Below, one piece after another: positions 1 to 64,000 of a stretch of DNA of 64,000 nucleotides. The DNA comes from Brachypterus glaber. Lineage: Eukaryota > Arthropoda > Insecta > Coleoptera > Kateretidae. The stretch lies in NCBI GenBank assembly GCA_958510825.1, contig OY294046.1, positions 47,969,794 through 48,033,793 on the forward strand. The letters run 5' to 3'. Position 1 is the first letter of the stretch; each line of letters opens with the position of its first letter. The translations under genes were made by a program, and so were the position numbers. A model generated the notes under the pieces. It saw only the letters and a program-made list of their open reading frames with translations. It did not search any database and was not told the DNA's origin.

Positions 1-520
1 CTTCTTTTAATAGCTTTAACGACCGTCAATCATTGTCATAGACAATAAATGTCACAATATTTTATATATTAAAAGGTACGAGTTTTTAACCAATGATGTA
101 GCTTAAAAATCACGGGAATTTTAAACTACTATCTTGCATAATTGGACGGACTATAATATAAGTGTAACTTTATCCGTTTTGGGACAGTTTATATAAATTT
201 TGAAACATGAAATTTTGATCGAGTATCGATGTTCTTTCGAAACACGAAAAATTCTCGTGTTAGCTGAAATTATAAATGAAATCGTACACGGCCTAGACAG
301 AAAACAGCAGATGGCCAAGGAAAGTGATGAGATTTTTTTCTTATTACAATACCGTCAACTTAATCTAAATCTACGATGCTGTTAGTGAAGACTATATCAC
401 TTTTCGAGACAACAGTTGCTTTATTTTAGCTCAGTATGCACAAAAAAATTATTAAAAAAAACATGTATGTGAGTATTCTTCAGATTAAGTGTCTCAAAAA
501 TTAGTACTGTGCACATTTTA
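1..520. other. AT-rich sequence, no feature seen
   Basis: I see no gene, terminal repeat or tandem array here. Short open frames lack splice sites or any recognisable motif. Confidence 0.5.
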
Positions 521-1106
521 TCAACTGGCACCTCTGTGGAATGTGAAAAAATCACCTATACTGCCCTACGACCCTAAAAAGCGGTATGTGACCTAAATAA
601 CAATAAAAAAAATCATTTTTTTTTGTTTTTCAAAATAGTTGTTTTAATGAACAAAAACTTACAAGGAAAAGTTTTATTTTGTTGGCAGCAGTTTTTTTTG
701 CTATTTTCTGAAAACCTAAAAAACCTAAAAACTATAATAATGCAAAAAGAAACTGTTTTATTAATGCTTTACATCCTTCTTATTTTATTTTAATATATTA
801 GGTAATAAAAAACTGTCTGTCCGATATGCCACTAATATTTTCTTTCATAATAAAAAAATTATTTGGAGTTACTGCTCTTTAGCTTAGTCCCTTAAATAGT
901 CCCTTATTTTTGAGATACTGCAATTTTCATAAGTTTATAACTGGTTCAATAAATAGTCCATGGAAATGCACAACTAAGAGTAAGGTTAATTAAAAATACA
1001 CAAAAATTGGAGTTACGGCTTTTTAGCTTAGTGGGGCAGTATACTTTACATGCTTTATTTTACCTCTTCTCTTCCCCTTACTTCAGCTCACAGGTGCCAG
1101 TTCGTA
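521..1106. mobile_element. candidate TIR element
   Basis: The left end reads AACTGGCACCT followed about 40 bases later by TATACTGCCC. The right end carries both motifs in inverted order and orientation (GGGCAGTATA, then AGGTGCCAGTT). The interior has two direct copies of GGAGTTAC-GCT-TTTAGCTTAG near 864 and 1010. No transposase is encoded, so it would be non-autonomous. A target-site duplication is not clear and the family is unknown. Confidence 0.45.
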
Positions 1107-1149
1107 TTGCGTTACATATCCGCAATCATGTTAGCTACCTACTATTATT

Positions 1150-1290
1150 TTAATTAGGGCTTCCAGTCTCGAAATTCGGGATCCTGAAATATTTGGATGA
1201 CTCGAAAAAATTTGAATCCCGAATTCCCGAAAAATCCCGAAAGCCTCGTAATCTCGAAAACAAATCCCGAAAATACCGATTTTTTTAACG
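1150..1290. repeat. degenerate CCCGAAA word repeat
   Basis: The words CCCGAAA and CTCGAAA recur about every 10-20 bases, with one GGGAT in opposite orientation near 1188. It resembles the low-complexity cores of the other word-built elements in the window. No boundaries are visible. Confidence 0.4.
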
Positions 1291-1392
1291 CATTTATTTA
1301 TTAAATTGAATGTGTAATTGTGATTTGCGCGTAGTCTTTTTTGTTTTCGATGGTGAAAACGCACCCCGGAAAAATCCAGCCTGGGGTCTATT

Positions 1393-2570
1393 ATACAGGG
1401 TGTATTTGAAATAGCGTAGAAAATTTTAACAGGTGATTCTACATGATAAAATATGACAAAAAGTTCCTATAAACATATGTCTAAAAATGCGTCATAAGGG
1501 AGCTACGCCCCTTTGAAGGCTAGAAAAATCGGTTTTTATTTAATAACTCAGGAACCCTTTGAGATATATTAACGAGGTTTTGCACGTGAATTAATCCTAA
1601 TAAGACCCATCTTTGTATGTCATTTTCACGTACTTATTTAAACCAGGGGTGTGCGAAACGGGGGGGCCTTATCAGTTTTTTGATCCAAACTTTTTTCTGT
1701 GTAACTTTTTTGCAATTTTATTTTCGAAATATGATTCCTCAGGTCAAAATACATAAAAAAGGTACTCTTGTTGTAATACTGTAAGATTAACCGTTTTCGA
1801 GAAAAGTTCATTTGAAGGTGAAATTTCACGGTTCGAGGACGAAAAATTAAATACTAAAATGTCGAAAACCAAAATTTTAATGATTCAATGTTATTCTACA
1901 TCAAAAACTAAGAAAAAAAGTTTCCATACATGTAGGTCGAAAAACGCTTTTAAAGCTACCATACCCTTTAAAAATGGTGCATATTTAGGAGACCATAGCT
2001 CCATTGGGATTCATTTTTGGAAGTACCTGTATATGAGGTTTTTTTCTTAGTTTTTAATGTACATTCGCCCTGCATCATTAAAATTTTGGTTTTCAACATT
2101 TTAGTATTTAATTTTTCGTCCTCGAATCGTGGAATTTCACCTTCAAATGAATTTTTCTCGAAAACGGTTAATCCTACAGTATTACTACAAGAGTACCTTT
2201 TTTATGTATTTTGACCTGAGGAATCATATTTCAAAAATAAAATTGCAAAAAAGTTACACAGAAAAAAGTTTGGGACAAACTGACTGATAAGCCCCCCCCC
2301 CCGTTTCGCACACCCCTGGTTGAAATAAGTACATCAAAATAAGACATAAAAACGGGCCTTGGTAGGATTAATTGACGTGCAAAACCTCGTTGATATATCT
2401 CAAAGGGTTCCTGAGTTATTAAATAAAAACCGATTTTTTAGCCACTTTCAAAGGGGCGTAGCTCCCTTATGACGCATTTTTAGACATATGTTTATAGTAA
2501 CTTTTTGTCATATTTATGATGTAGAATCATCTGTTAAAATTTCCGACCCTATTTCAAATACACCGTGTAT
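1393..2570. mobile_element. long-palindrome foldback element, copy 1
   Basis: The whole 1.18 kb is an imperfect inverted repeat with arms over 500 bp and a centre near 1980-2040. Ends read TACAGGGTGTATTTGAAATA on the left and its complement on the right, next to TA, suggesting TA target duplication. Inside the arms are a C/G homopolymer tract and the phrase TAATAACTCAGGAACCC. Open frames here are palindrome artefacts: equivalent frames occur on both arms and neither resembles a protein. A second full copy lies at 42480-43642, so this is a mobile family without its own transposase, of unknown superfamily. Confidence 0.85.
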
Positions 2571-2574
2571 ACAC

Positions 2575-3027
2575 CTTAACAAACCAATTTCTTGAAATAG
2601 AACTCAAACACCAGCCGTCAGATTAAGTTGGGTCAATGGAAGCTTTTGATCAGAAAGATGACATCTAAATCATACTCAAAATTCAGAATTCAGAATTTTT
2701 GACCGAAAGCTAGTTTCCTTAAGAAACGTGCCTGTCTATTTTGTATATTGATTGCGAGAAAATTCTAGTTTTGCAAATTTTCCGGATGGTTGCTTCAATG
2801 GAAGATACCAATCTATTTAATAATATTATGCGCTATCAGTTTTTCCGCACCTACATTTTTGATCGAAATGAAATAAATCACTTTTACCTCCTATCTAAGG
2901 AACTAAATTGTTATACCTTAATTGTTTTAATGCACACGGAGAAATTATTAGGTACTTAAAACAAGTACGTAATGTTTAATCAAGTGGCTCAAAAATTTAT
3001 ATATCCGCAAGAATGTTATGTTCTTAA
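2575..3027. other. AT-rich sequence, no feature seen
   Basis: Nothing beyond a short direct repeat of CAGAATT near 2684-2697. Confidence 0.4.
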
Positions 3028-3619
3028 TACGGTGCGTGTCTAAATCTGTCCTCTTCCTTTAACTTTTGAAGGGCTTAAGATATATACTTTGGAAATTTGG
3101 AACACGTAAATCACATAACCCAAATATTTTTTTGGTATTTTTGGTATGGAGGCCAGGGGCAAGGGAGTATTTTTTTTAATGGGTGGGTCGTTGTTAAAAA
3201 AATTCGATTTCCTTAGATTTTTTTGAAATTTTCATTTATATAATTTAAAATTACTTTAAAAGCATAATTTACGATGTTTATCATAAAAATAATCATTAAA
3301 CAAAAATTGTCTGATTTTTTAAAGAAATTTTGACGAAAATTCATATTTTCAACACTTTTTTCCCTCAAAAATATATTGAAAAAATAACAAATTAATAGTC
3401 GAATAGACAATTATTAGGTTTAAAATGATATATTACATGACCCCCTCTCTATTAAAAAAATCCCCCATTGCCTCCCTGCCTCCATCTTGTCTCCTAAATA
3501 TATAAATTATACTTAAAAAAAAATATTTGGGTTATTTTATTTAAGTGCTTAAAATTTTAAGTTGGTATCTTGAGTCATTCAAAAGTTAAAGGGGGCCGAC
3601 TTTTGACACGTACTGTGTA
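3028..3619. mobile_element. foldback element, diverged relative of 39261-39976
   Basis: The left arm (TTAACTTTTGAAGGGCTTAAGA, split by substitutions, then AAATTTGGAACAC and a G-rich GGAGGCCAGGGGCAAGGG tract) is answered by an inverted right arm with CCCCATTGCCTCCCTGCCTCC and TTCAAAAGTTAAAG. Outer ends are about GGTGCGTGTC and GACACGTACTG. The order of motifs matches the better preserved element at 39261-39976, so I place both in one family. Confidence 0.65.
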
Positions 3620-3646
3620 AATAAAATTTTTCGTTTGATTAAAATT

Positions 3647-3703
3647 TAAGACGTATATTGCTTAGACCTATATTAATCTATGGGTCTAAGTAAAATACGT
3701 CTT
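3647..3703. repeat. short hairpin
   Basis: AAGACGTAT-TTGCTTAGACC is followed by GGGTCTAAGT-AATACGTCTT around a 12-base loop. Likely a remnant of a small TIR element; no further interpretation. Confidence 0.5.
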
Positions 3704-4431
3704 TAACTTTTTAACTTAAAAATTTTAATAATATTTTTTGTATTGAGTTTTAAATGAACCTAGAATATGCATATATGGTAAGTATATATTTTTTCTACGA
3801 CTGCTTTAGAATGTAAGCAAATACACACACTTTTTAAACACAGAATGAATTCATTCTAGCTCTAGATATGGTATGAATATTCCGTATCAAGTGTTAGAAT
3901 GAGCACAGTAGGTAGTGCCATCTCTTGTTTATAAAAGTAAAGAAAACTGTAGCAAAATTAGCAAAAATATATATATATTTTACCATGAAATATTGAATAA
4001 TTTAATGCAATTTAAAGTTTTGCGTTAAAATTACATAAAGTTTATTAGTTTTTCTTAATTAAGTTCAAAAAATTAAAACTGCTCCTTCTATTGTTAAATA
4101 TTTAAACCTGACATCTGTCACAACAATCTGACATAACCTTCAATTTTTGTATTATAATTTGTAAATATGTGCTAAAATGAAATAAAAATCTTTTTTAAGT
4201 ATTGATTTGATAAAATTATTAAATAACATTAATTGCTTTATTTAAAAATATGTGTTTTGTTGCATTTACAATGTTGAGTCACAAAAAACATTGTTTTTAA
4301 CCTTGTCCGCAGTTTAAAGCCATAAAGTGTTTCATATTTGCAGTCCCAGAAAAAGTATAGTCTAAAACACGTATGAAATAGTCATTCCGCGCTCGCGGGA
4401 CCGTCATATTGTCTATTCCATACTAGTTATA

Positions 4432-4432
<1 letters not shown>

Positions 4433-4494
<62 letters not shown>
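4433..4494. repeat. (TA)n microsatellite
   Basis: About 30 uninterrupted TA dinucleotides. The flanks are unremarkable AT-rich sequence, and the region to about 5365 contains nothing else I can support. Confidence 0.95.
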
Positions 4495-4499
<5 letters not shown>

Positions 4500-5367
4500 T
4501 AAAGGTAATGAAAAATAATAGGTAAGTAGTACTAATACTAATTTCTTAGAAACAAAAAGTCCAAACTTTATTACTATTTTTTTTTTTAATTGGTTATATA
4601 TGTTTACTTATATCATGTTTTGAAACAAGTATCTAAAACAAGTATCATAAATAATTTATATTAAATTTTCTCTGTGTAAGTATGCCTTAATTGTTTTAAT
4701 GTGTATTACATGCAGATAAAATCTAAAATATCTTAAATAGAATATTTAAATTAGGTATAACAATTTCTTTGCTCTATTTCACCCATATTTTACAAAATAT
4801 CTCTGTCCAAATAATTGTAGTAGCAATTATCAAAAAAAAACCTACACACGCGTAGACACATTCTAAATGATCTTGTAATATTTTTAAATTTTTCAGCCAC
4901 ACACAGTGTGTTGGGTAATATAAGCTATTAGTTTGGTTGCCAAACTTTGGTTCAAGAATACCATTTGAAACAAATTCCTGTTTGTTAAACATCCATTACT
5001 CTGGCGGGGTCAAATTAACCCAAATAAAGCTTAAAAATTAAAATTTTAAATTTGTAATCTACCGCCTCACGGTGGGAAATTTTTCAAATCTAGTAAATAG
5101 CAAAACCAACTTTTAAATAAACGGATTAAAGTATTACTACCTAAAAATAAACTGTTTAAAGTTTAATAAAATGCCTGGGAAAAGCCCTTGGATATTACAT
5201 GTTTATATTTTTATAGAGCCCTAAGATGACATATAAGCAAGTAAAAAATAATCTATTTTTGTTGCCTGCATTGAATGGTACAGTACCGATGTTTAAAAGT
5301 GATATTAAGTTTTGTGTTCTATTAAACTAAACATTTGAGAAAAAACACCAGACTAATGCACTTTTTT

Positions 5368-5645
5368 CCCAACAAACATTGGTCCGACGGCCGCCCGCTG
5401 CATTTTTCATCAGCCCGCCGTCAATGGGAGATCAATGACAACGGTCATGTGATGATCATTTGCCGATCATATTGCGGATCATTTTCCGCGGACCATTTAT
5501 AAGATCCATTGACTGCGTCAACGATCATTCGCCAACGACGATCTAGATCATTTATCAGTTACCCTCAATCGGTCAAAATCAGACGCCACGGCGGTAAAAT
5601 AATCGGTGCGCTGATTATTTTACCCATTTACAGTTTGGATACATT
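5368..5645. mobile_element. GC-richer word-built element (GATCATT word)
   Basis: A sharply GC-richer island in AT-rich DNA, made of reiterated variants of GATCATTTGCCG, GATCATT, CGGATCATTTTCCG and AACGATCATTCGCC. Its left border reads CCCAACAAACATTGG. The degenerate palindromic words and a C-rich terminus resemble the CCC(A/G)G elements at 31491 and 37196. No coding potential and no clear right terminus. Confidence 0.45.
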
Positions 5646-5649
5646 ACCC

Positions 5650-6235
5650 GTTATCCAGACGTAAGCAGCTCGGATTTAAAACTTGGACACGTGCGCCAAA
5701 AAGGTCTATAATAAAACTTATATTTTACTATTAGTAGTTAACAGATATACCGTAACAAGTCTAATATTCCTTAAAAAAAATGTGTTTATATAGTATATAA
5801 ATATAAACTCGAATATAAATTACACAATTTTGTGTATATTTAATCAGTAAATAGTTTTTGTCGCGCTAAAACGATTTATTTACATAATGCATAATTAACA
5901 ACAATTAATCAATAATATATTGAGGAATAGATAGATAAATGCGTAACAAACTTTCAAGGTAGTCATAAATATGGCTAATTAAAGAAATAATTTAGAATCC
6001 AGACGGCCTTTAGACCTTTGAACAAACGCATGCAAAATAAAAGAATAGAATCCATGCATCCAGATTTTAAAGCATATAATGCATTATATCTGACTTTTTT
6101 GCTTCAAACGGTAAAAAATTAGCACTGTAGCTTAATTGACAAGGCAAAAGACTTACTATTAACATATTTTGAGCCACATTAAGCAACTTTTATTCATAGT
6201 TAAAAGCTGTTATAAACTTCCAATAAAGTAGGAAA
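5650..6235. other. AT-rich sequence, no feature seen
   Basis: No inverted terminal repeats, tandem repeats or credible coding frame. Confidence 0.4.
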
Positions 6236-6525
6236 CGCGTAGCTCTGACGTTTGGCTTAATTGGCACACCGTCTACATGACAAGCCAGCTAGCCATTCTA
6301 GAGTGAGTTCGATTCTCACTGGCGCCGATTTGCTTTTTTCAGTTAATTAATAATTGAAATTTGGCGAAGGCGATAAGTGAAGCGGACACTCCCTGGAACT
6401 GGTTTGAAAGTTAGTATAAGCCGGTGGTTCCCTCTACTACTAGCCCGCACAAGTCCTGGACTTAGGGGATGCTTAATTAAGTAGAATAGTACGAGGTTAA
6501 ATATGTAATGTAATGTAATATAATT
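6236..6525 (+). mobile_element. tRNA-derived SINE, full-length copy
   Basis: The head carries a pol III A box (TGGCTTAATTGG at 6253-6264) and B box (GAGTTCGATTCTC at 6305-6317), followed by CACTGGCGCCGATT. A tRNA-unrelated body follows (AATTGAAATTTGGCGAAGGC, then GCCGGTGGTTCCCTC and AAGTCCTGGACTTAGGGG). It ends in short ATGTA/TAATG repeats near 6505-6525. Three more copies lie on the minus strand at 26231, 38128 and 39990. SINEs are transcribed by RNA polymerase III and moved by LINE machinery; the partner LINE is not identifiable here. Confidence 0.88.
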
Positions 6526-6527
6526 AT

Positions 6528-6725
6528 ATACAATGCCTGCGCTAGAATGGTATTAAACGGTAGTTTTCAAAAAATTTTAAAAATCGTCCTACACAAAAAA
6601 TTCCTGGATATAAATTTGTTTCATGAAAAAAATAAGAAATTTTTGTTTTTTTGTCCGTCTGTCACGATTTTTGTAGACGCGATAACTCAAGAACGAATAA
6701 TCCGATCAACGATCAAAGCAGTTGG
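6528..6725. repeat. dispersed repeat with CGATAACTCAAGAACG
   Basis: Begins GCCTGCGCTAGAATGGTATTA and continues through ACGGTAGTTTTC, ATAAATTTGTTTCATG, GTCCGTCTGTCACG and GATAACTCAAGAACGAATAA. The same order of motifs recurs at 11630-11870 and inverted at 25690-25945. The 60-codon open frame here is not conserved between copies. Confidence 0.65.
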
Positions 6726-6729
6726 CTGA

Positions 6730-7730
6730 CAACTTTGTATAGTTGGATAATTATTATATTATTTACTATAATAAATGAAATGCAAATATTATAAATGGTA
6801 TAACTGATAAAGTTAAATACCATGAATCTTCACATCGTTGTAATTATTTATATAGTCTACTTAATACTAAGTAGGAAAAAAGTTATCTCTTTTCTCTCCT
6901 AGACCTCCTATAGGAGATACGAGTCCTATTACATAGGGTCACTCAATAGTAAAAATTTTACAATGATCAAAGAATAAATGTCAATCCAACATTATTAGGG
7001 ACCCAATGTTATAAACTTCAAAAATTTAAGAATGATATAGAATTAAACAGTTACGTAATCTTAGTATGTTTTCACGGTTTAAAAAAAAAATAAATTTAAA
7101 TATTTTCTTTAGAATATATATATGTATATCTAAAAATAGATCTTACAAGAGTAAATCACGCTCTGGTGAACTAACAATCGTATATGAACTTTCCCCATTA
7201 AAATTATTCTAAAAAAAATTTTCAAAATAGACTTTGCGTAACAAGTAAATCAATAAAAAAAAACTTTTAATTATTATTATTTATAAATAAGATTACAATT
7301 ATACACCTACTTTTTATTAATAATAATTAATAAATATATAAAAATAATGTATTATTATATTGTAGTGCCTATATTTATTAATTACAATTATTATAATAGT
7401 AGACAGTAAGCCATGACAAATCAATTATAGAGGTTTGAATAGGCGCGCGACTATATGATGCAAATTAGGTTCCCACAAAGTACCTATTGGAGAGTTTCTT
7501 AGTTTTTTTACTTTAATACATCAAATTACATAAAATTATTATAGAAAAATAAATAGTATATTGTACAACACGTAAAAAAGTCACAATTTACGCTTCTTGC
7601 AAAACTGAGTAAGGTCAGTTTTCCAAAAATTTTAGCATTTCAGCTGTCAAAACTACTTTTTTTAATTTCGTACTTTTCTGATGAATAAATCAAATCATTT
7701 TTTCTGACGAACAGCTACACCTTAACAAGA
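6730..7730. other. AT-rich sequence, no feature seen
   Basis: Very AT-rich, with runs such as ATTATTATTTATAAATAA. I see no repeat boundaries or genes. Confidence 0.4.
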
Positions 7731-7734
7731 AAAA

Positions 7735-8705
7735 ACAATCGGGCCAGTCTCGGCCGAGTATTGGCGCCTGTCATTAAGAGGCTGGCCTACCGCCGGTGCC
7801 AAGCTTCGGCCGATGGGAAAGCATCCAAATGATAACTTCGTCCCGAGACTGGATTTTGGTCTGGGTCAATGCCAAAGAACTTTTACCTCAAGAAGTAATA
7901 TCAGACAAATGTTTATGAAGGTGTCATCTTTTTGTTTGTTTATTTACTAACAGAAACGCGATACAGCTTTGTGGTGTAAAATGTAGATGTCGCTGGTCGA
8001 CTTTTAGGCTACCTGGTAGCGATGTTGCGTAGTTTCCACCTTATCATGAATTCAAATCATTATACTTAAATTAAAAATGTAAAAAACTTTATTGTGTATA
8101 TTATAAATAAGTTTAATAATATAGTATATTTAAATCTATTAAAATTAAACTACTAGTTCATATAAAACTCATAGAGAACTAATGTTTCTTAAAATTTACA
8201 ATAAAATATCCAAAGTATATGTTTCCAATCGGCAACACTGTACCCCTGTCAGTCATTTTACGACATTACACTGTGAGTTTACACATTCTTTCTCTCTCTT
8301 TGAGCGTACTAAGTGTAAACAATAGTCACTCCCCACCAGCCGCTCACCGTAGTTGGTTTACGCTTCAAACAAAGCATACGGTATATTTCATCATGTTCCT
8401 TCTTGAGGTAAAAGTTCTTTGGTCAATGCTAATTATTGAATTTTTTTCGTTCCTTTTTGCTTTTTGGTCATTATCTGACATTTTAAAAATATGTACAAAA
8501 AAGTCACCACACTGAAAAAATGGGTAACTTAAATTTAAAATTATATAACTGTTAAAGTTTCGAGGTGGAAATGCTACCGATTTGTAGTCTGGCCAAGACT
8601 GGCGTTCGATACTCGGCCAGACATCAGTTTCCAAAGATAAAGCCAAGTCTGGATCAAGCCTGGGAAAAAGCTGGCGTTAGATGCCTATCGTCGCCATCGG
8701 CGGTT
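7735..8705. mobile_element. candidate word-built inverted-repeat element (GTCTGGCC word)
   Basis: GC-rich blocks at 7740-7860 and 8575-8700 share inverted words (GGCCGAGTATTGGCG against its degenerate complement, and repeated CCAGTCT / GTCTGGCC). An inner inverted pair matches over more than 20 bases: CAAAGAACTTTTACCTCAAG near 7874 and its complement near 8402. The middle holds unrelated AT-rich sequence with TTCTTTCTCTCTCTTTGAG. Open frames crossing it have no recognisable domains. Confidence 0.45.
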
Positions 8706-8861
8706 CTTGCAAGGGCATAGAAGATATTGGATTTGGTAATATACTAAAAAATTCACCCTTATTATTAAAATATTGGATCTCCTCAAATATATATTTTGCT
8801 TTTAAAAAGCTCGCTAAAAAGGAACTCTGCGGTACAAAATTATTGAGATTATTATTAAGCT

Positions 8862-8875
8862 ACTATAGCATATTA
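8862..8875. repeat. 14-bp target-site duplication, left copy
   Basis: ACTATAGCATATTA, repeated exactly at 10018-10031. The two copies bracket the hammerhead-bearing tandem element and mark it as a discrete insertion. Confidence 0.85.
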
Positions 8876-8954
8876 GTAAGGACAGAAATTTTTAATTTTA
8901 AACAAAATTATAAAAATATTAATTTATTATTCCATCAATCTATTTTCTAATCAT

Positions 8955-9029
8955 CGTACAGAGTGATATTGGTAGACTGACAGTTTTGGGCTGTTGGCCC
9001 TCTTCAGTACCAAGAGTCAACTCTGCACG
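8955..9029 (-). ncRNA. type I hammerhead ribozyme, unit 1 (G12 mutated)
   Basis: On the minus strand: helix I strand CGTGCAGAGT, internal loop, TTGGTA, core CTGAAGA, helix II GGGC-CAACA-GCCC, then AAAA, a 2-bp helix III (CT-GTC-AG), TC, and the helix I return TACCAA...ACTCTGTACG. The predicted cleavage is between 8975 and 8974. The conserved GAAA reads AAAA here, so G12, the general base, is lost. All helices remain intact. From known hammerhead chemistry I infer that this copy is strongly impaired. Confidence 0.85.
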
Positions 9030-9308
9030 CTGATTAAAAAAACGTTTTTAGACTTTACTCGCAAAAGGAATATAGCCATTAGATTGATGTAGACTTGTGC
9101 GCCATCTATTTCTAGATGTAGACAACTACTCATACCTCTCCTAATCTGGAGACTTTGAATGGTAGCAAGTTGAAGACTTGTGTGTCTCAAGCACATAGTA
9201 CCACTAACGGGTGGTTAGACGTAAAATTAGTAAGGACAGAAATTTTTAATTTTAAACAAAATTATAAAAATATTAATTTATTATTCCATCAATCTATTTT
9301 CTAATCAT

Positions 9309-9383
9309 CGTACAGAGTGATATTGGTAGACTGACAGTTTCGGGCTGCTGGCCCTCTTCAGTACCAAGAGTCAACTCTGCACG
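9309..9383 (-). ncRNA. type I hammerhead ribozyme, unit 2 (core intact)
   Basis: All invariant positions are present on the minus strand: CTGAAGA (C3 to A9), GAAA (G12 to A15.1), and TC before the scissile bond (U16.1, C17), cleaving between 9329 and 9328. Helix II is GGGC/GCCC closed by CAGCA. Helix III is 2 bp plus the A15.1-U16.1 pair with loop GTC, the minimal form known from Penelope and retrozyme hammerheads. Helix I is TTGGTA/TACCAA, an internal loop (TGACTC/TATC), then CGTGCAGAGT/ACTCTGTACG with one G-U pair. The internal loop could make the loop I/loop II contact typical of fast hammerheads. Confidence 0.9.
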
Positions 9384-9662
9384 CTGATTAAGAAAACGTT
9401 TTTAGACTTTACTCGCAAAAGGAATATAGCCATTAGATTGATGTAGACTTGTGCGCCATCTATTTCTAGATGTAGACAACTACTCATACCTCTCCTAATC
9501 TGGAGACTTTGAATGGTAGCAAGTTGAAGACTTGTGTGTCTCAAGCACATAGTACCACTAACGGGTGGTTAGACGTAAAATTAGTAAGGACATAAATTTT
9601 TAATTTTAAACAAAATTATAAAAATATTAATTTATTATTCCATCAATCTATTTTCTAATCAT

Positions 9663-9737
9663 CGTACAGAGTGATATTGGTAGACTGACAGTTTCGGGCT
9701 GCTGGCCCTCTTCAGTACCAAGAGTCAACTCTGCACG
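9663..9737 (-). ncRNA. type I hammerhead ribozyme, unit 3 (core intact)
   Basis: Identical in core, helices and loops to unit 2; predicted cleavage is between 9683 and 9682. Cleavage at this site and the next would release a 354-nt monomer with 5'-hydroxyl and 2',3'-cyclic phosphate ends, the substrate for circularisation. A half ribozyme (helix II 3' strand, GAAA, helix III and helix I 3' strand) lies on the plus strand at 9945-9989 in the inverted end piece, but it lacks CTGAAGA and cannot fold alone. Confidence 0.9.
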
Positions 9738-10017
9738 CTGATTAAGAAAACGTTTTTAGACTTTACTCGCAAAAGGAATATAGCCATTAGATTGATGTAG
9801 ACTTGTGCGCCATCTATTTCTAGATGTAGACAACTACTCATACCTCTCCTAATCTAGAGTCTTTGAATGGTAGCAAGTTGAAGACTTGTGTGTCTCAAGC
9901 ACATAGTACCACTAACGGGTGGTTAGACGTAAAATTATTAAGGACAGCAGCCCGAAACTGTCAGTCTACCAATATCACTCTGTACGATGATTAGAAAATA
10001 GATTGATGGAATAATAA

Positions 10018-10031
10018 ACTATAGCATATTA
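10018..10031. repeat. 14-bp target-site duplication, right copy
   Basis: ACTATAGCATATTA, identical to 8862-8875. Sequence from here to about 10727 is AT-rich with no further feature I can support. Confidence 0.85.
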
Positions 10032-10849
10032 TTTAGAGAATTCTAAAACACCCTGTATACATACTATATATGTATATATTTCATAATGTATTCACATTCG
10101 ATTGTTTAAGCGGTCGACCGCAACGATTTTATTGGGTAAAAATTTACAGATATGGTAAAAATTGTATTAAAAAATCAATTATAATATTTTACATCTGATA
10201 ATTATGCAATTCAAAATTAGAGTGGTATCCGCCTTATCATTATTTCAGTTTTAAGGGCTATATTAATAACGCTGGCCTTTAGGATTACCTGATTCTTTGT
10301 TGTGTTTTTTATTCTATTCGTGATTATTTTTGATGTTATGGGTTTAAGGCCTTTATGTCAAGTAAATTTATCTCTGCTTTGTAGAGTACCTCCTACCAAT
10401 CACCAATGGCAATACAATACAATACGAAGTTTTATTTTGCAAAATTAAAACTTGCGATGTTTTGGTTGCGATGTTTCTTTTCGCGAACTAAAGACCGGCC
10501 CCCAGTGAACTATTCACTTTATTAACTGTGAACGTGTTATATTCGATACATCATATAGATTCTAGAAAACCTTGCTATACATAATAAAACAGTAAAAATA
10601 AAGAAATCTGAAAGACGGAGAAATGCTTGACAGTAACCTAATTTCAGATTTATTTTCATTGTCAATAGCATTATCTTAACATTTTATAAAAAGAAAATAT
10701 TCTTATTAGGTAAGTGATTTACTATTTAAACAAGCCGTGAAGATATGTAATGCTACGCATTCCGTATTATACTATTCACAGTAAATGGTCTATTGCATTT
10801 TCCCAAATCCTACTTGAAAAAAATGTCGAAAAATTTTTAAAAAATACCG

Positions 10850-11615
10850 AAAAAACGGAAAAAATCATGAAGCGTCGAATGTTGAACATTTATAAACCTT
10901 ATAGTGTCCTCTAAACGATTTGAATACATTTTTTTGAAAATATTAGCGGCCTTGTGTAAAAAAATAAATTTAAGTGGCACACTGCATACCGTGTTGGACA
11001 TTTAAACGGTTAAAAGTCGATATCTCAGAAACCGTATAAGATAGGTTTTTGAAATTAGGTACTAAGCTTCAATATCAAGGGGCACACACCTTTTTATCAT
11101 AGCAGATTTTTTTTTCATCCACACCCTTAGGCGGGAGAGAGGGTAACTTAAAAATTTTAAATGGAATGGTGGTGTTTTTTATTTAGATTCAAATTCAGTA
11201 TAAAAATTACATAATTGACCAAAAAAGTTTTTTTTTTCAACCTCAAATTAGGCTGTTAAAAAATTTGAATATTTTAGTAGTTTTCTATTGTTTAGGTTTA
11301 TTTCATTATTTTAAACCTAAAAATACAAAAGAAATCAAATCTGATTTTTTTCAAAAAAATTAAATTTCTTTACCTGACGCGTCATGACGCGTCTTTCTAT
11401 GATTTAATACCCCATATTTGTACTATATAAATTTAAAAAATACGGCCCTGAAAAAAATTAAGTGTAAGATATTGTATATGCAATGTGCCACTTAAATTAA
11501 ATTTTTTAAGCAAGCCCGCAAACATTTTCAAAAAAATGTATATATCATTTAGAGGACACTATAAGGTTCATAAATATTCAACTTTCGACGCTTCATGATT
11601 TTTTTCCGTTTTTTT
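10850..11615. mobile_element. nested foldback element (ATCATGAAGCGTCGAA ends)
   Basis: Left arm ACGGAAAAAATCATGAAGCG, CTTATAGTGTCCTCTAAACG and AAGTGGCACACTGCAT are all answered inverted at the right arm (GCAATGTGCCACTT, GAGGACACTATAAGG, CGCTTCATGATTTTTTTCCG). The middle holds CGATATCTCAGAAACC and a palindromic TGACGCGTCATGACGCGTC. A half copy lies at 52575-53165. Confidence 0.75.
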
Positions 11616-11629
11616 GGAATTTTTTACCT

Positions 11630-11870
11630 GTGGTAGAATAATATACGGTAGTTTCGAATTTTCAAAAATTTCCAAAAATCATCCTAGACAAAAAATTATT
11701 GGATATAAATTTGTTTTATGAAAAAATAAGCAACTTTTTTTTTAATATCCGTTCGTCTGTCCGTCTGGAGTCACGTTTTTGTGGACACGATCAAGAACGA
11801 ATAATCCGATCGACTTGAAATTTTCAGGAAAAATCAAGTTCTACAAGCAATCCCCACAAAAAAAAAATAT
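11630..11870. repeat. dispersed repeat with ATCAAGAACGAATAATCCG
   Basis: Second copy of the repeat described at 6528: ATACGGTAGTTTCG, TATAAATTTGTTTTATG, GTCCGTCTGGAGTCACG and AAGAACGAATAATCCGATCG in the same order. It sits inside the CAAGCCGT element. Confidence 0.65.
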
Positions 11871-12379
11871 GGGGGGTTGTATTTTTAAAAAAATCGAAAA
11901 AACTGAAAGAAAATCCGATTAACGTAACTTTTTCAGGAAAAAATACTTTTATTTTTAAGGATCAATTCTACCAATTTTGAAAGTACAAAAACAAAAAAGT
12001 TATGGGGGGTTAAACTTTTTAAAATAATAAAAAACTATAATTATCAATTTTTTTTTATTTTTTTTTTTAGTTTTTCGCAAAAAGAAAATTAAAAAAAATA
12101 TATTAAAAATTTTGATTTTTTTTTCGAATTTTTTTTTAAGATTTTTTTTTGTTTTTTCGCAAAAAGAAATTTTAAACAAAAATTTTGAAAACTTTTACAG
12201 TTTTTTTAAATATTTTTTTTTGAAAAATATATTTTTTTATTTTTTGTTTTTCAAAAAAATACCTTTTAAAAAATGCATTTTTATTTTTTTTAAGTATTTG
12301 GGAAAATGTACTATACCATTTACTGTGAATAATATATAATGGAATGCTTAGCATTACATATTTTGACGGCTTGTTTTTG

Positions 12380-12870
12380 GAGACCCCAAGGTTCAATACC
12401 TCTACCAATTTTATTTTACGATTTACTCCACATTCAAATGTCTTCCGCGAAATCGATTAATTATTATTATTGGAATTATTTGTATTTCAATATTTAAATG
12501 ATTCAATTATTTAATATAAGTGTAAGCTTTTTAATAAATTGTTGGTAATATACAAAGACATGGTTCAGTAAATGGTATAATGGATAGTGATACAAATTAA
12601 TGTGTTATTCTAGTCATTTGCTATTTAATATTTTTTTAATGCATTTAATAGATTAATATAATTAAATTAAACTATTAAATCTTTATTAAAATGTAATTTT
12701 TTTGAAGTGAGGTATTAATCTTCATTAGTATCAGTGTTAGAAAAGGCGAAAAATTAGTAAGATTTTAAAAAAAAAGTTTTTTCTGTTATTTAAAGTTATT
12801 TTTTTAAAGATATTATCATACCATTTTCGTACGACCTAGTGTACACGAAATAAAGAAAACTGCATGTTCA
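12380..12870. other. AT-rich sequence, no feature seen
   Basis: No repeats or coding signal beyond AT-rich composition. Confidence 0.4.
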
Positions 12871-12875
12871 CTATA

Positions 12876-13848
12876 TCGTCGGCTTACAAGTAAAAGGCAC
12901 TAAGTCACTTTTTTGCAAAAATGGGATTTTAATGGCACTGTAATTAATTTTTGATGATCCATGTATAGGTAAACCGAACTAACTTCTAGGTGGACTGCCA
13001 AGGGAGTTACCCACTATACAAAACGCACCACTTTGATTTTGATTAAAATTTTATCTGGCAATAGGCACTAAGTCACTTAGTGCACTTAGTGCGTTTTATT
13101 TGTAGATTATTTCAAATGTTTCTGCACTAAGCGACTTTCTAAAAAGAGTTAATTTATAAAAATATGATTGCTTGAATCATTTATATGATACAATTTCGAG
13201 TTATTTATTGTTCTGACAAACGCATTCAAATTTTGCTATGTTAAAGTTGATGGAATAGAGACAGAACAGAGAAACAGAACTTTACCTGTAAAATGACAAT
13301 GCTTTTTACGTGTCCTTTCGATGTGTAGGTAATAATATAATTTTCATTTGCATTAGTTTTTTTATTATCAGATAATATTTCAAAACTAAATTTTAAGCCT
13401 TCACACTAAGTTCAAAGTCTCGGTGCATTTCTGAGGGGTGTTTTCCGAACTTGCGACAAACTTTAGTTTTTCTTTATATTCTTATTATTTATGTAATAAC
13501 CAACGATTTAAGAGCAAAATTTAAAAAAATCTATAGATTAGTTTTTTTTTTAATTTAGATTTTTTTTTTTTATAAAAATCTGCACCTGTTTAATTTTTTG
13601 TCTATATCTCAGCTATTTCTAATTATGTAATAAAAATATTATTAAAAATAAAATAAAGACTGCTTAATTTTCTACAAAAAAGTTTATCCCATTTTTTTTT
13701 TAATATTTTGCCGTTTTGTCACAATACGCGATTCAAGTTTAAAGTTTATAGTTATACATTACGTTTAATTAATAGAAGGGTTTTAATTTTAAATAGTTGT
13801 TTTTTATATTATTTTATTGACTTAGTGCTCTTTACTTGTAAGCCGACG
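12876..13848. mobile_element. TA-flanked MITE, TCGTCGGCTTACAAG family, long copy
   Basis: The left TIR TCGTCGGCTTACAAG then AAAAGGCACTAAGTC is matched inverted at 13820-13848. It abuts TA on the left, as in Tc1/mariner-type insertion. Internally it contains clustered words CACTAAGTCACTTAGTGC. There is no transposase. The homologue at 35153-35547 is an internal-deletion derivative of the same sequence. Confidence 0.8.
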
Positions 13849-14099
13849 TCGGGGGCCTACAAGTAAAAGGCACTAAGTCCATGTCTTTTTTCAGATTTAG
13901 TTGAATTAAACGACTTCAATTTTTCTTTATTTAACTGCAAATGGGACATTATTATGTCCAAACATGTCATTGCAATTTGTGGTAGTTTTTTTCCAAAAAC
14001 AATTATTACAAAAATTAAAAAACAACAATGAAAGTTAAATTTGTCAATATCTCCAAACCATGTTTTTGGACTTAGTGCTCTTTACTTGTAAGCCGACGA
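13849..14099. mobile_element. second short copy of the TCGTCGGCTTACAAG MITE, abutting the first
   Basis: Starts TCGGGGGCCTACAAG directly after the right end of the previous element and ends with the standard right TIR and TA at 14099-14101. The two copies therefore touch end to end with no spacer. Confidence 0.7.
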
Positions 14100-14103
14100 T
14101 ATA

Positions 14104-14560
14104 TCCTCGTTAGGATATATTCCTATTGCACGAGTAAATAGTGCATATTTGAATGAAATGACAACTATGCACACTCATCTATCCAAACGAGTAAACATAG
14201 CTGTCATTTTGACAAAAGTCATTTGACGTTTATAAAATTTTAAAATGTCAAAATTAAACACAGGTAATTCTTTAAAATATACATTTTTAATTAGTCTTGA
14301 CTGTAGATCAAACGAAAAATGTTGTTCGCAACTCGTTTACGACAAGTCCTTAGTGCACTCGAATGATTTTTTGACTTCGCTTCGCGTCGTCAAAAAAACT
14401 TCATTCTCTTGCACTAAGGACTAAAGTCGCTTACTGGTTACGAAAACTACTATTTTCTGTTTAAAAATAAACACAAAATAAAAATAATACTTTTAAATTA
14501 TAACTTTTTTATTTATAAATTAATTTAAATTATTCGAATAACAGTTAAAAAGTCCGATAT
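14104..14560. other. unassigned repeat-like sequence
   Basis: Contains inverted words around TCCTTAGTGCACTCGAATGA and TCATTCTCTTGCACTAAGGA (near 14348-14420) flanking TTCGCTTCGCG. Probably another DNA-element remnant; no boundaries or gene seen. Confidence 0.3.
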
Positions 14561-15790
14561 ACTGAGTGTTTCAGGAATTTTTTTGCCACTTCCGGTTTCG
14601 CCGGAAATAAAAGGGCATTTTGAAAGAAAAAAAATTGATTCGAGTTTGTCCATTCACTATTCCTTTATACCGTGCCGCGGCATGCCGTGTTGAAAAAAAA
14701 TTAAAAAATCCTTGTGCCTTAATAAAAATAAGAAAACCAAAGAGACAATACTTTTTTAAAAATTGCTGAGAGCGACCTCTACATTTTTCAAAAATTATGA
14801 AAAATATCAGAGATGATACTCTTACTTCAGTAAACAAATTTGGGGGGTGAGATCTCAAAATTTTTCAGTTTAAAATTTTGGTGGGTTATATCGGTGTTAA
14901 AATTTCCGACACGGACCACTTAAAATTGATGTAGCGCCACTGCTAGAAGCTCCCCGTTAAAAATTTTAAAAACAAAATACAGCCAGATAAATACAGAATG
15001 TTTTAATTACCACTACGTTCAAAAAATTCCATCTTTTGAAAATTTGACAGTAAAAAAAATATTTTTTCACTTTAAAAAATGGTGATCGATATTTAAAAAA
15101 ATCTTTTAACATCCTAAAGGCACATCCTTTTTTTATAAGTCGCCCAAATTTAATTAAAAAATATTTATTAATGCAAGCTCTACAGACATTTAAAAAAATG
15201 TATTTTTGTTTTCTTAAATACCCTGTATATAAAAACTGTGGGGTCGTAGCCCAAATCTGAAAAATTATTTGGAGAAAAAATGCTTTAAGATAGGTTATGT
15301 CAGAAAAAAAGTATATTTTCGTTGTGGGACAGTGTTATGTATGTATATGTATGTAAGCATGTAAGAAGCATCACAGCTATTGTTACGTAATGTTCTCATC
15401 TATTTATTCTTCTTTTAATAAAATAATTAAAAATATAAAAAGGATATTGGATATATAATTATAGCTATTTATTTTATATCCTACATCATAATTAAAACTA
15501 TTACCTATTTGGAACGTTTCCTTATTGTTAATCTTTTACTCTTAAAATATATTTATGATCTAAAACAAAAATACTAATAAAATTACGTAATACCTAAGTA
15601 TGCAAAAAGACCTTTGTGTGACAATCAAAACCAAAATTTAAAATGTTTAATAAGTTTAAAAATGAAGAAAAATATTATTTAATTTTGTGTAAATTTACTT
15701 ATTTTTATTTACTCATTAGGTAATATATTCATGAAAAGTCCCTAATAAGTTTTAGCTAAAAACCTAGGTGTCTTTCTTTTTAAAACACTT
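14560..15790. other. AT-rich sequence, no gene seen
   Basis: One inverted word pair (CCGGTTTCGCCGG near 14590) and otherwise A/T homopolymer-rich filler. The 95-codon minus-strand frame at 14571-14858 shows no domain. Confidence 0.35.
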
Positions 15791-15849
15791 CTATTCACTT
15801 CACTTCCATATATATATAGGTATATTTGTCCTCAAATTTGCCAAATGCT

Positions 15850-16560
15850 TTTTCACCCACTTAGAATAGACTTAGAGAGCTGAAATTTGGTATACATGCT
15901 TATCTGCCCTAGCAAAATAATTTAATGTAAATTTACCCCCCCACCCCCCCCCCCACCCCTAAAATATCAAAAACCTTTTTTTATCCACGTGAGTTAATTT
16001 AAAATTAAAATTGGGTTACGTACTCATCCCGTAATAATAAAATTTTACTATAAAAAAACAACTGTCAACCCACCCCCCATCACCCCCCATGCGGCTAAGT
16101 TAACTCTGAAGGGCCCTCTCTGTTATACCCACTTAGAATAAACTTAGAGAGCTGAAATTTGGTACACATGCTTTTCTACCCTAACAAAATAATTAAATAT
16201 AAAATTTACCCCCCAACCCCCCCACCCCTAAAATATCAAAAACCTTTTTTTTATCCACGTGAGTTAATTTAAAATTAAAATTGGGTTACGTACTCATCCC
16301 ATAATAATAAAATTTTACTATGAAAAAAACAACCGTCAACCCCCCCCCATCACCCCCCATGCGGCTGAAGGGCCCTCTCTGTTATACCTACTTAGAATAA
16401 ACTTAGAGAGCTGAAATTTGGTACACATGATTTTCTACCCTAACAAAATATATAATATATAAAATTTAACCCCCCCCCCCAACATAGCACATGCGGCTAA
16501 GATTCCTTTTACCCACTTAGACAGCTAAAGTTCGGTACAATATAATTTTACATAAAATCT
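15850..16560. repeat. direct repeats with ACCCACTTAGAATA
   Basis: The block ACCCACTTAGAATA, GCTGAAATTTGGTACAC, a poly-C tract and TATCAAAAACC recurs at 15855, 16137 and 16386, spaced about 280 and 250 bp, with a decayed fourth at 16511. A related but more diverged array lies at 27440-28080, and one inverted block at 41785-41880. No coding content. Confidence 0.8.
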
Positions 16561-16613
16561 CTGTTTCACTCCCGGGTTGCTTCACACATTAATAAATTAT
16601 AACTAAAAACTTG

Positions 16614-16911
16614 AAAATAAAACTATATAAAAAACAAGTTTTTAAACTTAAAACCCTTCTATTGATTACGTATTATGTATAACTAAAAAGTAGAAAACAA
16701 GATATACCAATTTACAAAAACGAATTTTTTAAAAGAAGGGTTTTGGAAATGTTGGCAAAAATAAAGAAATCACAATTTCCAAAACCTTTCTTTTAAAAAA
16801 TTCGTTTTTGTAAATTGGTATATCTTGTTTTCTACTTTTTAGTTATACATAATACGTAATCAATATAAGAGTTTTAAGTTTAAAAACTTGTTTTTTATAT
16901 AGTTTTATTTT
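16614..16911. mobile_element. near-perfect 300-bp hairpin element
   Basis: Arms of about 130 bp (AAATAAAACTATATAAAAAAC inward to AATTTTTTAAAAGAAGG, and the complement) surround a short loop near 16755-16775. Few mismatches suggest a recent event or conversion between the arms. Foldback MITE of unknown family. Confidence 0.8.
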
Positions 16912-17228
16912 ATGTTTAAGTACCCAATTAACCATTGCTCTTTTTTGTATAACACCATCAAATTATAAAATTAGCAATAAGCCAGCATGTACATTTATAC
17001 TTTTATTTATTTATTATTATAACGTAGGATTTCTGTTTGCACATGCATGGTGGTGATTTTTTATAAATTGTGCGATAAAAAGTTTTCCAATGATAATTAA
17101 ATAGAGAAAGTACTATCATTATTGCACATAATGTCATCAAACATTTGTTTATTAAATGGTACTTACGGTTTTCCAAAAACATTAGTTTTCACTGGAAAAT
17201 TAAATTACTTTTTTTCTTAAATTATATT

Positions 17229-17413
17229 AGGAAGAAGAAGAAGAAGAAGAAGAAGAAGAAGAAGAAGAAGAAGAAGAAGAAGAAGAAGAAGAAGAAGAAG
17301 AAGAAGAAGAAGAAGAAGAAGAAGAAGAAGAAGAAGAAGAAGCGTAATAAGAAGAAGCATGAGAAGAAGAAGGAGAAGAAAAAGAAGAAGAAGAAGAAGA
17401 AGAAGAAGAAGAA
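17229..17413. repeat. (GAA)n microsatellite
   Basis: Pure GAA repeats to about 17342, then interrupted repeats to 17413. Translated frames through it (poly-K, poly-F, poly-L) are artefacts. Between 16911 and here is AT-rich sequence without features. Confidence 0.95.
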
Positions 17414-17714
17414 TAAGACGAAAATTATAACGAGAAAAAAGAAAAGGAAGAAATTGTATGTTTTTAAACTTTGCAATTTTACAAATTAGCACCTTTGATG
17501 CAATAATCACAATTCGTCAAAAACAATGAAAAATATAATTGGTAAGTAACTATGTATTTACAAACCATGAATTCTGTTAAAGTATAATTATATACGTTTA
17601 GAAAATATACCTTTATAATTTAGAAGAAGTAACTGGAACGTTAATAAAATAATTTTATTTTTAGTGTGCGTACCAAAGATTATCGAAGAAAACAAGTGTA
17701 TAATTTTATTTTTA

Positions 17715-18060
17715 ACCGACTTCCAAAATAGGAGGAGGTTATGAATTCGACATGTAACTTTGTTTTTTACTTACCCCAAGAAAATTCTTGCGGTAGTAAA
17801 AAAATGTCGATAAAATTGTATTGCTTTTTTTTACGTTTCTGCACGTTTTATATCAAAAAAATAGGGTTTCCGTCAAAAAAAAAATCTGTCTGTCGGTCGG
17901 TCGGTCTGTCGGTCTGTTGGCCTGTGTGTCCGGGGAATTTGTGACCAAGACAACTCAAGAACCCTTCGGGCTAAAGACTTTTTTAAATTTGGACCACAGG
18001 TTGATTATCCAAAGTTCTAGGCTGGGATTGTTTTTCGTAAAAATCAGGTTGGGGTAAGGG
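17715..18060. repeat. dispersed repeat with CCGACTTCCAAAATAGGAGG
   Basis: Starts AACCGACTTCCAAAATAGG, then GTTTCTGCACGTTTTATATC, a degenerate GTCGGTCGGTCTGTCGG stretch and GACAACTCAAGAACCC. The latter half matches, inverted, sequence at 29630-29790 (GTTCTTAAGTTATCG, CGACCGACCGAGAGAC). Non-coding remnant of a common insect repeat type. Confidence 0.55.
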
Positions 18061-18545
18061 AGTAAAATGGGGTAAAAACTATTTTTTTCAAAAAGATAGT
18101 TTTTTCAATTTATTTTTCGTTTTACGAAAAATTAAACTTTTTTTGAAAAAAAAAATTTTTTTTAAAAAAGAAAAAAAATTAATATTTTTTTTATTTTTAT
18201 TTTTTATTTTTGTTTCTTTTGTTTTTGATTTTAATAAACCTAAGCCTATAGGGGAAAGTATTATTTTTTTGGCAGCAGTATTTTTTTATGTTTGTTCCCG
18301 GATGAACGGAATTTGATGAAACCTTTTGCAACATAAAGAGGACATTCATGAGGTGGTCCCGTTTTAATTTGATTCGCGGATAATCCTGGGTAAGCCGGAT
18401 AATTAAGATAAATCTAATCATTTAAACGCAATTTCACTTAAAACCGGCTTAATTTCGTTCTAATACCAACCAAATTTTTAGAAAAGGATAAGATAACTAG
18501 GATAAGATAACTCGGATAAGCCGGATAACTCGATTAAGGGGTACT

Positions 18546-18662
18546 CAAATATTACGGCAGGCTAAAAATCTTTTAAATGCCGCTAAACTTGATTCTGGAC
18601 CTGTAATATTAACATACCAAGAGAAAATTATAAAATTTGCCGAGATGGAAGGACAACTATAA
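18546..18662 (+). pseudogene. short unidentified coding-like fragment
   Basis: A 38-codon frame ending in TAA reads QILRQAKNLLNAAKLDSG then PVILTYQEKIIKFAEMEGQL, with balanced amino-acid composition unlike the A/T-driven frames around it. I do not recognise the protein. There is no start codon or clear acceptor site, so it may be a transposon relic, a host exon fragment, or chance. The preceding 18060-18540 has GGATAAGCCGGATAA words but nothing else. Confidence 0.25.
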
Positions 18663-18721
18663 TTTAGGTTAGATGACGTTACAAATCTGTGTCTCTAAAA
18701 AGTAAAAAATAAAAACTTTTC

Positions 18722-18908
18722 CCAAAAAAAATAAACCGACTTCTGTCTCTAAAAAGTAAAAAATAAAAAATAAGTCGGTGCCAATTTCACAGCAATCAAT
18801 TTAACAACAAAAATAAATGTTAGTATAATTTAGGAAGTGGTGAAATTGGCACCGGCTCATTTTTTTTTTTACTTTTTAGAGACAGAAGTCGGTTCATTTT
18901 TTTGTGAA
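18722..18908. mobile_element. hairpin element (ACCGACTTCTGTCTC)
   Basis: Inverted arms carry ACCGACTTCTGTCTCTAAAA with its complement at 18880-18898, and GGTGCCAATTTCAC with its complement at 18838-18855, around a 40-base loop. A partial direct copy of the left arm precedes it at 18690. Confidence 0.75.
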
Positions 18909-18909
18909 A

Positions 18910-19725
18910 AGTTTTTTATTAACTACTAATTAAAATTTTTAATTTTTGTTTTTATTTAATATTTATTTTTTAAAAAGTCAAAAAACAAATGCTCGTTTTA
19001 AAATGTATATTAATATGTATATTAATTTTGTAATGGACATTTTTATAGATATCTTCTAAATCAAAATTATGCTTTTTTACAGAATTTATCTACCAGATGT
19101 GTTAAACGTTTTGAAATCACTATAAAATTTTACAATTTAAAACCGTTAAAACTGCAATAAAGCTTAGAATTTAGTCTAGTTCTAGTTACATAATTTTTGT
19201 ATGACTCATTGTTGGGGGGAGAGGAGCCCACTACTGGAAGATAAATTAACTTAAATGGGGAAGTATGCCCCTTGCAAAAATCTAGGGGGACCTACCCCAT
19301 CAAAAGAGTAAAAGATAAAAATATTTTTTATGGAGTTTAAATTTTGTAGTTTAGTAACTACTTCAAAAATTTTATTTAAGTAATTAATTTTATTCAAAAT
19401 AAGTTCTATGGGACTTTATCAACCATTGCAGATACGGTCTTCTTAGTTACTACGACAGTATACTCTGTAGTGATAATTATGCCTGAATCAGCCTAAGGCG
19501 AAACCTTACTAAAAATTATTTTGAAAATCGAACTGGGGGTTTGAAAAAAGGTGAGTAGTCCTAGAATGGAATACTGCTTACAAATAACAAAGGATGTGGG
19601 GTCTAGAAATTTTAAAGAAATTATAGAATTAGCTGCCTCAAACCAGTCTGGGGATTGATAATTTACTAACGAGAAACCAAAAAAAATATCAAATCAATAT
19701 TATCCCGTTTTCTGAAACTTCATTG
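18910..19725. other. AT-rich sequence, no gene seen
   Basis: No terminal repeats or coding frames that I can support. Confidence 0.35.
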
Positions 19726-19726
19726 A

Positions 19727-19838
19727 AAATGACGGGGTTATAAATGGTGCATAAACCGGACTTGACCGGATGAAATTTACCCGCTCAAGTTCAGTTTGTG
19801 CACCATTAATACCGCGCAGACCTTTCATTTTCAATAGG
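19727..19838. mobile_element. short hairpin MITE
   Basis: TTGAAAATGA...GGT-ATAAATGGTGCA-AAAC is followed by its inverted counterpart (GTTTGTGCACCATTAATACC, TCATTTTCAA), giving a roughly 110-bp hairpin with a short loop near 19780. Confidence 0.65.
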
Positions 19839-19896
19839 GCTTTTCTTAAAAGGGAATTATCATATGTATAGATTTCCCGCTTCTTTAGAATAGGTA

Positions 19897-20961
19897 CAGT
19901 TGGATCCGAAAAAAAACAAGATAGAAAATCTAGTTGTGTAAATTGAATAATTGTTTACAAACAACGCAGTTGTCAATGTTGACAATATTTGTCAAAATTA
20001 TTTATAATTATTATAAAGTACATAATCCATAAAGGATTTAATTAAATTAAGTACATAATTAGAAATGCATCAATTAAATGATTAAGAAAGCTCAAGCTAT
20101 TGGGTTATTGGAAGGAGGATGTGAGCAAGTAGACTTGGCAAAGTTTAATGATTCGGAGAGTTTGGTTAAGATTGAAGAAAAAATGGATACAGGAGGAAAC
20201 AGTTAAAAGGCTTGCAGGATCGGGAAGAAGAAAGTCAAAATTTACTTAATTATTTAAGAGAACACCCTTTACGAGACGCGGTGCAGGCTATAAACTATAA
20301 AAAAAAAGTCCAACCACCGCCTGCCGCCTCATCGATAATTCCGAGATGGTAAATTTATATGCAGCAAAAAAAAACCTTTTTTAAACGAAAATCATAATTT
20401 TTATAAATTATATATTTCATTACTAAGGAGTTCTAAGTTTTATTTCTCATAAGATTTACTAAATATTGTGTTTAAATGTTTTATATGATTAAATATTCTA
20501 AAGGTTTTTTCAGTTTACTATTTATTAGATATATCTGGACCCCGGAGGTAAACAACACCATGTCACAAAAACGTAATTTTTCAGGAGAGCAAGTTTTCGA
20601 TTCTTTTTTAACATTAAATGCATGTTCTAGGGGCTCTCCATTAATTTTGTAAAAAAGAAGGAATTATCACATAAAAATAACCATCTTGGAAAGACTTTTT
20701 CTTGCTGCTACAGATCAAGAACCTTTATATTTGCTAGTTTTCTATTTCTTCCAGCTTCATATAACAACAGTTACTTTATCTAACATTATTCGCATTCGCG
20801 CATTATCTGTAATAACTTATTAGAGACTACTAATAAAGAAAAACCAACAATATGTCGAATTATTCTAACCTCTTTCCTAAAATCTTACTTAAACTATAAA
20901 ATAATTAATAAAATTAATATTTTGGCATATTTAAAACTTGCATTTTTTGTGGATCCAACTG
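19897..20961 (+). mobile_element. Tc1/mariner-like element A, defective
   Basis: Flanked by TA on both sides, with TIRs CAGTTGGATCCGAAAAAAAA (left) and the matching GGATCCAACTG (right). The TA dinucleotide duplication and a Tc1-type N-terminal transposase remnant at 20078 place it in Tc1/mariner. At 1065 bp it is shorter than autonomous members and contains no catalytic DDE/D region that I can recognise. Its right end shares the TA at 20962-20963 with element B. Confidence 0.85.
20078..20344 (+). pseudogene. Tc1-like transposase N-terminal (HTH) remnant
   Basis: From the ATG the frame reads MIKKAQAIGLLEGGCEQVDL then AKFNDSESLVKIEEKM before a TAA at 20204. This matches the paired-like helix-turn-helix of Tc1 transposases (growth-control helix, then AKxFNVSESxV recognition helix). 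A frameshifted continuation gives a GSGRRKSK-like linker and LLNYLREHPLRDAVQAIN, resembling the second HTH. Stops and shifts show it is dead, and the DDE catalytic core is absent. DNA-binding role inferred from the family. Confidence 0.7.
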
Positions 20962-20963
20962 TA

Positions 20964-22013
20964 CAGTTGGACCCAGAAAAAATTCAAGTTTTAAATATGC
21001 CAAAATGTCAATTTTATTAATTATTTATAGTTTAAGTAAGATTTTAAGAAAGTGGTTAGAATAATTTGACATATTAGTCAAGTATATTAGTTAAGTAAGT
21101 CTCTAATAAGATTACAGATAATACGTGAATGGAAATAATATTAAATAACAGTAACTGCTATTATTACCAATATGAAGCTGGAAGAAATGGTAAACTAGCA
21201 AATATAGAGGTTCCAGATCTGCAGAAGCAAGTCTCACCAAGATGGTTATTTTTATGTTAATATTCCTTCTTTACAAAATTAATGGAGAGCCCCTAGAACT
21301 AGCTCGAAGCTTATTTGGGGCTCTCCATGAATCTGTATACCAAATAATTAAATAAATAAATTTCGAATATTAAAGTATTTAAAAAAATACATAATAAATA
21401 ATAAACTAAAAAAACATTTAGAATATTTAATCATATAAAAAATTTAAACACAATATTTAGTAAATCTTATGGGAAAGAAAACTTTGAACTTCTTAGTAAT
21501 GAAAAATATAATTTATGAAAATTATGATTTTCTTTTAAATAAAGTTTTTTTTCTTCATAAAAATTTCCAATCTCGGAATTTCGACCCAGGAAAATTTGTA
21601 TCGTTTATAGCCTGCACCGTGTCTCGTAAAGGGTGTTCTCTTAAATAATTAAGTAAATTTTCACTTCCTTCTTCCCGAGCCTGCACGCCTTTTAACCGTT
21701 TCCTCGTGTATCCATTTTTTCTTCAATCTTAACAAAACTCTCCGAAACATTAAACTTTGCCAAGTCCACTTGCTCACATCCTACTTCCAATAACCCAATA
21801 GCTTGAGCTTTCTTAACATCATTTAATTAATGCATTTCTAGTTATGACTTAATTAAATTAAATCCTTTATTGATTATGTACTTTTATGTACTTTATAATT
21901 ATTATAAATAATTTTGACAAATATTGTCAACTTTGACAACTGCATTGTTTGTAAACAATTATTCAATTTACGCAACTAGGTTATCTATCTTGTTTTTTTT
22001 TCGGATCCAACTG
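20964..22013 (-). mobile_element. Tc1/mariner-like element B, inverted copy of A
   Basis: The reverse complement of element A over essentially its full length, beginning CAGTTGGACCC immediately after the shared TA and ending GGATCCAACTG next to TA at 22014. It carries an extra duplication of GGGGCTCTCCAT near 21290-21325. Together A and B make a palindrome of more than 2.1 kb. Confidence 0.85.
21600..21819 (-). pseudogene. Tc1-like transposase HTH remnant (copy in element B)
   Basis: Minus-strand counterpart of 20078-20344, reading KKAQAIGLLEVGCEQVDLAK then FNVSESFVKIEEKMDT before a stop. It keeps the FNVSES recognition-helix motif, which is altered to FNDSES in copy A. A one-base change near the ATG puts the start out of frame. 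Non-functional. Confidence 0.65.
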
Positions 22014-22019
22014 TACTAC

Positions 22020-22600
22020 CAAATCATGTATTTATAATCCTTTGCTATATGTTAATTTAATCCAAAAAAATGCACTTTTTTCACTACACACTCGTAGTTA
22101 AAACTGTTTTAAATTATCACTGATATCACTTACTAGTTTCATCTTGATGTTTTGGTTCCTTTGCTTGGTACTATAGTATCCACAAATAAGTTCCTAAAGG
22201 TACTAAAAGTCCTTACTGTCACAGGGTTAAATGTTCCTCGGCGGAACACAGTTTTCCTGTCAAACAACGATCAAAATTTCCGCGGTAAAAAAATTAAAAC
22301 TCTTCGACGGAAACAATCAAAAACACATCGGCGATTTTTTTAAACCTCGGCGGAAAAATTAAAAAAATAACACTGGGTGACAGATACGTTTCCTTACTTG
22401 AGTTATATATACAGATGAGGGGACCCCCGTTTAAATACCGTGTTATATATCGAAGTGCAGCCTCGAACAGCGAGGCCAGGCCGCGGAAGAACGCTCTTGC
22501 ATTGACCACCGACTCGACGATGAAGGTCCCCACGTGTTAGTGCACCCACCTAGAGGATCCCCAGGTGATGATTAGGGGGTGGATGGATGCCTTTTGAAGA
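22020..22600. other. GC-richer island with CGGCGGAA words
   Basis: Between 22225 and 22365 the words CTCGGCGGAA, TTCGACGGAAA, ATCGGCGAT and CTCGGCGGAAA recur. A GC-rich non-repetitive block follows (22440-22560, AGCCTCGAACAGCGAGGCC, a small hairpin). I see no protein domain in either strand; the 79-codon minus-strand frame is unidentified. Possibly another word-built element. Confidence 0.35.
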
Positions 22601-22905
22601 AAACTGACAACTGCCGTGTAAATGTTAACGTTGCATTCTAGATACTAATTTTGTAGTTCTAGTTGAACTTCTTTCCTTCTACAGTTTTCCTCCACCGTCT
22701 GGTTGGTGAGTCCATAAGAAAAGAAGCATGCTAAACATGCATATTTAAATAAGGACTAATGCTTTTTAGGTAAAAACTGGACTTTACGGAAGGAGAAAAT
22801 GGGATTCAATTCAGGCCAGTGCGCACGAGGGCGTTTCGAGAGTGCAACCCCCACCCAGGAGGGTTTTAAACTATATTTTTTTAAATTTTCTGAACTTTCT
22901 GATTA

Positions 22906-23059
22906 GGGAACGTTCAAGTATTACGTAACGCTCCTAGAGGGGGTGGGGATCATTTTGGAGTGTTACCCCCATGTTATTGGTATGGGAAAATAACGTTACA
23001 GGTGGCGGTGGGGTTCCAAAATTATCAAAATTTGCGTTACATAATACTTGAACGTTCCC
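22906..23059. mobile_element. Harbinger-like MITE, copy 1
   Basis: TIRs GGGAACGTTCAAGTATTACG and the complement, with exact TTA target duplications at 22903-22905 and 23060-23062. The 3-bp TWA duplication is the PIF/Harbinger hallmark. The 154-bp interior is G-rich and non-coding. A sister copy at 60239-60388 has TAA duplications. Confidence 0.82.
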
Positions 23060-23139
23060 TTAGAAACAATCAGAATCAAGCGAAATGTATATAATTATAT
23101 TATGTACATCTATTTGTGGATAGTTTTCTTTGTACTTTT

Positions 23140-23665
23140 TACTCCTACGATCAGGGAAAACAGGGAAAAGTCAGGGAATTAAAAGGGGTCATCTGGAAAA
23201 CCTGGAATTTAGCTACTTTTTGCCTAAAATACAGGGAAAATATTAAAAATCTTATAAAACAGGGAATTTTAGCTAAAAAGGTTTAATTACTTTAATTTAT
23301 TATATTTTGCATTCTTTAATTTAGGAGGTAATTTTTATATTGCTGTTCAAGTAGACCTTTAAATTCATAAAAATTTTGGGCTGCGACTCTAGATCTTTGT
23401 TACATTTTGGTGAAATTTGAATTATAAAACTGTTTTAAAATAAAAGTTTGTAAAATAAATTGCCTGTAGCACTAGGGATTTCTTACATTTTTTATCTAAG
23501 CGTGAACTTCGTAAAAACTTTCTCCTGCGGCGCTCGAGCTCTTATGCATTTTTTTGAAATTTAGAATAATAAAACTGTTTAAAAAAATAGACCATCAATT
23601 TTGTAAAAATTTTCGCCCGTGGCACTACGTGTTCTTGCCTTTTGTTTTTTTATAACTTATAAATT
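23140..23665. repeat. degenerate words CAGGGAAA and TTCGCC-GCGGCGCTAG
   Basis: CAGGGAAA/CAGGGAAT occurs repeatedly in 23150-23275. From 23380 to 23660 four spaced blocks resemble TTTTCGCCTGCGGCGCTAG followed by CTCTT and CATTTT, the same block found inside the hAT-like element at 51017-51902 and inverted at 53250-53560. Confidence 0.5.
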
Positions 23666-23669
23666 GACT

Positions 23670-24925
23670 TAAAAGCTTGGTTAATGCTACAAATTCTTGG
23701 TCCAATGCCAGAGTTTTAGGGGAAAATAGTGTAAATTAGCAACTTTAAGTGCATACAGGAAAAATCCTGACGTGACCCGAAAAATCTGATTACAGAAATC
23801 TACGACCCATAATTGACGAAAAGTTGGTCCGATGCCAGAAACTTTTTTCTTCACTCCATTTAACACAAAAATATCATTGGACTTTCGAATTTTTTCCGTA
23901 TCAAACAAACAAAAAAAACTTGTAAACTAGAGTAAATTATCAACTTTAAGTGCATATAGATAAAAATTCTGACGTGACCCAAAAATTTTTATTACAGATC
24001 CGAAATCAACGACCCAAAATTAGTTAAAACAAGTGTCGTGTAGTCGGAATTCATCTGTGATAACCTAAAGGCCGTGTAAACGCTAAACCCCTTTTCTGTT
24101 GTATTTATAAGCATTTTTTAATCTGGAGTTATAAATTCGACTCTCTTAAACAACAGGGTTAGAGTTAATAATCGGGATTCATCTGTGATAAAAGGCCGTT
24201 AAAACGGTAAAGATTTATAAATACAGATTTTTCCGTGGCAATAATAATAAGTTTGCAACTTCAGGCTAAAAAAACAAATTATCCCATACACTTGAATGTT
24301 GGTAATATTTTCGGTACTTAGTTTGGTTATTATGTGTAAACTCTTTGGATTTAATGATATGAAGAAATCAACGAACTAATTACTTTTCTCTCTAGAATAG
24401 GCATTTTATTCGTTAAGACTGACAAAAACGTCGGCAACATAAACATTCGTCTGTCTTACTCGCACATCTTTGTTCTAACAGAGACAACCATACCATTTAC
24501 TGGTAATTGTTATTGTTCAGGCCTGAACTATTTGTTTACAAACAAACCGAGATGTTGGCGATACTTTATTTTAACGGTGTGCGTATTCTAGAAAGAAGAG
24601 TTATTAGTTCTTTGGAAGAAATATTGTATTTATAACTATGGTAGTTGTTTATCGTGTAAACGGAATCACTGCGATTTTCTATGATCCTTACAGAACATTA
24701 AATAATTTTATGTAAGAAGTGCACTTTTTATTTGCCTGATTTTTAATTATAAATTTGGTATACCTACCTATTTTAAGAATTTAAAAATTATATCAATTAT
24801 ATCGACATAAACATTGCACTCTAAATACTAAACAAGTTAATCTTCTTTCCTTCTATAGAAGTTCAGTGTTCCTCCAGATATAGTTTTATATTAGGCTGGT
24901 TCTTGTATAAATCGTGAAAAAATAA
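23670..24925. other. intergenic sequence with weak direct repeats
   Basis: A roughly 240-bp block with TTTAAGTGCATA, CTGACGTGACCC and ACGACCCA recurs at 23740 and 23950. GTCGGCAACATAAAC (24431) and GTTGGCGATAC (24553) may be decayed inverted ends. No coding exon seen. Confidence 0.35.
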
Positions 24926-24928
24926 CGA

Positions 24929-25375
24929 CCCAGATAACCAAAGTCTCCTAGAAAACTCAAAGAAAACGCGTTGCGTCAATAAAATGCTGGCAAATTTCTT
25001 GCAACAGTAGGCCAATAAGTTGGAAGTACAAAACCTTGCCCGTCAGTTGCATGCTAAGTGCAAGAAAAATGTGTCTACACAAGTTGAACGCGCAATAGTT
25101 TCTGATCAACCGTTATATGCAAACGGGGTGCAACCTACGGCAACACATTTCCCAATACTTACCTTAAATAACACAATACGTTGCCAGGAAACGTTTCCGC
25201 CGTGCGTTGTCCACAATGAGTATACGCAAAAGATTTCCCGTCGGTTGCCCTTGGGTTGCACATAATACGTTGTCAGAAAATGTTTCCGCCAAAAGACAGC
25301 CAAATGGTGGCACCCACTTGAGGGCTAAAAGCTCCAACAATTTACCGGCAAACGGACGGATTCTGGTTATCTGGG
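24929..25375. mobile_element. CCCAGATAACCA-ended element with GTTGC/GGAAACG words
   Basis: Left end CCCAGATAACCAAAGTC and right end TCTGGTTATCTGGG followed by TA form the TIRs of a 447-bp element. The GC-richer core repeats words such as CGTTGCCAGGAAACGTTTCC, CGTTGTCAGAAAATGTTTCC and CGGTTGCCCTTGGGTTGC. Overlapping frames on both strands come from this inverted word structure rather than a gene. Confidence 0.65.
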
Positions 25376-25635
25376 TATATGTGAAACTCACCTAGTGCGT
25401 CAAATTTTCGTAATTTTTCTTCTAGTTTAAAAAAAAAATAGGTCATATTTATAAACAAGCCCTGAATATAGTTTGACGCACGGATCTGTGGCTACGGGAA
25501 ATAAGTTTGGAATGTGTCTAAAAGTGGGAGGCCCGTTGTAGGCACACAAGCTTTATAACGCTTTTGACGGAAAGAAGAGAGCGCGAATGATTCCTCCCCC
25601 TTGCGCCGGAGACTTTCTTTCATGCGGAGAACTAT

Positions 25636-25945
25636 ATATTTAATGCTACGCATTCCATTATACAGTGCGGTCCAAAAGTCATCCCCAAACAATAGGTATC
25701 TTCCTCTCGTAGAACTTGATTTTTCCTGAAAATTTCAAGTTGATCGGATTATTCGTTCTTGAGTTATCGTTTTCAAAAAAATCGTGACATCGGACGGACA
25801 GACAGACGGACAAACATTTGAAAAAAAAAAGTTGCTTATTTTTTCATGAAACAAATTTATATTCAAGAATTTTTTGTCTAGGACGATTTTTGAAATTTTT
25901 TGAAAATTCTAAACTACCGTATAATATTCTAGCGCAGGCGCTGTG
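25636..25945. repeat. composite of TIR fragment and CGATAACTCAAGAACG repeat
   Basis: ATGCTACGCATTCC (a terminal fragment of the CAAGCCGT family) is followed by TACAGTGCGGTCCAAAAGTC (left end of the 39261 family) and then the inverted CGATAACTCAAGAACG repeat, ending TAGCGCAGGCGC. At least two elements are fused or nested here. Confidence 0.6.
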
Positions 25946-26146
25946 AATAATGGGTACTTCAAACTTATTTTTAGTGGTCAACCACCCTCAACCACCCTCT
26001 TAGTGTTATTTAACCTTAACTTTTTAAAGATGAGTTGGAACAAAATTGGTGGTGGGAACAAGCCGGTTTTGAACCAAAAAAATTGTAAGGGGTGGTACAC
26101 TGTATTTTGTAGGAATACTCGAAGTAAGTACTTTCAACATTATATA

Positions 26147-26897
26147 CCGGGTGATTCAGCCAAGGCGAGCCAGGCGTTTTTGACGTTGTTATTAAAGTTA
26201 TCAAACTAAAATTTATTAGGTATGTTTGTTTTTAACCTCTTACTATTCTACTTAATTAAGCATCCCCTAAGTCCAGGACTTGTGTGGGCTAGTAGTAGAG
26301 GGAACCACCGGCTTTAATTGACTTTCGAACCAATATATCTAGGGAGTACGCCTTCGCCAAATTTCAATTATTAATTAACTGAAAAAGGAAATCGGCGCCA
26401 GTGAGGTTTGAACTCACTATCATTGGCTCAGTGTCAATGCTATATCGATGCCTTAGACCGCTAAGCTAACTCTCCCAATACCCAGTAAGCTATTGTTTCG
26501 TTTAAACAAAAGTGTTGCACTAGCTTATATTTTTCAGTTAAATTAAATTTATTATAGATATTCATAGATCTACCTAGAAGTATTCCAAGCTTGGCCAGAA
26601 TTAATGACATCCAAGTTGGACGATCCAAATCAATTCTGGCATTTTGATTCATTTAATATTTTTACATAAATAAATTGTTTAACCTATAGGCCTATTTCTA
26701 AACAGCGATGAAGAAATATTTTTTTGAGCGAGCAGAAACTAAAGCATCTTTAACTTCATATTTTCTGAAATTAGATTGTGATATATTTTACATCATAGCA
26801 AAAAGTTAATTCCCAACTCTATAATTTTCTCAACTCTATAATAGATTTTTCCAACTTAGCTCCCCGCGATGTCATCCCTTTTTCTGAATCACCTTTT
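26147..26897. mobile_element. TIR element with a SINE inserted
   Basis: TATACCGGGTGATTCAG on the left pairs with CTGAATCACCTTTTGTACA on the right, both next to TA. A minus-strand SINE interrupts it at 26231-26478, so the DNA element is the older of the two. No transposase. Confidence 0.5.
26231..26478 (-). mobile_element. tRNA-derived SINE, minus strand
   Basis: Read on the minus strand: an A-box-like TAGCTTAGCGGTCTAAGG, B box GAGTTCAAACCTC, then GGCGCCGATTTCC and the family body (AATTGAAATTTGGCGAAGGC, GTCCTGGACTTAGGGG). The tRNA-like head resembles a tRNA but lacks a matched acceptor stem, so I do not call a tRNA gene. Confidence 0.85.
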
Positions 26898-26899
26898 GT

Positions 26900-27430
26900 A
26901 CAGATAATACATATTTGTGTGGAAAATATAGAAATGAGTCAGTCTAATATTTTTTAAAAGATTAGCCAAGATGAACCAAAAAACAACTTATTTGGTTAGC
27001 AGTCCTTGTCAGTTCTTTTAGTTCTTAGTAAGGTAATGATGTGTTAATTAAAGAATGTTTTGTTCAGGGGTAGCAACATATTTTACCCACATTCCGAAAT
27101 AAATACTGCTACTTACAAGAGAATCCTCATATAAAATATATTACATTGAAATAAATTACAAATGAAAAATGAAACCAAAAATCATTATTCGAATTTAAAG
27201 TCTTGAAGTTCTCGAATTATTTGGTCACAATTTATCTCAGAGAGGCTGACAGATTGACAAACAGGAGGGCCGAATTTTTCTTTTGCGGAATTCAACTTCT
27301 TCATATGTAAAATTGTTAGAAACGTAAAAGAAATGTTATGAAATGTATTTTTTTACTAAATCAGAACTTTTTTGCAAGTTTTTATTTAACTTGCAATGTT
27401 TGTTAGTATGTTGTTTATGGCAAATCTGCC
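26900..27430. other. AT-rich sequence, no feature seen
   Basis: No boundaries, repeats or coding signal. Confidence 0.4.
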
Positions 27431-27439
27431 AAAGGCTTT

Positions 27440-28080
27440 TTCGACCACTTAGAATATACTCAGAAAGCTAAAATTTGGTACACATGCTTAAACTAGGCAA
27501 TACAATTTTATATAAAACTTACCTTCCACCCCCACCCCTAAAATTAAAAAAAAAAACATTTTTTACCCACACAAGATTATTTAAAACTAAAATTAGGGTA
27601 CATACTCATTTAGAAATAATAAAATTTTACAATAAATTCTACATCCCCCCTCGTCTTCCCATCACCTCCATAAGCGTAAGGCTAAGTTAACCCCTCTCTC
27701 TGTTTCACCCACTTAAAATATACCTAGAAAGCTAAAATTTGGTACACTTGCTTAACTCAGTTGAAAAAATAATTTTATATAAAAATTTTCCCATAATCCC
27801 CAACCCTAAAATTAAAAAAATCCATTTTTTACCCACATGAGATAATTTAAAACTAAAATTAGGTTACACACTCATCCAGTGATAATAAAATTTTAAAATA
27901 AATTTTACATCCCCTCTTATCTCCCCATCATCCCCCATACGCATATAAGGCTAGAATAAACGTAGAGAGCTGAAACTCGATACACATGCTTAACTCTGAT
28001 GACAATACAATTTTATATAAAATTTACCCCCAACCTCCCCATCCCTAAAATTTAAAAAAATAACTTTTTTAACCACATCT
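27440..28080. repeat. direct repeats related to 15850-16560
   Basis: Blocks starting CCACTTAGAATATAC or ACCCACTTAAAATATAC, each followed by GCTAAAATTTGGTACAC and a C-rich stretch, recur at about 27443, 27707 and 27955. Same family as the 15.8 kb array, more diverged. Confidence 0.75.
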
Positions 28081-28259
28081 TTTTAGATGTTAGGCCTTTT
28101 TTTTAGTCATCAACATTTCTGTCTGTCAATCATAAATAAATTTACATGTATGAAATAATACACAGGGCCTGCCTTTGCATTTAGGCGTCCTGAAGCAAGC
28201 TTCTGGTTCGGCGCCCCTATTTGAAAAAAGTTTGTGTCCTACAAAATTTTGACGACTAA

Positions 28260-28654
28260 AAAAATAAAAAGTAAATGAATAGTAAAAAAACATTTTTAGG
28301 AACAAGCATTTATTTAAGTGCTCTAAAAACAAGAAAATAAATTAATAGTAAAAAAACATTTTTAAGAACAAGCTTTTATTTAAGTGCACTAAAAATAAGA
28401 AAATAAACTTTCAAGTAAATCAAACCCATCATTTTGTTACATTATACAATTTTATATAATATAAAAGCTTGTCGCGAGATTTTCCTGTGTAAATTTCTTT
28501 TATAAAAAATCTCGCGACAAGCTTTTATATCATATAAAATTGAATAATGTAACGAAATGATGGCTTTGATTTACTTAAAAGTGTATTTTCTTCTTTTTAG
28601 TGCACTTAAATAAAAGCTTGCTCTTAAAAATGTTTTTTTACTATTAATTTATTA
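28260..28654. mobile_element. hairpin element with partially duplicated left arm
   Basis: Arms of about 150 bp meet near 28490. The inner stem is AAAAGCTTGTCGCGAGATTTT and its complement, split by a short loop; outer arms carry AAGCTTTTATTTAAGTGCAC. The first 75 bp (28260-28335) are a direct duplicate of the outer left arm. Confidence 0.75.
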
Positions 28655-28688
28655 AGGTAAAGATAATAATTTTCTGTAGTGTCCTACC

Positions 28689-28864
28689 CTTACACAAAAT
28701 CTAGAGGATCACTAACCAAAACATCACACAGTGATAGGTTCACTGATTATAATCACTGATAATTACTAACTTTTCCCTAAATCTGGGAATTTTCCAGTAA
28801 CTAAATAACTTATTTTATGAATTCAGTGGTATTTTGGAAAGTGATTACCTAGATTTTGTGTAAG
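28689..28864. mobile_element. short MITE, CTTACACAAAATCTAG ends
   Basis: Perfect 16-bp terminal inverted repeats CTTACACAAAATCTAG / CTAGATTTTGTGTAAG enclose 144 bp with ATCACTGATTATAATCACTGAT words. Non-coding. Confidence 0.75.
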
Positions 28865-29039
28865 AATTATTTAATTAATTTAAAGAAAAATTTTTTGATG
28901 AGAACACTAAATACATAATACTGAGCATAATACAATGTACCTGCAATGCAATAAAAAAAAATCAACGTTTTGAACCTTAAGTTTAGTTCTTTTTCAGAGT
29001 CCAAAAGAAATACACTGCCCAGTAAAAGAGCTTTCCCAT

Positions 29040-29510
29040 TTTTCACCTCCGCCCGTAAAATGGATTTTTTATTATCAGATTCACTTTCAGCAACCATAAA
29101 AACCTTAATATGCCAATTTTCACGAAAACTACCCTCTGCCCCCTTTAGGGTTAAAGTTAGAATTTTTTTATAATCAGATTCACTTTCAGCAACCTCAAAA
29201 ACCCCAATACACCAGTTTTCACGAAAACTACCCCCACCCCTCAGGGGGTGAAATTAGAAAAAAGTATTATCAGATTTATATTCGTCGACTCCAAAAACCC
29301 CTAATAACAATTTTGAAGAAAATATTAATAATATTGAAAAATATTTACCCCCTCACCCCCTCGGGGGTGGAATTAGAAAAGTTTTTTTATCAGGTTCAAT
29401 TTCAGCAACCTTGAAAACCCATATAAAGAACTTTCACTTTCGGGTTTAGACCGTGTTAATGGATTTTCACTTTCCGACGTTGAAAACCCATATATAGCAA
29501 TTTTCAAATT
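29040..29510. repeat. tandem array of roughly 100-bp degenerate units
   Basis: ATCAGATTCACTTTCAGCAACC and CACCCCTCGGGGGTG-type blocks recur at 29074, 29173, 29269 and 29389, with a decayed copy near 29465. Unit spacing is 96-120 bp. No frame is conserved between units. Confidence 0.75.
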
Positions 29511-29579
29511 TCTCTAAAAAAAATGTATTTTTCCCCCTTTGCCCCCCTTGCCGCATCCCAATGTTTACCAAAAATAATC

Positions 29580-29790
29580 CCGAGCGATAACTTTTGGTAA
29601 CATACCTGTATGCCAAATTTCAAGTCTCTAGCTTAAAGCGTTCTTAAGTTATCGTGCCCACAAGATTTCCCGGACAGACCGATCGACCGACCGAGAGACA
29701 ATTTTTTTTGCTCGAAATTGATTTATCGACATAAAACGTCATAAAACGCAAAAATACATAAAAAAAATGTTTGAAAATTTTTGCACGAAT
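29580..29790. repeat. dispersed repeat with TTCTTAAGTTATCGTG
   Basis: TGCCAAATTTCAAGTCTCTAG, GCGTTCTTAAGTTATCGTG, then CGATCGACCGACCGAGAG. Inverted relative to the copy at 17870-17960, and related to 35700-35800. Confidence 0.55.
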
Positions 29791-30675
29791 ACAAGGATTT
29801 CCGAAATTTTGAAAATTTTCAAAATGGGAAAGCAAAAAGAAATATTAAATAAAACTTTACATATATTTTACTGTTTATATTAACTGTTTTTATTAATAAA
29901 GTTCAATAATTATATCACAGACCTAGTTGTTGCTTTGTCTAGTTTGTGTGTTAGTGTGTTTTGGTGGTTGTTTGGTTTGGCGAAAACTACCAGAAACCCA
30001 AACGGCTAACCACCAAATAACTAAACAAAGTAACAACTGATTGAGTGACCCTAGCCCCAGGGGGTGTGATAGCTGATTGTTCCAATTATGTTTGACAAAA
30101 ACGTTACAATGGGGGAAGAAAGGGGGTCTATAAATACAAAAATTCGGAAATTTTTAAACAGACCAGATGATTTTTCATTAAATATTAAAACAAAAAACTA
30201 TCTATATAAAACCATAAAATTTGAATTTATTACCTAAAAGCAGAAGTTATTCTTTTATGGTCAAACATCTTTTCTTTGTTATGGTGCAGTAGGTTTAAAA
30301 GTCAATGTTGGGTTATCCTCTATGGTGCGCTTAACAAAGAAGTCAATGTTATTAATTGGGAAACGCTTCAAATCCGATAAAACGATTCCTAATCGATTCA
30401 ATCAGCGGTTTGCTGGATTATTAACTTTATTCGACTTATAACACTCGGTTAAAAATAAAACGTACCAAGTAAATCATACAAAAAATATACTTTAAATAAA
30501 TATCTCGATCGATACTAAAACCTTGAAGTTAAAATTTTTTATATCGATATATCGATCAGATATTCCTTTCTTGATCTGTGGCCAAGCTCATTTCGTGGGC
30601 TTAGTGCAAAACAGGCCTAGATATCTACAAAAAATGACACTTTTACAAACAGTCATCAGTTTAAGCAAATCTACA
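29790..30675. other. AT-rich sequence, no gene seen
   Basis: Contains inverted words GTTTGGTGGTTG / CAACCACC near 29965-30015 but no convincing element boundary. The 145-codon frame beginning at 30523 runs into the TIR element at 30679 and has no domain. Confidence 0.35.
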
Positions 30676-30678
30676 ATA

Positions 30679-31168
30679 ACACAGGCCAACAAGGATTTTG
30701 TGTTCGGATGTCTTTTTTTTTCTGGCTTGGATGCTTTGTTAAGACCCACTGACTTCCAAACAAACATTTTTTTGTTTTCATCATGTAAATTTTTTTTTGA
30801 GCTAAAGGCCATGCCAAAAATCCCATTCCTAAACATGAAGTGTAGATTTTTTAAGTTATGGACCTTGATCTACATAAACGTACTCAAAAGAAGCCATTTG
30901 ACCGCATTTGACACATTTTTAGAAAGATCCAAACAAAAATACAATTTTGGACCAACCTAATGTCGCGGATTTTTTTTTAATATATCGTTATGCAAAAATT
31001 CAAAATTTTGTCCCTGTTTTTTTTCCTAGCCCACTGTGCTGTTGTTCAAAGCCCTTACGTGATGGACAAAAACGGAAGTTATATTCGAAATCAACATAAC
31101 TAAATTACCCAAAATCAACTGTCAGATCCAAATCAACTTTCAAAAGTTGAAAATGTTTTGGTCTGTGT
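30679..31168. mobile_element. ACACAGGCCAACAA element, copy 1
   Basis: CACAGGCCAACAAGG on the left and GGTCTGTG on the right, with TAA directly flanking both ends (a TWA-type duplication, as in PIF/Harbinger). The interior is homologous to 52147-52470 (for example CCTTACGTGATGGACAAAAA and GAAATCAACATAACTAAATT). The open frame through it is broken in the other copy and is not a gene. Confidence 0.7.
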
Positions 31169-31490
31169 AATCAGGGCCTTCTTTTATTTATGAGATTCGC
31201 TTATGTTCGGAACATAGAACATAATATTCTTTACCAGAAAACATACCTAAAATTGATAGATACTCCGGTTTATCCTCAAACCCTCGATTTATACCAAGCC
31301 ACATACCACACCCAAGTAACACAGTAGCTATAAAGTATCTCTTACCGCTCTTTCACGGCAAAAAATCTAACCAATTGGAATAAATCATTTTCAAACTAAT
31401 GATGTTGATCATTTAATTTTTTTAATAGGTATAGTTTTGTATTCAAACGGATAAGCAGTTCTATCAGTGTAAGAAATTTTTTTTAAATTA

Positions 31491-31987
31491 CCCGGGAAAA
31501 AAAGGTTTATATATTTGAGATATGATCGGATCTCTGTATATCCAAATTTCATGTCCAAGAATATATCAAGAGATCCAATCATATATGCTTATATATAAGC
31601 AGTTATATATCAAGAGATCCAATCATATCTCGTCATATATGAACAGATATGCTTATATATAAGCAGATATAAGCAGATATAATCTATTTCTACAAGTGAT
31701 TAGATATAAAAATATATGTGCATATATCAAGAGATCCGATCATATCTCTTCATATATGAGCAGTTATGCTTATATATAAGCAGTTATATATCAAGAGATC
31801 CAATCATATCTCGTCATATATGAGCAGATATGCTTATATATAAGCAGATATAAGCAGACATATATGACGAGATAACTGCTTATATCTAAGCATATATGAT
31901 TGGATCTCTTGATATATTCTTGGACATGATATTTGTATATACAGAGATCCGATCATATCTCAAATATATAAACCTCTTTTTCCCGGG
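31491..31987. mobile_element. CCCGGG-ended hairpin built of ATATAAGCAGATAT words
   Basis: Ends CCCGGGAAAAAAAGG and TTTTTCCCGGG stand next to TA. Outer arms of about 100 bp (GAGATATGATCGGATCTC, CCAAGAATATATCAAGAG) are inverted. The core is a self-similar series of TATATAAGCAG, AGAGATCCAATCATATC and CGTCATATATGA words, each near-palindromic. Non-coding. A truncated second copy sits at 32213-32614. Confidence 0.8.
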
Positions 31988-32004
31988 TAGCCTATTTTTT
32001 GATA

Positions 32005-32912
32005 ACACAGGCCCACAAATTAAAACAAAAGTGGTCTGCGCCACAGATAGGACCATGATATTCCTATGTATTTTTTCCCGCTGAAACCGAATCTGAACTC
32101 AGTTTAACGCCTACGCTTCCGGATTTTTCTCTACAGCCGCACTATGTTACCAAACGGGAAAAAAGTGAGCAAAATTATTTTATTGTATATTTAAACTTTA
32201 ATGATTAGTATCCAATCCAAAATCCAATCATATCTCGTCATATATATCTGCTTATATCTGCTTATATATAAGCATATCTGCTCATATATGACGAGATATG
32301 ATTGGATCTCTTGATATATAACTGCTTATATATAAGCATAACTGCTCATATATGAAGAGATATGATCGGATCTCTTGATATATGCACATATATTTTTATA
32401 TCTAATCACTTGTACAAATAGATTATATCTGCTTATATCTGCTTATATATAAGCATATCTGCTCATATATGACGAGATATGATTGAATCTCTTGATATAT
32501 AACTGCTTATATATAAGCATATATGATTGGATCTCTTGATATATTCTTGGACATGAAATTTGGATATACAGAGATCCGATCATATCTCAAATATATAAAC
32601 CTTTTTTTCCCGGGTTACTAATTATTTAGAGTTGAAATACACAATAATAATAATATTGGTTACTTTTTCCCGTTTTTTTTTTTACTCTACACTAAAAATT
32701 GTCTCTCTAATCATTGAAAGTTAAAATACATAATAAAATAATGGTGGTCACTTTTTTCCCGTTTGGTAGCATAGTGCGGCTGTAGGGAAAAATCCAGACG
32801 TGTAGAGGTTAAACTGAGTTAAGATTCGGTTTTAGCAGGTGAAAATACCTAGGAACATGATGGTCCTATCCATAGCGCAGACCACTTTTGTTTTTTTTTT
32901 GTGGACCTGTGT
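32005..32912. mobile_element. ACACAGGCCCACAA element, copy 3, hosting another insertion
   Basis: Left end CACAGGCCCACAAA and right end GTGGACCTGTG, each flanked by TAA. Arms extend over 150 bp (ACAAAAGTGGTCTGCGCC, GCCGCACTATGTTACCAAACG and complements). The middle is occupied by the truncated CCCGGG element. Same terminal type as 30679-31168. Confidence 0.75.
32213..32614. mobile_element. truncated copy of the CCCGGG word-built element
   Basis: Repeats the ATATAAGCAG / ATGATTGGATCTC words of 31491-31987 and ends TTTTTTTCCCGGG followed by TTA. The opposite CCCGGG end is missing, so it is truncated or was captured by the host element. Confidence 0.7.
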
Positions 32913-32914
32913 AA

Positions 32915-33440
32915 TTATTGCATTATAATGGCCCTTTTACAAAAATGGATACCCAGAAAAAACTTTGCGCTATGCTGCGAAGAGTAAATAAATCTCGAAA
33001 TAAATTATTATTATTATGTGATTTTAAATTTTTTATAAATTATTGTAAGTTCCCACTATAGAATTAAATCAATAATAGTTATGTTATTGAATATAGATAT
33101 TTTTTAAATAATTGTTCTACACGTGTGTATGAAGAATTCTAAAAATCTTGATTATTCTGAGAGTTTACTACATCCGCTTACTATGTAATAATTATAATTA
33201 TATTTTTTTTAGCAAAACAAAAAAAAAACAACTTATTCTAGTACACTACTTAGTAAAAGGTCTAGAAGAATCATAACGGATGGAAAGAAAAAGCTTTTCA
33301 ATTTTTCAGAAGGAATCATGCTCAACACCATTTACTTAGGAATTACGTTGGTTCTCCTATATAATTTTTGCAACTGAAGATTCGTTTTATGCTATTTTTT
33401 GCGATAATAAAACTACTATTTTAATTATTAACAAACAAAT
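32915..33440. other. AT-rich sequence, no feature seen
   Basis: No repeats or frames of note. Confidence 0.4.
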
Positions 33441-33479
33441 ATTTAACATAAAATGTTGCAATCTAAATGGCTAATAAAA

Positions 33480-34000
33480 AAATGGGTTTCCTAGTAGAAA
33501 TTTAACGTTGCAATACCGTTTTACTAATGTTAGAAAACGGTATAATATTACGTTAGGTATAAGTAAGTCACGTCAATAAAATGTGTGCAAATGTCCCGCT
33601 ATTAGAATCTAAAGTTAGTTAAAAAAGTTAATCTAGCCAAAATCTAACGTGAGATTTTTAAGTTATAAATACTTTAGAATTACGTTTAAGATGAGGAACT
33701 AGGAAATTTCTAATTGTTAAATTGGTACTATATCTTACGTATAAATAATGGAAAGTCAAAAAATATTTATAGTTAGGTTAAGGTTTGGTTTATGTCAATT
33801 TTAAACGTTATGAAAAGGTTAGAATTAAGTCAGGTTCTAACGTTAGATTTATGTATTTTTGGACGTTTTTGTCAAACGTTAGTTTTTAACGTCAGATTTA
33901 CATATTTTATAACGTTTTTGTATAACGTTAGAGACTAAACACAAAAATGTCGCTAATCTTATGTTATGATAAGTTAGATTTATGTACTTTTCTACCGTTC
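33480..34000. repeat. degenerate TAACGTTAGATTT word repeat
   Basis: Palindromic TAACGTTA and variants (AACGTTAGA, TAACGTCAGATTTA, ATAACGTTTTTGT) recur across about 500 bp at irregular spacing of 20-60 bp. This is the same kind of word-built core as the CCC(A/G)G elements, but clear termini are missing. Confidence 0.55.
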
Positions 34001-34009
34001 TTCACTTTA

Positions 34010-35150
34010 AAATTTTTTTATGCAGTTAAGCTGCAAATTCATGAATCATAGAATCGCCTTGTGTAATTAATTAATATTAATCATTATTATTACTATTATA
34101 GATTTTTAATGAATTAATTATTTTTCAATATCATTCAATTAAACAAAATTTGTAATGATTTTAATTGATTATTGAAAAATATTTCACAATTTACAAAATT
34201 TAATTATTTTGATGTAGGTATGGGTCTCGGTATGGGTCACTATCATTTACAATAATTGAAATTATTTAAAACATATTTTTTTTTTAATATTATTTTCAAT
34301 TTCAAAATATATATAAGAAAAAAATTAAAAAAAATAAACATGAAAAAAAATAACGGAAGAAAATTAAAAAAAAATCTAAAAAAAATGGGGAAGCGACAAT
34401 CAGCTGATCTTACATATCTGCTGTCAGAAAATTAGTAAACGTTAAACACATAACCTCAAATTAACAAATTAATTTTAAGATAACTTTTGCGTTTTTTGAA
34501 TGTTTAGGTGTTAGGTCGTAGGAAAAATGGTATACGCCCCTCAACCCAAACCATTTTAGTGCACTAAAACTGGGTTCGCAAACTCGGTGCGTAATATACT
34601 ATTACGTAAGCGCAAATGGTATACATCACAAAAAAATGTAGTTTTAACCCCTATTTTTACCTAAGCCCAGCCCATACTTTTGTGTAAAAAACATATGGTC
34701 CAAATTTGAAGTTTTAACATATGTTATCATAATACTGTTATGATAAATTCACAAGTTGTATTTTCTTTAGCCGATTGTCCTTGACATAAAAATTGCCGAA
34801 AAATGATAGTGGCCCGTTTCTTTTTAATCTTGTGTTTTATGATGCGGAACTATTATTCCAAATATTAATTTGTTTGAATTTATAATTTCATTGTGTGTAT
34901 TGAAATAAATCAGGCAACAAATGCAATATCCTGAAATTACAGTTTACGGTACCCTGAAAATAGGTTCACCTAAAAAGGCTACCCTTAGGGTATTTCAAAA
35001 AACTCAATTTTTTGAAAATTTTAAGTCTCCCTTCCCCTGTGACGTGAAAAATATCATAAAAAAATTCATGCCAAATTTCAGCTGAAAAATAAAAAAAAAA
35101 GTGAAATAAAAATAATTTCCTTTATAAGGCATGATTTTTTTAATCAAAGA
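34010..35150. other. AT-rich sequence, no gene seen
   Basis: A modest GC-richer patch at 34510-34640 includes the inverted words GGTATACGCC and GCGCAAATGGTATAC. Nothing else supportable. Confidence 0.35.
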
Positions 35151-35152
35151 TA

Positions 35153-35547
35153 TCGTCGGCTTACAAGTAAAAGGCACTAAGTCACTTTTTTGCAAAAATG
35201 GGATTTTTATGGCACTGTAATTAATTTTTGATGATCTATGTACAGGTAAACCGAACTAACTTCTAGGTGGACTGCCAAGAGAGTTATCCACTATACAAAA
35301 CGCACCAGTTTGATTTTGAATAAAATTTTATCTGGCAATATGCACTAAGTCACTTAGTGCACTTAGTGCGTTTTACTTGTAGATTATTTCAAATGTTTCT
35401 GCACTAAGCAACTTAGTACTTGTTTGGCGAAACGTGCATTTTTGTAACAATTATTACAAAAATTAAAAAACAACAGCGAAAGTTAAATTTGTTAATATCT
35501 CAAAACCATGTTTTTGGACTTAGTGCTCTTTACTTGTAAGCCGACGA
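35153..35547. mobile_element. TCGTCGGCTTACAAG MITE, deletion derivative
   Basis: Same TIRs as 12876-13848 with TA at both flanks. The first roughly 240 bp are nearly identical to the long copy, then about 575 bp of interior are missing. Shows how short copies arise by internal deletion. Confidence 0.85.
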
Positions 35548-35689
35548 TATCTGGTATACCTACCATATCGTACATCCATGTAAAAATATAAATCTGTGCC
35601 AAATTTCAGCTCAAACCAAAGAAATTTTGCTTGAACCTATCTTACATACCTATCTGACAAAATTTACAAAATTTGTGACGTAACTGATA

Positions 35690-35855
35690 GGGGACGATAT
35701 GAATAGGGAATTTTAGGTCATTAGTTCAAAGCGTTCTCGAGTTATCGTGTTCACAAATGTTGTCGTACAGACAGACTCATAGAAAGAAAACATTTTTTTT
35801 TCGCGGAAATCATCTTTTTTGCATATTAAAGAGAGAGAGAGAGAGAGAGAGAGAG
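35690..35855. repeat. TTCTCGAGTTATCG repeat fragment and (GA)n
   Basis: GCGTTCTCGAGTTATCGTG followed by ACAGACAGAC is another member of the 29580 repeat type. A (GA)n microsatellite of about 13 units closes it at 35830-35855. Confidence 0.6.
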
Positions 35856-35947
35856 TGGGATACGAAAAAAAGCCATATTAAAAATTAGTTATTTTTACAA
35901 AAGCAATTGCGTAAGCAATTGTACAAGACACTTATTGGGGAAGGTAA

Positions 35948-36054
35948 CCCAGACAGCACAAACATTCTAAATACATTCTTAGAACTTTCTTAGAATATAC
36001 TTTCCTTCTATAAAGGTTCTAAGAATGTTCTATGAAGGAAGTATGCTATCAGGG
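35948..36054. mobile_element. short CCCAGACAGCAC element with TTCTAAGAA words
   Basis: Left end CCCAGACAGCACAAA; right end TGCTATCAGGG (one mismatch from CTGGG). The 107-bp core is built of TTCTTAGAA, TTCTAAGAATGTTC and CTTCTATAAAGGTTC words. Confidence 0.6.
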
Positions 36055-36516
36055 AAAAGGCAATCCTAAGTGCAAATTCTTTTGAGTTGAATTTATTTTC
36101 AGAAAACCGCGACTGTAATATTTTATGTATGAAAAATTATAAATGTTTACAAATGGATTTTCAGAATAAATTGCTATTTATTTAATGTCATCGTTAATTT
36201 GCTTTTGGCTGTTATTAATTCTGCATAGGTATGTAATAAGTACATACTATGTATTTATTGCATATGCTTTGTATTATACAATACTACATTGTTATAAATT
36301 ACTGTTACGTTGTTATTTGTTTGTTTTTCCATAACTTAACAGAAGTAATGAGAAGAAGATTTTCTTCCTCATAAAAACAATTAATAGATCTGTCTTTTGC
36401 TGAATTTAACAGATATTAAACCGATCCTATAAGCTATAGCTATAGCTTGTAGGTATACTATTATTTCATTTTATTTGGGAAATAATCTTGAGATATATGT
36501 TGATTAATTAATTATA

Positions 36517-38128
36517 TTAGGGGAGAGGGGGCGGAAGTGGACAATTTTTTTCAAAACACACCATTTTTCTTAAGTTCTATAAAAAAATAAGTGAGATAAA
36601 TTTTTTACGAATCAAAATAATAATATATAATAAAAACCAGACCTAAAAATATATTTCAAAATATTTATTAACATTAAAAAAAAGGTCCCTTCGTCCACAA
36701 CCACCCCAAGTGTGTGTGAATGTGGACACATCAAAGGGTATTGTTTATACAAATAATAGTCAGAGCTGTAACGAACACAAAACGTTTATAAACTATTATC
36801 TGAAGCTAAACTATAATTATTGAAACTTATTAATGTATCTAAATAGTCATTGAGGCGAAATGGCTCAAATTAATAATACTATAAATCTAAGTTGTTATAA
36901 TATAACTTATATAAAGTTATAGTTATACTTCTTTAAACAGATAGAAAATTTAATCATTGCAGAATTTCTAGCTGTCCCTTTTAACTTCAATGGTTTGGAT
37001 AACTTTAAAATTACATCTCTTCCTAATAATACTTTTGTCGCTTGTAGTGGGAAATGAAAATGTCCACAAAAAAGGATGCTTTCCACATGTGCACATGTTA
37101 CAATTTTAACCTAAAAAAAGTGGCCCATTAAACTAAAAATATAAATTTTATAGCAAAACTAAGGATAACACATCACAACACGTTACCCAGACAGCACAAA
37201 GATGACTTAAAGAGATCTTAAAGATGTCGTAGCTCGTCATTCAAGACGCCTTAAGACGTCGGTTTTCGCCGTATATGCATCTTAAAGACGTCTTAACGAC
37301 GTCGTATGTTACAAAAGGTAACGTCTTTAAGACATATTTTTTGAGACGCCTTACTGACGCCTTGCAAAGGCGACTTTACAATATAATACCCCCTCCCATT
37401 TACGTTATACGGTCGTATTGATATAAAAAGCGTAATAAGAATAAGAATGAGAGGTAATTTGTTTGTCAAAAAAAGATCTTAAAAAAATGTGATTTTTTTT
37501 ATTTTTTTTTTATTTTTTTCTTTTGAAAATTTCTTTTTTGATTTTTTTTAATTCTTTTCGTTTTTCCTAAAAAGAAAATTAAAAAAAAAATGAAAAACAT
37601 TTTTTTTTTCAAAATAAGATCTTAAAAAAAATGGTAATTTTTTTTAATAGTTGATTGTGGTTAATTTATTTTTAGCGATTAGTATCGAAGTTAAGACGTC
37701 TTGTACCGATACTTAAAAGACATCTTATCGACATCATAATCAGATATCTTTTAAACATCCCTAAAAAGAAGTCCATAAGATATCCTTTTTATGTCTTTAG
37801 GCGTCCAGACATAATTAAGATCTAAAAAAGACGTCTTTAAGATATCATGTGCTGTCTGGGTAGTGAACATTAAAATATATTATATAATTTGTTAAGATTC
37901 ATTCTACTTAATTGAATAAGTCAAATTACCAAAACCCGAAAACTTTACTTTAGCACGTAGTAAACAACCAACCAAAAAGTTATTGACAATACAAATTTTA
38001 ATTAACAAGAATTAACACTGCATCAGGTATATACGCATTAAAAATGACATCTATGATATTTATTTCAAACGTATGAACCTTGAAATAACTGCGGAATTTA
38101 ACTGTCCACATGAGCCCCTCCCCCCCTA
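36517..38128. mobile_element. TIR element with GTGGACA motifs, interrupted
   Basis: The left end TTAGGGGAGAGGGGGCGG then AAGTGGACA pairs with the right end TGTCCACATGAGCCCC then TCCCCCCCTAA. Several internal GTCCACA/TGTGGACA motifs occur. A complete CCCAGACAGCAC element is inserted at 37196-37860. No transposase frame. Confidence 0.55.
37196..37860. mobile_element. CCCAGACAGCAC element with GACGTCTT words, full-length
   Basis: Perfect ends CCCAGACAGCACA / TGTGCTGTCTGGG with TA flanks. Both subterminal regions are series of degenerate palindromic GACGTCTTAAGAC / AAGATATCTT words. The centre is A/T homopolymer. Homologous to 54388-54956 over the inner and right parts. Confidence 0.8.
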
Positions 38129-38239
38129 AATTACATTACATATTTATTTAACCTCGTACTACTTAATTAAACATCACCCAAGTCCAGGACTTGTGTGGGC
38201 CAGTAGTAGAGGGAACCACCGGCTTATACTGACTTTAGA
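38128..38239 (-). mobile_element. SINE 3' fragment, minus strand
   Basis: Only the 3' half of the SINE is present: the ATGTAATGTAA tail (inverted), then AAGTCCAGGACTTGTGTGGG and GGGAACCACCGGC. The tRNA-like head is missing, typical 5' truncation in retroposition. Confidence 0.8.
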
Positions 38240-39258
38240 AAACAGTTTAATTTTAACAGATATATTTTTGCAAAAATTTTGTATTTGTGTAATGTTGTGT
38301 AATATTCTTTATAAATTACACTGCTCAACACTCAAAAATTTGCAGACACCATTTTACACAGTGGGTTTTTTGCTTATAGTTGTAGTAGAAAAAATAAGTA
38401 AGGTTCAATTATTTTTTTGGACTGTGGATATCTTTTTCATGAAAATTTTATATAAATACTGAAGATGGCTCTGATTTTAATAGGCAACACTTACACACAT
38501 GTGAGATTTGAAAAAATAAAAAGAGTTTTATATTAAATTCAGTAACTGGGAGTTAATCAAAGCAGAACAACAATATTTTGAATTATTTAATATTCATTTA
38601 ATGTTATTTTAATGTTTAAAAGCAAGGAGAAAAAGTTATTTTTATAATTTTTCGTTTTGTTTTTTTTTTTCATACTAAATTTTATTGTGTTGCTCTCCAA
38701 AAAATAAATAAAATATTTCAAAATTTTTGTTTTTTTTTTCTTTTCGATAACCCCCAGTAAAATCTCCGTCACTGGATTAAATCTAAAACTTTTTTTATTT
38801 TTATAAACCACCCTTTTGATTTAGTACTTCATATAAAAATTAGAGTCATATCTTTAGTATTTATATACATTTTTTTCAAAATATATCGAAAAAATGCGAA
38901 AAAAAACTAATTTTTTAAATTTAGAAGCCTATTAAAAGCAAAAACGAATAAAGATATTTTATTTCCTCTTTTTTTTTTCTTAGAGCCCCACTAATAGAGA
39001 ACCAATCCACGTGAAAAAAAAATAATAATTAGACTTTTTTTTACTACAACTATAGGCAAAAAAACACTAAGCGTTATCTAAAAAAAAACGAGCTGATCGA
39101 GAAAAACGAAAAAAGTTTCCGAAATCAGCGCATCAAATATAGCCAGACTCATCTAGCTGTTAGTTAACTAACAGCTCCCCGGTAAATAAAAAAAATGGAG
39201 ATGAAAACTTGGATTTTTAGAATTAACCCCTTCCGCTCCATTGTATCCACGTATGGAT
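38240..39258. other. AT-rich sequence, no gene seen
   Basis: Frames at 38193-38811 are partly SINE and partly A/T homopolymer. No element ends recognised. Confidence 0.35.
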
Positions 39259-39260
39259 AT

Positions 39261-39976
39261 ACAGAGCGGTCCAAAAGTCACCCCCCCCCCCCTCTTAACT
39301 TTTGAACCAGTTGAGATATCGACTTAAAATTTGGAACTTTTAAATAACACAACTTAAACTATCTTTTAGCATATATTTAATACTTTCAGCTCTTAAAATG
39401 TGGGCAGGGGGGCATGGGAGCACATTTTTTTAAATAGAAAGGGGGGTCGTGTAATACATCATTTTAAAGCTTATAAAATTCTCCATTTAACTCCATATTT
39501 TTAAATAAAAAAAAATGGGTTTAAAATGGGGTTAAAATGGGTATTAGTGTCAAAATTCCTCTAAAAAAAACAAATAATTTTTTAAAAATGCCTAATTTCA
39601 TCATAAAAAAATGTTAATTATACTTTTAAACTAATTTTAGTTGACATAAATAAAAATTTATAAAAAAAACTTAAAAATCGAATGTTTTAGCACAAAAAAT
39701 TGAAAAATGAAAACCTTAAATAACATTTTTTAAAAATTAAAAAATATTAGTTTAAATAGAGAATTTTAAAAGCTTTAAAATGGTATATCACACGACCCCC
39801 CTTTCCATTTAAAAAAATGTCCCCCCATGCCCCCCTGCCCACATTTTAAGAGCTGAAAATATCAAATATATGCTAAAAGATAGTTTAAGTTGTCTTATTT
39901 AAGAGTTCTAAATTTGAAGTCGATATCTCAACTCGTTCAAAAGTTAAAAGGGGGGGTGACTTTTGGACCGCACTGT
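39261..39976. mobile_element. foldback element, ACAGAGCGGTCCAAAAGTC ends
   Basis: A 716-bp inverted repeat with TIRs ACAGAGCGGTCCAAAAGTCA / TGACTTTTGGACCGCACTGT and TA on both sides, as for Tc1/mariner-type targets. Arms of 250 bp or more carry poly-C/poly-G tracts and GAGATATCGACTTAAAATTT. A diverged family member lies at 3028-3619 and a terminal fragment at 25661. Confidence 0.8.
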
Positions 39977-39989
39977 ATATATTTTTTCA

Positions 39990-40244
39990 GCCTCGCACTA
40001 TTCTACTTAATTAAGCATCCCCTAAGTCCAGGATTTGTGTGGGCTAGTAGTAGAGGCAACCACCGGCTTATACTGACTTTCGAACCAATTTTTATTGGGA
40101 GTGTCCTCTTCACTTATGCCTTCGCCAAATTTCAATTATTAATTAACTGAAAAAGGCAAATCGGCTCCAGTGAGAATCGAACTCACGCTATGTGTAGTAG
40201 ACTTGACATGTACAGACGCGGTAGACCACTACACCAATCCTCCA
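39990..40244 (-). mobile_element. tRNA-derived SINE, minus strand
   Basis: On the minus strand: GGAGGATTGGTGTAGTGGTC (A box TGGTGTAGTGG), B box GAGTTCGATTCTC, GGAGCCGATTTGCC, then the SINE body. A 22-bp stretch of the head edge is duplicated at 40245-40266. Confidence 0.87.
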
Positions 40245-40743
40245 ATACCACTACACTAATCCTCCCATAATTGTAGGTATAGCAAAATATACCACAATAT
40301 CCACAGTTGGATATTTGTTTACCGGATTTTCCATATACATTTTAATCTGGTGTAGGGACCTGTACCTTGAAAAACCGGCTGGACCGGAAGGGGTTAAAAT
40401 TATCCAATGGAACGCAATCAATTGGTTACACAAATTATTTAATTTTTTACATATATTTTTACCTTTACTAATTTCCAAACTGATATATTTTTTACAACAA
40501 CAAGGACAATGAAAGACCTTAAATGTACTAATAATATAGTATACACATACATTCCTATAAAAAAGCCAGCCAATAATTTAAAAAATTATCATATTGAATA
40601 AATACATAAAATTATTTTTTATAGATAGATCTATAAACAATAATTTTAAAAGTAAAATAATTTTAAAATTAAGAAATCATAGACCTATGATTTCTCACCT
40701 TTATGATGATGTTTTGATACTTCGCTATTATTTGAGGGATCAA

Positions 40744-40957
40744 AGCTGAAGTGGACCAAGTCCATAAAACCGTTATTCTAGATATTGACATTTAAAGTTG
40801 TTTGTTCTTAATTAATGAACTAGTTTGTTTTTAATTAATGAACTAGTGCCAGGTATAGATTTGGTTCGTTACAGTACTAAACAATATGTGCTTTAAACTA
40901 TCTCTTGATCAATGCATATCCAAAAATCATCTTTATGGACTTGGTTCACTTTAGCTC
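40744..40957. mobile_element. short MITE, AGCTGAAGTGGACCAAG ends
   Basis: TIRs AGCTGAAGTGGACCAAGTCC and a complement with two mismatches. An internal 24-bp tandem pair (TTAATTAATGAACTAGT) lies at 40799-40847. Confidence 0.7.
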
Positions 40958-41020
40958 TGAACCACTCATTTATTAAAGTATTTGGAAATATGATTATCAT
41001 TTAAGTTTCCTTTAACTAGG

Positions 41021-41685
41021 CGCGTGTGTGGTGGGGTTAAAACCACCCATGACATATTTCAAACGTAGATGCTTCGCAGTATTTTTTGTTTTAACATTCC
41101 CCTCTTCAAAAGCTGTAGGTAAATGCAGAGAGAACATGTCGATGGTCTAGAGTATAAAGGTGCTAAGTACATATATACTTAGCACCTTTGTACGCTAGAC
41201 CATCGATATTTACAATTTTTGTTTGACCCTTATCCTACACGTTTATTTATTTAGTGGTTTCAAAGCTCCCTATGGGTGGATTCAACCCCACCACACATTT
41301 AAAGTTATGAAAATATTCTTAATTTTAAAAACGTGTACACCATATAAAATTTTCGTTTTATTAAATAATTTTTGTTTTTGATTTTTTTTTTTTTATTTTA
41401 TGTTATTTTATTTGGATAAATACAGTTGTTTTCTTTTGTGTTTTAAACAAAGATTTGTTTTCCCTGATTTATATCTTTAAGTAAGTATTTTTTTTTGTAA
41501 ATTGCATTCTATAGAATCAAGCTTTGTATTTCCTTAAAACGATAAAATAAAAATATGAGTTTTATATTTCTATTAAATATATTAGTACAGTAATCTAAAC
41601 AAATTATTTTAAGAAAAAAAACACATTACTGTCTTTTAATTGATGTTTTAAAGTTTGGGGTGGATTACACCCCACCACACACGCG
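41021..41685. mobile_element. TIR element, CGCGTGTGTGGTGGGGT ends
   Basis: Left CGCGTGTGTGGTGGGGTTA and right ACCCCACCACACACGCG. A third, internal inverted CCCCACCACACATTTAA at 41287 suggests one element within another or an internal duplication. Contains the hairpin at 41139-41206. Confidence 0.7.
41139..41206. ncRNA. pre-miRNA-sized hairpin (candidate only)
   Basis: Two 31-base arms (TCGATGGTCTAG-GTA-AAAGG...) pair with one G-U and one mismatch around a 6-base loop. Size and pairing fit a small-RNA precursor, but its location inside a TIR element makes a transposon-derived hairpin equally likely. Expression is unknown. Confidence 0.3.
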
Positions 41686-41784
41686 ATGTTATAATTTTTT
41701 ACCAAACACGCACCGGGCAAGTCTTATTATCTAATACGTGTCAAGAATGATTTAAAAGAATAAAAATTTTAAAACAGGATCTTA

Positions 41785-41885
41785 AAAAAAAGAGAAAATT
41801 GGAGGTAATCTGGAGTTAAGCATGTGTACCAAATTTAAGCTTTCTAAGTATATTCTAAGTGGTTGAAAAAGCCTTTGGCTCTCAA
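41785..41885. repeat. inverted single unit of the CCACTTAGAATATAC repeat
   Basis: AAGCATGTGTACCAAATTTAAGC then TTCTAAGTGG: the complement of the unit at 27440 (with substitutions). Confidence 0.6.
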
Positions 41886-41888
41886 TTG

Positions 41889-41889
<1 letters not shown>

Positions 41890-41962
<73 letters not shown>

Positions 41963-42018
41963 TAATTTCTATTAATTCAATAAAGACCTTTATTATTATT
42001 ATTATTATTATTATTATT
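41890..42018. repeat. (TA)n and (TTA)n microsatellites
   Basis: About 34 TA dinucleotides at 41890-41958, followed after 30 bp by nine TTA/ATT triplets at 41990-42018. Confidence 0.95.
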
Positions 42019-42133
42019 TGCCCTAAACAAACAAACAACAACAAACATTGCAAGTAAATAAAAGCTTGTAAAAGGGTTCTATTAGGTTTTTCACAGTCGC
42101 AAAAACCAGTTAAAGTAAGCAAAAAAGCAAGTC

Positions 42134-42315
42134 CTGTGGACGCTAGATGGATGGTTCCAACGGACACCATATGGATGTCCAAAGTTGTGTCATCTGGACT
42201 CTGAACGGATGTCCATGGGACGTCCATAGAGAAAAAATGGGGATCCTATGGACATACAGCCGTCCATGAACATACGTCCATTGGACGTCCTTAGTATCAC
42301 TTTGTGCTATCTGGG
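42134..42315. mobile_element. CCCAG-type element fragment with GGACGTCC words
   Basis: The right end TTTGTGCTATCTGGG matches the CCCAGACAGCAC terminus with one change. The core consists of ATGGACGTCC, GGACGTCCATAG and ATGGATGTCC words in both orientations. The left terminus is not recognisable. Confidence 0.6.
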
Positions 42316-42479
42316 TTGTGGGCACAGTGTAAATGATTTAGTGTAAATGATTAATGTAAATAATTGGGTAAATCAACCTAAAATGATAAAAAGTAAATGC
42401 AATATTTTACTGGTTAAATTCTTGATTTGATCATGTGTAGTTAAATAAGTTATAATTATACGTGAACTAGTCCTTACTT

Positions 42480-43642
42480 ATACAGGGTGTATTTGAAATA
42501 GCGTAGGAAATTTTAACAGGTGATTCTACATGATAAATTATGACAAAAAGTTCCTATAAACATATGTCTAAAAATGCGTCATAAGGGAGCTACGCTTCTT
42601 TGAAATTGGCTTAAAAAATCGGTTTATATTTAATAACTCAGGAACCCTTTGAGATATATTATCGAGGTTTTGCACGTGAATTAATCCTAATAAGGCCCAT
42701 CTTTGTATGTAATTTTCACGTACTTATTTAAACCAGGGGTGTGCGAAACGGGGGGGGGCTTATCAGTTTTTTGTCCCAAACTTTTTTCTGTGTAACTTTT
42801 TTGCAATTTTATTTTTGAAATATGAGTCCTCAGGTCAAAATACATAAAAAATGTACTCTTGTTGTAATACTGTAGGATTAACCGTTTTCGAGAAAAGTTC
42901 ATTTGAAGGTGAAATTTCACGGTTCGAGGACGAAAAATTAAATACTAAAATGTCGGAAACCAAAATTTTAATGATGCAATGTTATTCTACATCAAAAACT
43001 AAGAAAAAAAGTTTCCATACATGTAGGTCGAAAAAACGCTTTTGAAGCTACCATAGCCCTTTAAAAATGGTGCATATTTAGGAGACCATAGCTCCATTAG
43101 GATTGATTTTTGGAAGTACCTGTATATGAGGTTTTTTTCTTAGTTTTTAATGTACATTCGCCCTACATCATTAAAATTTTGGTTTTCAACATTTTAGTAT
43201 TTAATTTTTCTTCACCTTCAAATGAATTTTTCTCGAAAACGGTTAATCCTACAGTATTACAACAAGAGTACATTTTTTATGTATTTTGACCTGAGGAATC
43301 ATATTTCAAATATAAAATTGCAAAAAAGTCACAAAGAAAAAAGTTTGGGACAAAAAACTGATAAGCCCCCCCCGTTTCGCACACCCCTGGTTGAAATAAG
43401 TACATGAAAATAACATATAAAACGGGCCTTGGTAGGATTAGTTGACGTGCAAAATCTTGTTGATATATCTCAAAGGGTTCCTGAGTTATTAAATAAAAAA
43501 CGATTTTTTTAGCCACTTTCAAAGGGTCGTAGCTCCCTTATGACGCATTTTTAGACATATATTTATAGGAACTTTTTGTTATATTTTATCATGTAGAATC
43601 ACCTGTTAAAATTTCCTACGCTATTTCAAATACACCGTGTAT
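42480..43642. mobile_element. long-palindrome foldback element, copy 2
   Basis: Second copy of the element at 1393-2570, same termini (TACAGGGTGTATTTGAAATA) and the same internal order. A short deletion in the right arm near 43209 removes the GTCCTCGAAT-GTGGAA segment. Several 60-80 codon frames appear on both strands, as expected from an inverted repeat. Confidence 0.87.
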
Positions 43643-43649
43643 AATATGA

Positions 43650-44170
43650 TTTCATTATATGTAGTTAATTATCCCATTAATACATTATTTTTTATCTTTT
43701 TCAATAAGAATAATCAGGGGTATTTTTTCTAAAACTATTATTATATTTGAAAATTTCAAAATACCTTCACCTAATTAAAAACTATCAAGTTGCATGCATT
43801 GTTTTTTTATAATAATTAATAATATATAAAAAGGCGAGGTCTAGAATAATTGACTGTTCTTTGTGATTAAAAAGATAAACACCATCCATAATAATTATTA
43901 CAGATTAAACTAAAAATAGAAGTAATTAGTAAGTAGTAATAATATTAAATTATTAATAATACAAATTAATCTTGATTTCGTAACTACTGGAGTTTTTGAC
44001 CAATATATATATTCTTTACTTTGAATATATTCAAAGTAAAGAAGAAAGTTCAAAAATTATAAGGTTTACAGACATTTTTTAGACGTTTTATGAAATTCTA
44101 AATCCGAAAATGCTAAAAAAAAACAGCAGCTTTTTTCTTGACCTTTTGCAAAATCATTCGCATATACTGT
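43650..44170. other. AT-rich sequence, no feature seen
   Basis: One perfect inverted pair (ATATTCTTTACTTTGAATATA region, 44008-44045); otherwise nothing. Confidence 0.4.
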
Positions 44171-44174
44171 TGTT

Positions 44175-44186
44175 ATGATAGCTAAT
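44175..44186. repeat. LINE target-site duplication, left
   Basis: ATGATAGCTAAT, repeated exactly at 45027-45038 right after the TTGTA-rich 3' tail of the LINE. Confidence 0.8.
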
Positions 44187-45026
44187 TACCAATGGGGAAA
44201 ACTCCATCCATTTTCCAGGCGGAAACATACGCCATAAAAATTTGTGCTCAAGAATGCCTGAATAAGGGCAAAAGAGGGCAAAAAATATGCATATTCTCGG
44301 ATAGCCAAGCAGTTTTAAAGGCACTAAACTAATGTACATTTGGGTCAAAGCTTGCCTGGGAATGCTACGAAACCCTCAAAGAACTGGCAGAAACCAACAA
44401 GGTTTCCTTGATGTGGGTGCCAGGACACGAGGGTGTTGAGGGCAATGAGGCTGCGGACTCTCTCGCGAGAGAGGGAGCATGCGCTCAATTTATTGGCCCT
44501 GAACCTTTCTGTGGCTTTAAAAAAAGCCATTAGGTAGAGGCAATTAAGATATGGGAAACCAAAATCAAAACTCCATATTGGAAAGACCAAAACTTAAGAC
44601 GGGCCAAAATATTCATAAAATATGAACCTAAACGAACAAAAAAATTACTTGATCTCAGCAAGGTGGACCTAAAGACCTATACAGGGCTGTAAACCGGACA
44701 CTGCCCTTTAAGATATCATCTTAAAAAAATGGGAAAGTCTGAAATCGACATTTGCCGTCTATGCTCAGAAGCACCAGAAACGGCCAAACACATTATGTGC
44801 TTCTGCAAAGCCATTGCTCGCAAAAGGCTACAATATCTAGAACAGGTATACCCAAGACCTGCAGATATATCCCAAGTAGCCCCCAAAAAACTCTTAGGCT
44901 TCTTTGAAAGCCTTAAGTTTGATGTGGACTAAATTGCAAAGGGGATTCACAATAGATTTCATTGGTCGCAGTGATTTGAAAGGCAGTACCATGCCTCACA
45001 ACCCCACTTATATTGTATTGTATTGT
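44187..45026 (+). mobile_element. 5'-truncated non-LTR retrotransposon (RNase H end)
   Basis: An 840-bp 3' fragment of a LINE, bounded by a 12-bp target-site duplication and ending in TATTGTATTGTATTGT, a short tandem tail typical of Jockey/I-type LINEs. It preserves the RNase H domain and C-terminal zinc knuckle described in the next entry. The 5' truncation removed endonuclease and reverse transcriptase. Confidence 0.85.
44192..44932 (+). pseudogene. LINE RNase H and C-terminal zinc-knuckle remnant
   Basis: One reading frame holds PSIFQAETYAIKICAQ (catalytic E), IFSDSQAVLKAL (catalytic D), and WVPGHEGVEGNEAADSLARE (the H and final D of RNase H). It continues with the GHCPLRYHLKKMGKS region and a Cys/His cluster (ICRLCSEAPETAKHIMCFC). 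In-frame stops follow KALN, FKKSH and KTYTGL, so it is dead although the frame is unshifted. RNase H removes the RNA strand after target-primed reverse transcription. The clade is Jockey/I-like, not resolved further. Confidence 0.85.
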
Positions 45027-45038
45027 ATGATAGCTAAT
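45027..45038. repeat. LINE target-site duplication, right
   Basis: Second copy of ATGATAGCTAAT. The following 45040-45690 holds CCCGGG/AATCCC words (45125-45235) and no gene. Confidence 0.8.
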
Positions 45039-45700
45039 ATGTAATTGGTTGTATCAACTGCGTATGCGAAATATTTTTGCGAATGGTCAAGAAAAGAATG
45101 GATCACCTGGTGGGTATATTCCAGGGGGTTCAATCCCGGGATTAGAAAGGGGCTAATCCCTAGATTTTTGAATTTGATATTAAATAAGGTTAAGGGATCC
45201 CGGGAACGTAAATTTTCATTCCCACAACCCCAGGATTAAAATTTCCTTTCGAGATTGGAAGTTCGGCATTTCACCCAAAAAAAGTCTTGCTGGAGAGCAA
45301 AAACTTATATGACCGATTCTGACAAATTATGTTGGCCATGAAAGTTTAATATTTAAATTGTTTTCCTTGTTTTTTTCCTAAATTGCATGTTAAAAATTAA
45401 CATTTTATTTTTAAATCTAGGCTAGAAAAAAAAAACAATTAAAAATAAATTTGTTCAATTAATTTTATTATGTGTTCACTTCCTAATATGTGAAGGCCAA
45501 ATATTTGATAAATTTAATAAGCTTTTCTAAATAAACAAATTTCAATGCAAAATAAACAGGTTGGTTCATTCACCTGAGAAAGGGTACTACCCTTGTAAAA
45601 CAAGGGTACTACTATCTAATTTTATGGATTTGTCCTTCCTTGAACCACATAATCGAAATATACTACGCTCCTCTCGCTAGCTTCATGATTTCCTAATACT

Positions 45701-45892
45701 TATAGGGCCCGCATTTAAAAGGAATTAGAAGGGCCCGCTTTGATTTTTAAGTAAATGTCCCCTAAAAATTATTTGATTTTATAGCAAACTGCCTACTTAT
45801 AGGGCCCGCATTTAAAAGGAATTAGAAGGGCCCGCTTTGATTTTTAAGTAAATGTACCCTAAAAATTATTTGATTTTATAGCAAACTGCCTG
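45701..45892. repeat. 97-bp tandem duplication
   Basis: TATAGGGCCCGCATTTAAAA to AGCAAACTGCCTAC occurs twice at a 97-bp period with one base difference (45701 and 45798). Each unit contains two GGGCCCGC motifs. Confidence 0.9.
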
Positions 45893-45982
45893 CATAAAAA
45901 AAAGAAATAGGAAGGATCTCTTTTAATTTCCTAGAAAAAAAATCCTAAAAAATGAAAGGGGATAAAATAGACTTTTTAGAGA

Positions 45983-45985
<3 letters not shown>

Positions 45986-46041
<56 letters not shown>
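45986..46041. repeat. (GA)n microsatellite
   Basis: About 27 GA repeats. Beyond it, 46045-47575 is AT-rich with no feature I can support. Confidence 0.95.
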
Positions 46042-46044
<3 letters not shown>

Positions 46045-47576
46045 TAGAAAAGTAATTGCTTTGCGGCCTCCTTTAACCATTTTGTAGGATCCCTTTGAAG
46101 GTTTTGCGGGCCCCGAGGACCTTGCTGGACAGGGCCCGCACCCATTCCGTCAATGCTTTTTTTTTTCGGGATAGCTAATAGTTATATATTGACACCCCAC
46201 GGTGTGTTGTGGGTTTATATCAAAAGGTCTGTCACCTCAAAATTATTTTTTAGAAGATGTTTTAAATCAACTTAGGCGTAGCATTTTCTTTAAATCTAGC
46301 CTGCCGTTATATACAGGAATTTTCTAAATTCATGGCCAAAACCCTAGAAAGTGAAATTGCTCCAAATAGTTATTTCTATCGTTTTTTAGCCTTTCTAGAA
46401 ACTGTACTAATTGATGGTGCTAAAATCGTTTTTCTATTAAAACAAATAAACTGCAAATGTTAGTTCAAAAATCGTAATTCAAGAAACTAATTTTAAAACG
46501 TTGTTTTTACTAAAAACTGATGTTTTTATAAATATCTAAGTTTTTGCTTTTTTAAGTACTTTTTAAAATGGATTTAAATTTTGTAGGTATGTACCTATTA
46601 ATTTTTCACAAAAAAAGTATTGTTTTCGTTTATTGAGTTTAGAAAGGGAAGTCATAAATGTTGCTTTTTTGTATTACTAAGCAAAAAGTTTCAGATTAGG
46701 CAGAGTTAAGCAACTTTATACACTTGGTTGAGAAGATTAAAGTGTTAACTAAAGATTAAATTTGTTGCGAATATAACCCGCCCCCCCATCCACCCTAAAC
46801 ATACAAAATGTCAGTTTTAGGTCATTTTGCAGTGAAAAAAATAAGTAAAAAAATTATAAAAAATTATAAGGGGCTATCCTATTATTAATTAATTTAAAAA
46901 AATCCGCCTGTGTGCCTTGTAACTCTAACAGTGTCAGTGGTAAGTAACTATCGCATACTCAAAACTTTTTAAAATGATTATTTTTTAACGTTTTTATCAA
47001 CCAATAATCATTTAACAATATTTCTGGCAACGTGTTTATTCCTGTCCAATCATATTATAGCTATATTGGGAATTTTCTACTGTAGAAAATTCTAGTGAGA
47101 ATCCTCGTTCTCTTTTACAACAAGATTTCATACTTAAAACTAACTAAAATTAGTTAAGCAGTTAATAATTAAATGTTAATATATTACTATTTATAATTAT
47201 TGTTATTAATTTATTATTTACCAAAAAATACCTCAAAATATTCTTTTTATAAAATGTAATGACAGTTTTTATAGGTTGACTTTTATGAACATGTTTGCAA
47301 GCCTAGCGCAGTACCGCTCTAGTCAGTACTGCAGTAAGTGACTAAACTATTGACAGAACTATAATTTGCAATTTAAAAATTGACAAAAAGGTTTTAGTTT
47401 ATCAGTTGAGAATATAATTAAATTAACCAAACCAAAGAATATGCCCGTAAAAATATTAAGATAAGTAATAAAACAATTTATATCAATTTGTAATGAAAAA
47501 AATATAAAAGTTGGTTTGACATATTATAAATCGTTGAAAAATAATCTTCCGAATTACGCATGATTCTTCGAATTAT

Positions 47577-47715
47577 CGGGAAAAATCACAATTTTCATTC
47601 AAATTTGCTGTCAAAGGAAATAATTACTCCAGGGGCATCGACCCTGCAGGGGCCACGGCCCGGTCGTAATTATTTCCAGACAGCAAATTTTCATGAAAAC
47701 AGCGAATTTTTCCCG
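47577..47715. mobile_element. hairpin MITE, CGGGAAAAATC ends
   Basis: Inverted arms of about 60 bp (AAATTTGCTGTC, AAATAATTAC and complements) meet at a GC-rich centre CGACCCTGCAGGGGCCACGGCC. Frames crossing it are not conserved. Confidence 0.7.
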
Positions 47716-47813
47716 CTTAATTCTCAGCCTCTTATATATGAAAATCTACTTCTCAAAAAGTGACCTCTTATTTTTTTTGCTTTTACCTTCCTCTAAATGT
47801 TTTTCTTTTACAG

Positions 47814-47998
47814 AATCTTCGGTCCAGAACGAAATAACTACCCCTCTCTACGGGTTTATTAATGCGGGTTTATTTATACCTATCCTAGCAGATTTGGGGG
47901 CCACGGATTTTTCAGAGTTTGGATTGTGTACACTACATGTAGATGCTTTCGATTTGTGCGGTAATAAGCAGCTGCAGCTTCAATTATTCCTTATTTGA
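47814..47998 (+). CDS. possible unidentified terminal exon
   Basis: A strong pyrimidine tract (TTTTTCTTTTACAG) ends at 47813. The frame from 47814 (one leading AA completing a codon, phase 1) reads SSVQNEITTPLYGFINAG, LFIPILADLGATDFSEFG, LCTLHVDAFDLCGNKQ and ends at a TGA (47996-47998). An AATAAA lies 43 bases later at 48041. Base composition is more balanced than the surroundings. I do not recognise the protein. The antisense strand is also open over much of the same interval, and no upstream exon is identified, so this could be a host exon, a transposon relic or chance. Confidence 0.3.
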
Positions 47999-48049
47999 TA
48001 TTAGGATCGTTGACTTACATTCTTTTTGAAATTGAAATTGAATAAAAGT

Positions 48050-49430
48050 AAAAAAAGTAGGTAATTACTTTTAAGTCACATGTTTTGACAAAGATTCTTA
48101 AAAAAAATCGCTGAGGGGTAAACAGATGAGGATTTCAGATTGAAGTAAATCTTGGAGGTTATGTCTCGAGGAAATCCAAGTTAATCTCATCTTTACGTGA
48201 TAATCTTAAAGGAAATTCCTAGGAAATCTTTACCCACTAGAAGAAATTTAGGTGTACATTTTTTTCAGCGGTTTACTCCTTGAAAATCATCATATTATCA
48301 AAGAAATTATTTTCATTTGAAGATACTGCAGTTAAGCTTAGAACGAAAGACCTATTTTTTAATAGGACAGTTAGTTGCTACTTTAAACCTTGCCTATTCC
48401 TATCATGAGTAAGCAGAAAATTAAAATAATGTAAACTAATTTTAATAAATTAAAATATCTCTTGGGCAATTATTATCTGTATTTGTTAGTATCCCCACTT
48501 ACGTAATATAATATTACCTATTATTTATAATTAATTTAATATAAAATGTTAATTTTTCCATATAACAAGTACCTAATAAATTCATACAAATGTAAGATCA
48601 TACGTGACCAAGAACTTGTACAGAACCATTCGAAGGTCGCCAGTAAACGACTTTGGATTCCAATAATTTTAATTTTTAGTTTAAAAATGTTTTTTTACTC
48701 TTCGTAGGTCTCAAACCAGATATTCGCATAGGTCTTTCTACACATAAAGGTTTATTCATTAGGTACCTACACTTTAAGTCCGAAAAATAATAATTTAGAA
48801 ATATGCTTAAAAGTATAATAATATGAAGTGTTTTTCTTTAAATAAAAAAAAATTAAAAAATTTTAAGCTTCTTCAGAAATTTGAGGCTTCATAGAGACAA
48901 ACTAAAAACTGAAATAGGACTCAAAAAGATATCATAAGTTTCAGTGCTTTGATTCTCAATGTAAGGCCCGCATGACCCCAGTATTTTATTAAGAAATCGA
49001 CTTGTAAATTTCGAAACCTCGTATCTCAAAAAAAAATCAGTTTTCGGTTCCTTGCACTAATTAACTCTGTAGATACCTATAGGTACATGATTAATAATAA
49101 CATATACAAACTTCAATTAACTAATCCAATTAATTTATAATTATAAATTAAAAAAGTTACAAATAAGAATATGTAATTTTTTGATTTTTTGGTTTATTTT
49201 ATTGAACGACTCACTTGAGAATGGATAAATTTATCCGAAACGATCGTCGTGTTTAAATATAAAAATTGTTTTCTAAGACTAGGCCGTTATTTTTTTTATT
49301 TGAAGAATGGTTCTTGAAACGAAGAAGTTCTCAGACTTTAAAAAAGTTACGTTATATTCGAGTAATAAATTCAGTAATAAATTCAGTACTATAAAACTTG
49401 CAAAAACAACATATTATTCATTTGTCCACG
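48050..49430. other. AT-rich sequence, no gene seen
   Basis: No repeats with defined ends. Weak words only (AAGATTCTTAAA, GGAAATCCAAG around 48090-48240). Confidence 0.35.
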
Positions 49431-50140
49431 GATTGATTGATTGATTGATTGATGAAGAGAAACAAGATGAGGATTCGTACCTCAAACACTGCAGCCACCT
49501 TCGGGTATATTGTGTTGTTCTTGGGTCTCTTGCTAGTCAAATAGCTTCGTTTCCTTTATCAGGCTTACTAGGCTGTTTACTAGATTTGCATTGGAGAACA
49601 TAGCTTCTGGGTTACCCTTTCCCGGTTGCCGGTGTCTCCAGCGATGTAGAGCCACGCAGTCCACGGAAAAGTCATGTGCAGGGCCGTAGCGAAGAAGATT
49701 TAGTGGAGGGGGAGAAGGTAAAAAAAACAAATTTTTTAGTCTAAAATTACTTTTATCCCTTTGACAAAAAAGTTGACGACTAAGAAAAAAACGTTCCCAC
49801 TACTGCTAAAGTTACAACTTTCATAGTTTTGACCCTAAAATTTGCAATTCGAATTTCAAGATCCACTACTGCTAAAATTACCTACAAGTTTTTTCTTCGA
49901 TGAAAAAGTTGATGACTAAAAAAAAAACATTTTAACTTAGTATGTATGTTAGTAGTAGTTGCAACTACTACATGTAGTAGCAATACTGATAAAATTACAA
50001 CTTTTATATTTTTAACCGATGAAATTTACTTTTTCGAATTTTAAGGTAGGTGGAGGAAGGCTCACTCATCCCCCTATAACTACAGCCCTGGTCATGTGTT
50101 TTTTTCAGGTCGACAAAGGGCATTACAGATCTCTCTATTT
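49431..50140 (-). pseudogene. possible LINE fragment with reverse-transcriptase-like motif
   Basis: After removing the hAT-like insertion (49679-50090), a minus-strand frame reads MPFVDLKKTHDFSVDCVALH then RWRHRQPGKGNPEAMF, ending in TAG at 49533. FVDLKK-HD resembles the catalytic motif A of LINE reverse transcriptases (FVDLKKAHDSVPR type). The minus-strand 3' end carries (TCAA)n at 49431-49452, like a LINE tail. The match is short, so identification is tentative. Confidence 0.35.
49679..50090. mobile_element. hAT-like MITE with exact 8-bp duplication
   Basis: Starts CAGGGCCGTAGCGAAG and ends CTACAGCCCTG, bounded by perfect GTCATGTG on both sides (49671-49678 and 50091-50098). Eight-base duplications and CAGGG/CCCTG ends are hAT hallmarks. 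The 412-bp interior is non-coding. Its left 115 bp is homologous to part of the satellite monomer at 62218 onward. Confidence 0.87.
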
Positions 50141-50147
50141 CTTCGTA

Positions 50148-50270
50148 ACGTCCGTTACGTAACATTTCCCTAGACCCCCTCCCCCCCTGTCACGAACTGT
50201 CAAATTTTCTGTGGCCCCTCCCCCCCAGGAGCGTTACGTAAAATATAGACATCCCCTTACATTGGCCAGT
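50148..50270. mobile_element. MITE-like sequence, CGTTACGTAA ends
   Basis: CGTTACGTAAC near 50153 and GAGCGTTACGTAAA near 50240 bracket C-rich sequence resembling, inverted, the Harbinger-like MITE at 22906. The ends are not clean. Confidence 0.4.
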
Positions 50271-51016
50271 ATTTTGGTAAAATTGAAAGGGCAGCGAAGA
50301 GAAAACTGTGCGACACGAAGCACTGTATCCTCACTGTTAATTTAATGTCCAGCCACGACCAAATGGTGATTGTAAGGTTGTTATTATTTTAATTTGCAAT
50401 ATTTTAATTAAGCGCGTCAATATGATTTCATTGCCTACTATATTCAAACTAGAATGCATTGCTACAAACAATCAGAGCAAAACAGTAAAAAAGTTAATTA
50501 ATTTTTCAGCTGTATAAGGCCTGTTTTGAATTAATGACACGTTTCTATGTACTGAATAGCACATTAACGTGTATTAATAATAGCCTATTCTTATTACCAA
50601 CATATGTAAACAAGTGATAATGTACCTATTATCTATTTACATGCATCTTTAAAGATTTCCTCCTAAAGGTGTTCAAGATTTTGTCAGCGGTTTACCCCTC
50701 GAAATGGGCAGTTTTCCAAAAATGGATACCCACTAAAAATTACTTATAAAAAACGCTACATTCGTAGCCTTCTTTATATTTTCCCAAGGGTCTACACTTT
50801 TCCAGTCATTTCCTAGGTAATTTGTGTATCATTTACAGATTAATACAATAAAAACAAAATAAATTACAGATTATTACAATAAAAACAAAATAAATTATCG
50901 TCTTAATAATATCCGGGATCGAAGATACAATTAAACGGAAGTAGGACTTTTAAACTTAGTATTGACATTGAATCATGTTACATGATTCATGTATGAGACA
51001 GTAGGTACCGGACGGT

Positions 51017-51902
51017 CAAGGCCGTATCCAGGGGGGGCCCGGGGGGGCCGCCCCCCCCCCCGAAATCCTAAAATTTTATACGAAAATCTAAAAAATTTTA
51101 AAGCTTCTCCGGGACCCGGCTTCAGGGCCCGGCGTTGATAGTTTCTTTTGGTTTATAATAAATAGTTTATACTTTATTTTTACTTTTTACTATAAAATTT
51201 CTAAAAAAAATTCGCCTACAGCGCTATAGTTCTTTTACTCCCCCAGAAAGACAAGGGCACAAAGCGATCAAATATGCAGTGTCTTTTCCAAGTGGACCAT
51301 TCACCTTCAAGTAATAATTTTCGCCTGCGGCTCTAGAGTTTTCTTGCATTTAAACTTTAAATACACTTTTAAAATTAAAATAGACTATAACATTTCTAAA
51401 AAAATTCGCCTACAGCGCTATAGCTCTTTTACTACCCCATAAAGATAAGGGCACAAAGCGATCAAATATGCAGGCTCATTCCAAGTGGATCATACACCTT
51501 CAAATTCGTAAAAATTTTCGCCTGCGGCGCTAGACTTTTCTCGCATTTAAACTTTAAATAGTTATACTTCTAAAATTCAAATAGGCTATAAAATTTGTAA
51601 AAAAATCGCCTGCAGCGCTATAGCTTTTATACGTTCTTTTTTATTGGAGTCTATATAACCTTGAAATTTGTCAATATTTTCGCCTAAGGAACTTAGAACT
51701 TAGAACTTATAAGTTCAGCTTGTAAAATTTTTTACCTGCGGTGTAGTTTTACTACATTGAATTTAAAAAAGGCCGGAAATTAACAGAAGTAAAAAAAAAC
51801 ATGAAAAAAAATTCTCCTGCGGCGCAATTTTCATTCTTTTCGAGATTTAGGAAAAAAATATTTTGGGCCCCCCCCCGAAAAAAAATCCTGGATACGCCCT
51901 TG
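51017..51902. mobile_element. hAT-like MITE with internal TTCGCC repeats
   Basis: Ends CAAGGCCGTATCCAGGGGGG and CCTGGATACGCCCTTG, with a perfect 8-bp duplication CGGACGGT at 51009-51016 and 51903-51910. The interior contains five or six degenerate direct blocks around AATTCGCCTACAGCGCTATAG or TTTTCGCCTGCGGCGCTAG, two of them longer duplicates (GGGCACAAAGCGATCAAATA). No transposase; non-autonomous. Confidence 0.88.
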
Positions 51903-52146
51903 CGGACGGTGGTATTAAAAACAGGGGGCAAAGGCAAAGAGCAAAATTAGCACCCATGGCCAAACTGCCACCGCTCAGATAAAATAATTTGAATCATTTA
52001 GTTAAAACTAAAAACTATCTGGAGCTCCCCACTCCAGTTGACGACTAAAAATAAAAATTCTTCAACACACAGTTTTATGAACCTCAAACACTGCTTTTGG
52101 CGCCCTTAGAAATTTTTTAGGAACGCAGTTTTAGACAAGTTTAATA

Positions 52147-52470
52147 ACACTAGCCAACAAGGATTTTGTGATCGGATATTTTCTGGCTTAGTTGAGACTC
52201 ACTGAAGTCCAAACAAGCATTTTTTGTTTCCATCACGTATATTTTTTTAGCTATAAGCCAATCTCATTGGCGCGGAATTTTTTTTCGAATTGTATGCGAA
52301 AATTCAGAATTTTGCCCCTGTTTTTTTCTGATCCACTGTGCGGTTGTTCAAAACCCTTACGTGATGGACAAAAACAGAAGTTATATTCTAAATCAACATA
52401 ACTAAATTACTCAAAATCAGTTTTTAGATTTTAAACAACTTTCAAATGTTGAAAATTTGTTGGCCTGTGT
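52147..52470. mobile_element. ACACAGGCCAACAA element, copy 2
   Basis: Left CACTAGCCAACAAGG and right TTGGCCTGTG with TAA directly flanking both. Interior homologous to 30679-31168 but about 165 bp shorter through internal deletions. Confidence 0.72.
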
Positions 52471-52574
52471 AATTAAACTAAATGGATAAAAAAAATCGTT
52501 GGTGCACCCAGGATTTTTCTTAGGAGATGCTGAGCCAGGGACGCACACAGATAAAAAATCCAAAAAAAAAAAAC

Positions 52575-53165
52575 GGAAAAATATCACGAAGCGTCATGAT
52601 GCGTCCGGACGCGTCAGGTAAAAAAATAGAAATTTTTGAATAAAATTCAGATTTGATTTCATTTGTATATTTTTAGGTTTAAAACAATAAAATAAACCTA
52701 AACAATAGAAACCTACCAAAATATTCAAATTTTTCAATTTTTTTAAATTGCTTGTTATTTTATTTTAGTTTTTTGTTTTTTTTAACAGCCTAATTTGAAG
52801 TTGAAAAAAAACTTTTTTTGTCAATTATGTAACTTTTTATATTGTATTTAAAATCTGAAAAAAAAAACCCCACTCCATTAAAAATTTTTAAGTTACCCCC
52901 TCTCCCGCCTAAGGGTATGGATGAAAAAAAACTGCTTTGATAAAAAGGTGTCCACCTTGATATTGAAGCTTAGCGCCTTATGGTTTCTGAGATATCGACT
53001 TGTAACCGTTTAAATGACCCACCCGGTGTTCAATGTGAAACTTAAATTTAATTTTTTGCGCAAAGTCTCAAACATTTTCAAAAAAATGTATTCAAATCAT
53101 TTAGAAGACACTGTAAGGTTTATAAATATTCAGCTTTCGACGCTTCATGATTTTTTTCCGTTTTT
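52575..53165. mobile_element. copy of the ATCATGAAGCGTCGAA foldback
   Basis: Corresponds to 11250-11615 in one arm and to the opposite arm thereafter: ACGCGTCAGGTAAAAAAAT, CTAAACAATAGAAACCT, GATATCGACTTGTAACCG, then CGACGCTTCATGATTTTTTTCC at the right end (with interruptions). Ends less complete than the nested copy at 10850. Confidence 0.6.
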
Positions 53166-53199
53166 ATGGTGGCAAGCCTAGTCAGCCTTCTAACAGTAT

Positions 53200-53600
53200 C
53201 AATAAATAAAGTCACAAACAAGAGTATAGCCCCAGACTTTTTTACAATATTGGTAATCAACTTTAGCGCCGCAGCCGAGTACTTTTACAGTTTTTCAGGA
53301 CAAGTAGTTTCTGAGAATAGGTAAAGCAAAATATTTTATAAAACTTCAAATTGGTAGGAGAAACCTCTTAAAATACAATTGTGCGTTAACTTAACATGCT
53401 TAGCGTCGCAGTCGAAAATTTTAAGGAATCTTATGTTTTTGCATTTCCCAGAAACCTCTATTAAATATATTAACTAAAATTATAACACCACATTATTGGT
53501 AATCATGTTTAACGCCGCAGGCGAAATTTTTTAGAAATCTTAAGGTTTCACGTTTTCTAGTTTCATGGATCCTATGATTTTATAAAATAATTTTTTTGAA
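53200..53600. repeat. inverted GCCGCAGGCGAAA blocks
   Basis: TTTAGCGCCGCAGCCGAG (53262), TTAGCGTCGCAGTCGAAAA (53399) and TTTAACGCCGCAGGCGAAAT (53508) are three spaced, inverted versions of the TTTTCGCCTGCGGCGCTAG block found at 23.5 kb and 51.0-51.9 kb. Confidence 0.6.
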
Positions 53601-53604
53601 AATC

Positions 53605-54385
53605 TAACAAGCAAAATAGCTAAAAAATTATTTTTAAAAATCAAATTTGAAGGATAAAGATTTTTTTTAAATCCTTTATGTTTGTAAATTTTTGGATACC
53701 AAAGTAAAAAAAATAAAAAGGATCAGGCTATTTGTACGACTGACGTACAAAGCTAAGTGTACGTCCTTTATTCTTATTAGTTGACTTTTAGGGTTTTAAA
53801 GCTTTTAAGGTACATTTTTCGCTAGAATTCTCCCCGTTCCAGTGGAGGCTACACCCCCCCCCCCATTAGCATCAAAAAGTCCAAACAGGCAAAAAGAAAC
53901 ACCTAAACCAAACCTATGTTACGTAGGATGTTTAAATAGCCAGTTCGGTTAAAAAAATACTCCAGTAAAAAAAATAAAAGCAATAGGTATATTTACAACT
54001 AAAAAAGTTATAAACGTTTGACTATAAGAAAAAAAAAGTGGTTTATTGCAAATTTGGCACCGGATGCTACCGTCCGATCCTGATTAATAATTATTGAAAC
54101 ATGTAATAGTGCAAAAGCCTTAAAAGTTGAAGGATATATATTATATGAAAGTTGTAAAAAAATAAATGATTAACTGAGTCACATAATATTATTTTAGAGT
54201 CATCTAATTAAAATTAGATTATTAAAAAATACTGCTGCCAACAAAACGCTACGCAAGCAACACAGATTTTTACCTATGTGGTAGAATCCCTGTAAAAAAA
54301 ATACCCATCAAATATTATCTAAACGTAGGGTCACTTCATCTGGGTTTAATTTGTTCTTCTGTACTTGGTCTGCTGTGCAGTAGTA
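53605..54385. other. AT-rich sequence, no gene seen
   Basis: Nothing supportable apart from a small inverted pair around GTACGACTGACGTAC (53744). Confidence 0.35.
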
Positions 54386-54387
54386 CT

Positions 54388-54956
54388 TCGTCGTTTGTTA
54401 CAAAAGGTAACGTCTTTAAGACATATTTTTTAAGACGCCTTACTGACGCCTTGCACAGGCGAGTTTACAACATAATACCCCCTCCCATTTACGTTGCTAG
54501 GTACGGTCGTATTGATATAAAAAGCGTAATAAGAATTAGAATGAGATATAATTTGTTTGTCAAAAAAGATCTTAAAAAAAATTATTTTTTTTTTGGAAAA
54601 TTAGTTTTTTCAGTTTTTTTTTTTCAAAATTTTTTTTTCGATTTTTTTTGAATTTTTTCATTTTTCGTAAAAAGAAAAAATTAAAAAAAATATTTTTTTT
54701 TGTTTTTCAAAAAAAAGATATTTAAAAAAATGGTGTTTTTTTAATAGTTGATTGTGGTTAATTTATTTTTAGCGATAAGTATCAAAGTTAAGATGTCTTG
54801 TAACGATACTTAAAAGACATCTTATTGACATCAAATCAGATATCTTTTAAACATCCCTAAAAAGAAGTCCATAAGATATCCTTTTTATGTCTTTAGGCGT
54901 CCAGACATAATTAAGATATAAAAAAGACGTCTTAAAGATATTATGTGCTGTCTGGG
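54388..54956. mobile_element. CCCAGACAGCAC element, left-truncated copy
   Basis: Homologous to 37303-37860, ending TGTGCTGTCTGGG followed by TA. The left subterminal GACGTCTT series and left terminus are missing. Confidence 0.75.
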
Positions 54957-54959
54957 TAT

Positions 54960-55900
54960 TATAGTAAACAACGAAGTTATTTTCTAAGTAAGAAATCGTA
55001 ACAACAACCATATTTTTTTGGTTTTAGCTAGTTCCCCTTAAGGTAAATACAAAGTGTAATACATCTTTGAATTCAGAATTTATAGTGTTTGGGGTTTTTC
55101 CAAGGGGGTGAGTTAATGAGGGGTGTGTTTTGGTTTGAAAAGTACTTTTGATTCCATTTAATATGTTTTTTTTAACTAAGTTTCTATCTTTTAAAATAAC
55201 GGAATTGGCCGGGAAGTAAAATTTGAGACACCAAACCGTTTTTTTTTGCATTTGTTTAAAAACAGTTTTTTTACAACTTAAAACTCCGCGTTTTTTATTG
55301 TTGGGTTTACCGCATTATTCGGATTCTGTTACAAAATATCTAAATTGCGTTGACATAATTTTTGAACAGACGCCAATCATTTGACACTATTTTTCGTATA
55401 CGTATGTTAGTCGGTACCCGATTATATATAAATTATATTATATATAGTCTTTATAAAGATAGATTTTCCAATAATTATACATCTAAATTCTGTTCTTGGG
55501 GCCCGTGCGCCCATAGGATTTTTTTAGCGTAGATTCCCTGAAAGTGGCAACTAGTAATACATTGTACTGTATTTCATGTTGTCTGTATTTAACAGTGCAA
55601 CCAATTATACACGTCTCTGTATAATGTATTGCCGTTTATCAAATACAGGAGCAGTAACCCTTTTTCAATACAATTACTGACCTTTAATCTTCAATGCTTT
55701 AATAAAAAGTTATTTTTTTTATTTGATAATTTATAGTCAATTGATTTTAATTAGAAATGCATTTTTTCATATGCAATATTTTAATAAGATTTCAAGGTTA
55801 ACTATTTTTGACAGATGTTGACAGTTAATGCTAAATTTTGTGATAAATTATTATGCAAGCTTTAAAAGAGTTAATAATTGTATTAATAGATCTATTGTGA
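54960..55900. other. sequence upstream of the Ask1-like gene
   Basis: AT-rich with no mobile element ends that I can define. A promoter for the gene at 56047 may lie here, but no motif decides its position. Confidence 0.35.
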
Positions 55901-56046
55901 GTTAATTTAAGCTAATAAATAAACTAAATCGTTTAAAATGTCGGTTGGTGTAATAATCCTAAGGAATCTTGCAGTATACTGACTGACGAAAAAGTGTTTA
56001 TTTTGTTAGGTTAAAAAAGTTTGTTTTTATAAAAAATTAAACAAAT
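55901..56046 (+). promoter_or_regulatory. probable 5' untranslated region with a short upstream frame
   Basis: Directly upstream of the predicted start codon. It contains an upstream ATG at 55938 (14 codons, stop at 55980-55982, MSVGVIILRNLAVY), which could affect translation if the mRNA begins before it. The start at 56047 has A at -3. The transcription start is not determinable here. Confidence 0.35.
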
Positions 56047-56092
56047 ATGCCTACTGCACAGCAGGTACCTGCCATTGTAGAGCCTGACTCAG
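56047..56092 (+). CDS. Ask1: ASK1-family MAP3K, initiator exon
   Basis: ATG followed by 15 complete codons (MPTAQQVPAIVEPDS plus G of the next codon), ending at a GTATGA donor at 56093. The exon ends in phase 1, matching the phase of the acceptor at 60788, and joining the two gives GAA (E) and an uninterrupted frame. Assignment depends on exon 2. The first residues are not diagnostic alone. ATG choice: it is the last in-frame ATG before the donor and has A at -3. Confidence 0.65.
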
Positions 56093-57216
56093 GTATGACT
56101 CATTTTATCAACAATTTTAAGGGATACAAATTCCTGGAAACCTTAGGCTAGCAGAATGATATCGTGTTTTGTTTGCAGGTTTTGCTAGCATAAGCAGGGT
56201 TTTATTTATTTAGCATAACGGCCATATAGTCAGTGTTATTTGTATAAGCGTAGTAGTAAGTTAAATTAATATAAAAAATTTTCATTTTAATAAAATTTTA
56301 AAATCCTTTTACTTTAAATGCATTAATTAAACCATACGTTTTTAATACAAGTTTACTACATTCAATTTATTTCATAGAATGTTCCATAAATTATTTTAAA
56401 GGTTTTAAGAAGTGTATAGAGAGAAAATCTTGATCTGTAGAAGGGAAGGCAATCAGGTTCTTTATCAAATTCTAAAAAAAAACAAGTTTTTTTTAACTGA
56501 TTAAAACCATATTTTTGTCAAATAAAACTACTGGTATTTTTTTTTGGATGGTAAAACTTTGCCATTTCTTGAAGATGAAAGCTTGTACTAATATAAATTT
56601 CCCAAACAGGTGTTCTTGAAAAGGTTGTTTTACTTTTGAGCGACCTTGGAGAGAAAAACTTATGACAACAAAAAAAGTTTTCTACATTCGATGTATGTTT
56701 TGTTTGTCTGCATTTTAATGTATTTTGTTTGTCTGTATGTTGATGTATTTTTCTATTTTAAAGTCTATATATACATTCCAAAAAATTGATTTTTCAATGT
56801 CTGTCCATATTCATTTTTATTTTATTTATTTATTGGTTTTCAGTTGTTCTGAGACCTTACTCGAAGGTTTATTATCATATTAGACTGTTGTTTACAATTT
56901 AATTACAAAAACTTCCTCTTATGTTCCAAATTAGGGCCTACAGGCCCTACCATTTGGCAGATCAAAACCAAACTTTAAAATTAAGGTTTTAAGGGGATTG
57001 CTCACGGAGGTTTTTCTTATTTTGTCTCTACTCTTCAAAATAATAGTAGTTCACTGATGAAAAAAATAGAATTGCGATTTTCTTAAAAATGCCTTTTACG
57101 ATTTTGATTATTTTTTTTTAAATAATAGTGAACAAACATAATAACATATCATTACTGGTTTTCTCCAGAAAAATCACATAAGGTCCTAAAATATTTTTTG
57201 CAATTTTGGTGAAGAG

Positions 57217-57858
57217 GTGGTAAAATTTACATTTAGGAGTTACTTTTTTATATCATCAAAAAAAAACACAGTATGTGTATCACAAGTAGACATTGCAAAT
57301 GTTCCTAAACAGGTGGACTTTTTATGGGTAGAAGTACAAATTTCGAAAATTAAAATCCAACTACAATGCATATATAGGCTTAATTACATTTTAGAAGAAG
57401 ATAATAAAACTGTAATTAACTTAATTAATCAAGCATTTGAGTCAGACATCCCAACATATATCTGTGGCGATTTTAACTATCCAGAGATTGATTGGGACAC
57501 ATTGACTTTGAGATATCACAAAAACGTGGCACACGATTTTCTAGAAGCGTATAAAAATATGAGTGCAAAACAAGTAATAAACTTCCCAACCAGGAAAAGA
57601 ACGAACAACAGAGATTCACTGCTTGATCTAGTCTTAGTTAATGAAGAGCTGCTTGTATGTGATATGAAGCCTACCGACCCGCTGGGAATTAGTGACCATG
57701 TGGTCATTCAGTTTACATCACAACTAAAACTCAATGTAAGACCAACTCGCAGGATTTTTAAAAGAAACTTTGAGACAGCTGACTATGACCTAATTAAGCA
57801 GTACCTAGGGAAAATCTTAAAAACCGTCCCATCACTTTGGACCAGTGCACCAATGTAA
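57217..57858 (+). pseudogene. LINE endonuclease domain (APE-like), C-terminal part
   Basis: About 214 codons in one frame. Diagnostic motifs: YICGDFNYPEIDWD (residues about 81-94, the D/N active-site motif), LLDLVLVNEEL (about 137) and PLGISDHVVIQF (about 155-166, the terminal SDH catalytic motif). The N-terminal third of the domain, including the first catalytic N and E, is missing. A frameshift near 57830-57852 moves the downstream protein to another frame (CTNVMIQAIEKYIPL...). The enzyme nicks target DNA to prime reverse transcription; this copy cannot be functional. Confidence 0.85.
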
Positions 57859-59804
57859 TGATACAAGCTATAGAGAAGTACATTCCACTAACACAAAAAA
57901 AGTATAACCCTCAAAAACCATGGTTAAATAAAAAATTATTTAGAGAAATTAGAAAGAAAAGAGAACTGTGGGATAAGTAAACTGCTCAAAAAACAGAAGA
58001 AAATTACAGAGTGTATAGGGAACAAAACAATGAACTTAAAAGACATATAAATGACGCAAGAAGAAAATACGAAATCAAAGTAGGTGAATCATCATCCAAA
58101 AAATTCTACAGCTATGTCAAAAAGTCGCTAAAATCAAAAGTAGATGTCGTAACCCTGAAAAGCAGAGATGGAATAATTATGTCTTCCCAAGAAACAGCAG
58201 AAGAGTTTGCCTCTCACTTTGAGGGCGTATTTACCAAAGAAACTGATGGCCCACTACCAACGATTCCGCAAGCTAAATATCTCGACAGATCTATAACAAC
58301 CATTAACTTTACCCAAGAAAATGTACAAGAAGCGATTAAGACCCTGAAGAAAGATTTAAGTCCAGGCCCAGATGGGATACCTGCAGTTTTCCTTCAAAAG
58401 TGTGCAGACGCCCTGGGAACCCCATTAGCCTTAGCAATGACAGATAGTATTAACAGCAACACAATACCAGAACAGTGGAAAACAGCATATATTGTCCCGA
58501 TACATAAGCAAGGAAATAAGTTTCGTCCAGAGAACTATAGGCCAGTCAGTTTAACGAGTAATGTATGTAAATGTATGGAAAAAGTCATTTCTAAGGAGCT
58601 AACAGCCTTCTGCATGGAAAATGGGGTAATCCCTCCAAGCCAACATGGATTTTTACCAGGAAGATCTGTGGAAACTAACTTTCTAGAATGCGTAAACCAA
58701 TGGACCCTGGAAAATGATTCAGGGCAGCCAACAGATGTAATATACCTAGACTACGAAAAGGCCTTTGACAAAGTACCGCACAGACCACTGCTACTAAAGC
58801 TTGATCATTTTGGAGTCAGAGGACAGCTTTGGAAATGGTTAAAAAATTTCCTGAAAAACAGATACTTTAGGGTCAAGCTAAATGGTATTCTATCGGAAAT
58901 CAGACTAATTCTAAGTGGGGTCATTCAAGGTTCAGTCATTGGTCCCCTCCTGTTCCTGATATTTTTATCTGACTTGGTAGACGAAATTCTTACTCACATG
59001 GTTCTCTTCGCAGATGATGCCAAGCTTTTCTGCAATCCACTTTTAAAGGCAAGAGAATTTGTCAGTGACCTACAGAAAATAACCGAATGGACAAACAAAT
59101 GGTCTATGTGTCTAAACATAAAGAAATGCACAGTCCTACACATTGGTGCCAACAACCCAAGAAGACTCTATACGATAGGCGGTGAGCAACTAAGAAAAGT
59201 AGAATCACAAAAAGATCTTGGCGTTATCATTTCATCAGACCTAAAATGGGAAACCCACATTATCAAAATGGTGAAAAGAGCCAACTCCTTGATATACCTC
59301 ATTAAAACGGCATTTAGAAACCATTCAGTAGCAAACATATTAAAACTCTATAAATCATATGTGCGACCGATTTTAGAGTATGCCGAATGTGTTTGGAATC
59401 CGTACTACATAAAAGACATAGATCTGCTAGAAGGTGTCCAGAGAAGAGTATCCAAAATTCCACCTGAACTCAAAGAACTGTCTTACACTGAGCGCCTTTC
59501 TTTTATGAACCTCACAACTTTAAAAGAGAGACGGACACGAGGTGACCTTATTCAGACATATAAAATTTTAAGTAAATATTACTCGGTGAACCTGGATATG
59601 TTTCGGATGAACAATACCAATTTAAGAGGTCATGAAAGAAAGGTCGTAGAGGAAAGGTGTGCAGAACTACCAAGGAAGAACTTCCTTTGTAATACAGTGG
59701 CATACAGGTGGAATGCACTAAACGAGGAAACTGTGCTAGCAGAAAGTGTCAACCAATTCAAAAACAGGCACACTACCCTACCTAAAATCTGTGATACAAA
59801 ATGA
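57852..59804 (+). pseudogene. LINE reverse transcriptase, nearly intact
   Basis: From 57852 the frame is open except for one TAA at 57978-57980, then uninterrupted to the stop at 59802-59804 (597 codons after 58011). Motifs in order, counted from 58011: SPGPDGIP (about 117), YRPVSLTS (about 176), HGFLPGRS, YLDYEKAFDKVPH (motif A, about 244), GVIQGSVIGPLLF (motif B, about 303; GVPQGSVLGP in most relatives), and LFADDAKLF (catalytic FADD, about 333). The C-terminal part has the Y-x-ERL...LTTLKERRTRGDLIQTYKI region of CR1/Jockey-type LINEs. All three catalytic aspartates are present, so decay is recent, but the missing 5' end makes it immobile. Confidence 0.9.
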
Positions 59805-60238
59805 AAAGACAATGTGATAAGTTCATGTGATATAATTTTATTTTATATTTATATACTTTTTTAAATTTTTTATATGTATTTACTTTTTTTATATACAGAA
59901 ATAATGTTATGTATTAATGTTATGTAAAAATGATACAGTCATCGGCTAGTTCGCTTACTGTTATAATAATAATAATAAAAAAAAAATAATCAAAATTTTA
60001 AAACATTTTCGCGAGAAAGTAAGTTTGGTGGAACCATTTTCGCTTTATTTAGCTATTTTTGCGCAAAAAAAATCCTAAATGTGGCCATTTTCTTTAAAAA
60101 AAAACGGCTATTTTTCCCTAGAATTTGTTTCTTGGGGGGAGGAGGATCGCTCCCACGGCCCCCCTGGATTTGTGCCTAAGGACCCCAAAAAATATTGGAA
60201 TTTATATTTTTTTCAACTTTTTTTGTTACCTAACCTAA

Positions 60239-60388
60239 GGGAACGTTCAAGTATTACGTAATGCTCCTAGGGGGGGGGTCATTTTGGAGTGTTACACCCA
60301 TGTTAATGGTATAGGAAAATAGCGTTACAGGGGGGAGTGGGGGTCTAAAATTATCAAAATTTCCGTTACGTAATACTTGTATGTTCCC
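60239..60388. mobile_element. Harbinger-like MITE, copy 2
   Basis: TIRs GGGAACGTTCAAGTATTACG and CGTAATACTTGTATGTTCCC, with TAA duplications at 60236-60238 and 60389-60391. 150 bp, same family as 22906-23059. It sits in Ask1 intron 1. Sequence just before (60125-60180) carries the words CCCCCCTGGATTTGTGCC, probably the end of another element. Confidence 0.82.
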
Positions 60389-60788
60389 TAATGCCTAAAA
60401 CTCCCATTTTTTAAAAACCCCCTTAGTGACCCTATATTATCCGTTTAAAATCCCCGCGTAGATATTCGTATAAATAAGCTCTGGTGAACATTTTAACCCT
60501 AAGATGAAAAAAAATATATAGGTAACTTTTTTATTTCTTCACAAATTATGAAAAGATAAACATTTTAAAAATTTATTTTAGTACTTCCTCTTTAGGAGTA
60601 AAAATTGATATAAAATACCTATGAATAAGTCTCAGAATAACAATAAATAAATAAATAAAGCTGTTAGGTTTCTTGGTTTTTGTACCCCCTTAATTAAATT
60701 AAAACGACTTCTAAGCAAAATATCATTTTATATAAACAAATTACTACACTACTATATTTGTATACAATGTTGTTATTTTTTCTATTAG

Positions 60789-60997
60789 AATGTCGCAGCG
60801 TAACTGACAGTGTCGGCTCCCATTCTGATATTTCTACCGCTAACACGGTCCAATCCGGCACTATGGTTCGTCAAAATATGGACGTGGTGTGTGTGATCGA
60901 CACTACCGACGAGAATCACGTGGAGGACCGGAAAAAAGCCCTGGAGGAAGTAAAACAAGCGTGTAATCTTGTAGGAGCTAATTTGAATCAGATACAG
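60789..60997 (+). CDS. Ask1: ASK1-family MAP3K, exon 2
   Basis: 209 bp between TTTTTTCTATTAG and the donor GTAACT. Together with exon 1 it makes exactly 85 codons and ends in phase 0. The frame reads ECRSVTDSVGSHSDISTANT, then MVRQNMDVVCVIDTTDEN and ALEEVKQACNLVGANLNQIQ. The pattern VxxVI...AL..(V/L)..AC..VGA.L is the start of the N-terminal thioredoxin-binding region of ASK1 kinases (MAP3K5/15; Drosophila Ask1/Pk92B), where FxKLDFGET should follow in the next exon, outside this window. ASK1 is a cytosolic redox-sensing kinase upstream of MKK4/7 and JNK/p38. The exon is GC-richer and shows codon-like composition unlike its surroundings. Identification is from recall of the family pattern, not a search. 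Confidence 0.72.
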
Positions 60998-61411
60998 GTA
61001 ACTGAAAAAAAAAACAACATCTTGAAAAAATATCTATTCATGTTTTGTACTTTTTATTTTATACTTACGTATAAATAATTACAATAACAGTTTTTACCCC
61101 CCTTTGACGCTTACCCCTCCTTGATTTTTACTAAACCAATCCCAGGTGAGAGCTTTGGATAAGAAATCTTTGGATCAAATTTGAAGTCTTTACCTCTCGA
61201 TTCGTAACTACAAGTTTTCTGTTTTCGCGAAAATCCATGCGAAAATCGTTTTTTTTTACATACAATTTAGTGGCTGACAATATACTTAATTATTTTTTAA
61301 AATATTTTTTAAAAAGCAAGACTTTTCCACTTTGTTTTGTTATGAAATGGAAAAGTAAAAAAAAATAGAACAGTATTAAACAAAATAATAAAAATCCGAT
61401 TAAATACAAAA

Positions 61412-61500
61412 ACAAGCCGTGAAGATATGTAATGCTACGCATTCCATTATATACTATTCACAGTAAATGGTATTCTGCATCTTCCCAAATACATACTTAA
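61412..61500. mobile_element. CAAGCCGT-family left end, solo
   Basis: ACAAGCCGTGAAGATATG, TAATGCTACGCATTCC and CTATTCACAGTAAATGG match the left end of the element at 10728. No right end follows, so it is truncated. Confidence 0.7.
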
Positions 61501-62217
61501 AAAATAATGTTAATTTTTTTTTTGCGAAAAACAAAAAAGTTTTGAAATATTTTTTTTAACAAATTTCAAAAACAAAAAACTAATACATTTTTGTTTTTGT
61601 TTTTTAACGGAAAAAAAATTGAAAAAATGCTTTTTTCAAAAAAAAAAAACACCATAACTTTTTTTGCGAAAAACGAAAAAAAATTGAAAAAAACATTTTT
61701 GAAAATTATAGTTTTTTTAATTTTTTTAAAAAGTTTAACCCCCATAAATTATTTTGTTTTTGGAGGAATTACTTTCAAAATTTTTAGTATTGATCGTTAT
61801 AATAAAAGTAATTTTTTTGTTATTTTGCAAAAAAAACTGATTTTGTCAAAAAATGCAAAAATGCGAAAAAAAGCAACAAAACTTTTTTAATTTGTTTTTC
61901 ACTTTCCAAAATTAGGAAAGTAAAAGATAAAGGCACCCATTTATTTTTTATAACATTTTTCTGTATATAGATCATCATTTTTATAATTACACCAAAGACT
62001 TTTGAGTAATGACTAAATATAAACGAATGATGCGGACGTTACACATGTACAAATACCTAAACAAAGTGTTTCAGTAAATATTTTTGTCATTTTTAGTGAG
62101 AATATAACGTTTATTACAAGATAAATTTTACTTAACTTATAATAGGTAGTGAAATATTACTGTTTTATCTACTACCTATGTGTGGCAGGTTCATTAGAGT
62201 TTGAAAGTTTAGAAGGT

Positions 62218-64000
62218 ATAAACTATTTTATCATTATTACAAGCTTTTATTAGTTTGTCTGTTTGACACCCTCAGTATAATACAGTATTATCCTAGAGCT
62301 GGAAATATTATCCTAAGGTATGTTATATTTTAAAAATTCTAGCCTTACTCCTTTTGACCAGGCCCTGACCAAAACTCAGGGCCGTAGCGAAGGAGATTTG
62401 GTGGGGGGGGGAAGAGGTCAAAAATTACAACTTTTTTAGCCTAAAAACACAACTTTTTTCCTCGACAAAAAAAAGTTCATGACTAAAAAACTATAAACTA
62501 TTTTATCATTATTACAAGCTTTTATTAGTTTGCCTGTTTGACACCCTCAGTATAATACAGTATTATCCTAGAGCTGGAAATATTATCCTAAGGTATGTTA
62601 TATTTTAAAAATTCTAGCCTTACTCCTTTTGACCAGGCCCTGACCAAAACTCAGGGCCGTAGCGAAGGAGATTTGGTGGGGGGGAGGAAGAGGTCAAAAA
62701 TTACAACTTTTTTAGCCTAAAAACACAACTTTTTTCCTCGACAAAAAAAGTTCATGACTAAAAAACTATAAACTATTTTATCATTATTACAAGCTTTTAT
62801 TAGTTTGTCTGTTTGACACCCTCAGTATAATACAGTATTATCCTAGAGCTGGAAATATTATCCTAAGGTATGTTATATTTTAAAAATTCTAGCCTTACTC
62901 CTTTTGACCAGGCCCTGACCAAAACTCAGGGCCGTAGCGAAGGAGATTTGGTGGGGGGGAGGAAGAGGTCAAAAATTACAACTTTTTTAACCTAAAAACA
63001 CAACTTTTTTCCTCGACAAAAAAAAGTTCATGACTAAAAAACTATAAACTATTTTATCATTATTACAAGCTTTTATTAGTTTGTCTGTTTGACACCCTCA
63101 GTATAATACAGTATTATCCTAGAGCTGGAAATATTATCCTAAGGTATGTTATATTTTAAAAATTCTAGCCTTACTCCTTTTGACCAGGCCCTGACCAAAA
63201 CTCAGGGCCGTAGCGAAGGAGATTTGGGGGGGGGGAAGAGGTCAAAAATTACAACTTTTTTAGCCTAAAAACACAACTTTTTTCCTCGACAAAAAAAGTT
63301 CATGACTAAAAAACTATAAACTATTTTATCATTATTACAAGCTTTTATTAGTTTGTCTGTTTGACACCCTCAGTATAATACAGTATTATCCTAGAGCTGG
63401 AAATATTATCCTAAGGTATGTTATATTTTAAAAGTTCTAGCCTTACTCCTTTTGACCAGGCCCTGACCAAAACTCAGGGCCGTAGCGAAGGAGATTTGGG
63501 GGGGGGGGAAGAGGTCAAAAATTACAACTTTTTTAACCTAAAAACACAACTTTTTTCCTCGACAAAAAAAAGTTCATGACTAAAAAACTATAAACTATTT
63601 TATCATTATTACAAGCTTTTATTAGTTTGCCTGTTTGACACCCTCAGTATAATACAGTATTATCCTAGAGCTGGAAATATTATCCTAAGGTATGTTATAT
63701 TTTAAAAATTCTAGCCTTACTCCTTTTGACCAGGCCCTGACCAAAACTCAGGGCCGTAGCGAAGGAGATTTGGTGGGGGGGAGGAAGAGGTCAAAAATTA
63801 CAACTTTTTTAGCCTAAAAACACAACTTTTTTCCTCGACAAAAAAAGTTCATGACTAAAAAACTATAAACTATTTTATCATTATTACAAGCTTTTATTAG
63901 TTTGTCTGTTTGACACCCTCAGTATAATACAGTATTATCCTAGAGCTGGAAATATTATCCTAAGGTATGTTATATTTTAAAAGTTCTAGCCTTACTCCTT
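62218..64000. repeat. 275-bp satellite array, six full units plus a partial
   Basis: Units begin with ATAAACTATTTTATCATT at 62218, 62493, 62768, 63044, 63316, 63590 and 63865 (periods 272-276), and the array runs off the window. Units are nearly identical, differing mainly in poly-G and poly-A lengths. Each monomer joins about 160 bp of unique sequence to about 115 bp homologous to the left end of the hAT-like MITE at 49679 (CAGGGCCGTAGCGAAGGAG onwards). No hammerhead-type core was found in either strand of the monomer. Confidence 0.93.

Follow-up and report, generated by a model that had tools for sequence, protein, structure and literature searches.

The stretch of Brachypterus glaber DNA analysed here (contig OY294046.1; 64,000 nucleotides, hereafter the window) contains a short tandem array, read on the minus strand, that lies within a target-site duplication (TSD). 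From 8876 to 9937 the DNA consists of three head-to-tail 354-bp units with six variable sites in total. Unit 1 (8876-9229), the 3'-most in the sense orientation, is followed by unit 2 (9230-9583) and unit 3 (9584-9937). Three differences separate units 1 and 2, three separate units 2 and 3, and six separate units 1 and 3. Tandem Repeats Finder gives a period of 354, 3.0 copies and 98% matches over 8872-9947. After unit 3, a fourth lap on the minus strand runs for 10 nt (9938-9947) with one mismatch, at 9938, and there the direct copies end. The GC content of the unit is 35.6% and its longest open frame has 65 codons; no open reading frame (ORF) for a reverse transcriptase (RT) or GIY-YIG endonuclease was found within the insert.

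Between the array and the right copy of the TSD sits an inverted partial unit copy of 73 nt on the plus strand (9945-10017), recognised from the inverted repeats and from comparison of the junctions. It corresponds to unit-2 positions 9350-9278, stands head-to-head with the array, and matches units 2 and 3 at every position, including both of the variable sites that it covers. Since it directly abuts the TSD, it is most simply attributed to the same event as the array. The TSD, ACTATAGCATATTA, is a strandless 14-bp sequence that is identical at 8862-8875 and 10018-10031, and the next longest exact match at this spacing in the whole window is 10 bp. The first-pass annotation had correctly given the 14-bp duplication and the array inside it, and had overlooked the inverted copy. 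A search for inverted and direct repeats found no long repeats around the array besides the units and the inverted piece. Further convincing copies of the unit were likewise absent from the 64-kb window, where the best other matches are short, AT-rich and have E-values of at least 0.001.

A type I hammerhead ribozyme motif is present on the minus strand of every unit, and its core is intact in two of the three. In unit 2 (9309-9383; predicted cut 9329/9328) and unit 3 (9663-9737; predicted cut 9683/9682) the core is complete and reads CUGAAGA - GGGC/CAGCA/GCCC - GAA - helix III - C. Helix II is GGGC/GCCC with the 5-nt loop CAGCA. Helix I is long and has an internal loop; its 5' arm is GUGCAGAG-internal loop-UUGGUA and its 3' arm UACCAA-internal loop-CUCUGUAC. 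Helix III can be read either as 2 bp (AC/GU with a 5-nt loop), as had been proposed from the first inspection, or as 3 bp (ACU/AGU) with the triloop GUC. In unit 1 (8955-9029; would-be cut 8975/8974) the catalytic G12 is lost, the G of GAA having become A by a substitution at 8987, which lies in a plus-strand CpG; loop II carries one more change. When both strands of the window were scanned with a full type I descriptor, covering the core and all three helices, the motifs of units 2 and 3 were the sole matches; 100 dinucleotide-preserving shuffles of the same 64 kb gave none.

Curated hammerhead models gave a different outcome. With Rfam 15, no hammerhead was reported in the whole window at the gathering scores, and none at E<=10 in the region 8800-10100; OrzO-P and plastid matches in that region have E-values of about 7 and were set aside as chance. 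The control consisted of 17 viral contigs with, between them, 21 descriptor motifs and 19 distinct cores; of the 19 contigs with such a motif among at least 120 loci, L043 and L101 were excluded for length. Rfam reported none of the 21 as a hammerhead at gathering, and when four of the control contigs were searched in E-value mode, weak hammerhead-family matches overlapped two of five motifs. The control motifs are themselves candidate hammerheads whose core is common to all by selection. Given that none of them was reported at gathering, the Rfam miss on the insert says little; within this small control, the gathering scores overlooked candidate hammerhead motifs of similar general shape.

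A covariance model was built from eight of the 21 viral-contig motifs, those with a similar helix III length, and with the window motifs excluded. Run over the 64 kb on both strands with default filters and E-values up to 10, it returned three matches only. Two of these, at 9324-9366 (unit 2) and 9678-9720 (unit 3), have 30.5 bits and E = 1.1e-7 each, and the third, at 8970-9012, falls on the damaged unit 1 with 24.9 bits and E = 9.2e-6, all of these E-values being rough. In the contigs searched, the model recovered all 11 held-out control motifs at 28.5-42.2 bits; units 2 and 3 score near its lower limit and unit 1 below it. Since the core was fixed in the pattern used to pick the training motifs, its agreement with the model is partly a matter of selection, which is less the case for the outer helices. 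For the hammerhead call, the first-pass annotation had suggested a covariance check and counted the lack of a match as a refutation; the Rfam outcome goes part of the way towards this, and the model from viral-contig motifs upholds the call. The description given by the first-pass annotation, three in-register minus-strand 354-bp units with type I hammerheads, two of them keeping every core base, is confirmed, unit 1 having the G12 to A change.

Two degenerate hammerhead scans of viral contigs, with at least 120 stretches each, gave contigs that are taken to be phage-like. A screen of all 212 loci for two cores 120-700 nt apart revealed no near-identical tandem array resembling a retrozyme. 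Where both motifs were plausible hammerheads, identity over 60 nt reached 0.57 at most; identities of up to 0.68 in the same screen belonged to repetitive stretches that are not hammerhead-like and were rejected. Five viral contigs (L140, L157, L168, L014 and L117) contain two or more hammerhead-like motifs that differ in sequence and are separated by a few hundred nucleotides. Searches with a 28-mer of the unit in viral contigs and with a 29-mer in genome contigs, neither set being an animal-genome collection, gave no match.

One way to account for such an array is as an ordinary satellite, spread by unequal exchange without reverse transcription and carrying the hammerhead as a decayed relic. 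Tandem 354-bp units, one of whose three ribozymes is damaged, would suit this, as would the further satellite-like arrays present in the window. It is nevertheless extremely improbable in our view: the exact 14-bp duplication brackets precisely the array plus the inverted piece, and the array has three units only, the sole convincing ones in 64 kb. The unit, the hammerheads, the TSD, the low GC content and the lack of coding sequence instead give good support to the earlier suggestion that the locus is the insertion record of a 354-nt self-cleaving RNA, and the insert is very probably a non-coding retrozyme.

Repeats of other kinds are found elsewhere in the window. A self-complementary repeat of the foldback type, about 1.2 kb long, is present twice, at 1389-2571 and at 42478-43646, the copies being 86-94% alike, and further large palindromes lie at 19894-22016, 16614-16911, 28336-28653 and 39257-39980. 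Arrays with a 64-bp period at 31489-31989 and 32231-32615 are mutually inverted and 99% identical over 385 bp, giving a large structure able to form a hairpin. The end of the window (62217-64000) is occupied by a 275-bp satellite whose units are 98% alike, and a diverged fragment of its unit, about 78% identical, is present at 49679-49787. Finally, tandem arrays at 15855-16475 and 27445-27939 have periods of 270 and 266 bp, respectively, and are about 71% alike; possibly they represent another dispersed tandem element, and the hammerhead descriptor has no match in either of them.

The ends of the insert can be placed relative to the ribozyme. Position 8876 (sense ...GUCCUUAC) is where the direct copies start, with CUUAC, at an internal point of the unit that is nt 99 downstream of the ribozyme cut; a possible microhomology of 4 nt, ATTA, is shared with the target, and this start lacks a poly(A) or A-rich tail. 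From here the copies run for three full laps and then 10 nt past their own starting point, crossing three cut sites without a break. Because of this continuity, the copied RNA must have been unbroken at these sites, i.e. a circle or an uncut multimer rather than a cleaved monomer. The inverted piece begins at 10017 (unit-2 position 9278), nt 51 downstream of the cut, with 1 nt of microhomology, and the strand that would have primed it ends in AGT, not ATT. The ends at 8876 and 10017 are taken to be the two points at which reverse transcription started; they are 48 nt apart on the unit, and neither coincides with the cut or with the ends of the ribozyme. Just past the direct-copy start, at nt 114-129 after the cut, there is an AC-rich hairpin. 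The TSD has A or T at 11 of its 14 positions (79%, vs roughly 70% in the window).

At the inner junction, the array and the inverted piece overlap only at CAG (9945-9947); apart from these 3 nt, no long overlap and no palindrome was found there. The two presumed cDNAs stop at different unit positions, and unit positions 9240-9277 are missing at the junction. Two cDNAs made from both target strands on one RNA would explain the head-to-head piece, the small gap, the microhomology and the duplication together, and we consider it likely that the insertion was target-primed in this way, with two primers on one RNA.

A possible order of events can be outlined for this locus. The type I hammerheads of a minus-strand tandem transcript would cleave it into 354-nt RNAs, and part of these would be closed into circles; the template read would be such a circle, followed about three times round, or an uncut multimer. 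The protein of a Penelope-like element (PLE) may then nick the target DNA. One target strand would prime a cDNA 99 nt past the cut, giving three laps and 10 nt, and the other would prime on the same RNA 51 nt past the cut, giving 73 nt. Joining of the two cDNAs at the CAG microhomology and filling in of the staggered break would leave the insert and its 14-bp duplication. The layout of the insert is read from its sequence, while the order of these events is what we infer from it. By analogy with PLE insertions, the chances that a PLE protein was the helper look roughly even, and the account as a whole, a single retrozyme insertion that was target-primed by a PLE-type enzyme, seems to us about evenly balanced between right and wrong. 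With more hesitation, and at somewhat less than an even chance, the outer junctions may themselves record PLE-type reverse transcription, in which both target strands prime at two internal sites of one RNA that is unbroken across its cuts.

The same retrozyme could instead have been mobilised by a LINE with an APE-type endonuclease, in which case the inverted piece would be the product of ordinary twin priming. Twin priming of the L1 type yields 5' inversions with target duplications, and is known for inner junctions that have no palindrome but a small gap and a short stretch of microhomology. The junction found here has just these properties, and as its cDNAs end at different unit positions with only CAG in common, it is closer to twin priming. 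A LINE-type element with ORFs for an endonuclease and an RT (Pfam) also lies in the same window, at 57217-59804 on the plus strand. On the other hand, the direct copies start without a poly(A) or A-rich tail, the positions of the two starts within the unit, 51 and 99 nt from the cut, are near the PLE layout, and the target does not resemble TTTT/AA, the consensus target of LINEs. The 14-bp length of the duplication is LINE-like; the 2016 retrozyme paper likened 15-bp duplications in Nematostella to those of LINEs (PMC4918200). On balance, mobilisation by a LINE is a serious explanation but a rather unlikely one.

The RT of that element, which is LINE-type, is the only RT among the ORFs scanned. 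Among the best 120 of 5024 matches in a protein search, its closest match is 60% identical, and the named matches include the beetles Zophobas and Tribolium at about 42% and a stork at up to 41%, which by itself points to an animal host and no further. Of the 27 stop-to-stop ORFs in the window with at least 90 aa, the Pfam scan covered 22, among them the two LINE ORFs, taken from the first start codon; the five others lie in A/T-rich stretches or overlap a scanned ORF. Apart from the two LINE ORFs, none of the 22 belongs to a Pfam family, and none has a PLE domain, a scan of this kind being one that misses decayed pieces containing stops.

Returning to the PLE protein as a possible helper, PLE insertions commonly show a related anatomy, and the comparison can be made with two published sets. 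In vitro, the PLE protein of Anolis cuts and extends both strands, with a preference for an ATT motif in AT-rich DNA (PMC11167929). Reverse transcription starts inside the RNA, at +111 to +118 of the ORF, where the hammerhead cut is at +26; its main start thus lies 85-92 nt downstream of the cut. This start is within an AC-rich stem-loop and has no homology to the cut DNA, and a second start is one 'tail', 30-40 bp, away. Uncut RNA seems to be the main template in vitro, as ribozyme mutants insert equally (PMC11167929). The present insert resembles this arrangement in that both presumed RT starts are internal and lie downstream of a hammerhead, at distances that agree approximately and at one locus. 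The match of the geometry is post hoc, from a single locus, and inexact (99 vs 85-92 nt for the main start, and 48 vs 30-40 for the spacing). Unlike the Anolis start, the direct-copy start shares up to 4 nt with its target, and the AC-rich hairpin seen here is, in relation to the AC-rich stem-loop of Anolis, a lead only. Nor does the target follow the Anolis preference closely, as the presumed priming strand of the inverted piece ends in AGT and the TSD is hardly richer in A and T than the window.

The second set comes from rotifers (PMC3846280). Pen2a of Adineta vaga has two direct pLTRs and, adjacent to them at the 5' side, an inverted pLTR that is 37 bp shorter; a tail of 31 bp is present on one repeat only, and the TSD is 9 bp. 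Head-to-head is described as the most frequent orientation of rotifer Penelope inserts, whose TSDs are 8-10 bp in three examples and lacking in some inserts. The B. glaber insert shares with these PLEs, of the Penelope/Poseidon clade, a shorter inverted piece placed head-to-head at the 5' side, an extension of tens of nucleotides at one end only, and a TSD. In Pen2a, however, there is a 15-bp overlap between inverted and direct repeats, and palindromes are usual at inverted junctions, unlike the inner junction described above, with neither a palindrome nor a clear overlap. The authors of the rotifer study favour self-priming on an antisense template (PMC3846280), and it is for these two reasons that we put the PLE helper no higher than about an even chance.

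It could also be asked whether the array is a truncated or pLTR-only PLE derivative and not an independent retrozyme. PLE repeats do bear type I hammerheads, and they occur in tandem and with inverted pieces. Published descriptions call the PLE hammerheads minimal, lacking both helix III and contacts between loops; the units here have a helix III of 2-3 bp and a long helix I with an internal loop. No coding frame leaves the unit, whose longest has 65 codons. The insert further differs from a PLE in its much smaller size and in having no ORF for an RT or GIY-YIG endonuclease. The absence of coding sequence and a hammerhead fuller than the minimal PLE forms therefore indicate that the insert is not itself a PLE, and a derivation from PLE remnants is improbable. 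On this distinction the first-pass annotation was imprecise, having taken minimal hammerheads as the mark of retrozymes; in the published descriptions, canonical type I hammerheads are found in retrozymes and minimal forms in PLEs.

If the PLE account is true, PLE proteins would be the enzymes by which animal retrozymes spread, and a retrozyme would be a parasite that copies the start-site layout of PLEs, with starts about 50 and 90-100 nt past the cut. Animal retrozymes are thought to move via circular RNAs, and LINEs or PLEs have so far only been proposed as their helpers (PMC7229834, PMC11722881, in the parts available); in those same parts of the literature, no insertion footprint is shown. 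The structure of the present insertion is possibly informative. The locus offers a concrete signature of a PLE helper, in which the insertion ends are mapped relative to the ribozyme cut, and this signature can be applied to any genome with retrozymes.

The RNA of one unit is predicted to be strongly self-paired, the circle having a fold of -93.3 kcal/mol vs -66.1 +/- 5.7 for 200 shuffles; the antisense circle is predicted to be nearly as stable (-86.6 kcal/mol). In the most stable predicted fold, CUGA of the ribozyme core is paired with UCAG of the helix III region, and the active hammerhead fold has a predicted cost of +6.3 kcal/mol, alone or within the circle. As tertiary contacts are absent from the energy model, this pairing of the core may mean little. 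Most metazoan retrozyme circles are predicted, in the available text of PMC7229834, to leave the ribozyme free, whereas the best fold here has local pairing in the core. In a minus-strand transcript of 9628-10021, the inverted piece would be complementary to the 3' half of the unit-3 ribozyme, giving a stem of about 73 bp; such a stem might keep the ribozyme from acting or enter small-RNA silencing.

Among known systems, the closest are the metazoan non-LTR retrozymes. As presented in the accessible sections of PMC7229834, these are tandem non-coding repeats of 170-400 nt with type I hammerheads, low GC content, TSDs of more than 4 bp and strongly self-paired RNA, and their hosts already include insects and other invertebrates. 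The insert agrees with them in its tandem 354-bp units, type I hammerhead, GC content of 35.6% and lack of coding sequence, as well as in the 14-bp TSD, the absence of LTRs and the predicted self-pairing of its monomer RNA. The inverted partial copy at its 5' end is a difference, not found among the retrozymes as described in the available text. Judged by its sequence, it is a new family of metazoan non-LTR retrozyme, the unit being its own as far as searched. The SMalpha or W-element repeats of Schistosoma mansoni are also short, non-coding and equipped with type I hammerheads, and show signs of mobility (PMC8490949, PMC6155905). These schistosome repeats carry tRNA sequence, unlike the insert: the Rfam scan of the window, with the tRNA model included, gave no match to it. 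With the LTR retrozymes of plants, the insert has in common non-coding sequence, tandem hammerheads and a circular RNA model (PMC4918200). The plant elements have type III hammerheads, lengths of 600-1000 nt, LTR, PBS and PPT sequences and 4-bp TSDs, whereas the B. glaber insert has type I hammerheads, a unit of 354 nt and a TSD of 14 bp.
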